The notes below the pieces were generated by a model that had not been told where the DNA came from, ran no database searches, and saw nothing but the letters and a program-made list of their open reading frames with translations. A program made the position numbers and the translations under genes. Source: Desulfohalobium retbaense DSM 5692 (lineage in GTDB: Bacteria; Desulfobacterota; Desulfovibrionia; Desulfovibrionales; Desulfohalobiaceae). Taken from it: a stretch of DNA of 64,000 bases. Below, piece after piece: positions 1-64,000 of the stretch (position 1 is its first letter; the number at the start of each line of letters is the position of its first letter). Location of the stretch: NCBI RefSeq assembly GCF_000024325.1, contig NC_013223.1, forward strand, positions 1,364,001 to 1,428,000, given 5' to 3'.

Positions 1-735
1 CAGATTCTGCATTTGCTGCAGGTCTGTGCGCATGGCCAGATTCTTGAGCGCATCCTTACGGGGCATGCCGGCCCTGGTCTCCAGGGTGAAAAAATGCAGT
101 TCTTCACTGAGAGTCGCGTTGTTGGATTTTGATTCCTTGGCCACTCTGCTGATGGCCGCATCCAGGCCCATGCCTGCCTCAACGCAAACCACCATAAGAT
201 CCAGGGCGTCTGGAAATCCTTTAAGAATGGTCTGCCGCCGTTTCTGTCGTTTGTTGGTCAGCCACAGGTCGGGGACATAAAAGCCGGCCACAGCCAAAAC
301 AGTGATGATGAGGAGCGTGTTGGTTGGAGAAAGGGTCAAATCCGGGATCAAATAATAAAAAAGACCGAAGCAGAGGGGGAGAGCGAGTGGCATAATCACC
401 TTCAGACCCCAAAAAACCGCCGGGGCCAGAGGAGACCGGATCCCGGCCTTGAGGAATCTGGGACGGAGCACGGTGTGATCAGAGACTCTGTCTTTGGCCA
501 CCTTTTGGCCAACAAGACCTACAAAGCCGAATATTTTACCAAAAAAGCCGGATCGGGAAGAGTCCAGGCGCTGCGGGTCCCCAAAGGCGCTCTGCTGATT
601 CGAAGTCTGGATTTTTTCCAGAATGGCCCGCTTTTTGGAGTTGGAGCGGACAAGCTGCATAACCCCGATCATGAGCAGAAAAAGGGACACAAAAATTGCC
701 CCGGCCATGATCAAGGGAAGGTAGTCAGCTGGCAT
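1..735 (-). CDS. tadC: TadC, Flp pilus inner-membrane platform protein (partial, C-terminus beyond window edge)
   Basis: Type II secretion system F-domain protein of the Tad/Flp machine. It pairs with TadB to form the inner-membrane platform on which the TadA ATPase drives pilus extension. Reading the minus strand from the ATG at 735 gives 245 uninterrupted codons up to the window edge, so the 3' end is missing. The start is supported by an AGGAG ribosome binding site nine bases upstream. A hydrophobic N-terminus (PADYLPLIMAGAIFVSLFLL) is followed by a paired hydrophobic hairpin around residues 95-135. The F-domain signature follows in the last 75 residues: KGFPDALDLMVVCVEAGMGL, then ISRVAKES. 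It is the last visible gene of the locus and lies 178 bp after tadB. Confidence is high from the family motifs and position. Confidence 0.9.
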   Translation of the reverse strand, partial: MPADYLPLIMAGAIFVSLFLLMIGVMQLVRSNSKKRAILEKIQTSNQQSAFGDPQRLDSSRSGFFGKIFGFVGLVGQKVAKDRVSDHTVLRPRFLKAGIRSPLAPAVFWGLKVIMPLALPLCFGLFYYLIPDLTLSPTNTLLIITVLAVAGFYVPDLWLTNKRQKRRQTILKGFPDALDLMVVCVEAGMGLDAAISRVAKESKSNNATLSEELHFFTLETRAGMPRKDALKNLAMRTDLQQMQNL

Positions 736-913
736 ATTCACACGTCTCCTGCCTGGAATGAATGAAATATGTGTGTCGTCGTACTACAAAGAAGCAGCTT
801 TGCCTGAGAACCGCCCCTGTTTCCCCCAGAACCCAAACGAAACGTTCGTTCTGCCAGTGCGGTGGGGAGCAGTATTTTCCCAGTCTGCTGGTCGCAATTC
901 TCAGCATCAATCG

Positions 914-1885
914 CTACACATCGATTTTGACGATGTTGCGCATGAAAAAATACCCGATGATCATCATGATCAAGGCTCCGGCGATCATGATGTGTCCCAT
1001 GGTCTCCTCAAAGAGCAAAGTGATGTATTCCGGATTCATAAAAGTCAAAATACCTACGATGGCAAAGGGGAGCCCGATCAGCACCCACATGGAGAGAACG
1101 CCTTCGGCAGCCAGAGCCTTGACCTTGCCGAAGAATTTGAAACGTTCCCGGATCAGGGTGGCGATGCTCTCAATGATTTCTGCCAGGTTGCCACCAGTCT
1201 CCCGCTGCATGATGACGGCGACAACAAAGAAGTTCAGATCCGGACAATCCACCCTGTAGGTCATCTTGCGCAAGGCATCCGGAACCGGGACGCCAAAGTT
1301 GATCTCGTCAAGAGCCACATCGAATTCAGGCCCCAACGGGTCGCCAAACTCTTCCGCAGCCAGCTTCATGCCGGTGGTAAAGGCATGACCAGCCTTCAGG
1401 GATCTGGCCAAAAGGTCCAAGCCCTCGGGAAGCTGGGCCATGAATTTGCGCATCCTCTTTAACTTCTTGCGCTTGAGGTAGAAAAAGGGAGTGAGGGCTC
1501 CGAGTAAGCCGACGGGGAGGGAGACGTATACGGCGTAGCCGAAGAACTCGAGCAACATAACGAGCGCAAGCCCCAGAAGGGGGGAGAGGATAATGTAAAA
1601 TCCGACCGGATACTGAGCGTTGGCCTGATACAGGAGCCTGTGCAGCCGATCTGTGATGGATATGCGGCGCAAAATGGCATCCAGGATCTTGATCTCGCTG
1701 AAGACTATTTTGCGCTCGATGTCCTGGGGAGCATCATCCAGCTTGGGATTGTAGGTCACCTTGCGCAGTTTTTTACGGATTTGGGACCGATCCGGATTCT
1801 TGATGGTCCGCAGGGCGTAGAGAAACATCTCCAGAATCATGATAGAGACGACAAAAATGATCAATGCGATTATGTAGATGTTCAT
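914..1885 (-). CDS. tadB: TadB, Flp pilus inner-membrane platform protein
   Basis: A 323-residue integral membrane protein of the type II secretion F family, the usual size for TadB. There is an N-terminal membrane segment (residues about 3-25) and a basic cytoplasmic stretch. A hydrophobic pair lies around 105-140. The F domain follows, with LPEGLDLLARSLKAGHAFTT and a later MQRETGGNLAEIIESIATLI motif, and two C-terminal membrane helices. Together with TadC it should form the platform that couples TadA ATP hydrolysis to pilin extrusion. It starts 40 bp after the tadA stop and is followed by tadC, in the canonical tadA-tadB-tadC order. Confidence 0.93.
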   Translation of the reverse strand: MNIYIIALIIFVVSIMILEMFLYALRTIKNPDRSQIRKKLRKVTYNPKLDDAPQDIERKIVFSEIKILDAILRRISITDRLHRLLYQANAQYPVGFYIILSPLLGLALVMLLEFFGYAVYVSLPVGLLGALTPFFYLKRKKLKRMRKFMAQLPEGLDLLARSLKAGHAFTTGMKLAAEEFGDPLGPEFDVALDEINFGVPVPDALRKMTYRVDCPDLNFFVVAVIMQRETGGNLAEIIESIATLIRERFKFFGKVKALAAEGVLSMWVLIGLPFAIVGILTFMNPEYITLLFEETMGHIMIAGALIMMIIGYFFMRNIVKIDV

Positions 1886-1925
1886 TGTGTGTCCTTAGGA
1901 TGTGTGATCTGTACCCAGCTCACTA

Positions 1926-3335
1926 TCAGACCTCAACAATCTTATCCGGATTGAATATCTCTCGATCCACTTCAATACCCACCTGATGGAACTTGTCCAC
2001 AAACTGGGGTCTGACGCCGTTGAACCGGAAGTACCCCTTGACCTTGCCGTTTTCGTCCACTCCCGTGGGATTGAAGGAGAAGATTTCCTGGGTTGTGATC
2101 ACGTTGCCTTCCATTCCGGTGATTTCCTGGATGCTGTTCACCTTCCGCGTGCCATCCGAGTACCTCGATACCTGGATGATAATGTGGATAGCTGAAGCGA
2201 TGAATCTGCGCATGAATTCGATAGGGATGTCCAGGTTGGCCATGGAGACCATGCTCTCGATGCGCATCAAAGCGTCCCTGGGGGTGTTGGCGTGGATAGT
2301 GGTCAGAGAACCGTCGTGCCCGGTGTTCATAGCCTGGAGCATGTCAAAGGACTCAGAGCCACGGACCTCACCCACAATGATCCGGTCCGGGCGCATGCGT
2401 AAGCTGTTACGGACCAGTTCCCTGGCCGTAACTTCGCCTTTGCCTTCAATATTCGGCGGACGTGTCTCCAGCCGGACCACGTGCTCCTGCTTGAGCTGCA
2501 GCTCGGCTGCGTCTTCGATAGTGATAATCCGGTCAGTGGCCGGAATGAATTGGGAGAGGCAATTCAAAAGGGTGGTTTTCCCGCTGCCCGTTCCCCCAGA
2601 AATGACAACATTCAGCTCGGAGCGGACGATACCCTTCATGATTTCCCCAATGCCCTGGGTAAAGGCACGGAGCATGATCAGATCGTCCATCTTCAAGGGG
2701 TCTTTGCCAAATCTGCGGATGGACATCACAGGGCCGTCCAAAGCCAGGGGAGGGATAATCACGTTCACCCGGGAGCCATCGGCTAAGCGGGCGTCAACCA
2801 TAGGCGAAGATTCGTCGATGCGCCGGCCCACAGAGGAGACAATCTTGTCGATAATGCGCATCAAATGGGCGTCGTCCTTGAAAGTGGACTCGGAGAGTTC
2901 AAGCTTGCCAAAACGTTCCACATATATCTGATTGTGGGTATTGACCAGAATATCGGCCACCGTATCGTCTTTGAGAAAGGGCTCCAGCGGTCCCAAGCCC
3001 ATGACTTCGTCCTCAATGTCACTGAACAGCCGCTCTCTTTCAGACATATTCAGGGGAGCGTTTCGCTCCTCAGTATCCAGGATTTTGGTTACCAGGCTCC
3101 TGATTTGGGTTTTCAGGACCTCGGGTTCCAAAGAGTCGATCATGGACAGGTCTACCATGTCCAACAAACGGGTATGGATCCTGTTTTTGAGCAGGAAGTA
3201 CTCATCCGAGAGCTCCCGTTTACGTTGCCGGGATTCGGGTGAATCGGGGGTAGGATGAGAATGGTGAAGCTGAGGATCCGGCTCAGCATCAATTACTTTG
3301 GCAGCTGACTTTTTGTTGGTATTGTTGAAGAACAT
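1926..3335 (-). CDS. tadA: TadA/CpaF-type secretion ATPase of the Flp pilus
   Basis: A 469-residue hexameric type II/IV secretion ATPase that powers assembly of Flp pilins. The Walker A sequence GGTGSGKTT lies near residue 250. Downstream are the acidic/Walker B region ([12 protein letters not shown]) and the His-box-like segment ([20 protein letters not shown]). The N-terminal 80 residues are low-complexity and charged. The reading frame stays open 35 codons further upstream, but ATG 3335 follows an AAGGGGAG ribosome binding site and gives the expected length, so it is chosen. It lies between tadZ and tadB on the same strand, with about 110 bp separating it from tadZ. Confidence 0.95.
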
Positions 3336-3449
3336 GGGCTCCCCTTTGAGTAGTGAGCTTGAGGCCCAAAAAAATTGTGAGCGAAAATTTGTGCGTGTTT
3401 TGGCTGCTTGAGCTTTTTCCTGCCGCAGTTCACAGAGCACTGCTGGTGT

Positions 3450-4619
3450 TTATTTTCGTAAAAAAGAAAACAACCCTTTCTTTTTCTTTTTCTTGTCCTC
3501 TTCTGGATCTTCGACCAGAGAGGCAGCCAGATCGCGAATACTCTGGGTGATTTCTTTTTTCGAGGCCGTTTTGTAGAGCGGTTGCCCTTTATTGATGGCA
3601 GTCATGGTGCTCTCATAATCGTTGGGTATGTTCCAGGAAACCTTTTTTTCCAGGGAATTCTCGACATCGCTGGTCGTGATGCTGGAATTTTTCAAATGCC
3701 TGTTGATAATAATGTGCAGGCTGTTCGATTCGGGGAACCGCAGGTCGCGAAAAGTGCGCAGGATCTTGTTGGTCTTGGCCAGGCAGGGCAGGCTCTGAAC
3801 GGAAACCAAAAAGACCTTGTCCGACAGTTCCACTACCTTCAAGGCGGTGTCGTTGAGAAGTTGTCCGGTATCAATGATCACAAAATCGAACATCTTGGTC
3901 AGCACTTTGAATAAACGCTCAATCACTTCCGGAGTGGCCATGTTCTGGCTGTCCAGATAGCCGGGAGAGGGCAGAACATAAACTCCGGACGGATCAACTG
4001 CCAGGATGTTTTTCAAGAATGTCTCATCCAGGCGGGAAATATTCTTGGTGATTTCCCGCCAAGTATAGGTCGGATCAATTTCGAGAAAAAGAGGAAGATC
4101 GCCAAAAAGATTCATGTCCAAAAGACAAACCGATTGTTTCGGTTCGTTCGTGGCCAGGCTCACAGCCAGATTGACAGCCAGCGTGGTTGTGCCCACGCCA
4201 CCTTTGCTGCCCATAAAAGAAATGACTTGACTTTGTTTGGCCGTCTTTCCCGCAACAGCCCGGAGCTTGGCTTGTCTGGTCATGAAACGATCCAGGGCGG
4301 ACGATATTTCATCTTCAACCGTGTACGGACCGAAAAACTCTCTCGCCCCGGAGCGCATCGCCTTGAGCACAAGGTTCTGGTCCTTGGACTCCGAAGTAAG
4401 GAAAATTTCTCCCGCCTCATCGTTGTAGAGGGAGTTCTGCACCAAGTCGAAAATATGGTCGGGATCATCAGAGATTTCCTTTATCAGCAGATCTGGTCGT
4501 TCAAGGCTTTGACCTTCCAGAATGCTGAGTTCAGACTTCTGTCCGACAACGGTCTCAAACTGTCGCCTGACCAGCCGATTTCCAATCTCAATCCGGACCT
4601 TATAATCACCTAATGGCAT
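3450..4619 (-). CDS. tadZ: TadZ/CpaE-like pilus localisation ATPase
   Basis: A 389-residue protein with an atypical receiver-like N-terminal domain (about residues 1-125) followed by a MinD/ParA-type ATPase. The deviant Walker A motif GSKGGVGTTTLAVNL is near residue 135, with a later VCLLDMNLFGDLPLFL and a VIIDTGQ Walker B. In other systems TadZ marks the pole and recruits the Tad machine. The C-terminus carries an unusual run of six lysines (EDKKKKKKGLFSFLRK), which could contact membrane or nucleic acid; that role is inference. The start at 4619 has a GAGGAA ribosome binding site. It is followed by tadA. Confidence 0.92.
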   Translation of the reverse strand: MPLGDYKVRIEIGNRLVRRQFETVVGQKSELSILEGQSLERPDLLIKEISDDPDHIFDLVQNSLYNDEAGEIFLTSESKDQNLVLKAMRSGAREFFGPYTVEDEISSALDRFMTRQAKLRAVAGKTAKQSQVISFMGSKGGVGTTTLAVNLAVSLATNEPKQSVCLLDMNLFGDLPLFLEIDPTYTWREITKNISRLDETFLKNILAVDPSGVYVLPSPGYLDSQNMATPEVIERLFKVLTKMFDFVIIDTGQLLNDTALKVVELSDKVFLVSVQSLPCLAKTNKILRTFRDLRFPESNSLHIIINRHLKNSSITTSDVENSLEKKVSWNIPNDYESTMTAINKGQPLYKTASKKEITQSIRDLAASLVEDPEEDKKKKKKGLFSFLRK

Positions 4620-4709
4620 TTATTCCTCGATGGTTGGTGATAATTTAAAAAATTGAAATGCACCCATCAATAATTCGATATATAGACAATATTATATACT
4701 ACACATTAG

Positions 4710-5681
4710 CTATTGAACTAAAACAACACCAATTGGTCCATAGCTATCATTTAAATCTAAATCTACTGGTCCTGACGAAACTTCAGTCCCAAGATACTTT
4801 GCGCTTATCTGAGTATTTGCCCCATTACCAGTTAAGGCAGTAATCTCAATAGCCACAAACCCCATAACAGTAGAAGGTACTCCTGGTGTGCTACCTTGAC
4901 CAAACTCATTCACTACAGGTATAAATATTTTTTGCCCAATCAAGTTTTCCACTTTTTGACCATTGTTACCGCCAACTATCTTACCGACACCAGATTCTGT
5001 ATTTATATCATCACCAATGCGTATTGTTCCATTATATCCATTTTCTAACCATTCACCTATTTCAGGATTACCTCCTCCTTGATCTCCATCGATATAAGCA
5101 TCGAAATCTACTGTCCCCCAGTTTCCTGCACTTCTCCCAAATTGATAGATTATTCCTTCTCCTGCTTCGCTCATGGTATCAGCTTCATCTTCTGTAACAG
5201 CAATTGGGATCAAATGACGCTTTCCAGATAAAGGACCTATTACTGCTGTAGCTTCTGCGCTAACCGTCTGCTGGAAATTTAAAGCAGAGGCAAAAAAAGA
5301 GTTGATACTATGATTGTTCACCATAATTTTTACAGAATTATAAGGAGTTTTGCTAAAAAAGTTAGGTTCTGTCCAATTGCCAACTTTTATATCATTATCA
5401 CCAAGAATCAAGCCATTGTTGTCTATAGAATTATTTTCTGCCGCCTCTTTAGCTTCACTTTTTACATTTGCGGGACCATTTTGTCCTAGCTCAATGGCAC
5501 CAGCAAGAGCTGCAGCATCGAGTGTGTTTTGCAGCTCATTTTTTGCCGTGGCTTGCCTTCCAATATCTATTGCTATTCCTGCCGTGGCAAGTAAACTGAA
5601 AAGAACAAATAAAGCAGTTATGATGGCTACTGAACCACATTCATCTCTTAGAATCGCATTATCCAAAATCTTAATTTTCAT
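4710..5681 (-). CDS. TadG-like pilus-assembly pseudopilin (PF13400-type N-terminus)
   Basis: About 323 residues. The N-terminus has the TadE/G signature: a short basic/acidic lead (RDECGSVAIITALFVLFSL) running into one long transmembrane helix, then IDIGRQATAKNELQNTLDAA, which is typical of TadG-like proteins. The rest is a Ser/Asn/Gly-rich presumed periplasmic domain with no enzyme motif. ATG 5681 is chosen because AAGGAG lies eight bases upstream; an in-frame ATG at 5687 is too close to that site. The gene is markedly AT-rich compared with tadZ and tadA. It probably forms a minor pilin or an envelope-spanning component together with the two TadE-like genes upstream. Confidence 0.85.
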   Translation of the reverse strand: MKIKILDNAILRDECGSVAIITALFVLFSLLATAGIAIDIGRQATAKNELQNTLDAAALAGAIELGQNGPANVKSEAKEAAENNSIDNNGLILGDNDIKVGNWTEPNFFSKTPYNSVKIMVNNHSINSFFASALNFQQTVSAEATAVIGPLSGKRHLIPIAVTEDEADTMSEAGEGIIYQFGRSAGNWGTVDFDAYIDGDQGGGNPEIGEWLENGYNGTIRIGDDINTESGVGKIVGGNNGQKVENLIGQKIFIPVVNEFGQGSTPGVPSTVMGFVAIEITALTGNGANTQISAKYLGTEVSSGPVDLDLNDSYGPIGVVLVQ

Positions 5682-5699
5682 AACCATAACTCCTTGTAT

Positions 5700-6107
5700 C
5701 TATTCACACCTCATTTCAGTTGTGGATGTTATATTTTTCTGAAAGGGCAGAAAAAGAAAGTCATGAGTATATGTTATCGTCACGGTCAAAGGATCTCCAT
5801 AATTATCACATGTATCGATTGAAGGAACATTAAAATTTTTGTTGCCAAAAGTTATTATAAAATCTTCCCAGTCATTTATTTTTGATTGAATTTGTGGATA
5901 AGATATTCTGTTGCCAGTAGTACGATATACAATTCCGTATCTGGCTCCTGTCCTACCTGCATTAGTAACTATATGTTGGTTATAGATATAAATACCAAAA
6001 TCAAAAATACTTAATATTAAAGTAATAAATACTAAAAGAACGATAGCGAACTCAACAGCCGCAGTGCCTTTTTGTCTACCATCATTCCTTAAAAATAAAA
6101 ATTTCAT
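5700..6107 (-). CDS. TadE-like minor pseudopilin
   Basis: About 135 residues. The lead KGTAAVEFAIVLLVFITLIL contains the class IV-like cleavage context followed by the E of the pseudopilin helix, the signature of TadE proteins. TNAGRTGARYG follows, the usual conserved segment after the helix. The remainder is a small extracytoplasmic domain with a cysteine pair possible (C120 region and C-terminal C). TadE proteins are processed by the dedicated prepilin peptidase (tadV, 11494-12063 here). An in-frame TTG at 6119 is an alternative start; no strong ribosome binding site discriminates between them. It ends 18 bp before the tadG-like start, consistent with one transcript. Confidence 0.85.
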   Translation of the reverse strand: MKFLFLRNDGRQKGTAAVEFAIVLLVFITLILSIFDFGIYIYNQHIVTNAGRTGARYGIVYRTTGNRISYPQIQSKINDWEDFIITFGNKNFNVPSIDTCDNYGDPLTVTITYTHDFLFLPFQKNITSTTEMRCE

Positions 6108-6135
6108 TCTAAGGCCCAACCTATATTTAAGATAA

Positions 6136-6567
6136 TTATGGTAACATTTTCATTGTTGTTGCGGCTTTAATATCTAAATCTTTATCAAAATTAGCACCAA
6201 AAAAATCAAAAACTTGGAGTACTAGATAAGTATAGTTATAAACAACCTCTACCTTGCAATAGTCAGATGTCGAATTGCATCCATTTATATTTATACTGCT
6301 TGAATCACTTGAAAAGCTATCTGGGCCAAAGGTGAGCAGTCTGTCTTTGGCATATGGATAAACGATATTTCGAATGTCTTGAGGATCAACGTTAGACATC
6401 CCTACCCTTGCACCCTCTCTGCTTGCATTAGTAATTACCTGCTTGTTATAATAGGCGATCCCAAATTCTGTAATGCCCGCAAAAATCAAGACAAGGAGAG
6501 GCAGTACAATGGCAAATTCTACTGCGGCTGCTCCGCGTTGATTTGAAAATTTCATTTTGCTGAGCAT
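6136..6567 (-). CDS. TadE-like minor pseudopilin
   Basis: 143 residues. The N-terminus QRGAAAVEFAIVLPLLVLIF is the canonical TadE/TadF leader and membrane helix, followed by TNASREGARVG. The distal part holds two cysteines (NGCNSTSDYCKVEV) that could form a disulfide in the periplasm. It is paralogous to the next gene in the operon (5700-6107) and shares the same layout, so the pair probably arose by duplication. It is AT-rich like its downstream neighbours. ATG 6555 (MKFSNQ) is an alternative start. Confidence 0.87.
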   Translation of the reverse strand: MLSKMKFSNQRGAAAVEFAIVLPLLVLIFAGITEFGIAYYNKQVITNASREGARVGMSNVDPQDIRNIVYPYAKDRLLTFGPDSFSSDSSSININGCNSTSDYCKVEVVYNYTYLVLQVFDFFGANFDKDLDIKAATTMKMLP

Positions 6568-6770
6568 TGTGGCATACCTGTGCTGCGTAAGATTGGGTTG
6601 CGTATGAAAAATTATTTCTTTAAAAGGGACTCGTTGGTAAATGCTATTTTTTATTATGTGATTTAAGGATTAAACAGAAAAAAAATTGCCTCGCTTTTTG
6701 CTGCGAAATACTCAAAAAATATTTAATATGATCCAATGTGTTAGCATTAAGCACAAATCGCCATGCAATT

Positions 6771-7085
6771 CTAATCCATTCCAGAGGAAATATCAAAATC
6801 AGAGGACACTTCCTCGTCTGGATCTTTTGTCTCAGTGTAAGTTTTGCGGTAGTTATCAGAGGATATAATAGCCTTCTTCCCCTCGTGGCCTTCAACCTTT
6901 TCCGGGCTTTTCCCCGCATAGGGATCATACGTCTGATGGTATTTAGCGCTTTCCTGGGAAATGCCCATGTTGTCTATGGTATAAGTAAAACGTTTGCTTT
7001 GCGGCAAATTCCCACCAGAGCAGCCGAGAGAAGCTGAGATCAGCAGGGCCAGCATGGCCAGGCAAGCGATTGTCTTTGTCGACAT
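6771..7085 (-). CDS. small Tad-locus lipoprotein
   Basis: A 104-residue predicted lipoprotein. A basic N-terminus (STKTIACLAMLALLISASLG) runs into a lipobox around LGCS, so Cys22 or so would be lipidated. The mature part is short, charged and acidic at the end (KDPDEEVSSDFD), with no recognisable domain. The reading frame extends 39 codons upstream, but ATG 7085 is preceded by CAGGAGCACGGA, and only this start puts the signal peptide at the N-terminus. Its place between the secretin gene rcpA and the tadE genes is where other tad loci encode small accessory outer-membrane lipoproteins (RcpB/CpaD/TadD-like roles). Homology to those cannot be seen, so the function is inferred from context only. 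Confidence 0.75.
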   Translation of the reverse strand: MSTKTIACLAMLALLISASLGCSGGNLPQSKRFTYTIDNMGISQESAKYHQTYDPYAGKSPEKVEGHEGKKAIISSDNYRKTYTETKDPDEEVSSDFDISSGMD

Positions 7086-7222
7086 TCCGTGCTCCTGTTT
7101 ATAACCTTTGCAGTTAATCCTCCCGAGTTCCCGCATCTGTCGCTGTATTGCGCAGCACGCAAAGGGCCGGGGAGAGGATTTTCGCTCATTTTTCAACGTC
7201 ACAGAGGGCCGTTTTCAGCTCG

Positions 7223-8590
7223 CTATTTTACTACCATGTGGCCGAACTCGCCGTCTAAACTCCCGAGCAGACCGCCCAGATAGAACTCCGCATCGGTTGG
7301 ATGAATAAAGAAATCCGTGGGCAGCGACTGCTTTTCGGCTACAAGCGGAGTGACCAGTTTCGGCGTAACCATGATAACCAGTTCGGTTTCATCGGACGTA
7401 AAGGACTTGCTGGTAAACAAGGGTCCCAAAACAGGCAGATCGCCCAGACCGGGAAATTTGGACACGGTTTCTTCTGAATTTTCACTTAGCAGGCCGGCTA
7501 TTGCGAAGCTCTGGCCATCACCCAATTCGACGGTTGTATTCGCCCGGCGAACTTTCAGTCCTGGGACCTGCGCACCATTGATCACGGTGCCGCTGGCTTC
7601 GTCCAACTCGGAAACCACCGGAACAACCTTAATAGCGATTCGTTCCTTGCTCATCACGGTGGGGGTAAAAGCAAGCTCAATGCCGTAGGATTTAAATTCC
7701 ACCCCAATGTTGCCATCTGAATCAACGTCAGGAATCGGGATTTCCCCGCCGGCCAAGAAGCTGGAGGTCTGTCCACTCATCGAAATCAGCGACGGCTCGG
7801 CCAATATTTTAGCCAGTCCTTCTCGTTTCAGGAAATCAAAAAGTCCGTTGAAGTCAACGTTGTCCCCGTTTCGCCAGAAGTTGAAGGACCCACTTCCAGA
7901 TGAACCGGCCGAGGCTGCACCCAAAAAACCAATACTGAATTCTGCAGCGTCATTGATGAGATCAAAGTTTATTCCGAGGCGATCAAGGGACTGGCGGGAG
8001 ACCTCAGCTACTTTCACTTCCAGCATGACCTGGTGAATTCCCTTCACCGTCACTTGGTTTTTGATCCCCCCCTCTGGGGCGTAGGTCTCGGCCAGGGCCA
8101 TGATTTGATCAAGGGCCGAAGCGCTTGAGACTTGGCCGGACAGGGTGATGGACTCGTTGGTGGACAAAACCCGGAGTTCATTTTCTTCGGGAAAAAGTTC
8201 GTGCAACCGCTGCTTAAGGCGGGAGAGGTCATGTTTGACTGTGATTTCGTAAACCGTGGACACTTCCTTGCCCTGCCAGAGAATCAGATTGGCAGTTCCG
8301 GCTCCTGCGGGAGTCAAGTAGAGTTCATTCGGGCCTATAAGCAGGGGGTCTTTGAGTACATTGGGGTCAGGTTCAGAAACACGGGTTATTTCGCGGTTGG
8401 ACTTGAGCACAACAGATTTGCCATAGGTCAGTTCAAGCGAGCGCATGATGCTGTCATCGGCGCTGTTTTTCGTCGGAATGATCCGAAACTCCTGAGCCTG
8501 GGGTTCCTGCGGAATGCTCCATACACAAAAGGTGAGAACCATGATCGCGGCAATGAGCAGCCCGGACCTGGGTATTGGGGTGGTGGCCAT
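7223..8590 (-). CDS. rcpA: RcpA/CpaC outer-membrane secretin of the Flp pilus
   Basis: A 455-residue secretin-family protein that should form the outer-membrane channel for the Flp pilus. It has a signal peptide (ATTPIPRSGLLIAAIMVLTF...). A BON-like/N-terminal region follows, with KSVVLKSNREITRVSEPDPN and the CpaC-typical LYLTPAGAGTANLILWQ segment. The secretin core is at the C-terminus (AEPSLISMSGQTSSFLAGGE, VPGLKVRRANTTVELGDGQ, ELVIMVTPKLVTPL). ATG 8590 has a strong AAAGGAG ribosome binding site and the right distance to the signal peptide; the frame extends 16 codons further upstream. It lies 72 bp after rcpC, the usual cpaB-cpaC order. Confidence 0.94.
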   Translation of the reverse strand: MATTPIPRSGLLIAAIMVLTFCVWSIPQEPQAQEFRIIPTKNSADDSIMRSLELTYGKSVVLKSNREITRVSEPDPNVLKDPLLIGPNELYLTPAGAGTANLILWQGKEVSTVYEITVKHDLSRLKQRLHELFPEENELRVLSTNESITLSGQVSSASALDQIMALAETYAPEGGIKNQVTVKGIHQVMLEVKVAEVSRQSLDRLGINFDLINDAAEFSIGFLGAASAGSSGSGSFNFWRNGDNVDFNGLFDFLKREGLAKILAEPSLISMSGQTSSFLAGGEIPIPDVDSDGNIGVEFKSYGIELAFTPTVMSKERIAIKVVPVVSELDEASGTVINGAQVPGLKVRRANTTVELGDGQSFAIAGLLSENSEETVSKFPGLGDLPVLGPLFTSKSFTSDETELVIMVTPKLVTPLVAEKQSLPTDFFIHPTDAEFYLGGLLGSLDGEFGHMVVK

Positions 8591-8661
8591 TGCTTCTCCT
8601 TTGCTGGACAAAACTTTGCGCTTGACTGGTACATTCATACTGCAAGTAAGGGCGGCGCAGC

Positions 8662-9549
8662 TTAGAAATTCATTTCAACCAGCTTATTGCCTCGGATCAC
8701 CTCTACAACAGTCGGTTGTGGCGGTGGGGGCGAAGTAGGGGCCTTGGCCACCTTTTGCTCTGAATCAGCATCAGGCTTGTTTCTGGCCTGTTGCAAAAGC
8801 CCATTCTCCTTGAGCATGTAGGCCATGGAATCCTTCGCGGTAGCGCCATCGGTCATGACCGGCTCGTTGTCCGTTGGGTTACGCAGGGCCATTTGCAGAC
8901 TGCCCTGATTGCGGATGTGCGTTAGGATTTCAGCTTCTTCCGGTGTGACTTCCAGGGTGTAGACATCTACTGGGGCTGTGCCACCGCTCTCGGTCTCCTG
9001 CATTTTGGTGCTTGTCGCCAGGATTTTGACGTTGTCCAGGATACGCTTGGTGATCTGTTCGCCGGAGTCAGGATCATTCCACGTAACCATCACATCAACC
9101 CGACTGCCGGGCAAGACAAATCCTGAGATACCGAGAACTTTATTTCCACCAAGGGAGACGGCTCTATTGCCTTTGGAGATAAGAGCGGAGACGCCGCCAG
9201 ACTTGATATCGGTGGGCGCGAGGCGATGATCAACGATGGGTTCGTTTTTTTTGAATGGGGCCAGAGCAACGCGGCCGAGTAATTGATCAGGGTCGGTAAA
9301 GCTGCCGGGGGGGAGATTCTTTTTCAGGTATTGTCCGGTCTGCAGCATTTCTTCGGTCAACTGGGAGCCCGCTGAAATGTCCAATGCAGCCACAACCACC
9401 TCCTGAGTCGAAGGAGCCTTTTCGCGGGCCTTTTCGACCGTATCCTGCCGTGTGGTCTGCTCCTGCATCCAGTTGTAAATGAATACGCTTCCGGCAATGG
9501 CAATCACCAAGGCCAAAGCAATGGGAATCAGAGCTCGTAATCTGCCCAT
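8662..9549 (-). CDS. rcpC: RcpC/CpaB Flp pilus assembly protein with SAF domain
   Basis: 295 residues: one N-terminal membrane anchor (residues about 5-27), then a SAF/beta-clip domain (VVVAALDISAGSQLTEEML), then a CpaB/RcpC domain (GFVLPGSRVDVMVTW and the later TLEVTPEEAEILTHIRNQG). These proteins act in the periplasm and are thought to stabilise or gate the RcpA secretin. The C-terminus contains a proline run (APTSPPPPQP). GAGGAGGAAGC precedes ATG 9549. The gene now lies 370 bp downstream of the IS insertion that separates it from tadV, so it may depend on read-through or on its own promoter. Confidence 0.93.
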   Translation of the reverse strand: MGRLRALIPIALALVIAIAGSVFIYNWMQEQTTRQDTVEKAREKAPSTQEVVVAALDISAGSQLTEEMLQTGQYLKKNLPPGSFTDPDQLLGRVALAPFKKNEPIVDHRLAPTDIKSGGVSALISKGNRAVSLGGNKVLGISGFVLPGSRVDVMVTWNDPDSGEQITKRILDNVKILATSTKMQETESGGTAPVDVYTLEVTPEEAEILTHIRNQGSLQMALRNPTDNEPVMTDGATAKDSMAYMLKENGLLQQARNKPDADSEQKVAKAPTSPPPPQPTVVEVIRGNKLVEMNF

Positions 9550-9922
9550 GCCGCTTCCTCCTCATCATGGTCATGCTGTGCTTCTGCCCAAGGTGCACCA
9601 GCCTGAACGTTCAGGTTTTGGATTTTTAGGATATATGGAGAGTCAATACTTATCGTATAGGCTTACCTCAGCCTTATACCCTAGCTCTCGAGATTGCAAC
9701 ACGATTTTTCATATTTGATGCACGCCAAAGCTTTTCAGGCGATCAAAAAAAAGAGGCGTTAGAGCTGTGCAGTATGCTGTGTCGATAAATTACCGCCCGA
9801 AAAAGGAGGGTATGGGGGGCCTTCGTTACTTCATTGTTCCCCTTTTGCTCCCCACCTGCGTCTGTGCAAAGTGGGAAAAGGAGGTTTTTTCACCAATCCC
9901 CTGTCCAGAGGGTATGGCTTAA
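9550..9922 (-). other. non-coding stretch between rcpC and the IS element
   Basis: No convincing gene. Read on the minus strand it was the tadV-rcpC spacer before the IS1182-type insertion. A candidate sigma-70-like promoter towards rcpC is TTGCAA, about 15-16 bases, then TATAAG (around 9671-9700), but the -35 is weak. A T-run after GCCTC near 9748-9760 could be a weak terminator. The last four bases (TTAA, 9919-9922) are the left copy of the IS target duplication. Confidence 0.4.
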
Positions 9923-11471
9923 GAGCCTGTTGTAAAACTTGACTAACCCAAAAAGTAGTGAACAGGTATTTAGGGTCCCAAGATCGAGCTTTGACTTTAA
10001 AGGGGCGCTTTTCCCCTATCTTTGGGAACCTACTGACTGGTGGTGGCCCCTGAAAACCGAAGCAGCTTGAGCATATTGCTCACTGCACATTGGAGATCCC
10101 ATTCACCCTGAACTTTTTTGAGGCTACGCAATAAAAAATTCCTGTATCCAAGGCATTCCTTGAGTTGACCGAAAATAGCTTCTATCGTTTGTCCGCGCTT
10201 GGCATAGATGCGCTGGCCTCTTTGGGTCAGTAACTTTCGTTCCATCAACTCCCGCTGGGATAACCCTTTGGGGATCCGCCCTCGAGGTGGGGACTTTTCA
10301 CGGTTTTGTTTTCGCTGCTTCCAGCCTTTGCGGGTAGCCACAATCACCTCTGGGCCATTGCTCTCGATCTTTGAAATATCAATTTTCTCAGCCCAGTAAC
10401 CGGCATCTGCCGAGAAGGTTTCGGTGTTCTGGCCTGTCTCTATCTTGGACAAGTTGCCTTGAGCCGCTTGGAGCATTGGTTCGAGTTGGTGGGCGTCATT
10501 GCAGTCTTGAGTAACCGCGTTGGCGACAATAAACTGATTTTCGTCTGAAACTCCTTGGCAATTATACCCTTGCACCCAGCCGGTCCGTGTTTTCATTATT
10601 CTGCTGTCAGGATCGGTGATATTTGCCTTTTCTTTGTTGCCAGTGGCCGTTTTTTCATCACCGGTGCCAGCTCCAGGACCATTTGAGTCGTCGTCATCTC
10701 GAGACTCTTTCGCCGCAGCCTCTTTTTCAGCTTCCAGTCTGGCCTTGGCAGCCTTGAGTCGCTCCAACCGGGATTTGGGATCAGCAAGCTCAGGGGGCAA
10801 AACATCGTCCCGGTTATCTTCGCCAAGCTGCTTATCCTCACTGGCATCGACTGCCTCAGCTTCGTCCACGATGCGTTCAATGTCTTGCTTAATATGCTCG
10901 AGATTACGATTGGCTTCCAAGGAAGCCGAGCCTTTCACCTTAGTTCCATCAAGAAAAAGACTGCCTATTTTTAACGCACCGGATTCAGCGGCCAAACGGA
11001 TTGTTTCTCGGAAAAGCTGCTTAAAATTTTCTTTATGCTTAGCGCGGAAGCGGCAAATAGCAGAATGATCAGGGATTATATTTCCAGTAAGCCACCGGAA
11101 AGCAATATCTTCTTCGCATAAAGCAGATATTTTCCGAGAAGAGCGTATTCCTTTGCTATATGCATAAATAAGAATACGAATCATCATAGCAGGGTCATAA
11201 GGCGGCTTTCCCTCGTGAGAGTAGCTTTCATAAAAACTTGATAAATCAATATTTTCTACACAAGAATCGATCAACCTGACACTGTGGTTTTTTGATATCC
11301 AGTCATCAATCGAAGGTGGCAACAGGTAGAGTTGATCTCGATGCCCTTTAATGAACCCTCTAGCCATTTTTAGCTCCAATTTGTAATGTAATTTGCATTG
11401 AAATTACATTATTCATTAGCAAATAACTGTATTTAAAGCAAGAATTAATCTATGGGTATTGCGACAGACTC
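9923..11471 (-). mobile_element. IS1182-family insertion sequence in the tad operon
   Basis: A 1,549-bp element with imperfect terminal inverted repeats: GAGCCTGTTGTAAAAC at the left and GAGTCTGTCGCAATAC as the reverse complement of the right end. It is flanked on both sides by TTAA (9919-9922 and 11472-11475), consistent with a 4-bp target duplication. It carries one transposase gene on the minus strand, the same direction as the tad genes. The right end lies only 18 bp from the tadV stop codon, so no tad reading frame is broken, but transcription from tadV into rcpC must now cross about 1.5 kb of IS. Confidence 0.85.
10030..11367 (-). CDS. IS1182-family DDE transposase
   Basis: A 445-residue transposase. 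The N-terminus (RDQLYLLPPSIDDWISKNH, then DPAMMIRILIYAYSKGIRSS) is the hallmark of IS1182 proteins, followed by the catalytic DDE segment with LFLDGTKVKG and FSADAGYWAEK. A charged insert near residues 170-250 is rich in Lys, Glu and Asp. The C-terminal QRIYAKRGQTIEAIFGQLKE holds the third acidic residue. ATG 11367 follows GGAGCTAAAA; the TTG four codons earlier overlaps that site. The frame is intact, so the copy may be active. Confidence 0.92.
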   Translation of the reverse strand: MARGFIKGHRDQLYLLPPSIDDWISKNHSVRLIDSCVENIDLSSFYESYSHEGKPPYDPAMMIRILIYAYSKGIRSSRKISALCEEDIAFRWLTGNIIPDHSAICRFRAKHKENFKQLFRETIRLAAESGALKIGSLFLDGTKVKGSASLEANRNLEHIKQDIERIVDEAEAVDASEDKQLGEDNRDDVLPPELADPKSRLERLKAAKARLEAEKEAAAKESRDDDDSNGPGAGTGDEKTATGNKEKANITDPDSRIMKTRTGWVQGYNCQGVSDENQFIVANAVTQDCNDAHQLEPMLQAAQGNLSKIETGQNTETFSADAGYWAEKIDISKIESNGPEVIVATRKGWKQRKQNREKSPPRGRIPKGLSQRELMERKLLTQRGQRIYAKRGQTIEAIFGQLKECLGYRNFLLRSLKKVQGEWDLQCAVSNMLKLLRFSGATTSQ

Positions 11472-11493
11472 TTAACGGGTCGCAGAATTTTTT

Positions 11494-12063
11494 TCAGGCA
11501 AAAAGTCGGTTCCAAACATCTATGCCCAAATGCTGTAAAAGCACGTGGGTTAGTGTCCCCAAGGCAATGGCAATGCCATAACAGAGCCTGGGGCTTGTAT
11601 TCGTTGATTGGGGGGAGGAATCGGGAATGTATCGACGCACCAAAACCAAGGTCTTCAGGCCTTCCCAGGTTCGTTGCATGAGAGTTCGAGCGTAGCCGCG
11701 ATGTACGAGCAACAAAAGCACGGCATATAGTCCGCCAAAGATGGCAGTGAATAATGCGGAGACGAATACGCCCTTGGCCCCGAGTACAGCGCCTATAGCG
11801 CCCATGAGCTTGGTGTCGCCAGCGCCCATGCCACCAAAAATGTAGGGTGGCAAAAAAAGGGCAGTACCAAGGAGCATACCGGTTACGCCAAAGGCTAAAC
11901 CGTTCAGTCCGGTAAATGCAGTATGGTAAATGAGGGCAAAGAGAGCTAAGGGAAAATTGAGCAGATTGGGGATTTTCTGATATCTCAAATCATAAAGGGC
12001 CGCAAAGATAAGGGCCGGAAATAGCAGGAGTGGAAGAATAAATTCAGGTTGCAAAGTACTCAT
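11494..12063 (-). CDS. tadV: TadV/CpaA prepilin peptidase (A24 family)
   Basis: A 189-residue membrane aspartyl protease that cleaves the leader peptides of Flp, TadE and TadF-like prepilins. The first catalytic Asp lies in FAALYDLRYQKIPN after the first helix. The second lies in the family signature FGGMGAGDTKLMGAIGA. At least five hydrophobic helices are visible. It lacks the N-terminal methylase domain of PilD-type enzymes, as usual for the Tad branch. It follows the two flp genes by 15 bp and was presumably co-transcribed with rcpC before the IS arrived just beyond its stop codon. Confidence 0.93.
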   Translation of the reverse strand: MSTLQPEFILPLLLFPALIFAALYDLRYQKIPNLLNFPLALFALIYHTAFTGLNGLAFGVTGMLLGTALFLPPYIFGGMGAGDTKLMGAIGAVLGAKGVFVSALFTAIFGGLYAVLLLLVHRGYARTLMQRTWEGLKTLVLVRRYIPDSSPQSTNTSPRLCYGIAIALGTLTHVLLQHLGIDVWNRLFA

Positions 12064-12078
12064 TTAGGCATCTTGCAC

Positions 12079-12249
12079 CTAGAGTTTTTCGAATTCGTTC
12101 TTGGCTTCAGAAAACAAATCGTTGGTAGCTAGCCCCAGGGCAGTGACGGCAACTATAATCACAACAGCAATAAGTGAAATCATGATAGCGTATTCGGTCG
12201 CTGTCGCGCCTTGTTCGTCGAAAAAAAAAGTAAATAGTCCGTTCAGCAT
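12079..12249 (-). CDS. flp: Flp-type pilin (second copy)
   Basis: A 56-residue Flp/PilA-type prepilin, too short for many gene callers. Its sequence has a short leader MLNGLFTFFFDEQG, then ATATEYAIMISLIAVVIIVA with the Flp motif G/XXXXEY that positions the cleavage site and Glu5-Tyr6, then a hydrophobic helix and a short C-terminus ending FEKL. It would be cleaved after the Gly by TadV and packed in the pilus. It lies 15 bp upstream of tadV and about 96 bp downstream of the first flp gene, behind a hairpin that may limit its expression. Confidence 0.9.
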   Translation of the reverse strand: MLNGLFTFFFDEQGATATEYAIMISLIAVVIIVAVTALGLATNDLFSEAKNEFEKL

Positions 12250-12281
12250 AATAGTCGATCCCTATAAAAAAATTTGAAATT

Positions 12282-12325
12282 GATGGAGCGCGAAAAAAGT
12301 AAATTTAAAATCTCACGCTCCATCA
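12282..12325 (-). terminator. hairpin between the two flp genes (attenuator/terminator)
   Basis: Read on the minus strand, GATGGAGCG and its complement CGCTCCATC form a 9-bp perfect stem around a 26-base AT-rich loop, followed by a T-rich tract. It lies between the first pilin gene (12346-12516) and the second. It could end most transcripts after the major pilin so that downstream machine genes are made at lower level. Confidence 0.6.
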
Positions 12326-12345
12326 TTATTTTTTAACCTTAACTA

Positions 12346-12516
12346 TTATCCCGCGCTATCAACTTTATTGGCGACTTCATTGAAAATATTATTTAAAGAG
12401 TTGCCCAAGAAAGTAACAGCAGCAATAATAACAATCGCGATCAAAGCAACCATTAAGCCGTACTCTACAGCGGTTGCCCCTTCCTCAGCCCTGAAAAAGT
12501 TCATCAGCTTGTCCAT
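12346..12516 (-). CDS. flp: Flp-type pilin (first, probably major copy)
   Basis: A 56-residue Flp prepilin: leader MDKLMNFFRAEEG, then ATAVEYGLMVALIAIVIIAA, the canonical Flp motif with the conserved Glu-Tyr pair, and a hydrophilic tail ending KVDSAG. A very strong AAAGGAGG ribosome binding site precedes ATG 12516, consistent with high expression of a major structural subunit. It is the first gene of the tad transcript. A hairpin follows it, and a sigma-70-like promoter lies about 165 bp upstream. The two Flp copies share about half of their residues, so they may be a major/minor pair. Confidence 0.92.
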   Translation of the reverse strand: MDKLMNFFRAEEGATAVEYGLMVALIAIVIIAAVTFLGNSLNNIFNEVANKVDSAG

Positions 12517-13087
12517 GCAATCCTCCTTTGCAAGTTACGTAAAGAGTGGTTCCTGGCGAAAGTGTCTCAACTACCTTGTAAATAAGAACTTTCCTACCCA
12601 GGCCAACAACCCAAATGCACATGGTATAAAGCAAAATGTTCGCGAGCAAAAAGCTAGTAGCTGGAAATCTTGTGAGTTTGTCTATTCGATACACAGGGGG
12701 GGGGAGGGGTGTCAAGCACAAAAATAAATATTTCAAAAGGCGCTTTCATTTTCTAGGCTATATCTCTCGAAAAATTAGATTTTCTTTGTATCTGAGGATG
12801 ATTGAGTAAATTGCTGTGTCAAGCAATGAACACCCTTATCAATCCCATCGTTGACCATTTTTTGAAATTATGACGGCTTCGCAGGTATCAGGTATATGAA
12901 AACTTTTTCGTCAATCCCAATAGTTCTACAGTGACAGATTGCGATTCGGGAGCTTAGCTTTCGGGACCGTCAAGCGCGCCGCCTGCTCTGAAGAGTCTGG
13001 GGTAAGCCGATCTGTTTTTGAGATATAAATTCTACTGCAGATACCATTTTGACAATTCGAATTCTGATAGCTTAAGTACAACGTACT
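12517..13087. other. divergent intergenic region between flp and the glycosyltransferase gene
   Basis: About 570 bp with no supportable gene. It holds the candidate flp promoter (12686-12715) and a long flp leader. It must also hold the promoter for the plus-strand glycosyltransferase, for which I see no clear -35/-10 pair. A partial inverted repeat near 12945-13000 (GCGATTCGGGAGCTTAGC region) has no obvious role. Confidence 0.4.
12686..12715 (-). promoter_or_regulatory. candidate sigma-70 promoter of the flp/tad operon with a homopolymer spacer
   Basis: On the minus strand a perfect -35 box TTGACA (12715-12710) is followed by an 18-base spacer and TATCGA (12691-12686). The spacer consists almost entirely of C (four C, T, nine C, then TGTG). 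The start would lie near 12679, leaving about a 160-nt leader before flp. The homopolymer could change length by slippage and alter promoter strength. Confidence 0.5.
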
Positions 13088-14047
13088 ATGTTTCCAAAAT
13101 GCGAACCTCACCAGCCCACTATGTTGTCAATCATCTGCCCATTGCGCGATGAGGAGGATTCGGTTCAGCCCTTTTTTGCCCGCCTTTTGCCGGTGCTTAA
13201 GGACTTGGAGCTGGATTTTGAAATCATTTGCGTCAACGACGGCAGCCAGGACAAAACATTGGAGCGCTTGCAGGCCGCTAGGGAGCTTGAGTCGAGAATC
13301 AGGATTCTTGATCTGTCTCGCAACTTCGGTAAGGAAGCGGCCTTAACCTGCGGACTGGATCATACCCGAGGCCAGGCCGTGATCCCGATCGATGCAGACC
13401 TCCAGGATCCACCGGAATTGATCGTAGACATGGTCCACATGTGGCAGCAGGGTTGTGAAGTGGTCCTGGCTCAGCGAACGGATCGCTCATCGGACAACTG
13501 GCTCAAGCGCAAAACCGCAGAGTGGTTCTATCGGTTACATAACGCCATTTCCCGACCGACCATCATCCCCAATGTGGGCGATTTTCGCCTCATGGATCGC
13601 AAGGTTGTTGAGGCCCTGAAAATGTTGCCTGAGCGGGGGAGATTTATGAAAGGGATTTTTTCCTGGGTCGGATTTCGTCAGGCAATCCTCCCCTATGCTC
13701 GAGATGTGCGAAAAACAGGAAAAAGCAAATTTTCCACTTGGCGGCTATGGAACTTTGCCATGGATGGTATCACCTCATTTTCCACAGTCCCCTTGCGAAT
13801 TTGGACCTATTTAGGGCTGGCCATAGCTTTGGCGTCCTTTGCTTATGGTTCGTTTATTGTCGGGCGGACCCTGATTTTTGGCCGTGATTTTCCGGGATAT
13901 GCCTCCTTGATCACAGTCATTCTGTTTTTCGGTGGCGTGCAACTCATTGGTCTTGGTGTTGTTGGTGAATATATCGGCCGGATCCATACGGAAACCAAGG
14001 CCCGCCCTATTTATGTTGTTCGAGAACGGTTTGAAGATGTGACGTAA
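13088..14047 (+). CDS. GT2 glycosyltransferase, GtrB/DPM1-like polyprenyl-phosphate sugar transferase
   Basis: A 319-residue GT-A enzyme expected to transfer a sugar from a nucleotide donor to a polyprenyl phosphate carrier at the cytoplasmic membrane. The N-terminal GT2 domain shows SIICPLRDEED, FEIICVNDGSQDKT, a DLSRNFGKEAAL motif and the metal-binding DADLQDPPE. RKTGKSKFS near residue 225 is the usual GtrB signature. Two C-terminal membrane helices (about 240-262 and 275-300) end in GEYIGRIHTETKARPIYVV. The start is uncertain: ATG 13121 would remove 11 non-conserved residues, and neither has a clear ribosome binding site. An ISL3 copy is inserted right at the stop codon without changing the protein. 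Confidence 0.9.
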   Translation: MFPKCEPHQPTMLSIICPLRDEEDSVQPFFARLLPVLKDLELDFEIICVNDGSQDKTLERLQAARELESRIRILDLSRNFGKEAALTCGLDHTRGQAVIPIDADLQDPPELIVDMVHMWQQGCEVVLAQRTDRSSDNWLKRKTAEWFYRLHNAISRPTIIPNVGDFRLMDRKVVEALKMLPERGRFMKGIFSWVGFRQAILPYARDVRKTGKSKFSTWRLWNFAMDGITSFSTVPLRIWTYLGLAIALASFAYGSFIVGRTLIFGRDFPGYASLITVILFFGGVQLIGLGVVGEYIGRIHTETKARPIYVVRERFEDVT

Positions 14048-14054
14048 AGCAATT

Positions 14055-15396
14055 GGTTCCTCACACAAATCTGTGCCTGACTTGAGGCCAAAAACTTGAA
14101 AAGCATGAGCCCTCTCGGGTAGTTAGGTAGTTACCACACAAACCTATCACCCAGGAGGAACTCATGCTCGTGTCCCAGTTAACCAAATTGACGCTGGATA
14201 TTCAAGGATTTCGTGTCGGTCGGGTTCAGGGTGATACGAGCGGGATCACCGTAGATATAGCCCCAGACCGGCGTCATCTGCTCTTTTGCAGCCGCTGCGG
14301 TAGCGCTGCCAAGTATCGGGATACCCTTACAAGTCGCTATTTTCGCCATGTCCCTCTTTGGGGGATCCCTGTATGGCTCCGGTACAGCCCCCGCAGAGTT
14401 CGGTGCGGACATTGTGGCGTCAAGGTGGAGTATTTCCCCTGGAGCACAGGCAAACATCGGTTCACAACGGCTTTTGCCCACTTCCTGGCTTCGTGGGCCC
14501 GGTTACTGCCCTGGAAACATGTAGCACAGCTTTTTGGTTGCTCCTGGGGTACCGTGGCCGCTGCTGTTGACCAGATTGTCGAGTATGGTCTGGCCCATCA
14601 AGATCTCTCGAATCTGACGCACATTGGGATTGACGAAATCTCCCGAGAAAAGGGCCAAGTATACCTAACCAATGTCTACGACCTGAATACCTCCAGACTC
14701 GTATGGAGCGGGGAAAAACGGACAAAGGCAACAATTACCAACTTCTTCACCTCGCTTGGCCCTAGCAAGATCGATAAGCTTGAAGGGGTCTGTTGCGACA
14801 TGTGGGAGCCGTATACCCAGGTCATTCAAGACAAGGCCCCGAAAGCGACGATGGTCTTCGACAAATTCCACATTGTCCGGCATCTCAATGAAGCCGTTGA
14901 CCAGGTCCGTAGAGACGAGATCCGGGAGAAGGGCCAAAAGCACAAGGATCTGGTTAAAGACACCCGATATATCTGGCTCAAGAACCCGTGGAACCTGACT
15001 GACAAGCAGGCATCTCGGTTGAATGCACTGGAAAAACTCAATCTCAAAATCAACAGGGCGTATTTACTCAAGGAATCATTTCGCCAGTTCTGGTCGTATG
15101 AGTGCAGGACTTCAGCCAAAGATTTCCTCGACAAGTGGTTCTGGTGGGCGACGCATTCCAGGCTGAAGCCAATGCGAAATTTTGCTTGGATGCTGCGCCG
15201 CAAAGAAGAAAATATTCTCAGTTATTTCGATATGCCCATCAGCAATGGCTCGGTGGAAGGCCTCAACAATAAGGCTAAAGTCATTAGTCACAGAGCATAC
15301 GGGTTCAGGTCGGCCAAGAACTACATCCGGAATCTGTACCATTGCATGGGCGGGCTACCTGAACCCCAAATTATGCACAGATTTGTGTGAGGAACC
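14055..15396 (+). mobile_element. ISL3-family insertion sequence, copy A
   Basis: A 1,342-bp element with perfect 22-bp terminal inverted repeats beginning GGTTCCTCACACAAATCTG. It is flanked by the 8-bp direct repeat AAGCAATT (14047-14054 and 15397-15404), the target duplication size known for ISL3. It carries one transposase on the plus strand. The left duplication begins at the last base of the TAA stop of the upstream glycosyltransferase, so the insertion is directly after that gene. Copy B at 18142-19483 has the same length. Confidence 0.93.
14164..15390 (+). CDS. ISL3-family transposase (copy A)
   Basis: A 408-residue DDE transposase of the ISL3/COG3464 family. The N-terminal zinc-finger region has LFCSRCGSAAKYRDT and RVRCGHCGVKVEYFPW (two CxxC pairs). 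The catalytic core has THIGIDEISREKGQVYLTNV, then CCDMWEPYTQVI and VFDKFHIVRHLNEAVDQVRR. The last acidic residue is in the ISNGSVEGLNNKAKVI motif near residue 360. A good AGGAGGA ribosome binding site precedes the ATG, and the stop codon lies within the right inverted repeat. The frame is intact. It differs from copy B at one visible residue (SRLNALEKL versus SRLSALEKL). Confidence 0.95.
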   Translation: MLVSQLTKLTLDIQGFRVGRVQGDTSGITVDIAPDRRHLLFCSRCGSAAKYRDTLTSRYFRHVPLWGIPVWLRYSPRRVRCGHCGVKVEYFPWSTGKHRFTTAFAHFLASWARLLPWKHVAQLFGCSWGTVAAAVDQIVEYGLAHQDLSNLTHIGIDEISREKGQVYLTNVYDLNTSRLVWSGEKRTKATITNFFTSLGPSKIDKLEGVCCDMWEPYTQVIQDKAPKATMVFDKFHIVRHLNEAVDQVRRDEIREKGQKHKDLVKDTRYIWLKNPWNLTDKQASRLNALEKLNLKINRAYLLKESFRQFWSYECRTSAKDFLDKWFWWATHSRLKPMRNFAWMLRRKEENILSYFDMPISNGSVEGLNNKAKVISHRAYGFRSAKNYIRNLYHCMGGLPEPQIMHRFV

Positions 15397-15622
15397 AAGC
15401 AATTTTGCTGCCAGGGTGTGAAGAGTGTTGTGAAGTCAATTCTAAAACTATAGTATTTTTTTGACACAAAATTCTATGAAATTTTATAGTACAAACCCTA
15501 TTTGATTGTGATAACCCAAAACTGACCAGGTAGCCCGGGGTGTGATCACCGAAATTTGACCACCTCCAGCACCCCCTTCATCTTGGGAAAGCCAACTCAA
15601 TCCAAGATGGAGGAAAGGAGGT

Positions 15623-17122
15623 ATGCTGAAGGTGGAACAATTTGAATTTATCCGTACCAGCTATCGTGTCTATGGTCTGTCCATATCTGAAATCGCCCGG
15701 AAAACCGGGCACTCACGAAACACGATACGCAAGGTCCTACGCAACGAGCACAGCGGCTATGCCGCCAGGAAGCAGCAACCGATGCCGGCATTAGAGGGCT
15801 TTGCGGGGGCCATCGATTCTTGGCTTGAGCAGGACAAGCAAAGGCCCCCAAAGCAGCGGCATACCGCGAGGCGGATCTTTCGCCGGCTGGTCCATGAGCA
15901 CGGTTTCCAAGGCTCAGAGCCGGCAGTACGGCGCTATGTGCGCCAAGCAAAAACTCGAATCGGTCTTGGGGCAAAGGGGGCTTTTGTCCCCGCAGAGCCG
16001 GACGCGGGCCTGGAAGCCGAAGTGGACTGGGGCGATTTCAAAGCCTACATCGCCGGAAAACTGACCCCGCTCAAGCTCTTCTGCATGCGCTCCAAGTATT
16101 CCAGCACAAGCTTTGTGCGGGCCTATCCAGTCGAGCGGCAGCAGGCCCTTATTGATGCCCACATGCAAGCTTTTGCTTTTTTCGGCGGTGTTTTCCCCAC
16201 GTTGATCTATGACAACATGACCGCTGCGGTCCAAAAGATTCTCAGAGGCAAAAAGCGCATTGAACAGGACGGCTTTGCCAAATTCAGAGCCCACTATACC
16301 TTTGATGCTGTCTTTTGTAATCCTAGGGCAGCGCATGAAAAAGGCGGTGTTGAAGGCCTCGTGGGCTACGCCCGACGTAATTTTCTCACCCCGGTGCCTG
16401 ATGTTGATTCTCTCCAAGAACTCAATGAGTCACTGTTGAGCCAGTGTCTCCTCTATAAAGAGCAGCATATCGTCTCCGGGCAGGAATATACCGTTGGTCA
16501 GCGTTTTGAGCATGAAAAGCACCGGCTCCTGGATCTGCCTGCTCAGCCCTACAGCAACACCATTTCACAGTCGGGCAAAGTAAACCATTATGGCACAGTC
16601 ATATCGGACAAAAACCACTACTCCGTGCCCTCCCGGTATGCGGGGCTGAAAGTCCACCTGAGCCTCGGCGCGCAAAAGGTCGAGGTATTTTACGATGGAC
16701 GCCGCATTGCCTGCCATGACCGCGTTTACGGGAACAACAAGTGGGTGCTTGACCCTGATCACTACCTGGATCTGTTGCAAACGCGTCCCAGCGCCTTTAG
16801 CTCGGCCAAGCCCATCAAGCAGTGGCGTGCTGAGTGGCCGGCAAGCTTTGAACGGCTCCTCCAGCGCTTACGGCAAGCACAGGGGATAGGCAAAGGCACC
16901 AAGGACTTTATCAGTGTGCTCAAGCTCTACCGCGAGCATGCATCCGAGGACGTCGAGCGGGCTGTCCAGCGCGCTCTGGAGGCGGGCGTTAGCAGCGGCG
17001 AAGCCGTGAGGCACCTTCTCCGGCCACAAATCCCTGAGCCTGTTAGCGGCCCCGTTCCAGGGTGGAGCAGCTTTGTCCCTGCGGATATCTCAGTGTATGG
17101 CGAGCTCGGAGGTGTATCATGA
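15623..17122 (+). CDS. istA: IstA, IS21-family transposase
   Basis: A 499-residue IstA. The N-terminal helix-turn-helix (YGLSISEIARKTGHSRNTIRKVL) is followed by the DDE integrase core: EVDWGDFKAYIAGK (first Asp), then TLIYDNMTAAVQK (second Asp) and NPRAAHEKGGVEGLVGYARR (Glu). A C-terminal Mu-transposase-type beta domain binds DNA (NHYSVPSRYAGLKV). GGAGGT precedes the ATG. The stop overlaps the istB start (ATGA), the standard coupling in IS21 elements. The gene appears intact. Confidence 0.96.
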   Translation: MLKVEQFEFIRTSYRVYGLSISEIARKTGHSRNTIRKVLRNEHSGYAARKQQPMPALEGFAGAIDSWLEQDKQRPPKQRHTARRIFRRLVHEHGFQGSEPAVRRYVRQAKTRIGLGAKGAFVPAEPDAGLEAEVDWGDFKAYIAGKLTPLKLFCMRSKYSSTSFVRAYPVERQQALIDAHMQAFAFFGGVFPTLIYDNMTAAVQKILRGKKRIEQDGFAKFRAHYTFDAVFCNPRAAHEKGGVEGLVGYARRNFLTPVPDVDSLQELNESLLSQCLLYKEQHIVSGQEYTVGQRFEHEKHRLLDLPAQPYSNTISQSGKVNHYGTVISDKNHYSVPSRYAGLKVHLSLGAQKVEVFYDGRRIACHDRVYGNNKWVLDPDHYLDLLQTRPSAFSSAKPIKQWRAEWPASFERLLQRLRQAQGIGKGTKDFISVLKLYREHASEDVERAVQRALEAGVSSGEAVRHLLRPQIPEPVSGPVPGWSSFVPADISVYGELGGVS

Positions 17123-17877
17123 ACCCCGCGGTCAGCGTCACCCTCAAGGAGAACCTCCAGAGCCTGAACCTCTCCCAGATGGCCAAGGAATTGGAGTCCT
17201 TTCTGCGGCAGGCTCGCGAATCGGGCATGGACTATGCCGAGCTGCTTTTGCAGATGACTGACCATGAAATGCGGATTCGGGCTGACAACCGGCTCAAGCG
17301 CCGCCTCAAAGAAGCCAAGTTCCCTTTGATCAAGACCATAGAGGGGTTTGACTTTGAGATCACTGCCGACCTGGACAGGCGGCTGATCCGGGAGCTTTGC
17401 AGCGGCGAATATGTCAAAGAGCACAAAAACGTAATCTTCCTGGGCAAAAGCGGTACAGGCAAAACCCATCTGGCCACAGCCCTTGGTGTGGAGGCCTGTC
17501 GCCAGGGAGTCCGCACTCGATTTGTCACAGCCTGCGGCCTGGTCAACGAACTCATCGAGGCCCGGCAGGAAAAGGATCTGCAGCGCATCCTCAAGCGCTA
17601 TGGTCGCTATGGGCTGCTCATCCTCGATGAGCTGGGGTACATACCCTTTTCCCAGGAAGGGGCGGAACTGCTGTTTCAGGTGCTTGCTGAGCGCCATGAA
17701 CGCGGTTCTGTGATCATCACCAGCAATCTCGGCTTTGGGGACTGGACCCAGGTTTTTGGCGACGCCAACCTGACAGCAGCCCTTCTTGACCGGCTCACCC
17801 ACAAGGCCCACATCATTGAGTGTTCTTGGCAGAGCTACCGGCTACAGGAGGCGCTGCAAGGCCAGGCAAACAACTAA
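17119..17877 (+). CDS. istB: IstB, IS21-family helper ATPase
   Basis: A 252-residue AAA+ ATPase related to DnaC. It binds target DNA and activates IstA. The Walker A sequence GKSGTGKTHLATALG is near residue 105, Walker B is LLILDELGYIPFS, and a sensor segment VIITSNLGFGDW follows. ATG 17119 overlaps the istA stop by four bases and has GGAGGTG upstream; the open frame starts 19 codons earlier inside istA. Intact, so together with IstA it should form a functional transposition unit. Confidence 0.96.
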   Translation: MNPAVSVTLKENLQSLNLSQMAKELESFLRQARESGMDYAELLLQMTDHEMRIRADNRLKRRLKEAKFPLIKTIEGFDFEITADLDRRLIRELCSGEYVKEHKNVIFLGKSGTGKTHLATALGVEACRQGVRTRFVTACGLVNELIEARQEKDLQRILKRYGRYGLLILDELGYIPFSQEGAELLFQVLAERHERGSVIITSNLGFGDWTQVFGDANLTAALLDRLTHKAHIIECSWQSYRLQEALQGQANN

Positions 17878-17888
17878 GACCGGCCGCT

Positions 17889-17912
17889 TCCCCACCCCCG
17901 GGGGTGGGGAAG
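17889..17912 (+). terminator. GC-rich palindrome after istB
   Basis: TTCCCCACCCCCGGGGGTGG... forms a perfect 24-bp palindrome 11 bp after the istB stop codon. It lacks a downstream T-run, so it is a weak terminator candidate or an mRNA-stabilising hairpin that also shields the element from outside transcription. Confidence 0.45.
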
Positions 17913-18141
17913 GCTACCCTGAAACAACCCCAGGGGGGTGGTCAAATTTGCGTTATCACGCCTGGTCAATTTTGGGTTGTCACTACGACTATTTGACATG
18001 CAAATTTTATTAAGCCTGTAAATTCAAAACTGTTTTATTAATTGCTTTTATGAAAAATTAAATACAATCATGAGCTTGAGTCAAGAGATTTTACTGAATA
18101 GTATCCATAAGATAAATAAAACACATTTATATTTATTTTTT

Positions 18142-19483
18142 GGTTCCTCACACAAATCTGTGCATAATTTGGGGTTCAGGTAGCCCGCCCATGCAATGGT
18201 ACAGATTCCGGATGTAGTTCTTGGCCGACCTGAACCCGTATGCTCTGTGACTAATGACTTTAGCCTTATTGTTGAGGCCTTCCACCGAGCCATTGCTGAT
18301 GGGCATATCGAAATAACTGAGAATATTTTCTTCTTTGCGGCGCAGCATCCAAGCAAAATTTCGCATTGGCTTCAGCCTGGAATGCGTCGCCCACCAGAAC
18401 CACTTGTCGAGGAAATCTTTGGCTGAAGTCCTGCACTCATACGACCAGAACTGGCGAAATGATTCCTTGAGTAAATACGCCCTGTTGATTTTGAGATTGA
18501 GTTTTTCCAGTGCACTCAACCGAGATGCCTGCTTGTCAGTCAGGTTCCACGGGTTCTTGAGCCAGATATATCGGGTGTCTTTAACCAGATCCTTGTGCTT
18601 TTGGCCCTTCTCCCGGATCTCGTCTCTACGGACCTGGTCAACGGCTTCATTGAGATGCCGGACAATGTGGAATTTGTCGAAGACCATCGTCGCTTTCGGG
18701 GCCTTGTCTTGAATGACCTGGGTATACGGCTCCCACATGTCGCAACAGACCCCTTCAAGCTTATCGATCTTGCTAGGGCCAAGCGAGGTGAAGAAGTTGG
18801 TAATTGTTGCCTTTGTCCGTTTTTCCCCGCTCCATACGAGTCTGGAGGTATTCAGGTCGTAGACATTGGTTAGGTATACTTGGCCCTTTTCTCGGGAGAT
18901 TTCGTCAATCCCAATGTGCGTCAGATTCGAGAGATCTTGATGGGCCAGACCATACTCGACAATCTGGTCAACAGCAGCGGCCACGGTACCCCAGGAGCAA
19001 CCAAAAAGCTGTGCTACATGTTTCCAGGGCAGTAACCGGGCCCACGAAGCCAGGAAGTGGGCAAAAGCCGTTGTGAACCGATGTTTGCCTGTGCTCCAGG
19101 GGAAATACTCCACCTTGACGCCACAATGTCCGCACCGAACTCTGCGGGGGCTGTACCGGAGCCATACAGGGATCCCCCAAAGAGGGACATGGCGAAAATA
19201 GCGACTTGTAAGGGTATCCCGATACTTGGCAGCGCTACCGCAGCGGCTGCAAAAGAGCAGATGACGCCGGTCTGGGGCTATATCTACGGTGATCCCGCTC
19301 GTATCACCCTGAACCCGACCGACACGAAATCCTTGAATATCCAGCGTCAATTTGGTTAACTGGGACACGAGCATGAGTTCCTCCTGGGTGATAGGTTTGT
19401 GTGGTAACTACCTAACTACCCGAGAGGGCTCATGCTTTTCAAGTTTTTGGCCTCAAGTCAGGCACAGATTTGTGTGAAGAACC
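18142..19483 (-). mobile_element. ISL3-family insertion sequence, copy B
   Basis: A 1,342-bp element nearly identical to copy A but in opposite orientation. The inverted repeats match except for one change in the right end (TGTGAAGAACC instead of TGTGAGGAACC). The 8-bp direct repeat TATTTTTT flanks it (18134-18141 and 19484-19491), so it inserted on its own and is not one arm of a composite transposon. The insertion falls in the stop codon of the membrane protein gene at 19483-21039, converting its TAA into a TAG that uses the last IS base. Confidence 0.93.
18148..19374 (-). CDS. ISL3-family transposase (copy B)
   Basis: A 408-residue ISL3 transposase, identical to copy A at every visible position except Ser for Asn in SRLSALEKL. 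All features are present: two CxxC zinc-binding pairs near the N-terminus, the DEISREKGQVYL and DMWEPYTQ catalytic segments and the SNGSVEGLNNKAK motif. The reading frame is intact. The near identity indicates recent transposition within this genome. Confidence 0.95.
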   Translation of the reverse strand: MLVSQLTKLTLDIQGFRVGRVQGDTSGITVDIAPDRRHLLFCSRCGSAAKYRDTLTSRYFRHVPLWGIPVWLRYSPRRVRCGHCGVKVEYFPWSTGKHRFTTAFAHFLASWARLLPWKHVAQLFGCSWGTVAAAVDQIVEYGLAHQDLSNLTHIGIDEISREKGQVYLTNVYDLNTSRLVWSGEKRTKATITNFFTSLGPSKIDKLEGVCCDMWEPYTQVIQDKAPKATMVFDKFHIVRHLNEAVDQVRRDEIREKGQKHKDLVKDTRYIWLKNPWNLTDKQASRLSALEKLNLKINRAYLLKESFRQFWSYECRTSAKDFLDKWFWWATHSRLKPMRNFAWMLRRKEENILSYFDMPISNGSVEGLNNKAKVISHRAYGFRSAKNYIRNLYHCMGGLPEPQIMHRFV

Positions 19484-21039
19484 TATTTTTTTACTGTATT
19501 ATTTGTAACTGGCTTTACATGTTTATATTTATTAATAATATTTTTATACATTGGCTCATTAAGCACATAAATATGTGCAACTTCATCTGCATAAATCAAA
19601 TGCCAGTCTTTTTTCTCAAGTAAATAGCGAGACAACAACGACTCGGCGTTAAAAAAGACCCATTGAATATTATATTCTTCAAAAACGTTTTCCCACCCCT
19701 TTCCCAGTCTGATTATCTTTATATAATTCCTCAGGTGCTCGTTACCGTACATATCGCTCCGGCCATCAAAAAAGACCTTATATTCCGGGTAAGCTGAATA
19801 GATGACGTAGTCTCCAAATTCATCGTCATTGAACATATTCCCGGGAATATGTTCATTTTTAATAAATTCAACCGCCTGCACCGGCTTGCTTTCGGGATCA
19901 AAGGAGTGGTTGATTGCGCCAAAAGCAGTGACAAGTATGATCAGGCCAAGGATTAAAGCAGGCCATAGAAAACCACGTGCTGTCTTATCATTCTCAGCAA
20001 AGCTTTCTGATTTGACATTTAAAAAATGGATTATTGGGTTCTTGGCTTGCTGAGCAAGAACTTCAAGGCGCTTCAACAGAATAGGTGCGACAATGATGGC
20101 AAACAAAGGGATATAGCGAACAGAATACAAGGACATATAGGTAAACCCAAGGACCAGAAAAAGCTCGATCACATTGAGTCTCCACTTGTTGGTCATGAAG
20201 ACCGCCAGGGCAAGTATAAAGAAGTACTTGAAGACAAAAAAATCCTGAAAGTTAGCGGGTCTGAATTCATTGACATGGGACGTCAAGAACGAATTGCCGA
20301 CTAGGTCAAAAGGAAAGAGCAAAATATGATAACCAAAAGGATTGACCAGGGAGACAGCCAGGCAGGCGAAGATAACGATAGAATATGTTTTTAGTTTGCG
20401 ACCTGTTCTAAATTTATCTGCATTTTTATCTAAAAAGTAATAGACAATATTGCCTGTAAGATAGGTCCCGAGGAGGAGGAAGCCGATAATATACCCACCG
20501 TGCAGGTTGACCCAAAGGAGCATAACGAAGGGGAAAAAAAAGAGATAGTTCTTGTTGTGATATTCATATCTATCTATAATAAAATATGAAATAACTGTAA
20601 ATAGCAATGAAAATACATGCGGGCGGGCCAGAAAGTGGATGGTGGAAGTCGAGATCACCAGCAACACCATTGCTGTTGTCAACAAAAGATGGTCATGGTC
20701 TTGACGCAAAAATTTGAGAAACAGATAGTAAGTCAAACCGAGGATAAAAGCATAAAAAATGACTATCCCGGTCAATCCCATAGCGTTATGGACAAAAGCC
20801 ATGATGACCTCAGAGAGCCATTCGTGAGCTGTCCATTCCGGTGCTGGGACAAGAAAGGAAAACATGTCTACTCGAGGAATTGACCAATTTTCTAAAATAT
20901 ATTCTCCGGCCCGGATATGAAAGCCAGTATCGCCGTCACTTAACAGCCCTTGGCCAAGTGAGGAGCTTAGAGTGATTAAAAGTATAACGAAAATGAGGTC
21001 AGCAAACGAGGGTAAAATGTAGGGAGTGTTTTTTTTCAT
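19483..21039 (-). CDS. polytopic membrane protein, putative GT-C-like glycosyltransferase
   Basis: About 518 residues with ten or more hydrophobic helices. The first periplasmic loop carries LLSDGDTGFHIRAGEYILEN followed by PAPEWTAHEWLSEV. This acidic DGDTGFH-type motif and the later LLWVNLHGGYIIGF are seen in a large family of uncharacterised membrane proteins that resemble GT-C (PMT/ArnT-like) lipid-linked sugar transferases. A soluble C-terminal domain (about residue 400 onward) has VFFDGRSDMYGNEHLRNYIK. No enzymatic assignment can be made. ATG 21039 is chosen over the TTG at 21051. Its stop codon is re-formed by IS copy B. The neighbours are glycosyltransferases, which supports a glycan role. 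Confidence 0.75.
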   Translation of the reverse strand: MKKNTPYILPSFADLIFVILLITLSSSLGQGLLSDGDTGFHIRAGEYILENWSIPRVDMFSFLVPAPEWTAHEWLSEVIMAFVHNAMGLTGIVIFYAFILGLTYYLFLKFLRQDHDHLLLTTAMVLLVISTSTIHFLARPHVFSLLFTVISYFIIDRYEYHNKNYLFFFPFVMLLWVNLHGGYIIGFLLLGTYLTGNIVYYFLDKNADKFRTGRKLKTYSIVIFACLAVSLVNPFGYHILLFPFDLVGNSFLTSHVNEFRPANFQDFFVFKYFFILALAVFMTNKWRLNVIELFLVLGFTYMSLYSVRYIPLFAIIVAPILLKRLEVLAQQAKNPIIHFLNVKSESFAENDKTARGFLWPALILGLIILVTAFGAINHSFDPESKPVQAVEFIKNEHIPGNMFNDDEFGDYVIYSAYPEYKVFFDGRSDMYGNEHLRNYIKIIRLGKGWENVFEEYNIQWVFFNAESLLSRYLLEKKDWHLIYADEVAHIYVLNEPMYKNIINKYKHVKPVTNNTVKK

Positions 21040-21172
21040 GAGACTTTCCAATAAGATTCATTCATCTTTTGTTTGGAATTGTGGGCCTGACCAATGTGAT
21101 TTTTATTATTCGCTTAGCCTTCCGGTTTTGACTTCCTCTGATCCATAAGGGCATGTCACTGACATTTCATAT

Positions 21173-22702
21173 TCACCATTTCTCCCGCAATTCCTGAACC
21201 CTTGCCCTGACCTCCGAGCCGACATTCTTTCCTACAACACCTTTTTTGAAAACCAGCCATGGATTGTCCCAATAGGCGATTTCAAACTCATCGTTGTTCA
21301 CCAGGTCCTCGATTGAGTCTAGGTATTCATTACGGTCCATCTGCAGGTGATTGTCCAACATCCCAATTATGTATCGGCGCCTTTCTTTGCTTTTATAGTT
21401 GTGGATATTTTTTGTTGGCGATTTCATTCTAAGGATGATTGCATCTGACTGCTCAACCCTTTTAGGATATTTATATATATCTGATTTGTTTGAAAAATGA
21501 GCTCCAACATTGGCTTGAACAGAAACTGAACAGTCTTGGACTAAGTATTGTATTTCCTGCACACGCGGGTCTGGAAGGCTCAGAAGAGTAGCAGGAGCCC
21601 AGACATTTTTGGCTCCTGGCAGTGGAAAAGGGGCAAAGACATAGCCCAGCCCTACGCTGGCAATTAGCACAAATACAGATATTTCAGTGATGGAAAATCG
21701 TTTTTGCCATTTGGAAAGCTTATATACTCCGTAGATGGCAGCAGTTGTGAGTATGGGAATAAGAGCTGCGCTGTGGTAGGCGATAGGGCTTCTCGGCATG
21801 GGGTTTGAAGATAACATATTGGCTGCCAAATCAGCTATTCCTGGCAAAAGAAATCCTAATCCTAAAAGAGGTAAAAACAAAAACGGTAAAAGGAGAATAA
21901 TTAAATATCCCAGTCCGCCCATGGAGATCATGATTGTTTTCAAAAGAACGAAGGGCTGGGTAATAAGCGTTTCCATCATTTGACTCAGGGAATCTCCCAA
22001 CCACCCGTACCGGCTCGCTGTGCCTAAACCCTCAGCCAACATTGGGTGGCTACCTGTAGGGGACAGGGACGGCATGATGACTTCAAAGACCAAGTAAAAA
22101 TGAATTATACCAATGATGACTAGACCGATTCCTTGTTTCCATTGCCTGTTGTGTACCCACCATAGCAGGCCAAAGCCAATGATCAGGATACCTAGGTGTT
22201 CCTTGCAGGCTAGGATAAAAATTGAAGAGAAAAGCATAAGCTTGAAATTTTTAGACTCTGTAGCAACAAATCCCAATGCGACAAAAGGAACAGCCAATGT
22301 TATTGTGTCTACATCCCATGCTACGGCATTAAGCAGAAAAGGATTAATTAAAAATATAAAGCTCCATATCAGAGCAAGTTTTTCAGATTCAAGTACACGC
22401 TGTGCTAAGTTAAAAATGATCAATCCTGTTATAGAAATAGCGAGTGTTTGACCAATTATAAACCAAGTTGATGTTGGATATATAGCATAAAACGGTAAAA
22501 ATATAAGATGTATAGGATCAAAATGAACAGAGTAAGTAGAGAAAAATTTCCCTGTTTGAATTATATTTATGATTTCACGTTCGTATTTTGCCATATCAAC
22601 AAAAGTAGTTAAGAACCCCCAGTGCCGGGACAGTCCAGCTAATAAGAAAACGACAAAATGAAAAAACGTGATCAAAAAAAATAATTGCTTAAATTTGGTC
22701 AT
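21173..22702 (-). CDS. DUF2079 family membrane protein
   Basis: A 509-residue protein with about ten membrane helices. It has the DUF2079 features: VHFDPIHLIFLPFYAIYPTS in the first loop (H-F/S-P-I segment), AWDVDTITLAVPFVALGF, ILACKEHLGILIIGFGLLWW and SPIAYHSAALIPILTTAAIY. The family is uncharacterised but resembles membrane-bound GT-C sugar transferases. A soluble tail from about residue 395 contains a Cys and a charged end. It has the same orientation as the 19483-21039 gene, 133 bp upstream, and the two may be co-transcribed. AT-rich. Confidence 0.8.
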   Translation of the reverse strand: MTKFKQLFFLITFFHFVVFLLAGLSRHWGFLTTFVDMAKYEREIINIIQTGKFFSTYSVHFDPIHLIFLPFYAIYPTSTWFIIGQTLAISITGLIIFNLAQRVLESEKLALIWSFIFLINPFLLNAVAWDVDTITLAVPFVALGFVATESKNFKLMLFSSIFILACKEHLGILIIGFGLLWWVHNRQWKQGIGLVIIGIIHFYLVFEVIMPSLSPTGSHPMLAEGLGTASRYGWLGDSLSQMMETLITQPFVLLKTIMISMGGLGYLIILLLPFLFLPLLGLGFLLPGIADLAANMLSSNPMPRSPIAYHSAALIPILTTAAIYGVYKLSKWQKRFSITEISVFVLIASVGLGYVFAPFPLPGAKNVWAPATLLSLPDPRVQEIQYLVQDCSVSVQANVGAHFSNKSDIYKYPKRVEQSDAIILRMKSPTKNIHNYKSKERRRYIIGMLDNHLQMDRNEYLDSIEDLVNNDEFEIAYWDNPWLVFKKGVVGKNVGSEVRARVQELREKW

Positions 22703-22997
22703 TATAATAACTCATTTTGAAATTCAGAAAAAATATATAAAAAGTACATTAAAAAAGCATAAAAGAATAAGAAAAAAATAATATTTTTTTTTCAAGGTGC
22801 CAAAAAGGTGATTGCTAAAAATTTGAAAGTTTGTCTTAAGAAACGACTTGTGATGTATGTAAGATCATTATGCCATTTGAGACGCCTCTTTTTTTCCAAA
22901 AAAAAACACATTTTGCAAGTCAATATTAGGCGGCCCGGTGAGTGTCTTGTAGGAAGACACTTGCAGATTTGAATATAAAAAGTTAATAGGGGGCATT
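22703..22997. other. AT-rich divergent intergenic region
   Basis: 295 bp between the divergently read DUF2079 and GT2 genes, with long A/T runs. It must hold both promoters. Near the plus-strand gene, TTGCAGATTTGAATATAAAA gives only a poor -10-like match. No gene or repeat is seen. Confidence 0.35.
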
Positions 22998-23999
22998 ATG
23001 AAGCTCATCATTCAGATCCCCTGTTATAATGAGGAAGACACTTTGCCTTTGACCTTAAGCGAGCTGCCACGGCATGTTCCGGGTTTTGAGGAGGTCGAGT
23101 GGCTAGTGATCAACGACGGGTCCATCGACAAAACGGTCAAAGTAGCCAACGAGAACGGGGTAGACCATGTCATCAGCTATACCTCCAACCGTGGGCTCGC
23201 TCATGCGTTTCGCATCGGTTTGCAGGCCTGCCTGGACAGGGGTGCAGATGTGATTGTGCATACGGATGCAGACAATCAATACGCCGCGAGCAGCATACCT
23301 GATCTGGTTTTACCAGTACTTAGGGACGAAGCTGATTTGGTAGTGGGGGACCGGCAGGTCTGGAAACACCAGGAATTCGGATGGTCCAAAAAATTCCTAC
23401 AAGATTTGGGCAGCAAAGTGGTCAGCCATCTGTCCCGGATTTCTGTACCAGATGTCACCAGCGGTTTCCGGGCCTTCAGCCGGGAGGCGGCACTAACCCT
23501 GAATGTACTCAGCCGGTATACCTATACCCATGAGACGATTATTCAGGCTGGAATGCAAAATTTGAAGGTGGTTTCTGTTCCAGTCAAAGTCAATCCGGCC
23601 ACACGTCCGAGCCGACTGTTCCGTTCTCAAACTGCTTATGTCCTTCGCAGCGCCGCCACCATCCTGCGGGTCTATACCATGTATCGGGCCCTACGAGTCC
23701 TTTTGACCATTGCCACACCCATTTTCTTGGCCGGATTCGGGCTGGGAATTCGATTTTTGTATTTTTACATGACGGGAAACGGAAGTGGCCACATCCAGTC
23801 CCTTATACTCTGTGCCGTACTCCTTAATCTTAGCTTTTTCCTGGCCCTCATTGGCATTTTGGCAGATTTGATTGGTTGCAACAGACGAATACTTGAGGAT
23901 TTGCTTTTGCGCGTCAGGTTAAACGGAAGTATTATTACTATAGATAAGACGTCGTCTCGAATAAGTGATAAGAAAAAGACAATAAAGTATTATAAGTGA
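22998..23999 (+). CDS. GT2 family glycosyltransferase with C-terminal membrane helices
   Basis: A 333-residue GT2 enzyme. The N-terminus MKLIIQIPCYNEEDTLPLTL, EWLVINDGSIDKTV and the HTDADNQY metal-binding motif define the GT-A domain. Later VPDVTSGFRAFSREAAL is the acceptor-side motif of polyprenol-phosphate sugar transferases. Two hydrophobic segments near the C-terminus (about 232-258 and 268-292) would anchor it. It probably makes a lipid-linked sugar for a surface glycan. The ribosome binding site AGGGGG lies seven bases upstream. It is followed 142 bp later by a GT4 gene. Confidence 0.88.
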   Translation: MKLIIQIPCYNEEDTLPLTLSELPRHVPGFEEVEWLVINDGSIDKTVKVANENGVDHVISYTSNRGLAHAFRIGLQACLDRGADVIVHTDADNQYAASSIPDLVLPVLRDEADLVVGDRQVWKHQEFGWSKKFLQDLGSKVVSHLSRISVPDVTSGFRAFSREAALTLNVLSRYTYTHETIIQAGMQNLKVVSVPVKVNPATRPSRLFRSQTAYVLRSAATILRVYTMYRALRVLLTIATPIFLAGFGLGIRFLYFYMTGNGSGHIQSLILCAVLLNLSFFLALIGILADLIGCNRRILEDLLLRVRLNGSIITIDKTSSRISDKKKTIKYYK

Positions 24000-24141
24000 A
24001 CATCAAACAGTATTATTAAAAATTAAAGCTCAATACATATCTCTATTCATTACTACAGCTTGACAGTGGAGAGGAGAATCTCAAGGACAGATATTTCTGG
24101 TATGATTTTCGTTAAAAAATAATTCTTAAAGAAGCGAGCAA

Positions 24142-25401
24142 GTGAGTAGCAACAATTACGGCCGTATTCTCTGCCTGACATCTAACTTTCCCCGCTGGGA
24201 AGGCGATAGCACCCCCCTATTTATCCTTAACCTGGCAAAAGACCTGCAATCCCTGGGCTGGACAGTGGATGTTCTGGCTCCGCATGCACCTGGAGCTGCC
24301 AAAAAGGAACGTATCCAGGGCTTACAGGTTGAGCGCTTTCAATACTGGTGGCCAGCGGTGAGACAAAACATATGCTACCAGGGAGGGGCGCTAGTCAATC
24401 TACGAAAAAACAAAGCAGTCTTCAGCAAACTGCCATTTTTTTTGTTTTTTGAATGGGAAGCCCTATACCATCGTCTTTTATCCAGGAAATACGACTTAGT
24501 GCATTCCCACTGGCTCCTTCCTCAAGGATTTATAGGAGCTATGGCCACACGTTTGGCCTGGGTCCCTCATGTGGTCACCATTCACGGCGGTGATGTGTTC
24601 GGTTTGCAGCAAAAAATTTTTACGCCCTTCAAGCGCTTTGCTCTGAAGCAGGCGGATACAGTCACAGTAAACAGTTCAGCAACGCAACAGGCAGTGGAAT
24701 CGCTCACACCTGGGTTGAAGAATGTGCGCCGTATTTCCATGGGTGTGGATCTGCCTGAGGCATCTCAGGAGGATACCAAAGTACAAAGTCTGCGCCGGGA
24801 ATATAAACAGGGCAAAGGCCCACTAATTGTGTTTGTGGGACGGGTGGTGGAGGAAAAAGGGATTGAAGATCTGATTCGGGCTGTTCCGCTCATTGTAAAA
24901 AAATGCCTAGACGTGCAGGTATTGGTTGTGGGCGAGGGCCAGGACCGCCCAGCCCTAGAAAAATTAGTTTCTAATTTGGGTTTGACTGACAGAATTTCAT
25001 TCACCGGCTGGGTGAAGGCGGAAAAGGTGCCGACATACCTGGCGGCTGCTGATGTCTTTGTCGGACCTTCTAGGCAGGCTAGTGACGGTTGGGTTGAAGC
25101 TCAGGGTTTGACTTTTTTGGAGGCAATGTCAGTAGGCACTCCTGTGGTGGCTACCAGAAGCGGTGGAATTGTTGATTCGGTAATTCATGAACAAACAGGT
25201 TTGCTGGTTGAAGAAAGGTCGCCAAGTCAGATTGCTGAGGCTGTGCTTCGGCTTGTGTTAGATCAGGCATTAAGTCAAAAGTTAAAAACCTTGGGCCGGA
25301 AATTGGTCGAGAATGAATATTCTCGGGGCGAAACAGTAGCGCAATTTAGCGATATTTATCGAAGTTTAATCTCAAAAAAAGTAAAACAATCTCAATTGTA
25401 A
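24142..25401 (+). CDS. GT4 family glycosyltransferase
   Basis: A 419-residue GT-B enzyme starting with GTG. The N-terminal Rossmann domain begins RILCLTSNFPRWEGDSTPLF, and DLVHSHWLLPQGFIGA with HVVTIHGGDVFG is the acceptor-side region. The C-terminal domain has LIVFVGRVVEEKGIEDLIRA, VLVVGEGQDR, and the E-x7-E donor motif in EAQGLTFLEAMSVGTPVVA. These retaining transferases use nucleotide sugars to extend glycans in the cytoplasm. The ribosome binding site is weak (GAAGCGAG). It lies downstream of the GT2 gene on the same strand, and probably belongs to the same surface polysaccharide pathway. Confidence 0.92.
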   Translation: MSSNNYGRILCLTSNFPRWEGDSTPLFILNLAKDLQSLGWTVDVLAPHAPGAAKKERIQGLQVERFQYWWPAVRQNICYQGGALVNLRKNKAVFSKLPFFLFFEWEALYHRLLSRKYDLVHSHWLLPQGFIGAMATRLAWVPHVVTIHGGDVFGLQQKIFTPFKRFALKQADTVTVNSSATQQAVESLTPGLKNVRRISMGVDLPEASQEDTKVQSLRREYKQGKGPLIVFVGRVVEEKGIEDLIRAVPLIVKKCLDVQVLVVGEGQDRPALEKLVSNLGLTDRISFTGWVKAEKVPTYLAAADVFVGPSRQASDGWVEAQGLTFLEAMSVGTPVVATRSGGIVDSVIHEQTGLLVEERSPSQIAEAVLRLVLDQALSQKLKTLGRKLVENEYSRGETVAQFSDIYRSLISKKVKQSQL

Positions 25402-25492
25402 TAATATTATATTGAGTGCATTATTTTAAAGGAAAATAGCACCCATTTACGCTAGGTCGTTTTAGTCTAAAAAATTAACCCGAAGGCCACTA

Positions 25493-26416
25493 TTAGGTTA
25501 CAGTAATTTTAGCTAGCCACTCTGGTTCATTTCCGTATCCAAGTTCTTGCATTTGAACTCCACAAATTTCTGATAACTGCTGCGAATGTAATTTATTCCA
25601 TTGTCTCCAGTTTGGGAATAAATTTCTGTTAGTAGAATTTATGCGCCTACGGAGTAAATTGGGTTGAAAGTTGTACTCGAAATGAGTTCGTTCAAAAGAA
25701 GTTATAAAATCAAGAAGTTTTATAAAAGATTTATCGCGATCAGAAGTAAGAAATAGATCTTCATAACGCACAAGAAGAGTGTTATTATCTTTTTTGGTAA
25801 AGGTAAGGATCTGATCATATACTCTGGACCAAGTCCAGCAAAGCTTTGAAAATTGAGACATGTCCTTCCAAATCCTAGAAAAAGCCGTGTCCCCAACCAT
25901 TTGGGGATCTAATCGACGATACTTAAGTCGGGTGACCATGTCCCTAGATCCAAAATGAGACTCATGATTTATCCATGATGAAACCCAATCCCTTGGGTCT
26001 CGCACAATAGCTATCACTTTATATCTATCAAATACTTGCTCCAAGGCAGGCAATATACCATACCATTGATAGTATGATTCAACGATCAATTTTTTCTCTA
26101 TTGATTTGTAATACTTTTCGCGATGATTGATTATTGCCTCACAAAGATGCGTATAGCTAATATCTCCAGAATAATATTTTTGAGTCAAATTACGTATTCC
26201 AGTTTTTTTTAAGGCTCGACCCAGAATCATATGGTAAAATCCAAAAGTTCTGATGCGCTGCCATGTTTTTTTATTGATGCCAGTAAAAACATCAGGTTCG
26301 TGCACTGAAAAAGCGTCATGGATCATCTTGTCCAACCGATTGCCCAAAAATGACGTTCCGGTTCTGCCACCAGAAACAATAAAAACAAAGCACTTATTTT
26401 TAGCTTGTATCTTCAT
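25493..26416 (-). CDS. sulfotransferase family protein
   Basis: A 307-residue PAPS-dependent sulfotransferase candidate. The 5'-phosphosulfate loop is VSGGRTGTSFLGNRLD near residue 13. The 3'-phosphate site is YKVIAIVRDPRDWVSSWINH near residue 130. This arrangement is typical of Sulfotransfer_1/3 proteins that modify glycans or lipids. No signal peptide. Its start overlaps the stop of the upstream AglD-like gene by four bases (ATGA), so the two are co-translated. The context suggests sulfation of a surface glycan or lipid, which is inference. Confidence 0.85.
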   Translation of the reverse strand: MKIQAKNKCFVFIVSGGRTGTSFLGNRLDKMIHDAFSVHEPDVFTGINKKTWQRIRTFGFYHMILGRALKKTGIRNLTQKYYSGDISYTHLCEAIINHREKYYKSIEKKLIVESYYQWYGILPALEQVFDRYKVIAIVRDPRDWVSSWINHESHFGSRDMVTRLKYRRLDPQMVGDTAFSRIWKDMSQFSKLCWTWSRVYDQILTFTKKDNNTLLVRYEDLFLTSDRDKSFIKLLDFITSFERTHFEYNFQPNLLRRRINSTNRNLFPNWRQWNKLHSQQLSEICGVQMQELGYGNEPEWLAKITVT

Positions 26417-27312
26417 ATTTCTTTTCTGCTTTTACGTTGAAAAAGCCCAATACTTAAAGCGCTCGGAAAAAGTATTAACAAACCAAGCACCCGATTCAGC
26501 GCAGCTGCCAAAAAACCAGAAGCAGCAGCTAACCCCACAATAGGGGCTAGTCCCGCAGATACTCCTTCTCGAAAACCCAGTCCAGCAGGAACTACAGACA
26601 CTACCGAACCGACAATACTCCCAACGACAAATACAGCAGCCTGCCCAAATCCAGCGCTGATCCCAAGGGCCAGAAGGCACAACCAAAGGCGCAAGGCCCC
26701 CAGAAAGACCATGAACAAACGCTGTAATACTGCCAGGCAATAAGTTTTCATCGGGATGTTTCTCTTCCCGGCCCACACTAGACTTCCAAAGCCTGTACCA
26801 AGCCCGACAACGAGAAATATCCATTTCATCCAAATCTCGTAGGGTAGCAAGCAAATGCCAGCAAAAAGTAATGCGATAGCCGCCCAGATAAAGGCAAACA
26901 GAAAGTTGATTGTAATCCCGTCTTTGTAGCTGATTTTATAGCTTTTTAGGGCTATGACCCTCGTAGCCACGCCACCAGGAAGGGGGAGCATATTGGCAGC
27001 TGACGCAATGATCGATATTTCCAATGCCCGGGGAAAGGGAATATTGCGATGCATAAAGGCGCCGGAGAGCTTGAATTCAAAGGCATTGCCCACTATGGCC
27101 AGCGGGACGCCAACCGCAAGAACCACGCAAGCCAGCCCCCAGCGGATATTATGAAGAAGATTAGGTTGGCTTTTGATGGCAAAAGTTAATCCGATTGCAA
27201 ATCCGAGAGCCCCCAGAATCAGAGCAATCCGTCGAAAGCCCTGGCGCTCGCTTGTGTCCTTAATGTTTGTTCCAAACCGGCATAAAAATCTTAGATTCAG
27301 TAAGTACCTCAT
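26413..27312 (-). CDS. AglD/UPF0104 (LPG synthase TM-region-like) membrane protein
   Basis: About 299 residues with eight or so membrane helices. NMLPLPGGVATRVIALKSYK (about residue 105), the PAGLGFREG motif near residue 255 and the overall length fit the LPG_synthase_TM/UPF0104 family (the flippase part of MprF and the archaeal AglD relatives). Such proteins are linked to lipid-linked sugar handling or flipping. ATG 27312 is chosen over 27351 because the extra 13 residues are polar. It overlaps the sulfotransferase gene by 4 bp. Confidence 0.82.
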   Translation of the reverse strand: MRYLLNLRFLCRFGTNIKDTSERQGFRRIALILGALGFAIGLTFAIKSQPNLLHNIRWGLACVVLAVGVPLAIVGNAFEFKLSGAFMHRNIPFPRALEISIIASAANMLPLPGGVATRVIALKSYKISYKDGITINFLFAFIWAAIALLFAGICLLPYEIWMKWIFLVVGLGTGFGSLVWAGKRNIPMKTYCLAVLQRLFMVFLGALRLWLCLLALGISAGFGQAAVFVVGSIVGSVVSVVPAGLGFREGVSAGLAPIVGLAAASGFLAAALNRVLGLLILFPSALSIGLFQRKSRKEI

Positions 27313-27603
27313 TTCTTTATATTTGATGAGTGAATGACAGGTATGACCCAAATAATTGTAATATTATTTGGGATATTACTGATCATCTTGTTCATTTGCT
27401 GACTTCCTTTGTGCCTAAAAAAGAATTTTATTAGAGCTTGATTATGCTGAACAAATAGTGTACTGGCCTGCAAATTTCAAATGCACATAAAAGACAGAAA
27501 TCATTTAGTATTAAATTACAACTACTTTACAAAAATTTAAAATGCATTTTATTTGTAGGATATTGATTTTTTTTACAGGAATAAATCAAAAAAATGTACA
27601 AAA
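27313..27603. other. AT-rich intergenic stretch
   Basis: About 290 bp between two minus-strand genes, over 70 percent A/T by eye. No gene, hairpin with a T-run or known site is recognised. It should contain the promoter for the AglD-like/sulfotransferase pair. Confidence 0.35.
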
Positions 27604-29820
27604 TCAAAATTGCAAACTATATTTTAGAAACAACGACTTTTCTAAGTCTTCCAACGACATGGGTTTAGAATAGTAATACCCTTGAATTATAGAATCCAGG
27701 CCAAGATCCTTTAAATATTGTTTTTGAGAAAAATTCTCAACTCCCTCAATTACAAGATCAACATTGAGTGAATGAGCCATCGACTGGATGGCTGTAAAAA
27801 TGGTGCGTTTCTTCTTATTCAAATCAGCATTTGAAATAAACGAACGATCAAGTTTTAGTGTGTCGACAAATAAATTTTGAAGATAACTTAATGAAGAAAA
27901 GCCAGAGCCGAAATCATCGATAGCAATAGATATGTTTGATTTTCGTAATTCCATCAAAAAGTACGAAACTGCATTCAGGTTATGCATAACGCTACTTTCA
28001 GTAATTTCAAGCTCAATCGAATTTTCTTTTAAGTCAAAGCTGTTGACAATGCTCAAAGTTTCATCAATAAAATTTGATTGATGAATTTGCTTTGCTGAAA
28101 TATTAAAAGAAAATTTCATTGGCTCTGCGCATTTTTCTTCAAAATACAATGCATCTTTACACGTTTGTTGCAGTCCCCATCTTCCTAATTCATTGATCAA
28201 GCCATTTTTTTCTGCGATTGCTATGAATACGCTAGGAGAAACGAGCCCAAATTTGGGATGGAACCAACGCATTAATGCTTCAAAACCCACAATTGTTTCG
28301 TTCTCGCAATCAACTTGAGGCTGGTAAAACATGGCCAGTTCATTATTTTCTATCGCCATATAGAGATCGTTTTCGAGCTCTATACTTGGCAGATTTTTAT
28401 AACAACTTCCATTGTCTTTATTGCTATAGTAGCAAAAACTGTTTTGTGTTTTGCTTTTAATTTTATACATAGCCATGTCGGCACGCCGCATCAATTGCTC
28501 TTTAGTCTGACCATGTTCTGGATAAACAGCAATGCCAATGCTTGCAGTAATACGTACTTCTTGATCTTGGCAGTACATTGGTTCTTTAAAAGCATTTAAT
28601 ATCTTATAGCAGATCTTATCTGTTTCACTTAACTTATCTAAATTTTCTATAAGGATTACAAATTCATCGCCACCGATTCTTGATATGGTGTCAGACTCTC
28701 GTACGCTTTTTTTCAGAATTTTAGCAACATTTTGGAGAACTTCATCTCCGGACTGATGGCCCAAATTGTCATTAATTTTTTTGAAGTTATCTAAATCTAA
28801 AAAAAGTAATGAAAACTTTTTCTTATTTCGTTTCGCGTGCAACAGAGCCATATGCAGCCTGTCATTGAAAAGTGTCCTATTCGGCAAAGATGTTAAACTA
28901 TCGTGATACAAGTGAAACCTGATCAAATCTTCAGATCGTATTCTCTCAGTAAGGTCTCGAATCACTCCATACGTTCCTACAAAATTTTGCCTTCTGACGC
29001 TATCATCTCTATACATACCCCGGGCAAACAACTCGGTATATATAAAATGTGGAGTTTCATTATCTAATGTGTTTTCAGAGAACTTCTTGAGCCGTATTTC
29101 AACTCCTTGCGTCGCGCGCTCACCAGTGCGCCTTTCATTAAAAACATATTGAGCTTTATGTAGATCTCCCTCATAAATAATTGAGGAGTAGTGTAAACCT
29201 AACAATTCTCCATTGTGATAATTGAGAAGCTCATAGGCTTTTCTATTGACATAGGTAAAAAAACCAGAATCATCTAACAAGTAAATGAAGTCTGGGGAAT
29301 TTTCGATGATAAAGCTGCTTATTTCTTTTGAAAAAATTTCTTTTTTATAAAAATCTGCTATTTGGGATATTTTTTGATAACTTTTTGAAGCTTCTTTAAC
29401 TGTTTTCAAAAGATGAGTAACATTGAAAGGTTTTTTTATGAAATCATAAACATTTCTTTGTAAGGCATGTGTTGCGTTTTCAAAATTTGCTTCTCCACTT
29501 ACGACTATGATGTGTATGTTTATATTTTTTTTATTGATATAATCAATTAAATTTTTACCACTATCATCTGGAAGGTTCAGATCGACAAGAACAATGTTAA
29601 AATAGTTTTCTGATAAACAATTTTTGGCTTCCTTATTGGTAGAAGCCTCAATGACTGAAAATTTTTGCGACTGTAACAGCTCAGAAAGGCTCCGCCGCAT
29701 CATAGGGTCATCTTCTACAATTAAGACGGAGGGAGATCGTAGATCGTCATCTCTCGGGATGAATTTCTGGCTTTGTTCTTTATAGTATAGACTTTCCAAC
29801 TTGTTCACAGAGCTACTCAT
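27604..29820 (-). CDS. response regulator-PAS-GGDEF-EAL protein (c-di-GMP enzyme)
   Basis: 738 residues. The receiver domain has VLIVEDDPMMRRSL, the phospho-Asp in NIVLVDLNLPDDSG and Lys in FIKKPFN. A PAS domain starts near residue 165 (FIIENSPDFIYLLDDSGFF). GGDEF is near residue 395, with an intact RIGGDEFVILIEN signature and NRTLFNDRLH. EAL starts near 500: GFEALMRWFHP, LEITESSV, IAIDDFGSGFSSLSYL, LKLDRSFI and QGYYYSKPMS. All catalytic motifs for both cyclase and phosphodiesterase appear intact. GGGGAGGATCG precedes ATG 29820. The start overlaps the stop of the upstream histidine kinase by 8 bp, so this is its likely cognate regulator. Confidence 0.93.
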   Translation of the reverse strand: MSSSVNKLESLYYKEQSQKFIPRDDDLRSPSVLIVEDDPMMRRSLSELLQSQKFSVIEASTNKEAKNCLSENYFNIVLVDLNLPDDSGKNLIDYINKKNINIHIIVVSGEANFENATHALQRNVYDFIKKPFNVTHLLKTVKEASKSYQKISQIADFYKKEIFSKEISSFIIENSPDFIYLLDDSGFFTYVNRKAYELLNYHNGELLGLHYSSIIYEGDLHKAQYVFNERRTGERATQGVEIRLKKFSENTLDNETPHFIYTELFARGMYRDDSVRRQNFVGTYGVIRDLTERIRSEDLIRFHLYHDSLTSLPNRTLFNDRLHMALLHAKRNKKKFSLLFLDLDNFKKINDNLGHQSGDEVLQNVAKILKKSVRESDTISRIGGDEFVILIENLDKLSETDKICYKILNAFKEPMYCQDQEVRITASIGIAVYPEHGQTKEQLMRRADMAMYKIKSKTQNSFCYYSNKDNGSCYKNLPSIELENDLYMAIENNELAMFYQPQVDCENETIVGFEALMRWFHPKFGLVSPSVFIAIAEKNGLINELGRWGLQQTCKDALYFEEKCAEPMKFSFNISAKQIHQSNFIDETLSIVNSFDLKENSIELEITESSVMHNLNAVSYFLMELRKSNISIAIDDFGSGFSSLSYLQNLFVDTLKLDRSFISNADLNKKKRTIFTAIQSMAHSLNVDLVIEGVENFSQKQYLKDLGLDSIIQGYYYSKPMSLEDLEKSLFLKYSLQF

Positions 29821-31903
29821 CGATCCTCCCCAGATTATCTTGAGCGACTTCTCTAGGAATAAGTATTTGGAATCGAGACCCTTTTCTTCCAGTTGCACAA
29901 CGGATATCTCCCTTTATATCTGCAACCAGGCTTTTAACCACGGACAGTCCGAGTCCGGAATGCCCGTTTTTGGTACTGACATGGGGGTGAAATATCGTTT
30001 CAAAAATATTTTTGTCTATGCCGGGCCCATTGTCTTCGATTTCGATTTCAATATAAAATGTGCCATTGCTGATGACATTGTCACGTGTCGTGAGCCACAA
30101 TTGTCCACTATCTGTGAAAGACTCCACAGCATTTTTGATTATATTGATAACTATCTGTTTTAATTTATCTTCATTGGCCTGGATTACAGGAAGAGGCTCA
30201 TCTAGGTTAACAGTACATGTGATGCTCTTATTTTCAAAAATAGATTTTTCGAAAAAATTTGTAAGGTGATTTAAAAGTCGATTAATATCGACAGCCACCT
30301 CTTGGTCTTTCAGCTCATTTATATTTCGAAGACCTGCTGCTATTTCACCAACTCTTTGAATTTCATTTTGGATCATTTCAATTTGTGAAGAAATTTCATC
30401 ATCCACATCTAATTTTTCTTTTAAAATATGCAAGTATGTATTTATTATTGACAATGGGTTGCCCATTTCATGTACGGCAGTTCGTATCTGTAATTCAAAG
30501 TGCTCTTTAGTCTTAAAATCATCAGCACCAGCGTTCGATATTTTTTGGGCTATGCTATCAACAACCAGCTTGATAAAAGAAAGCTTAGTATCGTTGATTT
30601 CATTTACATTCTCTATGACGATGAGGCCGTAACATTTATCAGCACAAAAAAGTGGGTAAACTAATAGCCTGTCGGCTTGTAAAATATCAAAAAGTTGCTT
30701 CTCTAAAATGTTGTACTTTTGGAGGTCCTTATATTCTAAAAACGTTATTTTTTGAGGGTATATATGTTTTTTATAAAATTCATTGTTATCCACTAAACTT
30801 ATTTTCAACTTTTTAATCTGCGTGAAATTTCCCGTATCATCAATGCCATAAATATTTTGACCGTTCATTCCTCTGACAAAGAAACAAACATTATCAAACC
30901 CAAATAGAATAAGCAGATCTTCTCGTATTTGCCTCAAGAAATTTTCATATGAGATGTTCTGATGATTTTTTAAACCTACAGAGTCAACCAAAGCTTTTTG
31001 TTGGACAAGAGTGTTGAGATTTTCGCTACTTGCTTTAAAGCTATCTTGAAAACTTTTGACTAGATTGTTTTCACGAAATCCAGTCATTTCTTCGATCATA
31101 TTCAATGTTTTATTGTATGCATCGTTGTATATCTGAAATAGCAACCCCTCAGTAAGCCCAAATGCAGAATTTATGGCATGTAAATTTGCATGTATTTGAT
31201 TCACACCACCACTTGATATTTTTTGCGACAAATTCAAAGTGCGAATTATATCAGCTCCTGAATTTATTTTTTCAAATGGCAGCGTTTGATATTGAATCGA
31301 ATCTGATATGAACGACGGCAATTCCCATCTTTTGACCACCTCGGCCCCTATCTCAGAAGAGGTAAAACCACAACTTTGACGCTCAATTTCTTCTAAGTTT
31401 ACTAAACCGGCTGACAGCGAAGCGACATTTCGATACATTCTATCATCGTAGCCTACCAAGGCAAATTGGCCTATTCTATGCAAAAGGCCGGAAAGGTAAA
31501 ATTCATGTCTATCTTCAAAGCAAGCTATACGAGCCAGCTCTTCATTTATATTTGCACATAAAAGAGACTGGCTCCACAATTGATAATAGAAATCATAAAG
31601 TTCATTTTTTATTTTGGAAAAAATTTGATTTATGACGCTTGCGTAAATTATTTTTCTTACATTATCTAAGCCAATCACAATTATTAATTTTTTTATGTTT
31701 TGAACTTCCTTCCAAGGTCTATACTGTATTGTAGAAGCAAATCCAAACATCCGAGCCGTAACAATAGGATCTCTTTGTAGGGCATCAGCTAGTTCATCTA
31801 CTTCAACATCTGCATTATTAGAAATCTTTAATATATTTACTAGACTCTGAGGGATAGATATTAGATCTTTATGGTCTAATATGCTCTGTATGGAATTGCT
31901 CAT
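29813..31903 (-). CDS. HDOD-GAF-histidine kinase
   Basis: About 696 residues. The N-terminal HDOD domain (about 10-270) begins ISIPQSLVNILKI, with ALQRDPIVTARMF and GLLHRIGQFAL. A GAF-like segment spans about 330-470. HisKA is near 480-550 with the phospho-acceptor His in RTAVHEMGNPLSIINTYL. The HATPase has NIIKNAVESF (N box), IEDNGPGID (G1) and GHSGLGLSVVKSL (G2). No membrane helix is seen, so it is cytoplasmic. HDOD sensors fused to kinases are uncommon. GTG 31930 is an alternative start. The stop codon overlaps the start of the GGDEF-EAL regulator, indicating a dedicated two-component pair. Confidence 0.92.
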   Translation of the reverse strand: MSNSIQSILDHKDLISIPQSLVNILKISNNADVEVDELADALQRDPIVTARMFGFASTIQYRPWKEVQNIKKLIIVIGLDNVRKIIYASVINQIFSKIKNELYDFYYQLWSQSLLCANINEELARIACFEDRHEFYLSGLLHRIGQFALVGYDDRMYRNVASLSAGLVNLEEIERQSCGFTSSEIGAEVVKRWELPSFISDSIQYQTLPFEKINSGADIIRTLNLSQKISSGGVNQIHANLHAINSAFGLTEGLLFQIYNDAYNKTLNMIEEMTGFRENNLVKSFQDSFKASSENLNTLVQQKALVDSVGLKNHQNISYENFLRQIREDLLILFGFDNVCFFVRGMNGQNIYGIDDTGNFTQIKKLKISLVDNNEFYKKHIYPQKITFLEYKDLQKYNILEKQLFDILQADRLLVYPLFCADKCYGLIVIENVNEINDTKLSFIKLVVDSIAQKISNAGADDFKTKEHFELQIRTAVHEMGNPLSIINTYLHILKEKLDVDDEISSQIEMIQNEIQRVGEIAAGLRNINELKDQEVAVDINRLLNHLTNFFEKSIFENKSITCTVNLDEPLPVIQANEDKLKQIVINIIKNAVESFTDSGQLWLTTRDNVISNGTFYIEIEIEDNGPGIDKNIFETIFHPHVSTKNGHSGLGLSVVKSLVADIKGDIRCATGRKGSRFQILIPREVAQDNLGRIDE

Positions 31904-32354
31904 AACGCAACCATTTTGTGCTTTTAACACAACTCTTTGCTTGATTGTGGTATCAAAAATTCCGCCACATATGGGAAAAAGCGTATCGATTCGGTGCTTG
32001 AACGTGACCCAACTGTCTGGTGAATGATTCTGTATAATGCTCGCCGCTCAAAAATCCGTCTCCTCGACGAGGGAAATGGATTTTGATCCTTATTTATCCT
32101 GACGTCGAAACCGCTGTTTGCTCATCAATTTTTGCCCTCGAAGATCTTCGTATCCTGGGCTGGAGGGGGTTGAGGAGTAACCTTGGTTCCTTCAAACGAC
32201 TTACTCAAAATCCATACGTAGCATCGAAGAACCGTATTCCATAAAGGATCGGGGACACACGACTTTGGCACAGAAATTGACATTTAAAATAATCATATTC
32301 GGCCCCCTCCTTTTCTATTATTCGCTAGTTTACTACTTCCTATGAACAAAACCT

Positions 32355-32648
32355 TCAAATGTCTAGTATAAAATAGTTCACCTGGTTAGCGTAGGCTTGG
32401 CCCCGTGAATGGCCGTAATCCAGAGCCTGAAGGACTTCCTCTCCTGATAGCCGTAACCCATTTACTGCACTGGCTTCATCGTGTTTGTTGGCCCCTCCCT
32501 CGGCCCTGATGCGAGGACGATCATCCCGAGCCAATACTTCACGCGGCCATCGTTAAGGCTTGGTCGCACCCAGGACCATACATGATTCCACGACCGGTTC
32601 GATCCAGTCACCCTCCAACGCCTCGACTTTCTCCTTTTCCGCCCGGAT
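32355..32648 (-). pseudogene. possible decayed coding remnant, unknown family
   Basis: On the minus strand one frame reads about 97 residues with a single internal TAA. It begins RAEKEKVEALEGDWIEPVVE and ends ALDYGHSRGQAYANQVNYFI, with protein-like composition (acidic/basic helical pattern) on both sides of the stop. No start codon with a ribosome binding site is evident and no family is recognised. It may be the tail of a gene lost by deletion. Confidence 0.3.
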
Positions 32649-32874
32649 TCAAATTGTCACAAGTCCTCTTCAGCCTGGGAACTTCTTAAAGACCGTCATT
32701 TTGGAAACGAAGGAACATGGAAAGGAATCCATAGCCTGTACGCGAAATTGTCGCGCTGTCTACGGCTGATCGCCATGAAGAAGCCATGATGGGGACGATA
32801 TGATGATTCCTCATTCTCTCAAACAGTCATACGTCCTACTGTGCTGCGATGATGACCGATTTTGCAACAGTCGA

Positions 32875-33022
32875 GCAGGTCGTTAAAAATCTCCCCATAG
32901 CCGCAAAGCTGCAATGCGTTGAAGCTTTCAGGTACGGATTCGCACGCTACGGCCTTAAACGTTTTGTCGCCGTCCCATGGGAGTTTTGAACGACCTGCAT
33001 TATACAGAATTTTCCTACAGTC
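32875..33022 (+). repeat. copy R1 of a dispersed ~150-bp structured repeat
   Basis: Shares the frame GCAGGTCGTTAAAAATC ... TTTTGTCGCC ... TTTTGAACGACCTGCATTAT with R2 (49824), R3 (58701) and R4 (61936). The 5' block is the reverse complement of the block about 110 bp downstream, so the copy can fold into a long hairpin with a conserved tail. It has the same orientation as all other copies. Confidence 0.75.
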
Positions 33023-33240
33023 ACTTGGGCTCCCGCGCGGCGACTGGGAGGCTGATGGGCCTGGGGAAGGACTTCCCTGGTGGAGCTCGACCGCCAAGAG
33101 TGCGTCATCTGCCATATTGCTCATTATTGCCGTAACGCAGCAAATCGAGTAGACACGTAGGCACACTCCATACTGGAGGATTGCGCGTGGTTGTTCCAGA
33201 GAGGGGTCTGCTATACGTACCACAAAGGAGTTGAATTCGT

Positions 33241-33696
33241 ATGGAGATATTGTCTTCGGTGTGGCTGATCTGGTTTCTACTAGGTATTGGTCTGGCCTTA
33301 TTGGAACTTTTTATGCCCGGCTTCGTGATCATTTTCATGGCCTTGGGCTGCTGGCTGGTCGCGTTGGCGGTCCTTGTGTGGCCGTTGTCCCTGACGCAGC
33401 AGATCCTGCTGTTTATCGGAGGGACAATTCTCTCGATTGTGTTTTTGCGAAGCCGGTTCATGAAGACGTTTCGAGGATCGTCCTCGGATACGGCATCAGC
33501 AGGATACGATGATTTTCCCTCCGGTGTTCATGTTTCGGTGGTCAAAAAAATCACCCCGGAGAGCACGGGGCGAATCAGATATCGGGGAACGTTTTGGGAT
33601 GCGAGTGCAGAGGAAGAAATTGATGAAGGGGAAATCGTGGAGATCGTCGATTTTGCCGGTTCTTCCCGACAAGCATTCTTTGTGCGCAAAGTTTAG
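33241..33696 (+). CDS. NfeD-like membrane protein (short form)
   Basis: 151 residues: three closely spaced hydrophobic helices (WLIWFLLGIGLALLELFMPG, then about residues 38-58 and 60-78), then a soluble OB-fold beta domain (about 95-150, GRIRYRGTFWDASAEEEID and GEIVEIVDF). This is the short NfeD without the ClpP-like protease part. It works with the SPFH protein encoded next, in membrane microdomain or membrane protein quality control. The ribosome binding site AAAGGAG lies ten bases before the ATG. It is followed 18 bp later by the SPFH gene. Confidence 0.92.
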   Translation: MEILSSVWLIWFLLGIGLALLELFMPGFVIIFMALGCWLVALAVLVWPLSLTQQILLFIGGTILSIVFLRSRFMKTFRGSSSDTASAGYDDFPSGVHVSVVKKITPESTGRIRYRGTFWDASAEEEIDEGEIVEIVDFAGSSRQAFFVRKV

Positions 33697-33714
33697 AATT
33701 CACAGGAGTTTTAC

Positions 33715-34647
33715 ATGCCGACCACTCTTATTTTTGCTGGGGTTTTAGCCGCGTTGGTCATAGTAATTATTGTAAAAACCGCTGTAATTGTTCCTCAAAA
33801 GAGTGAATTCATTATTGAGCGGCTAGGGAAGTACAACAAAACACTCGGGGCCGGTTTTCATATCTTGGTCCCCTTTCTCGATCGTGTGGCCTATAAGTAT
33901 TCGTTAAAAGAAGAAGTTTTTGATATTCCCAGCCAAACGTGTATCACTAAAGATAATGTCACTGTGGAAGTCGATGGGCTGATTTATTTGCAGGTGATGG
34001 ACAGCAAGCAAGCCGCCTACGGTATAAATGACTACCGCGTGGCTTCGTCGCAATTGGCGCAAACCACATTGCGTTCCACCATCGGCAAGATCGATCTGGA
34101 CAAAACGTTTGAGGAACGGGAATCCATCAACGGCCAAGTAGTGGACTCTATTGACCAGGCCGCTCAAGCATGGGGAATCAAAGTCCTGCGCTATGAGGTC
34201 AAGGATATTTTGCCCCCGGAATCGGTCAAAAACGCTATGGAAGCACAAATGACCGCCGAACGGGAAAAACGGGCGACCATCGCCAAATCGGAAGGGGAGC
34301 GGCAGTCGACCATTAACCGTTCTGAAGGCGACAGGCAGGAAGCCATCTTGCGCTCGGAAGGGGAGAAGCAAAAGCGCATCAATGAAGCCGAGGGCCAGGC
34401 CCAGGAAATTTTGGCCATTGCCAAAGCTACCGGGGAAGGGCTCAAAATTATCGCTGACCAGCTCAATGCCCCTGGAGGGCAGGCGGCAGCGAATCTGCGG
34501 GTGGCTGAGCAATACGTGACCCAATTCGGTCAGCTGGCCCAGGAATCGAATACGCTCATCATCCCGAGCAATGTGGGAGATATTGCCGGAATGGTCACCA
34601 CGGCCATGAGCGCCTTATCAAAGATGCAGCCTGAAGCTGGCAAATAA
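33715..34647 (+). CDS. SPFH/stomatin family protein (QmcA-like)
   Basis: A 310-residue protein with one N-terminal membrane segment (residues 4-25). The stomatin/band 7 domain follows (VPQKSEFIIERLGKYNKTLG, then DIPSQTCITKDNVTVEVDG and DDYRVA-like yqaay region) and continues into a long coiled coil with unusual repeated SEGERQSTINRSEGDRQEAI and SEGEKQKRINEAEGQAQEIL units. Such proteins oligomerise at the inner membrane and regulate FtsH-type proteases or microdomains. It forms an operon with the NfeD gene. Confidence 0.94.
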   Translation: MPTTLIFAGVLAALVIVIIVKTAVIVPQKSEFIIERLGKYNKTLGAGFHILVPFLDRVAYKYSLKEEVFDIPSQTCITKDNVTVEVDGLIYLQVMDSKQAAYGINDYRVASSQLAQTTLRSTIGKIDLDKTFEERESINGQVVDSIDQAAQAWGIKVLRYEVKDILPPESVKNAMEAQMTAEREKRATIAKSEGERQSTINRSEGDRQEAILRSEGEKQKRINEAEGQAQEILAIAKATGEGLKIIADQLNAPGGQAAANLRVAEQYVTQFGQLAQESNTLIIPSNVGDIAGMVTTAMSALSKMQPEAGK

Positions 34648-34678
34648 CCGCTCCAGTTCGATCACATCCCGTCGAACG

Positions 34679-36283
34679 TCACTGGCCGGAGGCGGAGTCC
34701 TCAGATTGGTGTCGCAGGGCGCAGCCTTGCAACGCTTTTCGGGCGAGTCCGGCTCCGGCTCGTTCGTAGAGATTAAACGCACTGCACACGCCCATTTCCG
34801 TAAACGCATCAACTTCTTCCTGATACTTGGCTATGGCAACCACCGTACATTGAAAGCCGTGGTTGCGAAGCTGGTGCACCGCGAACACATTGCCCTGATG
34901 ATTGGGCATGGCCAGGATCACGAGTTCCAGGTCCTCATCTCGTTTGAGCTTGAGCCAGAAGTCGGTGTCACAGGCATCGCCCAGCAAGACATTGCGTCCT
35001 TGGGCGCGGTTTGCATCGACTGAGGCCGGTGCATGGTCCACGCCGCAAACCGCATTGCCAAACTCCTCCTGCAATACGTCGTAGGCGCCGGTGCCGATAC
35101 GGCCCATGCCGAAAATCACAGCCCGCGCCCGGCCCAGTTCAATGGGCGCGTCCCAGGGATGGACCCGCTGGGGGTCGAAGGGCCGTAGCCAGGAACTGAA
35201 GTACTGGTACAACGACTCGGCATAATAGCTCAGCGGCGACGAAAACGCGAAGCTGATACTTACGGCCAGCGCCATGACCAAAAGCCAGTTGGCTGGAAGC
35301 AGATTCTGCTCCACAGCGATAGCGGCGACAATGAGGCCGAACTCGGAAAAGTTGGTCAGGGTCAGGGAAGAAAACAGACTGGTCCGGGCCCGGAGACCAA
35401 AACGACTGACGATGCCGTAGTACAGCCCGGTCTTCAGCGGCAGGACCAGACACAGCACGCAGGCGGCGGCGAGCATCTCCCAGGTCGGCAGACCGGTCAT
35501 CCCAATGGAGAGGAAAAAGCCGACCAGCATGAGTTCTTTGAATCCGAACAGGGCCTTGGACAATTCCGAGGCCCGGGGGTGTCCAGCGATCAGGACCCCG
35601 ACCACCAAGGCGCCCAGGTCTGGCTTCAGCCCGACGAGGGCAAACAATTCCGCACCGATCCCCAGTGCGAAGAACAGGCCGCACAAAATAAACAATTCGC
35701 CCCGGCCGGACCCATCCAAAAGACGGTAGAGTACGGGCCTGAGAAGTGGCAGGGCCAGAATCCCAAGCGCCCAGAGACTGGGCGCTTTCCCCGCCGTGAG
35801 GCTCAGAAACAGCACAGCGAAGAGATCCTGGATAATCAGGATGCCGATGGCGAGCTTGCCGTACAGGGCCGACATATCCCCTTTGTCTTCCAGGATCTTG
35901 ACCGCGTAGACTGTACTCGAAAAAGAGAGGGCGAAACCCAGGATAATCAGCGCCGGCCAGGAAAGGTCCAGCAAAGATATGGACAGGACATTTTGGGCCA
36001 GAAGCAAAAGACCGGACAGAACACCGGTGGTGAGCAGTATCTGCGCAGTGGCGCTGGCCCAGATCTCGGCCCGGAGTAAGCCTTTGAGGTCCAGCTTGAG
36101 GCCAATGGAAAAGAGGAGCAGCGTAATACCCAGATCAGAAACGAGGTCGAGACCGCTTGGCGGAACGAAGCCGGCGATATTGTAGACAAAACCGGCCAAA
36201 AGAAAGCCCACCATGGGGGGCAGGCCGATTCTGGATAACGCGTATCCGAAGCCAAAGGCGAAACTCACCAGGAGAACGAGCAT
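34679..36283 (-). CDS. CPA2-family cation:proton antiporter (KefB/YbaL-like) with TrkA-N domain
   Basis: 534 residues: a 12-13-helix Na+/H+ exchanger-type domain (about 1-380), with the CPA2 signatures GLPPMVGFLLAGFVYNIAGF, GITLLLFSIGLKLDLKGLLR and GALVVGVLIAGHPRASELSK. A RCK/TrkA-N nucleotide-binding domain follows (about 400-510: RAVIFGMGRIGTGAYDVLQE) that usually gates transport in response to NAD(H) or ligands. Ion specificity (K+ or Na+) cannot be read from the sequence. The ribosome binding site AAGGAG lies seven bases upstream. It is convergent with the SPFH gene, with 31 bp between the stops. Confidence 0.92.
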   Translation of the reverse strand: MLVLLVSFAFGFGYALSRIGLPPMVGFLLAGFVYNIAGFVPPSGLDLVSDLGITLLLFSIGLKLDLKGLLRAEIWASATAQILLTTGVLSGLLLLAQNVLSISLLDLSWPALIILGFALSFSSTVYAVKILEDKGDMSALYGKLAIGILIIQDLFAVLFLSLTAGKAPSLWALGILALPLLRPVLYRLLDGSGRGELFILCGLFFALGIGAELFALVGLKPDLGALVVGVLIAGHPRASELSKALFGFKELMLVGFFLSIGMTGLPTWEMLAAACVLCLVLPLKTGLYYGIVSRFGLRARTSLFSSLTLTNFSEFGLIVAAIAVEQNLLPANWLLVMALAVSISFAFSSPLSYYAESLYQYFSSWLRPFDPQRVHPWDAPIELGRARAVIFGMGRIGTGAYDVLQEEFGNAVCGVDHAPASVDANRAQGRNVLLGDACDTDFWLKLKRDEDLELVILAMPNHQGNVFAVHQLRNHGFQCTVVAIAKYQEEVDAFTEMGVCSAFNLYERAGAGLARKALQGCALRHQSEDSASGQ

Positions 36284-36502
36284 GCAGGCTCCTTGCTTCT
36301 CAGGGGTTGACTACGATGACGGCACAAAATGCAACGCAAGGCATTCGGGAAATGCCTCTGGGAAATACGCACCAAGCGTACGAGAAAACGACAGCTTTGA
36401 ACGTTTCGTTGTCCGCTGCTCAGATTATGAACGAGCTGCGAGCAAGCGGCAAGGTCAAGCTGGATGATGCTGCTCCGAGCTGCGGAGGTATCCGAGAGTC
36501 AG

Positions 36503-36898
36503 TCAGAAATTCTTTTTTCGCACCCAGTTGCGATCCTGATCCTGCACGAAGTGGTCGCCTTCAGCCAACCGGTACATACGGATCCTGTTTTGCATGGCCA
36601 CCTCAGGCACCGAGGTCCCGGTTTCGTCAGCGATAATCTTGAAAAGCGTCTTGCGGTCTTCGTTTTCAGCCCGGACAAGGTTTTGAACCTGTTGCGGCGC
36701 ACCGTCCCGGACCAGGGCGACCAGCCCGTTCCAGGCTTCGCCGACCAGGCCGTTATCCTTGGCCTGCAGCAGTGCCGCATGCCGCTGTTTCATGCTCTGG
36801 ACCACCGCCTGTTTGTTCTGGGCCTGGACTGTAGCGACACACAGCAGGGCAGTGGAGAGGATTCCGATAACCAGTAATCTTGTTGACACAGCACCCAT
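36503..36898 (-). CDS. ydbL: YdbL, DUF1318 periplasmic protein
   Basis: 131 residues: a Sec signal peptide (STRLLVIGILSTALLCVATVQA), then a DUF1318 domain with MKQRHAALLQAKDNGLVGEA, VRAENEDRKTLFKIIADETG and VPEVAMQNRIRM. In E. coli YdbL partners YnbE and YdbH in the envelope. Start 36898 is chosen because AAAAGGAGGAACACT precedes it; an open frame runs 52 codons upstream without signal-peptide sense. It is the last gene of the ydbH-ynbE-ydbL order, 127 bp after ynbE. Confidence 0.9.
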   Translation of the reverse strand: MGAVSTRLLVIGILSTALLCVATVQAQNKQAVVQSMKQRHAALLQAKDNGLVGEAWNGLVALVRDGAPQQVQNLVRAENEDRKTLFKIIADETGTSVPEVAMQNRIRMYRLAEGDHFVQDQDRNWVRKKNF

Positions 36899-37025
36899 AG
36901 TGTTCCTCCTTTTCAAATCTGGTGGGCCCGTTGTGCATTCCATCTGCTGACTATGAAGAGATGTGTCGCGCCCGGTCCCATCAAGGCAAGGTTCGTTGTT
37001 CGTTTCGCGCGGGATATGGGCTGTG

Positions 37026-37250
37026 CTATTCCAACTGCCGCAATTCCTCCTCACTGAAAGCGTCTTGCATATTTCCCTGGAAGCTCAATGCGTCGTCCAG
37101 GGCTTTTTGGACTTTGAGATTGACATCCACAGTGACGTGGATCGGAGCGATCTCGACTTTGTGCGTCGTGTCCGCCGTCACCTGGTGCCGCGTGCAGCCC
37201 ATGACTGCCAACGCGCTGATAAGCAGGAAGCCGTACCACCATTTCTGCAT
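37026..37250 (-). CDS. ynbE: YnbE-like lipoprotein
   Basis: A 74-residue lipoprotein. The signal peptide WYGFLLISALAVMGC ends in a lipobox (VMGC), followed by HKVEIAPIHVTVDVNLKVQ, the conserved YnbE motif, and a short acidic tail. YnbE multimers are reported to cap YdbH as a lipid bridge at the outer membrane. ATG 37250 follows GGAGTGCATT; an ATG at 37310 would add 20 residues before the signal peptide and is rejected. It lies between ydbH and ydbL. Confidence 0.9.
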   Translation of the reverse strand: MQKWWYGFLLISALAVMGCTRHQVTADTTHKVEIAPIHVTVDVNLKVQKALDDALSFQGNMQDAFSEEELRQLE

Positions 37251-37306
37251 AATGCACTCCGAATGTGGAACGTTGGGATTGGTAACCAGACTGGCGTCCA
37301 ATCCGG

Positions 37307-40153
37307 TCATTGGGCGGGGCCGAACAATTCGTCCAAGGCCCGGCGCACCGCTTTCTTTTTGCCCCAGTGCAGGGCCTGATTGAGCGCCTGCTGCACATCA
37401 CTGATATTGAACACCAGGCTGCCCACCCGTTGGGGCGGGTCCCCTCTGACCCCTTGTCCGCGCAGTTCTATTTGGGCTGCGATATCGGACTCCCGGGGTA
37501 CCAGGCGCAGAGAAAAGAAGTCGTACTCAAATTCGCGCAGGGCTTGCTCCAGACGGTCGCTGAGCAGGGACAAGTACTTCTGACCCGCCAAGCTTTGCCG
37601 GACATAGAAGAGCACTTTGTCCATCCAGGCCTCATCCTTGATGCCCAGCTTTCCTGTCCCCGGCAGGGCGTACAGATGGCCCTCGTCCAGATTGACCCCC
37701 TGGCCGTCCCAGCCCAGCGCAAAACTGCCACTGAAGCGTCCGCTGCCCACCAGTTTGTCCCCAGTCAGTTTCTGGACCAGGTGCAAGGCGTCTATCTCCT
37801 CAAGATAGACACGGGCCGCTCCTTGGGCTTTTTCCAGGTCCCAGCGCCCCTCGTAGATCCGTAAAGCACCTTGAGGCGCCAGCCTGCAGGAGCCGCTGTC
37901 CAGAAGCAATCTGTCCTGCACCAGGCGCAGGGCCAGATCGCCGCGGCGCACCTCGATGTCCCGCCAGGACAACGCTCCAAATGATACTGCCATACCCTGC
38001 CGTGCCGCGGTTTGCAACGGGACCAGGCTGTCAAAGGCGGCGGAAACGTTCAGGCCCTGCAGTCGCAGATTCTGCTTCGGCACCTGAAGCGCTGCGTCGC
38101 GGAGGTTGAACTCTAACCAAGGCAGAACCTGCTGCCCGTGCAGTTCAGCACGCATATCCAGCTTGGCACTGCCGGAGAGGTCCAGATCAAGGTCCCCGAG
38201 CGCCGGGCTGAATCGGGACAGCATTTCTGGTTCTGGCAGCGCAAACCAGTCGCTGGACACCCTGCCGGTGCCGGAAACAGAGCCACCGCCAAGGGCCAAA
38301 TCCACATCCATTTGCAGCGCAATGTCCGGCAGGACCTGCCAGCGGCCGCCCAGTTCAAGTGTCCTGTTGCGGATCCGCAGATTGCCCTGCGGACCGGGGA
38401 CAGCTGTTCCCTTGGCCCGGAGGCCCCCGACATGAAATCGCCCGGGCTCGTGCTGCGCATCTCCCAGAATCAGCGGGATGCTGGCAGACACGGAGGTCAG
38501 GGCCAGATCCTGTTGCGGCGCGGCAAGGCGGCCTCCTTCCAGGCCAGCTTCGACAACGCCGTGCCAGGCATGGCCGTGCTGGCGCTGGAGTTTTCCAGCG
38601 AGGGTTGCCTGTTGCAGCGACACACGGATGTCCGGTCCCTGGAGGCGAACGGGGTCTGCCAGACGTACATCCAGTTCCACAAAGCGGTGGCCGTCAGGTG
38701 TGAGACGGCAGCGGATCCTGTCGCCGGGCTGGGGTTTCAGCCACAGGGAGGACAATGCATAGTTTTCGCCGTCCACTGTGAGATCGGCGGCTTGGCACCC
38801 GAGGGAGCGGTCACCGGAAAGGGTGACCTCAAGTCCCTTGTCGTTGAAGGCCGCATGCAGGGGCGCCCGGCTGGAAACACCCTCCAGACGGCCCCCTCGT
38901 TTGGGCCAGGCCAGATCTGCCGGTCCGATCAAGGTCTGCTCCGCCTGCAGGTCTGCCTGCCAGCGGAATTGCTTCGTGGTCCGCTTCAGGCGGGTCTGGA
39001 ACCGGCCGCTGCTTGTAACAGGCAGTGCGGACGATTCGAGCAATGCCGCGCCGGCCAGGGTGTTCAGCCAGGACTGCGGCAGTTCGCCCTGGAGTTCATA
39101 GATGAAATCCCCCTGCCAGGACGCAGGCTTCTGTCGAAGATCCTGAATGGGGCTCAGGGCTCCGTTACACGTCAACTGGACTGGGGCTGGTTGCTGCAGG
39201 TCGCAGTCCACGGCGAGTCGGGTACCAGTTTGGTCCAACGCGATAGTGAGGCGGGAGAGCAGATACTGGTCCAGACGCAATCCGGCGAGGCGCAGATCAA
39301 GATCCAATGCCTCGAAGTGCAGGTCGGTGTCCATTTCCGCACGCAGATCAAGGACCAGTTTGTTGAGGCTGACGTCGTAGTCCGGCCAACGCAGGTTGGC
39401 GGTCTGGAGAGCGGCTTGGAGAGTGCCCTGTCCAGAGCCGTGCAGATCCTGCTGCCACGTGGCATTGAGACCGGCCTGCAGAGCAGGGGCCTGGGTTTCC
39501 AGCGGCGCCGCAGGTTTGCCTGATTCCGGGATCCGGGCCTGAGCGCTGAGAATGGCCTGCTGCAGATCGGCCTCGCCTTCAAGACGCAGCGGAATCCCCA
39601 GCAGACGGCTTCGCAGCTTGAATTCGAGAAGCCCCTGTTCGCTTTGCGTCCGGATATCTCCGGCAAGCGGTTGCGGCCAGGCAAAGTCGGCGTACTGCCA
39701 CTGCAGATACGAGGAGCGGACCTGAATATGCTTGATCGGCAACAAGGGCAGGGGGGAATCGGGCCTGCCAGGGGAGGAGGGGCTCCTGAACGGCAACCCG
39801 GGATCAGGGCCTGCCTTCGTCCATTTCAGGCGCCAGGTCAGCCCGTGGATCTCCAGTTTGTCTGCACTGCCCTGGAGCAGGCCCTGGATGCTGAAATGCA
39901 GGATCGCGCGCTGGACCTCCAGGCCGAGATTGGCCCCGGAAAGGCCGCTTAAGGCGATACGGCCCGGATGCAGGGCCTCGACCTGGACCCGTGGCTGTTC
40001 GACGCCCGCTTCGCGCATCTGAACCAGCAGAAGCTGCTCCAGGGCCAGCGGCGCGCCGAGCCAGCCCCCGAGGCAGAGGACGAGCAGGAACAGCATCGCC
40101 GCGAGCAGGCGGCGGGGCAGGGAGCGCCCGTGGCTGGGGCTGGTTTGGGGCAA
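37307..40153 (-). CDS. ydbH: YdbH-like AsmA-superfamily intermembrane lipid transfer protein
   Basis: 948 residues starting at TTG. One N-terminal membrane anchor (LLAAMLFLLVLCLGGWLGAP) is followed by a very long beta-rich periplasmic region, as in TamB, YhdP and YdbH, which bridge the inner and outer membranes and move phospholipids. The C-terminal YdbH domain shows LVGSGRFSGSFALGWDGQGV and NLDEGHLYALPGTGKLGI. The order with YnbE and YdbL matches the E. coli operon, which strengthens the call. An alternating hydrophobic/polar pattern extends over most of its length. The ribosome binding site AAGGGA lies before the TTG, and no better ATG is nearby. Confidence 0.9.
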   Translation of the reverse strand: MPQTSPSHGRSLPRRLLAAMLFLLVLCLGGWLGAPLALEQLLLVQMREAGVEQPRVQVEALHPGRIALSGLSGANLGLEVQRAILHFSIQGLLQGSADKLEIHGLTWRLKWTKAGPDPGLPFRSPSSPGRPDSPLPLLPIKHIQVRSSYLQWQYADFAWPQPLAGDIRTQSEQGLLEFKLRSRLLGIPLRLEGEADLQQAILSAQARIPESGKPAAPLETQAPALQAGLNATWQQDLHGSGQGTLQAALQTANLRWPDYDVSLNKLVLDLRAEMDTDLHFEALDLDLRLAGLRLDQYLLSRLTIALDQTGTRLAVDCDLQQPAPVQLTCNGALSPIQDLRQKPASWQGDFIYELQGELPQSWLNTLAGAALLESSALPVTSSGRFQTRLKRTTKQFRWQADLQAEQTLIGPADLAWPKRGGRLEGVSSRAPLHAAFNDKGLEVTLSGDRSLGCQAADLTVDGENYALSSLWLKPQPGDRIRCRLTPDGHRFVELDVRLADPVRLQGPDIRVSLQQATLAGKLQRQHGHAWHGVVEAGLEGGRLAAPQQDLALTSVSASIPLILGDAQHEPGRFHVGGLRAKGTAVPGPQGNLRIRNRTLELGGRWQVLPDIALQMDVDLALGGGSVSGTGRVSSDWFALPEPEMLSRFSPALGDLDLDLSGSAKLDMRAELHGQQVLPWLEFNLRDAALQVPKQNLRLQGLNVSAAFDSLVPLQTAARQGMAVSFGALSWRDIEVRRGDLALRLVQDRLLLDSGSCRLAPQGALRIYEGRWDLEKAQGAARVYLEEIDALHLVQKLTGDKLVGSGRFSGSFALGWDGQGVNLDEGHLYALPGTGKLGIKDEAWMDKVLFYVRQSLAGQKYLSLLSDRLEQALREFEYDFFSLRLVPRESDIAAQIELRGQGVRGDPPQRVGSLVFNISDVQQALNQALHWGKKKAVRRALDELFGPAQ

Positions 40154-40504
40154 TGTCGTGTCCCTTGTCTCTGCGTGAGAGGGGTGCTGCGCTCAGGGGA
40201 AGTTTTCTGCATCAGAAAGCAACAATACTGACCAACGTATGCAGAATACAGCAAAATCTCAAGCGGTCCGGCGTTTGGCGGTCCGGATACTCGAAGAGGG
40301 AAGCCGGGAACCAGAGAGGGGCTTGCCGCAGAGTTTGGCCTCCCTGCCTGATACCCGATCACCGATCCCGATTTCAATCTGGAATTCAGGTTCTTCTGTA
40401 TTTCCTGGCCTGATATCCTTTGGGCAAATCCTGACCCTTTCAATGCCTCACGTCTGAAATTCTTCACGCTTACGAGCTGCTGAGCACCTGAAACACACAA
40501 CGGG
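40154..40504. other. non-coding stretch upstream of ydbH
   Basis: About 350 bp without a gene. It includes the ydbH leader and a short dispersed repeat (CTGCCTGATACCCG then GATCCCGATTTCAATCTG, 40344-40381) also seen at 56893-56978. Confidence 0.5.
40344..40381 (+). repeat. short dispersed repeat (GATACCCG/GATCCCGATTTC family)
   Basis: CTGCCTGATACCCG (40344-40357) and GATCCCGATTTCAATCTG (40364-40381) recur at 56893-56906 and 56961-56978. A related piece in reverse orientation (GATCCAAATCGGGACC) is at about 60508-60523. All are intergenic. Function unknown. Confidence 0.55.
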
Positions 40505-40912
40505 TCAAGAAAACCACCGGGCGAAACCGACACCTGCCGTGCCCACAGCAGCGCAGAGCACCATTCCCCAGACGATGTCCACCAGGGCCACGGTCAGGGG
40601 CCAGTTTTTCAATGTGGCCAGATTGGTCAGATCATACGTGGCGTAGGTGATCAGCCCGAAGAAGAGGCCGCGGAAGATCCCCTGGAGCAAGGAGTCTCGG
40701 TCCGCCGCCGGCAGGACGACAAAAAACAACAGTCCGACCAGAAACAGCAGATAAAAAAGTACAGCGGCCGTCCAATTCACGTTCTCGCTCAGCAAACCGG
40801 CCAGTCTGGACTGATAGAACCCCTTGGCCACCACCCCGAGCCAGAGCATATCCAAGATGAAAAACACCGGAATCATCAGTCCGTACACTTTGAAGGCAGT
40901 TGCAATCGGCAT
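40505..40912 (-). CDS. DUF2177 family membrane protein
   Basis: A 135-residue protein with four hydrophobic helices and the DUF2177 pattern: FFILDMLWLGVVAKGFYQSR in helix 1, NWTAAVLFYLLFLVGLLFFV, GLFFGLITYATYDLTNLATL and VDIVWGMVLCAAVG. The family is of unknown function. ATG 40912 follows AAAGGAGCATGT, and the upstream 30 codons of open frame are not used. It stands alone and is divergent from the AEC transporter gene. Confidence 0.9.
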   Translation of the reverse strand: MPIATAFKVYGLMIPVFFILDMLWLGVVAKGFYQSRLAGLLSENVNWTAAVLFYLLFLVGLLFFVVLPAADRDSLLQGIFRGLFFGLITYATYDLTNLATLKNWPLTVALVDIVWGMVLCAAVGTAGVGFARWFS

Positions 40913-41214
40913 ACATGCTCCTTTGGTTCTGGTCGCAGAGGTCACACCACGTGGCTCATTTTTGTCCAATGCCTCATCCGCAGGCAACCTTGTCTCACAC
41001 ACCGCAGGGAGCCGGTCCCGGGACTGGATGGTTCGGAGAATCAGCCACAGGCACTATGATCCCCGAGCCCATGCGCCCAGCCCAGCGCAACTGCCTGAGG
41101 TGCTGAACGCAGGTGTGTTCTTTGCAATTTGGTCCAAATGATTTATCCCGGTTGGAACGCGTAGACAAGCCTTGTTCCAGAATTGGCCGACGCAGCCGTC
41201 ATCAAAGAGGTCGC

Positions 41215-42171
41215 ATGAGTCTGTCCATCTTACTGACAACCTTTGAATCCGTGGCCCTGCTGCTGGGCATCGGCGCCTTCGGGCTGTGGATCATCAGCCG
41301 GCGCATCCTGCCGCAGGAGGCATTGGGCACCCTGTCCATTCTGGCTTTGGACATCTCCCTGCCGAGCCTGGTTTTTGTGAACATCCTCAAGAATTTCAAG
41401 CCGGCTGAATTTCCGGGTTGGTGGCTTCTGCCGGTCTGGTGGGCCGGTTTCACGCTTTTCCAGGGCGCTTTGACCGCGGTTTTGGCCTGGGTTTCCCAGC
41501 AGGAGACCCGCCGGGAATTCGCTGTGAGCCTTTTTTTCCAAAACGCTCTCTTTTTTCCCCTGGCCATTTTAATGGGCATGTTCGGCCAGGATTCGACCTA
41601 TATCGTGCAGCTCTTTTTCTTCATGCTGCTTTTTCCCTCATTGCTGTTCAGCACCGCCCATCTTTTTTTCGGCATCTCGCAGCAGACTTTTGCCTGGTCC
41701 AAGATCTTCAACAAGATCCTTTTGGCCACCATTCTGGCGACAACACTGCGCTTGACGGGCACGGAGGGCATTGTCCCGGGGTTCGTAGTCTCGGCCCTGG
41801 GCATGATCGGGGACATGACCATTCCGCTTTTGCTGATGATCCTCGGCGGCAATATCTACGTCGATTTCAAGCACAAAGGGAGCCTGTATCCGGTGGAGGT
41901 CGGGAAGTTCGTCCTGATCAAAAATTTTCTGTTCCCAGCCATTGCCCTCGGCGTGCTTGCCCTGATTCAGCCTCCGTACCATATTGCGTTGCTGATTATT
42001 TTGCAGGCCTCGGTTCCGCCGATCACCGCCATTCCCATTTTGACCGAGCGGGCCGGCGGCAACCGGGAGATCGTGAACCAGTTCATGTTCAGCAGTTTTG
42101 CGGTCTCACTGGTGTCTATCCCCTTGATGATCGGTTTGTTTGGCATGATTTTCCATCTGCCGGCACCATGA
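41215..42171 (+). CDS. AEC family transporter
   Basis: A 318-residue membrane transporter of the auxin efflux carrier family, standard length. Helices run through the whole sequence; ALDISLPSLVFVNILKNFKP near residue 45 is the first conserved proline helix, and RLTGTEGIVPGFVVSALGMI and LLIILQASVPPITAIPILTE near the end are typical. Substrates in bacteria are small dicarboxylates or amino acids; none can be assigned. The start at 41215 follows AGAGGT; the frame extends 34 codons upstream without membrane sense. Confidence 0.9.
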   Translation: MSLSILLTTFESVALLLGIGAFGLWIISRRILPQEALGTLSILALDISLPSLVFVNILKNFKPAEFPGWWLLPVWWAGFTLFQGALTAVLAWVSQQETRREFAVSLFFQNALFFPLAILMGMFGQDSTYIVQLFFFMLLFPSLLFSTAHLFFGISQQTFAWSKIFNKILLATILATTLRLTGTEGIVPGFVVSALGMIGDMTIPLLLMILGGNIYVDFKHKGSLYPVEVGKFVLIKNFLFPAIALGVLALIQPPYHIALLIILQASVPPITAIPILTERAGGNREIVNQFMFSSFAVSLVSIPLMIGLFGMIFHLPAP

Positions 42172-42270
42172 TCCGGCCGTGCAATGGCGGTGATCGCAAA
42201 CCGAACGGAGCCGTAGTTATCGTATTTATGAGCACGAGACCGCAGACTGTGTCTTTACTGGGAGATGCGA

Positions 42271-43047
42271 ATGGATTCCCGCCTGGAGCGCCTCCGAGAC
42301 CAGATCACTGCCTGCAGACGATGCGACCTGGCTGAGACCCGGACCAACGCCCTGCCCGGGGCAGGGAATATCCACGCCCGGCTGATGATCGTGGCCCAGG
42401 CGCCGGGAGATCAGGAAGATCGGGAAGGGCGCCATTTCATCGGTCCGTCAGGCCGGGTCTTTGATCGTTTGCTCGATCAAGCTGGCGTCGCCAGGGCGGA
42501 GCTGTTCCTGACCAATCTCCTGAAATGCCGCTTACCCAAAAATCGGCGCCCCAAACAGCGGGAGATCATTGCCTGCTTGCCGTTTCTCGAGCAGGAAATC
42601 GACATCGTGGAAGCGGATATTCTGGTGCCGCTTGGCTTTTATGCCACGCGCGCCGTTCTTGACCTGAATGTTCTCCCCTTTCCCCAGGCCAAAGCTGAAT
42701 CCCCGGAGTCCTTCGGGCGTGTGCAGTGGAACGGCCGCAAAAAAGTCTTTCCACTGCCCCATCCGGCGGCCCTGCTGTATAACCCCGCCTTTGAGGAAGC
42801 TGCCCAAGAGCAGTACGCGACCCTCAAGACCCTTACCACGCCCTGCAAATGGTACCGGTTGTGCCCCATGCGCAGATTTGTCGAGCAAGGGAGACTCGAG
42901 CAAGCCTGGATCGAATTGTATTGCACCGGTGACTGGTCCCGTTGCGTTCGATTCCACCAAGAGGAGCAGGGGATTGCCCATCCGGACTGGATGTTGCCGG
43001 ATGGGAGTCTTGATGCTGAACTGCGTGAGATCTCAATAGCCGGGTGA
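42271..43047 (+). CDS. family 4-like uracil-DNA glycosylase with C-terminal Cys-rich extension
   Basis: A 258-residue protein. The first 185 residues form a UDG fold: CRRCDLAETR (two Cys ligands of a 4Fe-4S cluster), the active-site motif AQAPGDQEDREGRHFIGPSG, NLLKCRLPKNRRPKQREIIA with the other two cluster Cys, and FPLPHPAALLYNP with the catalytic His. It removes uracil from DNA in repair of deaminated cytosine. An extra domain of about 70 residues follows with YRLCPMRRFVEQGRLEQAWI, YCTGDWSRCVR and PDWMLPDG, a small module I recall as separate proteins in related bacteria; its function is unknown. Start 42271 has GGGAG six bases upstream. Confidence 0.88.
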   Translation: MDSRLERLRDQITACRRCDLAETRTNALPGAGNIHARLMIVAQAPGDQEDREGRHFIGPSGRVFDRLLDQAGVARAELFLTNLLKCRLPKNRRPKQREIIACLPFLEQEIDIVEADILVPLGFYATRAVLDLNVLPFPQAKAESPESFGRVQWNGRKKVFPLPHPAALLYNPAFEEAAQEQYATLKTLTTPCKWYRLCPMRRFVEQGRLEQAWIELYCTGDWSRCVRFHQEEQGIAHPDWMLPDGSLDAELREISIAG

Positions 43048-43327
43048 AGCTTTGCTGGCGAGAAGGGGGGGATGGTCACTGTGGCTCTCGATAAAGCCCC
43101 CAAGGGTGAACCTAGACACACATTACGGGGGGCTTGGGAGTGCACACCGAGCGCGAAATGGATATGCGCCGATTCTGCTGGAAAAGGGACTTCAGGAAGC
43201 AAAGATATAATGCGGGGATCGCCGTTTTGTTGCAAGCGGAAAGGGCCAGCCGTTGGAGAAAAGGCGGGTTGCAAGGGTTGCTATCCCAGCCGATTTGGGC
43301 GAGATGGGCAGGGTGCACAGGATAGTA

Positions 43328-43897
43328 ATGGAGCAATGCGTGCCTATTTCCAAGCGAACGATTTGTATCGCGGACATTTTCGGCACAACGCCGGCCTTTG
43401 AGCGTCTTTGCCAGGCCATTGGCGGGGCAGTGGAGGTTGTCGACCCGTATTCTGGGCTCCAGAGGAAATTTGCCTCTGAGCAGGAGGCTTACGCCTATTT
43501 CATGACCGAAGTCGGCCTTGACCGGTACAGCGAAATGGTGCGTGATCAGATTGCGGCAGCTCAGGATTCCGCGTGCCTTGTCGGCTTCAGTGTTGGCGCC
43601 GCAGTCGCGTGGTCCCTCACCGGAGCATCTCTTGCGGACCAGGTAAGCTGCGGCGTGTGTTTCTATGGATCGCAGATCCGGCACATGCTCGATATCCAGC
43701 CTGTTGTTCCGGTGACATGCATCCTGCCAACCTCTGAACCGGCTTTTTGCGTGCAGACCCTGGCCAAGGCCTTGTCTGGCCGGAACAACGTCAGCGTCGA
43801 GACAACACCATATCTTCACGGCTTCATGAACGAAGTCTCCGCCAATTATGACCGGCAGGGCTGTGCGGTGTATCTGGAGTGGTTACAAAGAATGTGA
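43328..43897 (+). CDS. dienelactone-hydrolase-like alpha/beta hydrolase
   Basis: 189 residues. The nucleophile elbow GFSVGAAVAW carries the Ser (near residue 90), CGVCFYGSQIRHMLDI follows the elbow as in dienelactone hydrolases, and YLHGFMNEVSANYDR supplies the catalytic His. The start RTICIADIFGTTPAFERLC resembles the N-terminus of that family. The elbow uses Ser instead of the Cys of true dienelactone hydrolases, so the substrate is unknown. ATG 43328 with AGGAT upstream is chosen over the longer frame. No operon partner is obvious. Confidence 0.75.
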   Translation: MEQCVPISKRTICIADIFGTTPAFERLCQAIGGAVEVVDPYSGLQRKFASEQEAYAYFMTEVGLDRYSEMVRDQIAAAQDSACLVGFSVGAAVAWSLTGASLADQVSCGVCFYGSQIRHMLDIQPVVPVTCILPTSEPAFCVQTLAKALSGRNNVSVETTPYLHGFMNEVSANYDRQGCAVYLEWLQRM

Positions 43898-43960
43898 GAA
43901 GTTGGCCGCAACGCAGCCAAGAGGAGCGTTGCAACAGACCGTTAGCCCCCTAGTTTTGCC

Positions 43961-45334
43961 ATGAAAAAGAGTGCAAGCAATTCAGTATCCTTACAAATCA
44001 GTGAATTGGAAGCTGAAAACGCGCGATTACGGGCTGAGCTGGCAATCGCGCGCGACGAACTGGAGACCATCTTCGATCACAGCATGATGGGCGTGGCCCT
44101 TGTCGACCACAACCGGAAGATCCTCACGACCAATCAGCGATTTCTGGACATCCTCGGCTACACCTCTCTGCACGAAATTCTCGGCCAGCAGACTCACAAG
44201 CTGCATGTTTCCCATAAGGATTTCGAAGGATTTGGGGAGCACTACGATACGACCCTGCGCCATAGCGGCGTTGTGCACGTGGCGACCCCGATGCGGCGCA
44301 AAGATGGGTCCGAGATCTGGCTGGATCTCGTGGGCAGGGCGATAGACCGCACGACGCCACCGGATCTGAGCAAAGGCGTGTTATGGATGGCCTACGATCT
44401 GACGGATATCCGTCAGGCGTATCAGCAACTCAGGGAGGCCAATGCCGAACTGGAAGGATTCTTCGCAAACTGCATGATTGGTATTATCATCCTGCGCGGG
44501 GGACGCCGTATCCGCCGGGTCAACCAGCGTTTGGCCGACATCCTCGGTGATAAGCCTCCAGAATGGTACCAAGGGAAATGCGTCAGCGAGTTCCATGTCT
44601 CTCAGGAGAAATTCGAAGAATTCGGTCGCCTCTTTTATAATTCGTTGGTTTTGCGCGACCACAGTCAGGTGGAATTTGAACTCAGGCGAGTGGATGGCTC
44701 CCCCGTCTGGGTGAGCGTGTCCGGCAAGGCCCTGGATGACGCCACACCCCCGGATCTGGACAAGGGGGTCATTTGGATGGTCGATGATATTTCGACCCGG
44801 AAGGAGGCTGAGGAACAGCTGGCCCGGATCGCGACGACCGATTCATTGACCAATGTCAGCACCCGGCAGCATTTCATGGAATTGGCAAACAGGGCCTTGG
44901 CGCAGCATCTCAGAAATTCCCGGCCGCTGACCGTTTGTATGCTGGATATCGATCATTTCAAACAAATCAATGACACCTATGGGCATGGAACGGGCGACCG
45001 AGCCTTGGCCTGGTTTGCAGAAACAGTCTCCGGAGAATTGCGGGCCACAGACATCATCGGCCGATTTGGCGGAGAAGAGTTTTGCATTGTCTTGCCGGAA
45101 ACGGACCAGGATGAGGCGCAGCAGGTGGCGCACCGTATCAGGACCGCTGTGACGGGCGGGTCGTCCGCGGCTGCGTCGCCGATCCCGCCGATAACCGTGA
45201 GCATCGGGATTGCCCTGGCAGATACCCCTGCGTCCATGGAAGCCGTCATTCAACTCGCGGACCGAGCTTTGTATGCGGCCAAAGCCAAGGGACGGAATCG
45301 GGCGGAGATTGATGAGACAATGGTGAGGGGGTAG
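43961..45334 (+). CDS. PAS-PAS-GGDEF diguanylate cyclase
   Basis: 457 residues. A short coiled coil (ISELEAENARLRAELAIARD) is followed by two tandem PAS domains (about 45-160 and 165-285); each contains a near-identical PDL(S/D)KGV(L/I)WM(A/V)(Y/D)D segment, indicating a duplication. GGDEF spans about 290-450, with DIDHFKQINDTYGHGTGDRA and the active-site RFGGEEFCIVLPE. There is no membrane helix, so it is a soluble sensor making c-di-GMP. A strong bidirectional terminator follows about 50 bp after the stop. Confidence 0.93.
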   Translation: MKKSASNSVSLQISELEAENARLRAELAIARDELETIFDHSMMGVALVDHNRKILTTNQRFLDILGYTSLHEILGQQTHKLHVSHKDFEGFGEHYDTTLRHSGVVHVATPMRRKDGSEIWLDLVGRAIDRTTPPDLSKGVLWMAYDLTDIRQAYQQLREANAELEGFFANCMIGIIILRGGRRIRRVNQRLADILGDKPPEWYQGKCVSEFHVSQEKFEEFGRLFYNSLVLRDHSQVEFELRRVDGSPVWVSVSGKALDDATPPDLDKGVIWMVDDISTRKEAEEQLARIATTDSLTNVSTRQHFMELANRALAQHLRNSRPLTVCMLDIDHFKQINDTYGHGTGDRALAWFAETVSGELRATDIIGRFGGEEFCIVLPETDQDEAQQVAHRIRTAVTGGSSAAASPIPPITVSIGIALADTPASMEAVIQLADRALYAAKAKGRNRAEIDETMVRG

Positions 45335-45381
45335 CAGGCCCAAGCTTCAATCTGCCCGGACAGCAATCTTTGGCATACCAC

Positions 45382-45418
45382 AAAAGCCCTGGTGAAGACG
45401 AACCTCACCAGGGCTTTT
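45382..45418. terminator. bidirectional rho-independent terminator
   Basis: AAAAGCCCTGGTGA (45382-45395) and TCACCAGGGCTTTT (45405-45418) form a perfect 14-bp stem with a 9-base loop, A-rich on the left and T-rich on the right. It serves the diguanylate cyclase on the plus strand and the DUF302 operon on the minus strand. Confidence 0.9.
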
Positions 45419-45514
45419 CGTTTTTCCCATCAGCGGTATTCTGCTCGGGGCGAATGCGGGAATACGGCAGAGCGGTTGCTCTCCTGCACCGCCCCGCGAT
45501 CAACACACCCCGTC

Positions 45515-45934
45515 TCAGTTGCCGTTTTTGGCTTCTTCAATGATATCGATAATGGCTTGATAGGATCCCTGTACCGATTCAGCGAAGGCGCTGTCGCCGA
45601 TGAGTTCCTCAATCAGTTCCTGCCCGTAGGCCAGCATTCGGATCTGGACCGTGTCCCCTTTGCTGAAGGTGATGATGAACTTGGGCATCAAGGCGGCCCG
45701 CTCCGGATTGGTGCCCAGGCTGGGCGCCGCCTTCTCCGGCTTGCAGATCTGGATCATGTGCAGATCAAATCCTTCGGCCACTTCAATGCCGTGTTTGCCG
45801 AAGGTATGGGCCATTTCCATTTTGTCTTCATTGTGGATGAAAAATCCCCGTTTCTGAGCTGCGGTATTCAGATCCTGGAGAAAGCCATCCATGGATTTGG
45901 TCGTTTCAGCGGTATACAGCCGAGTCTTGTGCAT
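45515..45934 (-). CDS. DUF302 domain protein
   Basis: A 139-residue soluble protein. The pattern DGFLQDLNTAAQKRGFFIHN, then IEVAEGFDLHMIQICKPEKA and PEKAALMPKFIITFSKG matches DUF302, which often stands beside thioredoxin-like or redox-linked genes. There is no signal peptide. CAGGAGGACGT precedes the ATG. It is the third gene on the minus strand after thioredoxin and the transporter-UspA fusion, and ends at the bidirectional terminator, so the three probably form one operon. Function unknown. Confidence 0.8.
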   Translation of the reverse strand: MHKTRLYTAETTKSMDGFLQDLNTAAQKRGFFIHNEDKMEMAHTFGKHGIEVAEGFDLHMIQICKPEKAAPSLGTNPERAALMPKFIITFSKGDTVQIRMLAYGQELIEELIGDSAFAESVQGSYQAIIDIIEEAKNGN

Positions 45935-46066
45935 ACGTCCTCCTGAGGCATCGTTGATGCGGTGGTTTTGTCGTGGTTTTCAACTCAGAACACTCCGGCG
46001 GCTGGCGTAGCGGTCGCAAGGGCTATTCCCAGCCACGCGCAATTCAATTGACCGCTGGCGCGGCAA

Positions 46067-47614
46067 TCACCGTGAGTGGGCCGCGTCCGCAAGGCGCACC
46101 GAGAGCACTGGCACGGGACTCTTGCGGATGACATCCCGGGCCACACTGCCCAGAAAGGCGTCTTCGAACGCGCCGTGGCCGTGGGTGCCGATGATGATCA
46201 GATCGAAGCCCTCCTTGCGGGCGATTTCGACAATTTTGTTCTGGGGATCCCCAACTTCGATGCGGATATTCTCCGGAGTCATCGGACAGTAGGGGATCTG
46301 CTTGGTCACTTCTTTGGATGTAGATTCGATCCGGGAACGGATCGCTTGCTGGGCTTCGCTCACGCTGGATTCGTTGAAAGCGGTCCGGGTCTGCTGATCC
46401 ACGCGGTGGGTGATGTCCACCCCGACATTTTCCGAATACTCCTCAAGCTGATCGGGCACGACGTGCATAACCGTCACCTGGGCGGAATATTTCACCCCGA
46501 GGCTGCAGGCGTATTGTGCGGCGTGCTTTGCGCTTTGCGAGAGGTCGGTGACGTAGAGGATATTCTTGAAATCCGGCACCAGCAGCTCGTGTTCTGTTTC
46601 CTTGCCCGGGGTCGGAGCGGCGGTTTTTTCGGCCTGCGCTTCGGCTTCAGCGGGCGCGCCAAAAATGGCGTCGGAAAATTTTACGTACCAGGCTGCGGAT
46701 TGCACCTGAATGATATAGGCCACGGCAATGACCAGGGCGGCGCTGGACCCCTCGGGGCCGAAGGCGTTGATGGCGATGGCCAGGGCGATGGAGAGATTAC
46801 GCATCACCGAGCCGTAGACCAAGGCGATGCCGTCGCCACGGGACAGGAATTTGATGCCGATGACGGTGCTCAGCACATAGTTAAAAGCGTAGATAATTGT
46901 CAGCGGGATGAGAATATACAGCAGCATCTGGGGAGCGCCGGCAATAGCCTTGGCCTTCAGGGCCATTGCAATAAAGACGATGCCCACGACGCCAAGGGTG
47001 GACAGGGCCGGAAATTTCGGGGCCCAACTCTGTTGGAAATCCTTCTGTCCGTAGCGTTTGATCAGCCCCTGCTGGGTCAAAAATCCAGCCAGCATGGGAA
47101 TAAAGACAATGATGACGATCTGTTTCATGACCGCCATGACATTGACCTCAAGACTGGCCCCCATCAGGAACTGGACGTAAAACGGTGTGGCCAGCGAACC
47201 CAGGGTGAGGCCGATAACGGTCATCTTCACTGCAGAGGCGACATTGCCCTTGGCAAAACCGGTCCAGGAAATCGTCATGCCGCTGGTGGGAACCAGCCCG
47301 GCCAGGAGCATCCCCAGGGCCATGTACGGGCTATCCCGGAAAAAGAGCATCCCCAACCCGAAGGCGACAAAGGGAATGATGCCGAAGTTGATGGCCTGAG
47401 TCAGGAGCTGGGCTTTGACATCTCCTCCCTCGAAGACCTTCTTGATCTTCAGATTGACCATCATGGGATACACCATGAGGAAGGTGAACGGGATGATCAG
47501 TCCCTTCAGCCCAGAGGCGTCATCAACAGCAATGCCGAAGACGAATCCCAGGAGCATCATGACCGGGATAGCGATAATCAGATGTTTACTGATGCTCGAT
47601 AGAAGTTTCCACAT
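46067..47614 (-). CDS. SBF/ACR3-like transporter fused to a UspA domain
   Basis: About 515 residues. Residues 1-330 form a ten-helix bile acid:Na+ symporter/ACR3-like transporter (AIPVMMLLGFVFGIAVDDAS, FTFLMVYPMMVNLKIKKVF, LAGLVPTSGMTISWTGFAKG). Residues about 365-505 are a UspA domain, with FKNILYVTDLSQSAKHAAQY and the ATP-binding GTHGHGAFEDAFLGSVARD. Transporter-UspA fusions occur in other transporter families but are uncommon here. The substrate is not predictable. AAGGAACGCAT precedes ATG 47614; the frame is open 105 codons further upstream but that part is not protein-like. It is between the thioredoxin and DUF302 genes. Confidence 0.88.
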   Translation of the reverse strand: MWKLLSSISKHLIIAIPVMMLLGFVFGIAVDDASGLKGLIIPFTFLMVYPMMVNLKIKKVFEGGDVKAQLLTQAINFGIIPFVAFGLGMLFFRDSPYMALGMLLAGLVPTSGMTISWTGFAKGNVASAVKMTVIGLTLGSLATPFYVQFLMGASLEVNVMAVMKQIVIIVFIPMLAGFLTQQGLIKRYGQKDFQQSWAPKFPALSTLGVVGIVFIAMALKAKAIAGAPQMLLYILIPLTIIYAFNYVLSTVIGIKFLSRGDGIALVYGSVMRNLSIALAIAINAFGPEGSSAALVIAVAYIIQVQSAAWYVKFSDAIFGAPAEAEAQAEKTAAPTPGKETEHELLVPDFKNILYVTDLSQSAKHAAQYACSLGVKYSAQVTVMHVVPDQLEEYSENVGVDITHRVDQQTRTAFNESSVSEAQQAIRSRIESTSKEVTKQIPYCPMTPENIRIEVGDPQNKIVEIARKEGFDLIIIGTHGHGAFEDAFLGSVARDVIRKSPVPVLSVRLADAAHSR

Positions 47615-47822
47615 ATGCGTTCCTTTACTCGGTTTGGATGGACTGCGGCCCTGCGGCTGGTCCGCGGTGAAGCGTTCCGGTTTGTAGCATCGATGGCAGG
47701 GGGTCCCTAGCGCTTCATGTCTGGCCATTTGTTTGCGACCCCAGCGTGGTGCGATCCTGAGCCGGGCTAGTGCACGGGGAACACCCCGGTTCCCCGTGTA
47801 TTTCTGACTCGCTTCCCGGTGT

Positions 47823-48119
47823 TCAGGACAATGCCCCGTCCAGGGCCTTCTGGAGATCGGTTTTGCTGGACATGCCGATAAGCCGCTTGTGTTCCTCTCC
47901 GTCCTTGAAGACGATAACCGTCGGGACACTTTGAATACCCATCTTCAACGCGAGATCCTTATGCTGATCGATATCGATTTTTTGAACTCTGGCCCGGCCG
48001 TCATAGGCCTGGGAGAGTTCATCGATGACCGGAGACAAGGCCCGACAGGGACCGCACCAACTGGCGCTGAAATCGAGCAGGGCGACTCCGTTTGTGGGAA
48101 TGGCGTTCTGTGCAGACAT
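47823..48119 (-). CDS. thioredoxin
   Basis: A 98-residue thioredoxin. The active site SASWCGPCRALSPV has the canonical WCGPC pair, and the cis-proline lies in GIQSVPTVIVFKDG. The length is slightly short for TrxA. AGGAGGT precedes ATG 48119; the frame is open 17 codons upstream. It is the first gene after a sigma-54-type promoter (48172-48190) and is followed by the SBF-UspA and DUF302 genes, so it is presumably the redox effector of that operon. Confidence 0.94.
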   Translation of the reverse strand: MSAQNAIPTNGVALLDFSASWCGPCRALSPVIDELSQAYDGRARVQKIDIDQHKDLALKMGIQSVPTVIVFKDGEEHKRLIGMSSKTDLQKALDGALS

Positions 48120-48171
48120 AGATTTGAACCTCCTGTGTCGTGCGGTTGCATTTCGTGTCGATGTCCCCACT

Positions 48172-48190
48172 CAAGCAATGCGGATGCCAA
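48172..48190 (-). promoter_or_regulatory. sigma-54 promoter of the thioredoxin operon
   Basis: On the minus strand TTGGCATCCGCATTGCTTG has GG at -24 and GC at -12 with the exact 12-base spacing of RpoN promoters and a TTGC -12 box. The predicted start is near 48163, giving a 44-nt leader before the thioredoxin ATG. Confidence 0.8.
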
Positions 48191-48285
48191 CCTGGCCGCC
48201 AACGGCAAAACGCACTGATACTATTGATGAAAGCACAATAGAAAACGGGGTCTGGAGAGCCACAAAGGGCGGTGTTGACGCTCAA

Positions 48286-48336
48286 GGTAACGTTCCATAC
48301 AGTTACCGTAACGTTATAGTTGGCGTTACGGTAACG
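48286..48336. promoter_or_regulatory. activator-binding boxes (UAS) upstream of the sigma-54 promoter
   Basis: Two perfect palindromes, GTTACCGTAAC (48302-48312) and GTTACGGTAAC (48325-48335), centres 23 bp apart, with a half site GGTAACGTT at 48286-48294. Centres are about 128-167 bp upstream of the predicted sigma-54 start, the usual place for enhancer-binding-protein sites, and 70-120 bp upstream of the divergent activator gene itself. They probably bind that activator and also regulate it. Confidence 0.75.
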
Positions 48337-48407
48337 GAAAGTGCAAAAAACGAGGCCCGATGATGCCTGCGACAATGGGGCCGGAGGGCGGCCCGGCGGG
48401 AGCGTGT

Positions 48408-49823
48408 ATGACGGAGCAAACACACGCGGTCTGGAATGTCCGCTTTTTGAATCAGATCATGGATTCCATGGCCGAAGGGGTCTTCACCCTCGACGTCCAA
48501 GGCCGGATCACCTCCTGGAACAGGTCGATGGAGGACATCACCGGCTACAGCGCCTCAGAAGCCCTGGGCCGCTCCTGCCGGTTTCTGGGGTTCAGCCATT
48601 GTCTGGGCACGCTCTGCCCGGCTGATATCCACCAGTGCGGCATCCTGCGGCACGAACAGCCCGAAGCCAAGGAATGTGTCCTGCGCCATCGCGAGGGCCG
48701 GGATGTGCCGGTCATCAAGCAGGCCCGAGTGGTCAAAGACGACAACGGAGAACTGATCGGCATTGTCGAGACCGTGACCGACATGACTGAACTCCAGAAG
48801 GCCCGGCACAAGGCTGAAGAGGCAACCCGACTGTTGGGGCAGCACTACAGCCTTGGCAATATCATGGGCAAAAGCGAAGTCATGCAGGAGGTCTTTTCCC
48901 GGGTCCGGGCCGCGGCCGCCAGCCGGTCCACCGTTCTCATCCAGGGGGAAAGCGGGACCGGGAAAGAACTCATCGCCCGCGCCATTCACTACAACAGCGA
49001 CCAGGCCGATCAGCCGTTCGTGACCGTCAATTGCTCGGCGCTGACGGAAACTCTTCTGGAAAGCGAGCTTTTCGGGCATGTCAAAGGGGCGTTTACCGGT
49101 GCTGTGCGCGACCGGGCCGGCCGCTTTGAAGAAGCGCATCGCGGATCGATTTTCCTGGATGAAATCGGGGAACTCAGCCAGACCATCCAGGTCAAGCTGC
49201 TGCGCGTCCTGCAGGAACGGGAAGTCGAACGGGTCGGCGACTCACAAACCCGCACGATCGATATCCGGGTCATCGTGGCTACACACCGGGATCTCAACGA
49301 GCTCTTGGCCCAGGGCGTTTTTCGTCAGGACCTGTATTACCGCCTCAAGGTTTTTCCTATCACCCTGCCCCCATTGCGCCAGCGGCGCGAAGACCTGCCC
49401 CTGCTGGTCAACCACTTTATCGCCAAGCAAAACGAAGCCACCGGAAAACGGGTCACCGGCCTGGCACCGGAGGCCATGCGGCTGGTGTTCGAGTACCATT
49501 GGCCCGGCAATGTGCGTGAATTGGAAAACGCCATCGAACACGCCTTTGTCCTGACTTCCGGGGAGCAGATCCAGGTCAACGATCTGCCGGCGGAGATCAT
49601 AACGCCCCGGCCGAGCCCGGAAAGAGCCAGGGAAGCCGGCGTTCCCCGGACCGCTGGCAGCAGACAGCACCATGAACAGCCCGACCGGGAGCAGTTGCTC
49701 GCGCTGCTGGAGGCCAACCAGTGGAACAAGGCCGCGGTGGCCCGGCAACTCGGGGTGAGCCGGACGGCGGTGTGGAAGTACATGAAAAAGTGGGGCATTC
49801 CGCTGCAGCCGGAACCAGATTAA
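48408..49823 (+). CDS. PAS-AAA+-Fis sigma-54-dependent transcriptional activator
   Basis: About 471 residues. An N-terminal PAS domain (8-125) carries a Cys cluster: CRFLGFSHCLGTLCPADIHQ then CGILRHEQPEAKECVLRH, as in redox-responsive PAS regulators. The AAA+ domain has GESGTGKELIARAIH (Walker A), the sigma-54-contacting GAFTGA loop, GSIFLDEIGELS and the RQDLYYRLKVFPI segment. The C-terminal Fis-type HTH is LLALLEANQWNKAAVARQLG with SRTAVWKYMKK. It reads away from the thioredoxin operon across a sigma-54 promoter and palindromic boxes, so it is the likely activator of that operon. GGGAG precedes ATG 48408; 48360 is an alternative start. Confidence 0.95.
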   Translation: MTEQTHAVWNVRFLNQIMDSMAEGVFTLDVQGRITSWNRSMEDITGYSASEALGRSCRFLGFSHCLGTLCPADIHQCGILRHEQPEAKECVLRHREGRDVPVIKQARVVKDDNGELIGIVETVTDMTELQKARHKAEEATRLLGQHYSLGNIMGKSEVMQEVFSRVRAAAASRSTVLIQGESGTGKELIARAIHYNSDQADQPFVTVNCSALTETLLESELFGHVKGAFTGAVRDRAGRFEEAHRGSIFLDEIGELSQTIQVKLLRVLQEREVERVGDSQTRTIDIRVIVATHRDLNELLAQGVFRQDLYYRLKVFPITLPPLRQRREDLPLLVNHFIAKQNEATGKRVTGLAPEAMRLVFEYHWPGNVRELENAIEHAFVLTSGEQIQVNDLPAEIITPRPSPERAREAGVPRTAGSRQHHEQPDREQLLALLEANQWNKAAVARQLGVSRTAVWKYMKKWGIPLQPEPD

Positions 49824-49972
49824 CAGGCCGTTGACACTCTCCCACTGGCAGCAAAGATGCACTACATTCGAACTTGTAGGTACGCATACGTACGCTGCGG
49901 TTGTGGACTTTGTTGTGCCGTCTTTTGGGAGTGCTGAACGGCCTGCGGTATACGGATTTTTTCAACAGCCAG
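49824..49972 (+). repeat. copy R2 of the dispersed ~150-bp structured repeat
   Basis: Begins directly after the activator stop codon with CAGGCCGTTGACACTCTCCC and ends TTTTTTCAACAGCCAG. It contains GTACGCTGCG and the complementary GGGAGTGCTGAACGGCCTGC, so the copy can fold as a long hairpin. The 3' block compensates the changes in the 5' block (ACTCTCCC with GGGAGTG), a sign of structure conservation. Confidence 0.75.
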
Positions 49973-50108
49973 CTCAGCGCTCGTCCCTTGCATTGGTCGG
50001 TTGGTTCTTCCGGTCCGGATTGGACAGGGAGCTATACACAGTCCCCCTCGCGTGGTAGATGGATCACAAGGATTTGTCCCATGAACCGTTTGTCCGAAGG
50101 AGGCTCGT

Positions 50109-50576
50109 ATGCGCCTGTATTCCGATGCCTTTACCGATCAGACCACAATTCCGGTCAAATATGCCATGCCGGGCGCCGGTGGGCAGAATATCTCCATTCC
50201 TTACCGCTGGGAGGGGGTGCCGCAGGGAACGCAGTCTCTGGCCTTGTCCCTCATCGATCCCCATCCTGTGGCGAACAACTGGATCCATTGGCTGGTGTTG
50301 AACATCCCCGCCTCGATCACCTCGCTGCCGGAAGGGGCCTCAGGCAATACCATGCCCGAGGGCAGTCTGGAATTGACCAATTCCTTCGGCCGTATCGGCT
50401 ATGGCGGTCCCCAGCCCCCCGCGGGCAGTGGCGAACACCCCTATGTGGCCACATTGTACGCTTTGGATGCGGCCTCGGTGGCCTTGGCGCAAACGGCCAC
50501 GCTGCAACAATTTGCCGAAACAGTGGACAGCCTGGTTCTGGCGCAGGCGACGTATACCGGGGTTTTTGAGCGCTAG
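50109..50576 (+). CDS. YbhB/YbcL-type PEBP family protein
   Basis: A 155-residue phosphatidylethanolamine-binding-like protein. It has the bacterial YbhB/YbcL features: NISIPYRWEGVPQGTQSLAL near the start, DPHPVANNWIHWLVLNIPAS with the ligand-site D-P-H and HW residues, and GYGGPQPPAGSGEHPYVATL. Function in bacteria is not settled (possible ligand binding or kinase modulation). AAGGAGG precedes the ATG. It is separated from the activator by repeat R2 and starts the run of redox-related genes to 53.3 kb. Confidence 0.92.
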   Translation: MRLYSDAFTDQTTIPVKYAMPGAGGQNISIPYRWEGVPQGTQSLALSLIDPHPVANNWIHWLVLNIPASITSLPEGASGNTMPEGSLELTNSFGRIGYGGPQPPAGSGEHPYVATLYALDAASVALAQTATLQQFAETVDSLVLAQATYTGVFER

Positions 50577-50701
50577 GGCAAGACATCCGAACCACCCTGG
50601 TTTGACAGTTTAGCGCCAGCTTATTACCAGTCAGGGATAATGGAAGAGGGCCCAGGTCCTTTTTCCAATGAAACCTGTGCGCTATAAAGGAGGACGCCGT
50701 G

Positions 50702-51739
50702 ATGGCAGACGTGAATACGGTCCACTTTGCCCCCTGGGGTGAGGGCGCCAACATGATGACCAAAGCCGGGCAGCTGTACGAGCAGGCTGGGCTTTTCGAC
50801 ATGGTCGAACCGGGCGACAAGGTCGCTGTCAAACTCCACGTCGGGGAACTGGGCAACCCCAACTATGTCCGCCCCTTTTTCCTCAAGCAGATCGTGGACG
50901 AGATCAAAGCCCGGGGCGGCAAACCGTTTTTGACAGACACCTGTACCTATTACCCGCTCAAGCGCAACAACGCCGTGGACCACATGGAGACGGCCGTGGC
51001 CAATGGGTTCGGATTCGCGCCGTTTATCGTGGCCGACGGGTTGCTGAGCGAAAACGGGGTCTCGGTGGTCTCGCCCGATCCCCTGCTCTCAGAGGTCGAG
51101 GTCGGCGGAGCCATCCATCAGGCTGACGCCATGATTGTGGTCTCCCATTTCAAAGGCCATGCCCTGGGCGGTTTTGGCGGGGCAATCAAAAATCTCGGCA
51201 TGGGGGGCGTGACCAAGAAAACCAAGCTCGAACAGCACCGTCTGATTGATCTGGTCATTGACGAGGACGCCTGCCAGGCCTGCGGCGCCTGTGTCGATGC
51301 TTGCTGGTTCGACCTTCCCCGGATCGAAAACGATTGCGTGGTCATCGACAGTCCCGAATGCATGCGCTGCCCCATCTGCAGCACCACCTGCCCAGAAGGA
51401 GCCATCCGCCTGGAAAATCGTGAAAAGCTCGCACAGGGATTGGCCGTGGCCGCCAAAGGGGTCTTGAACACCTTCGCACCGGGCAAGGTGGCCTGCGTCA
51501 ATTTCGCCACGGATGTGAGCACAGTCTGCGATTGCGCCCCGATCCCTGGGGAGATGATGGGCCAGCATATCGGTATTTTCGCCAGCCAATCTCCGTTGTC
51601 CATTGATGCGGCAGGGCTGGAATTCATCGACTACAAGCGGCTGAACGCCCTGCACAATCAGGATTGTCACGAGCAGGTGCGCACCCTGGCCCGGATCCAG
51701 GAACCGGGTTCATTGACCCCGGAGGTGGTCCGGACCTGA
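50702..51739 (+). CDS. DUF362 domain protein with two 4Fe-4S clusters
   Basis: 345 residues. The DUF362 part (about 1-185) has VAVKLHVGELGNPNYVRP and VSHFKGHALGGFGGAIKNLG, and ends with MGGVTKKTKLEQ. It is followed by a bacterial ferredoxin segment with CQACGACVDACWF and CMRCPICSTTCPEGA, two CxxCxxCxxxC sets. The remainder (CDCAPIPGEMMGQHIGIFAS) is also typical. Such proteins are common in anaerobes and have unknown electron-transfer roles. AAAGGAGGACG lies upstream; start at ATG 50702 rather than the preceding GTG. No signal peptide. Confidence 0.92.
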   Translation: MADVNTVHFAPWGEGANMMTKAGQLYEQAGLFDMVEPGDKVAVKLHVGELGNPNYVRPFFLKQIVDEIKARGGKPFLTDTCTYYPLKRNNAVDHMETAVANGFGFAPFIVADGLLSENGVSVVSPDPLLSEVEVGGAIHQADAMIVVSHFKGHALGGFGGAIKNLGMGGVTKKTKLEQHRLIDLVIDEDACQACGACVDACWFDLPRIENDCVVIDSPECMRCPICSTTCPEGAIRLENREKLAQGLAVAAKGVLNTFAPGKVACVNFATDVSTVCDCAPIPGEMMGQHIGIFASQSPLSIDAAGLEFIDYKRLNALHNQDCHEQVRTLARIQEPGSLTPEVVRT

Positions 51740-51917
51740 AGAGCTGGCTTGGCCCTGCACCGGTTTGAGCAATACCCTTGAGACCAAAGGCGGGGCACAG
51801 TCCAGGATGTCCGCCTGGTTCCCTGACGGATACCGAGTGACCACAAGGTGCCTGATTGACAGCACGCCGCGATCCTGAACAATGGCCTATGAATTTTTTC
51901 AGGAAAGGAGACTGGAG

Positions 51918-52442
51918 ATGGAACTGTTTGAAGCCCTCTACACCCGGCGGAGCATTCGCAAATATACCGATGCCCCGGTTAGTGATGAAGCGATTCGGGA
52001 ACTGCTTGGCGCAGCCATGATCGCGCCGAGCGCAGGAAACGCCCAGCCCTGGCAGTTTGTGGTCATCAACGATCGTACGATGCTGACCAAATTGTCCCAG
52101 GTCCATCCGTATGCCGGCATGGTCCAGCAGGCGCCGGTGTCGATTTTGGTCTGTGGCGATCTGCGGCAGGAGAAATTCGCTGGCTATTGGGTGGTCGATT
52201 GTGCGGCGGCTGTGCAGAATCTGTTGCTCGCGGCCCACGGCCTCGGCCTTGGCGCGGTCTGGACCGGTCTGTATCCCCAACAAGAACGCATCGACGCCGT
52301 GCGGAGCATTGTTGGGCTGCCCGAACAGATCATCCCCCATTCGCTTATCCCGGTGGGGCACCCGGCTGAATCGTCGAAGAAGGTAGACCGCTTCAAAGAG
52401 GAGCGGGTGCAGTATAATGGATGGGACAAAAAAGTGGTCTGA
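51918..52442 (+). CDS. nitroreductase family flavoprotein
   Basis: A 174-residue FMN-dependent nitroreductase. The FMN phosphate/ring contacts appear as TRRSIRKYTDAPVSDEAIRE and IAPSAGNAQPWQFVVI, and the second site is GLGLGAVWTGLYPQ and IPVGHPAESS. It should reduce nitro or quinone-like compounds with NAD(P)H as a dimer. AAAGGAG lies nine bases upstream of ATG 51918; the longer frame to 51882 is not needed. A terminator hairpin ends the gene about 190 bp downstream. Confidence 0.93.
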   Translation: MELFEALYTRRSIRKYTDAPVSDEAIRELLGAAMIAPSAGNAQPWQFVVINDRTMLTKLSQVHPYAGMVQQAPVSILVCGDLRQEKFAGYWVVDCAAAVQNLLLAAHGLGLGAVWTGLYPQQERIDAVRSIVGLPEQIIPHSLIPVGHPAESSKKVDRFKEERVQYNGWDKKVV

Positions 52443-52632
52443 TTTCGGTTGAAGCGTTCAAAAAAGGGCAGAGGATACACCGGAGCACAAAAGAGGTTCT
52501 GGCTCTCTGGTACAGGCCATTGAAGGAGGACACTCCGGCTAGGAGCCTTTGCCTCCCTTAAGCGGGCCAGGTTTGAATTGTCCAAAAACCGGTTGCCGAT
52601 TCCGGTAGGTGCGGATTTCCCGCTCCTCAGGC

Positions 52633-52668
52633 AAGCCCGGTATGGAGCCACCCCTCCACACCGGGCTT
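52633..52668 (+). terminator. terminator-like hairpin after the nitroreductase gene
   Basis: AAGCCCGGT (52633-52641) and ACCGGGCTT (52660-52668) pair, with an inner stem GGAG/CTCC. The downstream TTGTCCTTTGTC is only moderately T-rich. It separates the nitroreductase from the rubrerythrin gene. Confidence 0.65.
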
Positions 52669-52760
52669 GTCCTTTGTCGGGCAAAACAGTAGGCTCAGCC
52701 ACCGAATACGGAATCGTAACCATTGTTATTTGACCACCTCAAAAAGGAGGCAATCCTGCT

Positions 52761-53339
52761 ATGGCCCCTTCAGTGAAAGGCACCAAAACCGAAAAGAATC
52801 TGTTGACCGCTTTTGCCGGCGAATCTCAGGCCCGCAACCGCTACACCTATTTCGCCGGTCAGGCCCGCAAGGACGGGTATGTACAGATCGCTGATATTTT
52901 TGAAGAAACCGCCAACCAGGAAAAAGAGCACGCCAAGCGGTTCTTTAAGTTCCTGGAAGGGGACACCGTCGAAATCACTTGGAGTTTTCCGGCCGGGGTC
53001 ATTGGCACAACGGCCGAAAACCTCGAGGAGGCCGCTGGCGGGGAACATGAGGAATGGTCCGAGATGTACCCCAGCTTTGCGGCCACGGCCCGTGAAGAGG
53101 GATTTCAGGAAATCGCGGCGGTCTTCGAGGCCATATCCGTAGCCGAAAAACAGCACGAGAAACGGTACCGGGACCTGCTGGAAAACATCCGTTCCGGGAA
53201 AGTCTTCCAGCGCGACGATAAGGTCGTCTGGCGCTGCCGCAACTGCGGTTACCTCCACGAAGGCCAGGACGCGGTCAAGCTGTGTCCTGCTTGCGCCCAT
53301 CCCCAGGCCCATTTCGAACTCCTTGGGGAAAATTGGTAG
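52761..53339 (+). CDS. rbr: rubrerythrin
   Basis: A 192-residue rubrerythrin. The di-iron four-helix bundle has FAGESQARNRYTYFAGQA, EETANQEKEHAKRFF, EEWSEMYPSFAATAREEG and AVAEKQHEKRY-like ligand sets. A C-terminal rubredoxin-type FeS4 domain has CRNCGYLHEGQDAVKLCPAC. The enzyme reduces hydrogen peroxide in anaerobes, taking electrons through rubredoxin or other carriers. AAAAAGGAGG precedes the ATG. A strong terminator follows about 20 bp after the stop, so it is a single-gene unit. The neighbourhood (nitroreductase, DUF362) suggests oxidative stress defence. Confidence 0.97.
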   Translation: MAPSVKGTKTEKNLLTAFAGESQARNRYTYFAGQARKDGYVQIADIFEETANQEKEHAKRFFKFLEGDTVEITWSFPAGVIGTTAENLEEAAGGEHEEWSEMYPSFAATAREEGFQEIAAVFEAISVAEKQHEKRYRDLLENIRSGKVFQRDDKVVWRCRNCGYLHEGQDAVKLCPACAHPQAHFELLGENW

Positions 53340-53360
53340 CCATTTTGGGCCCTACGGCAC

Positions 53361-53398
53361 AGCGGATCCCCTTTATCAAGGGGGTCCGCTTTTTTTTT
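53361..53398 (+). terminator. rho-independent terminator of rubrerythrin
   Basis: AGCGGATCCCCTT and AAGGGGGTCCGCT form a 13-bp stem with a 5-base loop, followed by nine T. A textbook terminator 21 bp after the stop codon. Confidence 0.95.
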
Positions 53399-53399
53399 G

Positions 53400-53870
53400 T
53401 CTGACAAAACGAGCGAGAGGCGCCAACCCGCTTCAACCACCGATTTCGTGTCCTGCGGTAAGGCCTCACGGGGAGAAAGATGGGAGCGCAACGCGCAGGG
53501 AGACGCCATTGGGGGGACTGTTCTTCCTTTGGGGAAGAAGCTGCTAGACAAATATGGTAAATACTGAACTCGAACATTTTTGTTTTTTTCAATTTTGAAA
53601 CACACGGAGGGGCGATACACCGGCAACCCCCACCAGGCGCACGCCTGAGTATTGGCATAAAACCTGCTAAGAAAAGTCAATCGTCCCGGCAGCAAAGGCC
53701 GCTCTTGCCCAGCCTCTCGCTGGGGAGCCCTTCAGTATCGGGTAGTGGAACATGGCACCATGACTTGCTTCAGCCTGGGCTATTCCAGAGTTCAAGCCGA
53801 CTGGGACAATCCACATTGAACCTTCAACGTGTCCCTTTTTGAAACACACCACCATAGGAGTTGTTTTCAA
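53400..53870 (+). other. non-coding leader region upstream of the D-amino-acid genes
   Basis: About 470 bp without a gene. A sigma-54-like promoter is at 53652-53668. TTTTGAAACACAC occurs twice (about 53594 and 53837) and could be a binding site. No riboswitch was recognised. Confidence 0.45.
53652..53668 (+). promoter_or_regulatory. candidate sigma-54 promoter upstream of dgcN
   Basis: TTGGCATAAAACCTGCT has GG and GC at the exact RpoN spacing, though the -12 box reads CTGC rather than TTGC. The start would be near 53679, about 190 nt before the dgcN ATG. No enhancer-binding gene lies nearby. Confidence 0.4.
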
Positions 53871-54866
53871 ATGATACAGTCACCTTATCTGCTTTTCCTG
53901 GGCGACGCTCCGGACATGCTGGCCGCGAAAGTGGCGCAGGGCATCCAGGATTGGCGACCGGAAATGGCCGTGGGCCAATACCGTATGGAGGGTTGCGGTG
54001 CTGATCTAGGCATACAGGACATGTCCATTGCCGACGCCGTGGCTGCCGGTGCCCAAACTCTGGTCATCGGTGTGGCCAACCGCGGCGGTATTATCTCCCA
54101 GGCCTGGAAATCGGTGCTTATCGAAGCCTTGGAGGCAGGGATGGATATCGCTTCCGGGTTGCACAATCTGCTCCGCGACGAACCGGATCTGGTCGCTGCT
54201 GCGGATGCCACCGGACAGACCCTCCACGATGTCCGCGTACCGCCCATCACCTATCCCATTGCCAACGGTAAAAAACGCACCGGGAAACGGTGCTTGGCCG
54301 TGGGCACGGACTGCTCGGTGGGCAAGATGTACACCGCTCTTGCCCTGGACTGGGAAATGAAGAACCAAGGCAAGAAGTCCTCGTTTCGGGCCACTGGACA
54401 GTCCGGGATCCTCATCACCGGTGACGGCGTCCCTCTGGATGCGGTCATCGCCGATTTTATGGCTGGGTCCATTGAATATCTGACCCCGGACAACGACCCT
54501 GATCATTGGGACATCATTGAGGGGCAGGGCAGTTTGTTCCACGCGTCCTATTCCGGTGTCACCCTGGCCCTTATCCACGGCGGACAACCCGACGCCCTTA
54601 TCCTCTGCCACGAACCAACCCGAGAGCACATGCGCGGATTGCCGGGTTACCAGCAACCCTCCCTCGAGGAACTGCGCGACATGTCTTTGGCCCTGGCGCG
54701 CGTGGTCAATCCCGGCTGTGAAGTGGTGGGCATCTCGATCAACACCCAGCATCTGAGCGACGCCGACGCTTCGGCCTATCTCAATGAGGTGGAAAAACAG
54801 ATGGGACTGCCGGCTGTGGACCCCTTCCGGCATGGCGCAACCCGTCTTGCCGAGGCCTTGTCGTGA
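53871..54866 (+). CDS. dgcN: DUF1611 protein, DgcN-like D-glutamate N-acetyltransferase
   Basis: 331 residues of the DUF1611 family. The N-terminal domain (to about 130) has SPYLLFLGDAPDMLAAKVAQ. The P-loop-like C-terminal domain has CLAVGTDCSVGKMYTALALD (GTDCSVGK) near residue 150. DgcN in marine bacteria acetylates D-Glu, and its partner DgcA then epimerises the product; I recall this pathway from the literature. The gene overlaps the next by 4 bp (GTGA), and that gene encodes the DgcA-type enzyme. ATG 53871 follows AGGAG; the frame opens 14 codons earlier. Assignment is by family and gene order. Confidence 0.85.
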   Translation: MIQSPYLLFLGDAPDMLAAKVAQGIQDWRPEMAVGQYRMEGCGADLGIQDMSIADAVAAGAQTLVIGVANRGGIISQAWKSVLIEALEAGMDIASGLHNLLRDEPDLVAAADATGQTLHDVRVPPITYPIANGKKRTGKRCLAVGTDCSVGKMYTALALDWEMKNQGKKSSFRATGQSGILITGDGVPLDAVIADFMAGSIEYLTPDNDPDHWDIIEGQGSLFHASYSGVTLALIHGGQPDALILCHEPTREHMRGLPGYQQPSLEELRDMSLALARVVNPGCEVVGISINTQHLSDADASAYLNEVEKQMGLPAVDPFRHGATRLAEALS

Positions 54867-55846
54867 AAATCACCGTCACCCGCGACGTCTTTGCCCTGGC
54901 TCAGGTGTTTACCATTGCCCGTGGCTCCCGCTCCGAGGCCGAAGTCGTGCGCGTGGAGATCGAACACGGCGGGGTCAGTGGGCAGGGCGAGTGCGTTCCC
55001 TATGCTCGCTACGGGGAAACAGTGACCAGCGTCATGGACCAGATCCGCAAGCTTCCAACGCCTCTGTCCCGGCGACAGTTGCAAGACCTGCTGCCAGCCG
55101 GCGCGGCCCGCAACGCTGTGGACTGTGCCCTGTGGGATCTGGAGGCCAAAAAGGCCGATGTGCCGGTCTGGGTTCTGGCCGGCCTGCCGGAACCCGTGCC
55201 GGAAGTGACCGCGTATACCCTGTCTTTGGATGTGCCAGCAAAAATGCGCGAGCAGGCACGGCAAAACCGGGACCGCGAGCTGCTCAAGGTCAAACTCGGA
55301 GGGAAACAGGGGGACCTGGAGCGAATCCGGGCCGTGCGCGACGGCGCCCCGGAGCCACGAATCATTGTGGACGCCAATGAAGGGTGGACCCCGGCCATTT
55401 ACCGGGAAATGATTCCGGAACTCGCCCGTCTGGGGGTGGAGATGGTCGAACAGCCCCTGCCAGCCCACGATGATGCGCCCTTAGTGGACCTGGAGCGGCC
55501 GCTGACCCTTTGCGCCGACGAATCTTGCCATGACCGTTCTTCGCTCCCGAGCCTGCGGGGCAAATACGATATGATCAATATCAAGCTGGACAAGACCGGG
55601 GGGTTGACCGAGGCCCTGGCCCTCAGAGAAGCGGCGCTGGCCGAGGGCTACCAGATCATGGTCGGGTGCATGCTGGGGTCATCCCTGGCTATGGCCCCGG
55701 CGGTCCTGGTCGCCCAAGGCGCGGCGGTCACGGACCTCGACGGCCCGTTGCTGCTGGCCGAAGACCGCGAGCCGCCACTGGAGTACGACACTGACGGCGT
55801 CCACCCAGCGGACGGGGAGTTGTGGGGCGAAACCGGGTCGGAATGA
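54863..55846 (+). CDS. dgcA: enolase-superfamily epimerase, DgcA-like N-acetyl-D-glutamate racemase
   Basis: A 327-residue enolase-superfamily protein starting at GTG. The capping domain is N-terminal and the barrel carries the Lys pair LLKVKLGGKQ (KxK near residue 150). The metal ligands are in IIVDANEGWTP, EMVEQPLPA and LTLCADESCHD, and the second base is in NIKLDKTGGLTEA. These are the dipeptide-epimerase (AEE) subgroup features, but the partner DUF1611 gene and family precedent point to N-acetyl-D-Glu as substrate. It overlaps dgcN by 4 bp and is 130 bp before the aminotransferase gene. Confidence 0.85.
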   Translation: MKITVTRDVFALAQVFTIARGSRSEAEVVRVEIEHGGVSGQGECVPYARYGETVTSVMDQIRKLPTPLSRRQLQDLLPAGAARNAVDCALWDLEAKKADVPVWVLAGLPEPVPEVTAYTLSLDVPAKMREQARQNRDRELLKVKLGGKQGDLERIRAVRDGAPEPRIIVDANEGWTPAIYREMIPELARLGVEMVEQPLPAHDDAPLVDLERPLTLCADESCHDRSSLPSLRGKYDMINIKLDKTGGLTEALALREAALAEGYQIMVGCMLGSSLAMAPAVLVAQGAAVTDLDGPLLLAEDREPPLEYDTDGVHPADGELWGETGSE

Positions 55847-55976
55847 GCCGCGTCCGGGCGGTTCCAGGCCGGGGCTTATGCCTCCGTGCAAACGGCCCCC
55901 GGTAGATCCCCTGACGGACGACCCAGCGTCGCCTTTGGATTGTCCACTCACCACCCAAACAGCAAAGATGGAAGCC

Positions 55977-56831
55977 ATGAGTCGAATCGTTTACGTCAAC
56001 GGATCCTATGTTCCGGAAGAAGAAGCGACTGTTTCAGTTTTTGACAGGGGATTTTTGTTCGCCGACGGGGTCTATGAGGTCACGGCTGTCGTCGACGGCA
56101 CCATTCTCGAGTTCGACGGCCACGTCCAGCGTCTGGAGCGCTCGTTACGCGAATTGGATATGGACATGCCGGTCACCCGCGAAACGTTGCTGGAGATCCA
56201 CCGGGAATTGATCCGGCGCAATAATCTTGAGGAAGGAATGGTCTACCTGCAGGTCACCAGGGGCGAGGCCGATCGGGATTTCGCCTACCCGAAAGCTGCG
56301 CCGCAGACCTTGGTGCTGTTTACCCAGGCCAAATCGCTCGTCGATGCCCCGATGGCCAAGCAGGGGCTGCGGGTCATCGCGGCCGAGGATCTCCGCTGGG
56401 CCCGGCGGGATGTCAAGACGGTCCAGCTTGTGGCCCCGTGCATGGCCAAGATGCTGGCCAAGGCCGAAGGCAAGGACGACGCCTGGATGGTCGAAGACGG
56501 CTATGTCACCGAAGGCACGTCGAACAACGCCTATATCATCACCAAAGAGGGCTCCATCGTGACCCGAAACCTCTCCAATTCCATTTTGCCGGGTATCACC
56601 CGGGCGGCTGTCCTCAAGCTGGCTGCGGAAAAGGGGATGGCGATCGAGGAGCGGCCGTTTACCATTGCCGAGGCCCAGGAGGCGGCCGAGGCCTTTGTCA
56701 CTGCGGCCACCACCTTTGTCTGTCCCGTGATCGAGATCGACGGGGTCACCATCGGCAACGGCACACCAGGGCCGCTGACCTCGCGACTGAAGGAGTTGTA
56801 TATTGACGAAGGCCGCAAGACCGCTCTCTAA
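55977..56831 (+). CDS. dat: D-amino-acid aminotransferase (class IV PLP enzyme)
   Basis: A 284-residue fold-type IV PLP enzyme. The N-terminus VYVNGSYVPEEEATVSVFDR GF is the family start. YLQVTRGEADRDFAYPK, then the PLP Lys region RRDVKTVQLVAPCMAKMLAK, and EDGYVTEGTSNNAYIITKEG are typical of D-AAT. It moves the amino group of D-amino acids (D-Ala, D-Asp, D-Glu) to 2-oxo acids. With DgcN-DgcA it could channel D-amino nitrogen into D-Glu and then L-Glu. ATG 55977 (weak AAGATGGAAG upstream) is chosen; the frame opens 33 codons earlier. Confidence 0.9.
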   Translation: MSRIVYVNGSYVPEEEATVSVFDRGFLFADGVYEVTAVVDGTILEFDGHVQRLERSLRELDMDMPVTRETLLEIHRELIRRNNLEEGMVYLQVTRGEADRDFAYPKAAPQTLVLFTQAKSLVDAPMAKQGLRVIAAEDLRWARRDVKTVQLVAPCMAKMLAKAEGKDDAWMVEDGYVTEGTSNNAYIITKEGSIVTRNLSNSILPGITRAAVLKLAAEKGMAIEERPFTIAEAQEAAEAFVTAATTFVCPVIEIDGVTIGNGTPGPLTSRLKELYIDEGRKTAL

Positions 56832-56892
56832 ATTCAGTCACTCAGGCCAGCAGGGTCCGGAAGAATGGAGTCAGTATACGGATGGCAGTGTG

Positions 56893-56978
56893 CTGCCTGA
56901 TACCCGCTCCTGATACCCGATAATACATACCCTGTACCTGGAATCTGAAGACCGAGAGTCGATCCCGATTTCGATTTG
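56893..56978 (+). repeat. short dispersed repeat (second member)
   Basis: Contains CTGCCTGATACCCG (56893-56906), a second TGATACCCG eight bases further on, and GATCCCGATTTCGATTTG (56961-56978). The same blocks occur at 40344-40381. It lies in the 260-bp gap between the convergent aminotransferase and maturase genes. Confidence 0.55.
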
Positions 56979-57091
56979 ATGGTCGTGTTTTTCGGATGTA
57001 CTCGATCCTTTGCCCCGCGCCTGCAGCTTTTCTGTCCCCCTCAATTGTTCAACATTTCTCCAATCTTTCTTTCCACGCAAGGTCTGCAACA

Positions 57092-58681
57092 TCACACTTC
57101 TTCTCCCTCCTGCCGCGGCCCGTTCAAACAAAACGGGTCGCGGTCGCGGGTAATGTCCACTCCCGCGGCAGCGCTGACCGCCAGACAGCCGCCGCAAACC
57201 GGGCGCACCCGGCAGTCGAGGCACTCCGCCGGACCGGTGCGGTACTGTTTGGCGCGCGCGCTGTGGTAGATGGTCGTCAAGTCGTCGGCAGCGATGTGGC
57301 CGATACGGGACGGAAATTTGCGGCAGGCGTGAACTTCGCCGTCGGCCAGCAGGGAGAGAAAATTAAAGGCCGCGCCGCAGCCGAACCCGGTGCAGCCGCC
57401 GGTCACGGTCTGATTTTCGTCCCAGCACACGCTGTTGAGCACATTGTCCTTGATGCCCAGAAAAGGCATCTCCTCCCGGGCCCGCAGATACTCGGTCATG
57501 AACGCGGCATAGGCCTCGGGGCGGGGCAATTGCAGACTCGCTCCCTCACCGACCGCGGAGAGCCTATTGTAGGTGAACCGGTCCACTTTGCCGTGGAGGT
57601 CCCGGGCCAAGGGCAGGACCTGATCCATGTTCCGGTCGGTCAGAGTGAGCATGACCTGCGAGGGGATCTCCAACTCCTGAAGCAGGGACAAAAAACGCAG
57701 ACTGCGCTGGAAATGGCCCGGACCTCTGACCCAATCGTTGTGCTCTTCCAGTCCTTCAAGGCTGATCTGGTATCCGCCCAGGGGTTGGATGGCCTGGAGA
57801 TCCTCCAGGATCTTGCGCTGACACGGATTACCGAGAATCGCCAGGATGAAGCCGCGGGCGCTGGCCTCGCGGTACAATTCCGTGAAGTGGGGATGCAGCA
57901 GGGGATTGCCACCGGTAAAGGTGATTTGTCCCTGGACGTGGTGGGTGCGGCAGAAATGGTCCAGTGAGTCTAGGACGGCTATGGCATCAGTCCAGGGCAT
58001 GTGGCCGCGCTGACTCCGATCATAGCAGTGTCGGCAATGCAGATCGCAGGCCTGAGTCACATGCCACTGCAAGGTGAAAATGGGCGCCCGGGCATACCGG
58101 GGCCACGCCCAGGGGTGGTCCGGGGAGACGATGCGGGGATCGCGCACAAGACGTGAAGCGGGGGCGATCAGACTTCCCCGGCGCACCTCGCGCCGAAGGA
58201 GCCGTTGCAGGTCCAGCGGACGCAGGCCGTTGTCCAGAGCGACCTCTTTTGCAGACAATCCTTCAGCCGCAATCTTCAAGGCCAAAAGCATATTCGTCGA
58301 AGCGGGCTCGACCCGGACCTCGGCCGTCACCGGATCTTTCCAGATCAGAACGGTTTCCGCAGCCAGACTCGGCTCGGCCTGCTCGTCGCCGCCACCCCCG
58401 TTGAGCAGATCGCTCAGTCCTTGCCACCGGCTCGGGACCAGACACAACGTAGGATTGAGGGCGATTTCAGCAGTGGTTTCGTGCGGAGGAGCCGCGGCGC
58501 GCGCGCATGTGAAGGCCTCCTGTTCCAGCCGGGCCAGGTCAGGAAGATAAGGGAGCAATTCGGCGTCTTGCACGCCGGCGTCAAGCAGGGCCAGGGCGGC
58601 TTCGGAGGTCTCCGCCGCGTCGAGGCGGCGCTGAAAAATCTCAGGAAGAAGCTGTCGAGTTGCCGGAAAAAGTGATTGCAC
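57092..58681 (-). CDS. sbtM: SbtM-like radical SAM/SPASM maturase of the selenobiotic peptide
   Basis: 529 residues starting at GTG. The radical SAM cluster motif is CDLHCRHCYDRS (CxxxCxxC) near residue 215, followed by GQITFTGGNPLLHPHF (GGNP). The C-terminal SPASM region has CTGFGCGAAFNFLSLLADGE, VHACRKFPS and CLDCRVRPVCGGC, the cysteine set of auxiliary FeS clusters. The about 200-residue N-terminal part is typical of the selenobiotic maturase (SbtM). The UGA-containing peptide gene sbtA lies just upstream at 58937-59197 on the same strand, its proper partner. GGGGGGCAGG precedes the start. The chemistry (thio(seleno)oxazole-type modification) is recalled from the family definition, not shown here. 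Confidence 0.9.
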   Translation of the reverse strand: MQSLFPATRQLLPEIFQRRLDAAETSEAALALLDAGVQDAELLPYLPDLARLEQEAFTCARAAAPPHETTAEIALNPTLCLVPSRWQGLSDLLNGGGGDEQAEPSLAAETVLIWKDPVTAEVRVEPASTNMLLALKIAAEGLSAKEVALDNGLRPLDLQRLLRREVRRGSLIAPASRLVRDPRIVSPDHPWAWPRYARAPIFTLQWHVTQACDLHCRHCYDRSQRGHMPWTDAIAVLDSLDHFCRTHHVQGQITFTGGNPLLHPHFTELYREASARGFILAILGNPCQRKILEDLQAIQPLGGYQISLEGLEEHNDWVRGPGHFQRSLRFLSLLQELEIPSQVMLTLTDRNMDQVLPLARDLHGKVDRFTYNRLSAVGEGASLQLPRPEAYAAFMTEYLRAREEMPFLGIKDNVLNSVCWDENQTVTGGCTGFGCGAAFNFLSLLADGEVHACRKFPSRIGHIAADDLTTIYHSARAKQYRTGPAECLDCRVRPVCGGCLAVSAAAGVDITRDRDPFCLNGPRQEGEEV

Positions 58682-58700
58682 CCTGCCCCCCTCGTTCTAG

Positions 58701-58850
58701 CAGGCCGTTGAAAAATATCCCAATGGCTGCGTTCCTGCACAACGTGCAAATTCCAACCTACGGTTAAGTACGCTGCGACCTTGAACCTTTTGTCGCCGAG
58801 CCTTGGGATTTTTAAACGACCTGCATTATACGAAATTTTTCATCAGTCAG
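58701..58850 (+). repeat. copy R3 of the dispersed ~150-bp structured repeat
   Basis: Starts CAGGCCGTTGAAAAATATCC and ends TTTTTCATCAGTCAG, with GTACGCTGCG, TTTTGTCGCC and TTGGGATTTTTAAACGACC. The 5' and distal blocks pair. It lies between the sbtA terminator and the sbtM start, upstream of sbtM, and could affect sbtM expression. Confidence 0.8.
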
Positions 58851-58869
58851 CTAAAAGATTGGCAACAAC

Positions 58870-58895
58870 AAAGGGCCGGGGTCTCCCGGCCCTTT
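58870..58895 (-). terminator. terminator downstream of sbtA
   Basis: AAAGGGCCGGG (58870-58880) and CCCGGCCCTTT (58885-58895) form an 11-bp stem with a 4-base loop; on the minus strand TTTGTTGTTG follows. It ends the sbtA transcript about 40 bp after its stop codon, leaving sbtM more weakly transcribed or on its own promoter. Confidence 0.8.
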
Positions 58896-58911
58896 GCCAC
58901 GCTCATGATCA

Positions 58912-58929
58912 GAGGTGCGACCGCACCTC
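58912..58929 (-). promoter_or_regulatory. SECIS-like hairpin for the second UGA of sbtA
   Basis: In the mRNA GAGGUGC pairs with GCACCUC around the tetraloop GGUC. The stem starts 13 nt after the UGA at 58945-58943 and the GU of the loop is 22-23 nt after it. The GGU-containing apical loop and this spacing match the SelB-binding element of the E. coli fdhF mRNA. Confidence 0.8.
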
Positions 58930-58936
58930 GTCCATC

Positions 58937-59197
58937 TTAGCCTCAGCCACTGCCGCCGCGCTCCTCCTCAGAGGTGCCGGCATCATGGGTTGAAGTCGCA
59001 TTGCCGTTTTGAAGATGTTCCTGATCACTGGTCGTTCCGTCGGTTTGGCCAGTGCCGCCGGCACTGGTTTCGGTACTCCCGCCGCTGCCTCAGCCCGAAG
59101 ACCCCACGACCACGCTCGGCGCGGCCAGGCTGGCCCCGGAGAGCAGTGCCGTCAGGCACAGCCCGGTTAGATAGGTTTTGACTTCACTGGCGGCCAT
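58937..59197 (-). CDS. sbtA: SbtA selenobiotic peptide, two in-frame UGA (Sec) codons
   Basis: An 86-codon gene read as Sec at codons 36 (59092-59090) and 85 (58945-58943), ending in UAA at 58939-58937. The N-terminus is leader-like (SEVKTYLTGLCLTALLSGAS), then VVVGSSG-Sec-GSGGSTETSAGG, a polar Gly/Thr/Ser-rich middle and a final EERGGSG-Sec-G. Both UGA codons sit in the same SG-Sec-G context, the motif of the selenobiotic target peptides modified by SbtM. The strong ribosome binding site CAGGAGGGAGCCT precedes the ATG. A normal stop reading would give a 35-residue fragment. SECIS-like hairpins follow each UGA. The partner maturase sbtM is the next gene on the strand. Confidence 0.88.
59049..59067 (-). 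promoter_or_regulatory. SECIS-like hairpin for the first UGA of sbtA
   Basis: CCAGUGCC and GGCACUGG pair perfectly around a GGC loop, 30 nt downstream of the UGA at 59092-59090. A smaller hairpin CGG-GAGUA-CCG (9-19 nt after the UGA) carries a GU in its loop and is an alternative. Either is within the 16-37 nt range usual for bacterial SECIS loops. Confidence 0.6.
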
Positions 59198-59260
59198 AGG
59201 CTCCCTCCTGTGTTTCAATGGCGACATATCGGCTCATTCTATTCTGAAGACCTATCACCA

Positions 59261-59273
59261 TTATGATAATCAA
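59261..59273. promoter_or_regulatory. Fur-box-like site upstream of sbtA
   Basis: TTATGATAATCAA matches 11 of 13 central bases of the Fur palindrome (AATGATAATCATT), about 65 bp upstream of the sbtA start codon. This would link the selenopeptide to iron or a Fur-family regulator. Weak evidence from a single site. Confidence 0.4.
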
Positions 59274-59280
59274 TAGCAAG

Positions 59281-59612
59281 AAGCATTTTTTGAGGTCAAC
59301 AGCTTTGCTACAGGAAATCTCGCCCATCTTCGGTAATGCCCTCTAATCCCCCAGTCTTGAAGCCTATTTTTTTCAAATACGAAAGACGGCCACCCGTCGG
59401 TGAAAAGGATCGCGATCGAGGAAACGTTTGTCTTGCCTCAAAGGAGTGCAACCGGGTAGCACAAAAGGAGACCGGATACCGCTGCGCTTTGGGGAGGAGC
59501 CAAACACCGCTCAAGTCAAATGGCGCAGCGAGTCCACGATAGCGGCCATTTGGCTGCCATTGGGAATTGTAACCGCCTGGTAAGGCAATCGCGTACCAGA
59601 AGAGGAGGCTGT
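59281..59612. other. non-coding stretch between sbtA and the DUF4197 gene
   Basis: About 330 bp. Short open frames exist on both strands but without ribosome binding sites or family features. No terminator, repeat or site other than the sbtA upstream region was recognised. Confidence 0.35.
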
Positions 59613-60359
59613 ATGAACTGGAGAAAATGGATCTCAGCGGGTGTAATCAGCGCTGTTCTCGCGCTCAGTGGACCTCCGGTTACACCAGCACAGAGTTGGC
59701 TGGAGAAAGGCCGGGATGTTCTTCAAAATCTGACCACTGAGCCCACGTCACAGGAATTGGGCACAGAAACCATCGTCTCCGGGCTGAAAGAGGCCCTGCA
59801 AGTCGGTACCGCCAACGTGGTCCAGCAACTGGGGCAAAGCGGCGGGTTTTACGACCACCCGGACGTCCATATCCCATTGCCCAAATCCCTGGACAAGGTC
59901 CAGGCGGTATTGGAAAAATTGGGGGCATCGTCGATGCTCGATGATCTCGAACTCCGGCTGAATCGAGCGGCAGAACAAGCCACCCCCAAGGCCAAAGCAA
60001 TCTTTTGGCAGGCCATTGGCGATATGACCCTGGCCGACGCCCGTTCGATCTATAACGGCCCCGACGACGCTGCGACACGGTACTTCCAGGAGACGACAAC
60101 ACCGGAACTGGCCACGGAAATGCGTCCTGTGGTCCGGAATACCCTCAATCAGGTCGGAGCGGTGCAAAGCTACGACCGGATCATGAACCGGTACACGTCC
60201 GTGCCGTTCGTTCCGGACGTCAAGGCCAATCTGGAGACCTATACTGTGGACAAGACCCTGGAGGGCATTTTCACCATACTCGCCCGGGAAGAGGCAGCTA
60301 TCCGGTCTGAACCGGCCAAACGCTCAACTGAATTGTTGCGCAAGGTGTTTGGAAAATAA
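59613..60359 (+). CDS. DUF4197 periplasmic protein
   Basis: 248 residues: a Sec signal peptide (WRKWISAGVISAVLALSGPP ending TPAQS) and a DUF4197 domain, with EIVSGLKEALQVGTANVVQQ-type helix (GLKEALQVGTANVVQQLG), GFYDHPDVHIPLPKSLDKVQ and TEMRPVVRNTLNQVGAVQSY. The protein is all-helical and probably periplasmic; the function is unknown. GAGGAGG precedes ATG 59613, and the open frame starts 31 codons earlier. It stands alone between sbtA and the monooxygenase cluster. Confidence 0.9.
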   Translation: MNWRKWISAGVISAVLALSGPPVTPAQSWLEKGRDVLQNLTTEPTSQELGTETIVSGLKEALQVGTANVVQQLGQSGGFYDHPDVHIPLPKSLDKVQAVLEKLGASSMLDDLELRLNRAAEQATPKAKAIFWQAIGDMTLADARSIYNGPDDAATRYFQETTTPELATEMRPVVRNTLNQVGAVQSYDRIMNRYTSVPFVPDVKANLETYTVDKTLEGIFTILAREEAAIRSEPAKRSTELLRKVFGK

Positions 60360-60711
60360 GGGCAACATGTATAAAGGGATGTCTCGATTTTCAGCTATCT
60401 ATGACAATTGAGGAAAGGACAAAGGGGCAGGGAAGGCGGAAGACAGTGGACGGATGACAGAAGACAGAAGACGGTAGGGGGAAAACGGCGTAAGCCGTGT
60501 CGGGCGGATCCAAATCGGGACCGGGGTCGATAAAGGGAGACAAAACGGGGCATTCTGGGTAAGCTGTACCCTGGAAAGCCCCAGGCCAACCGTTGCCAAG
60601 GGCAACTCTGGCCCGGCAGACGGCTACAGCAAGCCAGAGTTTGTCCGGGCAATACAATCGAAACGGTCGCCTCAACCATTTGCCAAACGATTCAATCGCA
60701 AAGGACGCACC
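60360..60711. other. non-coding stretch with GACAGAAGAC-type direct repeats
   Basis: About 350 bp. Contains imperfect short repeats (GGAAGACAGTGGACGGATGA then CAGAAGACAGAAGACGGTAG, about 60440-60477) and a related piece of the GATCCCGATTT repeat. No gene is seen. Confidence 0.4.
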
Positions 60712-61044
60712 ATGATCCATGTTATCGCTTCTGTCCGGCTCAAACCGGGACAACAGGCAGCCTATCTCCATGTGCTGCGTTCCCATCTCCCTCTTGTCTG
60801 GCAGGAACAAGGGTGTCTCGAATACACGCCCGCCGTGGACATTGATGCCGCATTGCCAGGGCAGGACATGGACGGAGCTGTGGTTACCATCATCGAAAAA
60901 TGGGAGAGTATGGACGCTTTGCAGGCCCATCTGCAGACGCCGCATATGCTGGCCTATCGCAGCGAGGTCCAGGAGATGGTGGAGGAGGTCTCGCTCAAGG
61001 TGCTCCAGACCGCCGACCAGGTACCCGACCCCCCGGTGGAATGA
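60712..61044 (+). CDS. antibiotic biosynthesis monooxygenase (ABM/YgiN-like) protein
   Basis: A 110-residue ferredoxin-like-fold protein of the ABM family. It starts MIHVIASVRLKPGQQAAYLH, then HLPLVWQEQGCLEYTPAV, EKWESMDALQAHLQTPHML and AYRSEVQEMVEE, the standard dimeric YgiN-type arrangement. It may act on quinones or small aromatic compounds, which cannot be determined. It is followed 14 bp later by the VOC gene, so the two may be co-transcribed. Confidence 0.88.
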   Translation: MIHVIASVRLKPGQQAAYLHVLRSHLPLVWQEQGCLEYTPAVDIDAALPGQDMDGAVVTIIEKWESMDALQAHLQTPHMLAYRSEVQEMVEEVSLKVLQTADQVPDPPVE

Positions 61045-61057
61045 TCGGAGGCGAGCT

Positions 61058-61508
61058 GTGGAACCGCGTATCAATTTGATCACCCTTGGGGTTCGACATC
61101 TGGAGACTGCCGTCCATTTTTACGAGCACGGCCTGGGGCTGGCACAAAAGGACTTCGGCACCCCCTGGCATCGCCTTTTTCCCCCTGCAAGGGAGTTGGC
61201 TGGCCTTATACCGCCGGGAGGAACTGGCCGCGGATGCCGGCGTGGCAGCCACAGGCAGCGGCTTCAGCGCCATCACCCTGGCGCACAACGTCCACTCGGA
61301 AGCAGAGGTGGACGCGGTTCTCAATCAGGCAACAGCTGCTGGCGCCACCCTGATCAAATCGGCGGAGCGGGCCTGCTGGGGCGGATATTCCGGATATTTT
61401 GCCGATCCGGACGGCCATCTCTGGGAAGTGGCCTACAATCCCTTTTTCTGGCCAGGTATTGAGCCCGAAACGCTGAACCCAGCCGGGCAGAGCGGAAATC
61501 GCACATGA
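61058..61508 (+). pseudogene. VOC/glyoxalase-family protein with a frameshift
   Basis: Starting at GTG 61058 (GGAGG upstream) the frame reads MEPRINLITLGVRHLETAVH FYEHGLGLAQKDFGT-type VOC start. After the C5 run at 61161-61165 homology continues in the next frame: GIAFFPLQGSWLALYRREEL, AATGSGFSAITLAHNVHSEA, AGATLIKSAERACWGGYSGY and FADPDGHLWEVAYNPFFWPG. With four C instead of five the whole protein is restored. So this is either a recent inactivating mutation, a phase-variable tract or a sequencing/assembly error. It lies between the ABM gene and a small gene whose start overlaps its stop (ATGA). Confidence 0.85.
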
Positions 61509-61840
61509 TCCATGTTCATCTTGCAACAGCCACCGTGGATATCGAACTGACGGGATGGAGCCGGCTCTGGGCCTTTAAATGCCATTTGAGTTTTCCCCGC
61601 GACGCGATCCACCGCGTCTACCGCCGGCCCAAGGAGATGCGCCCGCCCTGGTTCCGCCTGCCCGGGACCTATGTTCCTCTGATCCTCGCGGCCGGCACCT
61701 ATCGCGCCTACCAACAAAAAGAATTCTGGTATACGCGGTTTACGCCGGACTGTCTGGTTTTCGAGCTTTCAAATGGACCCTACACCCGGGTTGTGGTCGA
61801 TACGGACCGCGCCGGGCAACTCATGGCCAAGCTGTCCTGA
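61505..61840 (+). CDS. small conserved hypothetical protein
   Basis: A 111-residue soluble protein of beta-strand pattern: TATVDIELTGWSRLWAFKCH, LSFPRDAIHRVYRRPKEMRP, GTYVPLILAAGTYRAYQQKE, then VFELSNGPYTRVVVDTDRAG. I recognise no named family; the pattern recalls PH-like proteins of unknown function. It overlaps the VOC reading frame by four bases (ATGA), so translation is coupled to it, which suggests the VOC frame was functional until recently. No signal peptide. Confidence 0.75.
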   Translation: MIHVHLATATVDIELTGWSRLWAFKCHLSFPRDAIHRVYRRPKEMRPPWFRLPGTYVPLILAAGTYRAYQQKEFWYTRFTPDCLVFELSNGPYTRVVVDTDRAGQLMAKLS

Positions 61841-61935
61841 TATCGAGCATCGATGCTCCAGAGACGCTCAGCGACTGGTGCGAAAATTGCTAATACCGCA
61901 TAGGCATTGGGTAATTGTGCTTCGAGTAAGGCTGG

Positions 61936-62086
61936 CAGGTCACTGAAAATCTCCCAAGTGCTGCGTTGCTGTCAAAAGTTCAAACTTGTACGTACGGATG
62001 AGTACGCTGCGAGGGTGAACGTTTTTTGCACCTTGCATTTGGGATTTTTGAACGGCCTGCCTTATAAGGAATTTTTTACCGGCCAG
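61936..62086 (+). repeat. copy R4 of the dispersed ~150-bp structured repeat
   Basis: Starts GCAGGTCACTGAAAATCTCC and ends TTTTTTACCGGCCAG, with GAGTACGCTGCG, GTTTTTTGCACC and GGGATTTTTGAACGGCCTGC. It ends 37 bp before the start codon of the radical SAM gene at 62124, so it lies in that gene's leader. Confidence 0.78.
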
Positions 62087-62123
62087 AGAAGGGCTTTTGG
62101 ACCAGTCAGCCAGGGGAGTGCGT

Positions 62124-63155
62124 ATGGAAGGCCTGTCCGCCTTGTGGCCAAAACGGCATCCGGAACTTGATTGGGTGCAGGTGGCTGTGACCTCATATTG
62201 CGACGCCAAGTGCGCGTATTGCCCCCATACCAGGCTGCGATCCGGATGGCGCTCTCAACATATCGACCCCGACCTGTTTGCCAGCTTTTTGAAACGGTTG
62301 AAAAAAACAACCCTGGTGTATCTTCAGGGATGGGGAGAGCCACTTTTACATCCCCAATTCTGGCACATGCTGGCTCAGGTTAAAGCCAAAGGAATGCTGG
62401 CTGGATGCACCAGCAATGGCAATCAACTCACCACGGACACATTGCACCGGGCTGTGGATCAGGGTCTGGATATCATGGCCTTTTCTTTGGCCGGCACAGG
62501 AAAGCACAATGATGCCATCCGGCGGGGCACTTCCTTTGCGCATGTCATGTGGGCCATCGAAACGCTCCAACGCCTCAAGGTCCGACTCAAGAGTAGCACC
62601 CCCAAAATACATTTGGCGTATATGGTCCTGCGTTCCCATCTAGGGGATCTTGAAGACGTACCGTCTCTGGTTCGCGAGAGTGGTATCGAGCACACGGTGC
62701 TCTCGAATCTGACGCTCCCTTTGGGGGCCCATTGGCATCGGCAGGCGATGCTCGCCGACAGCAAACAGGAGTATCAGCGGCTCCAATACTGGCTGGATGA
62801 GATTTTCTCTCCACCAGAAGTGCGAGCAAAGGTCTATACCCATTTTTATACCCCATGGCTCCCACAGGGAGAATGCTCCGAAAATGTCCAGCGTGCGGCC
62901 TGCCTCAGCCAGTGGGGGGAAGTGTCGCCCTGCGTTATGACCCAAATTCCAGTGCAGGGTCCGGTCCGCTACTGGTTCCAAGGCCAGGAACAGATGGTGC
63001 AGCGCATGCAATTCGGCACCCTTGCTGATGAAGATTTCAAAACCATTTGGCATAAACCGGAATATAAACGCTTTCGCAAGCATCTGGACCTGGCGATGTG
63101 CTCAAGGTGTGCAAAACGACAAATTGACACCCACCGAGCTTCATCCCAAGAATAG
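62124..63155 (+). CDS. radical SAM protein with C-terminal Cys-rich (SPASM-like) domain
   Basis: 343 residues. The cluster motif CDAKCAYCPHTRLRSG (CxxxCxxC) lies near residue 26, and LQGWGEPLLHPQF is the GGE-type motif. A C-terminal Cys set is CSENVQRAACLSQWGEVSPC and then CSRCAKRQ, suggesting a partial SPASM/twitch-type auxiliary cluster. Substrate unknown. ATG 62124 follows AGGGGAG; the frame opens nine codons earlier at TTG inside repeat R4. The next gene on the strand (63253) may be its partner or substrate, but this is not established. Confidence 0.85.
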   Translation: MEGLSALWPKRHPELDWVQVAVTSYCDAKCAYCPHTRLRSGWRSQHIDPDLFASFLKRLKKTTLVYLQGWGEPLLHPQFWHMLAQVKAKGMLAGCTSNGNQLTTDTLHRAVDQGLDIMAFSLAGTGKHNDAIRRGTSFAHVMWAIETLQRLKVRLKSSTPKIHLAYMVLRSHLGDLEDVPSLVRESGIEHTVLSNLTLPLGAHWHRQAMLADSKQEYQRLQYWLDEIFSPPEVRAKVYTHFYTPWLPQGECSENVQRAACLSQWGEVSPCVMTQIPVQGPVRYWFQGQEQMVQRMQFGTLADEDFKTIWHKPEYKRFRKHLDLAMCSRCAKRQIDTHRASSQE

Positions 63156-63252
63156 GATCAATCTGAACTGCCCCTGGAGAACGGGGGCTTTCAAAACGAG
63201 AGTTGAGTACAATCACCTCGCTTTCACCACTTACTCAAGGAGTTTTCCACGC

Positions 63253-63885
63253 ATGAGTCTCAGACCAGACAACGCCTATGAAATTGTCCAAGACTACGAA
63301 GAACAATTCGCCTACAGACTCGGTCGTGAAGTGCTGCATAAGCCTGAGACATCAGTCTGGATGATTGTGATTCCAATTTTGTTCGTCCACCATATGTACC
63401 GGGTCAATAAATATAAAACCGGTGTCCGTTCCTTTGCAAACGGCATTATGGCTCCACGAAAAAAAGCCTTGAACAAGGCTTTCGAGGAAATTTCTGATCA
63501 GATACCCGATGAGACCCTGCCGGCTGAGGAGTATTTCCCCGAATTAGACACCCTTCCGGACCATGATCCGGGCTTGTTGGACAGGCAGGTGCAAGTTATC
63601 AATATTTTCAAATCGCACTACCGGAAACTCTTGTCGGCCAATGGGACAACATACGCCGAGCTATTGCATGAGGCCTATCCAACATCTCAGAAGTACAAAG
63701 AATTCATACGGAAGGTCAATCATGGCGAAAGGGACCTCAATCAGTATTTGGCCAAGAACATCCACGATTCAGATGAAAGTCGTCAGGTCGTACACAGGCT
63801 CCAGGATCAATCTATCCAGTTACGCGAAGAAGAAATACACTTTTTTTATAATCAGACGGGAAAAAAGAAGCGCCGGAAAGGGTAG
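63253..63885 (+). CDS. hypothetical protein downstream of the radical SAM gene
   Basis: 210 residues, starting SLRPDNAYEIVQDYEEQFAY RLG. One hydrophobic segment (VWMIVIPILFVHHMYRVNKY, about 38-57) suggests a membrane association, followed by a long charged helical region and a very basic C-terminus (TGKKKRRKG). Acidic EELTLP-type stretch near 100-115 (DETLPAEEYFPELDTLPDHD) is also seen. I recognise no family. AAGGAG lies ten bases before ATG 63253; the frame opens 77 codons earlier inside the radical SAM gene. Context suggests a functional link with that enzyme (inference). Confidence 0.8.
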   Translation: MSLRPDNAYEIVQDYEEQFAYRLGREVLHKPETSVWMIVIPILFVHHMYRVNKYKTGVRSFANGIMAPRKKALNKAFEEISDQIPDETLPAEEYFPELDTLPDHDPGLLDRQVQVINIFKSHYRKLLSANGTTYAELLHEAYPTSQKYKEFIRKVNHGERDLNQYLAKNIHDSDESRQVVHRLQDQSIQLREEEIHFFYNQTGKKKRRKG

Positions 63886-63949
63886 GTCTGTAATCACACC
63901 GGGCCGGACCTCATGTTGATGGTCTAAAATGCGGGGAAGGGGGGGGGAC

Positions 63950-64000
63950 GTGAAAGGGCAAAAACTCAAAAAGAAAAAAGTCTTTCCATACGGTACATCA
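63950..64000 (+). CDS. possible 5' end of a further gene (partial)
   Basis: A GTG at 63950 follows a G-rich tract (GGGGAAGGGGGGGGGAC) that could act as ribosome binding site. It opens MKGQKLKKKKVFPYGTS without a stop to the window edge. Only 17 codons are seen, so this may not be a gene. Confidence 0.3.
   Translation, partial: MKGQKLKKKKVFPYGTS

Follow-up and report, generated by a model that had tools for sequence, protein, structure and literature searches.

Desulfohalobium retbaense DSM 5692 carries a genuine gene, sbtA, for a small peptide that looks exported; its two UGA codons very probably encode selenocysteine (Sec). The gene lies at 58937..59197 on the minus strand of the window, by which we mean the whole stretch of 64,000 nucleotides that was analysed (contig NC_013223.1, positions 1,364,001 to 1,428,000), and it is accompanied by a gene for the radical SAM maturase SbtM. 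We put at roughly 80% the probability that the two form a working pair, in which both UGA codons would be read as Sec, SbtM would make selenooxazole-type rings and the peptide would be exported. The SbtA family, with two Sec residues and the SGUG motif, is already in print: a table in the accessible part of a 2026 review lists 'Selenobacteriocin, TIGR04081, SGUG, 2' (PMC13188914). The locus itself is a further SbtA member, and what looks new is that SbtM residues 1–175 are homologous to PME1 (DUF2063-RRE), the partner protein of MNIO enzymes, by which the thiooxazoles of the copper-buffering bufferins are made. SbtA and SbtM were reportedly first described by Haft and Basu in 2011.

The sbtA reading frame and the selenocysteine machinery

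Read on the minus strand, sbtA extends from an ATG at 59197 to a TAA at 58937 and comprises 86 codons plus the stop, exactly the frame that an earlier note on this DNA had claimed, with UGA at codon 36 (59090..59092) and at codon 85 (58943..58945), one residue before the TAA. Both codons stand in an SG-Sec-G context, the core reading SSGUGS at the first and GSGUG at the second. An AGGAGG at 59204-59209, just 5' of the ATG, was rated a good ribosome-binding site. The leader-like N-terminus and the kinship with SbtA, which had been proposed from the letters, were borne out by profile comparison: residues 1–27 (59117..59197), a signal-peptide-like hydrophobic stretch spanning the whole TIGR04081 profile, scored 39.2 bits (cut-off 30.5), and this was the single TIGR04081 match over cut-off in the genome (2,909,567 bases in two contigs). 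Codon-position GC gives no signal of its own between the two UGA codons, so that for this stretch the evidence is comparative. Relatives carry Cys or Sec at the motif that matches UGA36, and related SbtA types likewise finish in or near Sec, as the frame does at UGA85.

The earlier note had proposed a search for selA, selB, selC and selD, and all four genes were found over cut-off in the genome that carries sbtA: selA with 589.9 bits, selB with 389.2 bits, selD with 333.4 bits and the tRNA-Sec gene selC with a score of 83.6, the same tRNA being called SeC, anticodon TCA, by ARAGORN. The tRNA-Sec model alone is not strict, because 5 of 14 control genomes also score over cut-off with it; for the sel protein models the number is 1 or 2. 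Since selD (contig C1:2337154-2338071, minus strand) contains one in-frame TGA, the SelD of D. retbaense is probably itself a selenoprotein. Co-occurrence of SbtM with the Sec machinery was tried as evidence and rejected as uninformative, SelA being near-ubiquitous: it was found in 27 of 28 SbtM genomes, the sole miss being an 81%-complete assembly, and, over the whole phylum sample, in 269 of 297 genomes. The Sec machinery is necessary but not distinctive for SbtA/SbtM.

Hairpins downstream of the UGA codons

Each UGA codon is followed by a hairpin. The one after UGA85 (58912..58929, minus strand; gaggtgc GGTC gcacctc) has a 7-bp stem and a GGUC loop that starts 23 nt on, lies in the non-coding 3' UTR and passes our test for a canonical SECIS, defined as a stem of at least 6 pairs and a 3–5 nt loop that starts 19–26 nt from the UGA and has a G among its first two bases. 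The one after UGA36 (59049..59067, minus strand; ccagtgcc GGC ggcactgg) has an 8-bp stem and a GGC loop; with this loop 33 nt from the UGA it fails the canonical test and is kept as a candidate SECIS. The motif and hairpin criteria were set after the family distribution had been seen, so it is the contrast with controls, not the absolute number, that counts as evidence.

Of the 232 motif UGA codons in the SbtA family, 182 were followed by a canonical SECIS; 20 rounds of shuffling gave 4.5 on average and 12 at most. Among UGA codons within four residues of the end, to which UGA85 belongs, the figure was 46 of 53 (shuffles: mean 1.45, maximum 7, 20 rounds), UGA85 being one of the 46. The test was also passed by 3 of 40 other in-frame TGA codons and, among the TGA stops at which other ORFs end, by 18 of 244, so that a single hairpin is little proof by itself. 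Stems of the length seen at UGA85 arose in 240 of 2000 shuffles, and in 39 of 2000 with loop base and distance fitting as well. The family hairpins with six or more pairs lay mostly at the canonical distance (182 of 206 at 19–26 nt from the UGA), and 13 of the 206, the UGA36 hairpin of the window among them, had a loop start at 30 nt or more; those of L050, L065 and L066 place family-typical stems with the loop at 33–35 nt. Folding energies were not outstanding for either 48-nt segment (UGA36: z -0.59, 47 of 200 shuffles as good; UGA85: z -1.61, 16 of 200), the 44-nt segments gave z -1.39 and -1.03, respectively, and Rfam at gathering scores returned no match within the window.

A separate, strong hairpin of 14 bp (58867..58898, minus strand) lies between sbtA and sbtM, where the segment 58857-58908 folds with -30.9 kcal/mol (z -5.42). 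It was not flagged in a scan for terminators with a T-run, and is perhaps a terminator or attenuator. It may end or thin transcription, so that the precursor would outnumber the enzyme.

The SbtA family in relatives

We collected 122 SbtM loci, some species being present twice: 80 from genome contigs (80 kept of 131 found), 27 from a phylum sample and 15 from same-order relatives. A recognisable SbtA frame was present at 109 of the 122; at L141 there is no room for sbtA upstream. The counts below refer to 113 SbtA frames (100 in the SECIS and leader counts), which count some genes more than once through alternative starts (as at L109, and also at L142 and L144 where long enough) and contain one spurious frame in L067 and duplicate species under different ids (for example L062/L134, L064/L135 and L089/L114). 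Motif UGA codons were absent from 10 of these frames, single in 10, and numbered two in 42, three in 41 and four in 10. The earlier note had thought two Sec residues per peptide unusual, as well as a Sec one residue before the stop. Neither view held: at least two motif UGA codons occur in 93 of the 113 frames, that of the window included, and the last one stands within four residues of the end in 59 and no more than one residue from it in 22, by which counts both features are ordinary for the family.

The same note had pointed to homologues as a check on the Sec assignment. An SbtA is present at 14 same-order loci, and its first core position is occupied by Cys in 8 of them, by Sec in 6 (SG-U-G or CG-U-G) and by no other residue. 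Cys takes the place of Sec in these relatives and also in Cys-type SbtA copies. The eight Cys-first peptides end in UGA-UAA and read ...GSU if the UGA is Sec; a hairpin follows 21–22 nt on, with loops GGT, GGC, AGGTC or GTT and with stem letters that vary among the relatives.

Several arrangements elsewhere in the family are recorded here in their own right. At L089 and L096 a Sec-type SbtA with ASGUGG repeats stands beside a Cys-type copy with ASGCGG repeats, upstream of one SbtM. At L062, L064, L104, L105, L131, L132, L134, L135, L138, L139, L140 and L145 the SbtA frame ends in UGA-UAA and has a hairpin loop starting 21–24 nt on; with such an end and hairpin, Sec may be the very last residue. 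At the 3' ends of the SbtA genes of L037, L059 and L068, a UGA that seemingly encodes Sec in SG-U-X is followed two codons on by a UGA-UAA that seemingly means stop, so that both meanings of UGA fall within nine bases and one hairpin.

SbtM was found in 28 of the 297 phylum-sample genomes and in 15 of the 60 same-order relatives, and the pair is thus patchy in distribution. Identity of the window's SbtM to its relatives was 41–53% (best segments, 80 kept of 131 loci) and 43.6–51.5% within the order. Apart from SbtM, no cluster of ORFs of at least 90 residues recurred in more than 9 of 80 loci, and hence the neighbourhoods gave no sign of a peptidase, exporter or regulator dedicated to the pair.

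Alternative readings of the UGA codons

A different account of the locus makes UGA36 mostly a stop, so that a 35-residue leader fragment would be the main product and read-through would serve as a selenium-dependent switch for the full peptide. The hairpin evidence at this codon lends itself to that account, given the lack of a canonical SECIS, the distance of 33 nt and a segment that folds like its shuffles. It is offset by the rarity of the 8-bp stem, equalled in 21 of 2000 shuffles, and by the 12 other family hairpins, those of L050, L065 and L066 included, whose loops start at 30 nt or more. Because relatives carry Sec (6) or Cys (8) at the matching position, a needed residue fits better there than a stop, and we regard a predominant stop at UGA36 as unlikely.

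We hold it quite improbable that UGA85 is the real stop, with a peptide ending in ...RGGSG and UGA36 alone recoded. The arrangement UGA-GGC-UAA leaves one further codon, and apparent true-stop UGA codons directly after Sec do exist in the family (SGUS-UGA), but SG-U-G is the Sec context of the family, the canonical SECIS sits at 23 nt in non-coding DNA, and the hairpins 21–22 nt beyond the UGA-UAA of the eight same-order relatives differ in their stem letters. That the frame is decayed or arose by chance beside a radical SAM gene, with no selenopeptide at all, would agree with the missing codon-position signal between the UGA codons; this reading has almost nothing to commend it once the curated SbtA leader match, the adjacent SbtM, the sel genes, the repeated SGUG, the SECIS and the exchange of Sec and Cys in relatives are set against it. 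The reading adopted here is accordingly an SbtA precursor with Sec at both positions.

SbtM and the homology of its N-terminal part to PME1

The SbtM-like maturase that had been claimed at 57092-58681, on the same strand as sbtA, proved to be a clear family member, with 792.4 bits against TIGR04082 (cut-off 350). The gene, which starts with GTG, encodes a thio(seleno)oxazole radical SAM/SPASM maturase in which two Pfam domains exceed cut-off: the radical SAM core (residues 208–361, 57599..58060; PF04055, 55.2 bits) and the SPASM auxiliary-cluster domain (residues 435–490, 57212..57379; PF13186, 28.4 bits). Its radical SAM/SPASM fold is that of SkfB (Z 24.9, 3.4 Å, 283 residues) and SuiB (Z 24.2, 3.9 Å, 314 residues), and the enzyme of entries 5wgg and 5why, which we take to be CteB, is likewise a radical SAM/SPASM peptide maturase. 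The products of these three enzymes are other cross-links than that of SbtM. A further radical SAM/SPASM protein is encoded in the window at 62097-63155 on the plus strand; the nearest model is that of a tungsten-cofactor oxidoreductase maturase, which it matches far under cut-off (137.4 of 380 bits).

Ahead of the radical SAM core lies the part that matches PME1, a truncated DUF2063 plus RRE (residues 1–175, 58157..58681), which is presumed to bind the precursor. AlphaFold modelled residues 1–189 with a mean pLDDT of 93.5, as helices followed by a unit of three strands and three helices. We built an N-terminal profile from 36 SbtM proteins, leaving out L038 because its stretch includes a stop codon, and compared it with six DUF2063 proteins from 5 of 148 genomes. 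All six outranked every one of the 511 other ORFs of SbtM loci, with E values, for an assumed 20,000 sequences, of 7.8e-17 (61.7 bits), 4.4e-6, 2e-4, 0.0037, 0.013 and 0.11; the best of 1000 shuffled partner sequences reached 8.5 bits. In the reverse direction, a profile of the six DUF2063 proteins recovered 18 of 36 SbtM proteins at E <0.01 and none of the 511 controls, and placed 33 of the 36 above every control, some of them through short matches; the SbtM of the window was matched at residues 35–142 with E 0.011. Profile-profile alignment with hhalign gave 98.9% and E 2.9e-17 over SbtM residues 1–175. The best partner protein, that of L150 and the one tested in this way, matched positions 24–175 of the NCBI SbtM model with E 2.1e-11, its score lying far under the whole-protein cut-off, as expected.

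Structure comparison agreed with the profiles. The best PDB match of the N-terminal part was NGO1945 (3dee; Z 13.1, 3.2 Å, 159 residues), followed by chain A of the TglHI entries 8hci and 8hi7 (Z 11.2, 4.0 Å, 171 residues), which by its fold is the partner TglI; domains of other peptide pathways came after these at Z no higher than 8.5, and 5wgg had Z 4.3. NGO1945 is described as a typical MNIO partner protein, and TglI as the partner of TglH, in the available text of PMC12452194. When the N-terminal SbtM profile was searched against PDB sequences, 3dee was missed and a designed scaffold (E 0.055) came up as the single match; for this reason it is structure, together with the DUF2063 proteins, that carries the link to NGO1945. 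Pfam matches were weak: among the 36 full SbtM proteins DUF2063 appeared in 2 (best E 0.035) and NGO1945_C in 3 (best E 0.018), among 10 N-terminal pieces NGO1945_C appeared in one at 8.1e-4 and DUF2063 in one at 0.22, and residues 1–189 of the window's SbtM had no Pfam match. The D. retbaense genome contains no DUF2063 match and, at E <= 0.001, no match to the MNIO family (PF05114). As far as the accessible text of PMC12538549, PMC12668002, PMC12452194, PMC12710340 and PMC11002830 extends, it has no statement of the link between SbtM and PME1, which the earlier primary SbtM literature may have.

The L150 partner protein, the closest to SbtM of the six (and found at the same place as in L152), adjoins an MNIO that scores 318.4 bits against the bufferin-maturase model NF050167 (cut-off 310), and the same locus holds a small ORF that begins like a signal peptide and has a core of GQCGSGNCGSGNCGS. 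Among the six partner proteins, the comparison with NCBIfam covered L150, and that with Pfam covered L149 and L150. A small ORF in L152 (3512-3769, minus strand), near a BufB-type MNIO, has a signal-peptide-like start and GSGNCG repeats and is over no family cut-off; it may be an undescribed bufferin-like precursor whose core resembles that of Cys-type SbtA.

SbtA leaders resemble signal peptides

To judge by their sequences, SbtA leaders look like signal peptides. Hydrophobicity on a 12-residue scale reached at least 1.8, a threshold placed just under the 1.87 of the window's own leader, in 97 of 100 SbtA frames and in 115 of 511 other ORFs. A lipobox-like motif occurred in 42 of 100 frames; shuffles had it in 13 of 100 (maximum 23), and the other ORFs in 26 of 511. 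An AxA site for SPase I was not enriched in the SbtA leaders (34 of 100; shuffles 38.9). The leader of the window is without a lipobox-like motif and has, by eye, a plausible SPase I site, SLA-APS.

For MNIO systems, the portions at hand of PMC12452194 describe PME1 partners as accompanying precursors with Sec signal peptides and put at about 16% the share of Buf2 bufferins predicted to be lipoproteins. Precursors of DUF2063-type RREs, according to those of PMC12710340, are marked by Sec signal peptides and not by a specific recognition motif.

Discussion

The pair described here agrees with the SbtA/SbtM ('selenobacteriocin', TIGR04081/TIGR04082) systems in its leader profile, adjacent SbtM, SG-Sec-G core and two Sec residues, and nothing of weight sets it apart, although its UGA36 hairpin is more distant than that of most members. 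What such an enzyme can do has been seen with another SbtM in vitro, which according to the accessible text removed four hydrogens from Cys- and Sec-containing peptides and turned the Cys peptide into a thiooxazole (PMC11002830); a modified SbtMa peptide was grouped with 5-thiooxazole peptides by its absorbance at ~305 nm, as an available part of a second source states (PMC12668002).

A course of events can be proposed for D. retbaense. SelB and tRNA-Sec would insert selenocysteine at UGA36 and UGA85, aided by the downstream hairpins, and read-through at both codons would presumably reach a useful rate. The PME1-like part of SbtM (residues 1–175) would hold the hydrophobic SbtA N-terminus, while the radical SAM/SPASM part would convert every Sec into a selenooxazole-type ring by an oxygen-free four-electron oxidation. 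As the SbtA N-terminus also resembles an export signal, the finished peptide would probably leave the cytoplasm by the general Sec route.

Set beside the bufferins and captophorins, which are served by an MNIO and PME1, SbtM is alike in its homologous residues 1–175, and SbtA appears alike in its signal-peptide-like leaders, some with a lipobox-like motif (compare PMC12452194, in its available text). The two systems differ in the catalyst, which is an MNIO for bufferins and a radical SAM enzyme in SbtM, and in layout, the partner of bufferin maturation being a separate protein whereas in SbtM a PME1-like part, in which about the first 45–57 residues of the bufferin partner are missing, forms one protein with the catalyst. 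They differ also in the modified residue, for bufferins carry Cys where the SbtA of the window has Sec.

Our tentative proposal, to which we give somewhat less than even odds, is that SbtA/SbtM corresponds to the bufferin/captophorin system, with selenium and without oxygen. The PME1 part, as the binder of signal-peptide-led precursors, would be common by descent, and the ring would be of the same type, on Sec. The selenooxazole peptide, once exported and perhaps as a lipoprotein in many relatives, would buffer soft metals (copper, mercury or silver, for example) in the cell envelope of anaerobes. The kinship of SbtM with the bufferin system is the reason why soft-metal buffering in the cell envelope is the role we favour among the possible ones, with reservations of the same order. 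Bufferins are described, in the accessible part of PMC12452194, as sequestering copper in the periplasm through thiooxazoles. An argument against a metal role comes from the available text of PMC12538549, whose authors were hesitant about copper protection for their own MNIO/DUF2063 peptide. The cellular role of SbtA/SbtM itself is not mentioned in the accessible portions of PMC11002830, PMC12668002, PMC12452194, PMC12538549 and PMC12710340.

The locus adds one more member to the selenopeptide family, in a cultured type strain. Through the homology of its presumed substrate-binding part to PME1, SbtM ties the pair to a widespread class of copper-handling peptides, in which an unrelated enzyme that depends on oxygen makes a ring of the same type. 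If the proposed counterpart relation is true, unrelated catalysts with opposite oxygen needs would have reached one modification with one common substrate-recognition part, and the role would be testable as metal binding by, and metal-induced expression of, a selenium peptide.
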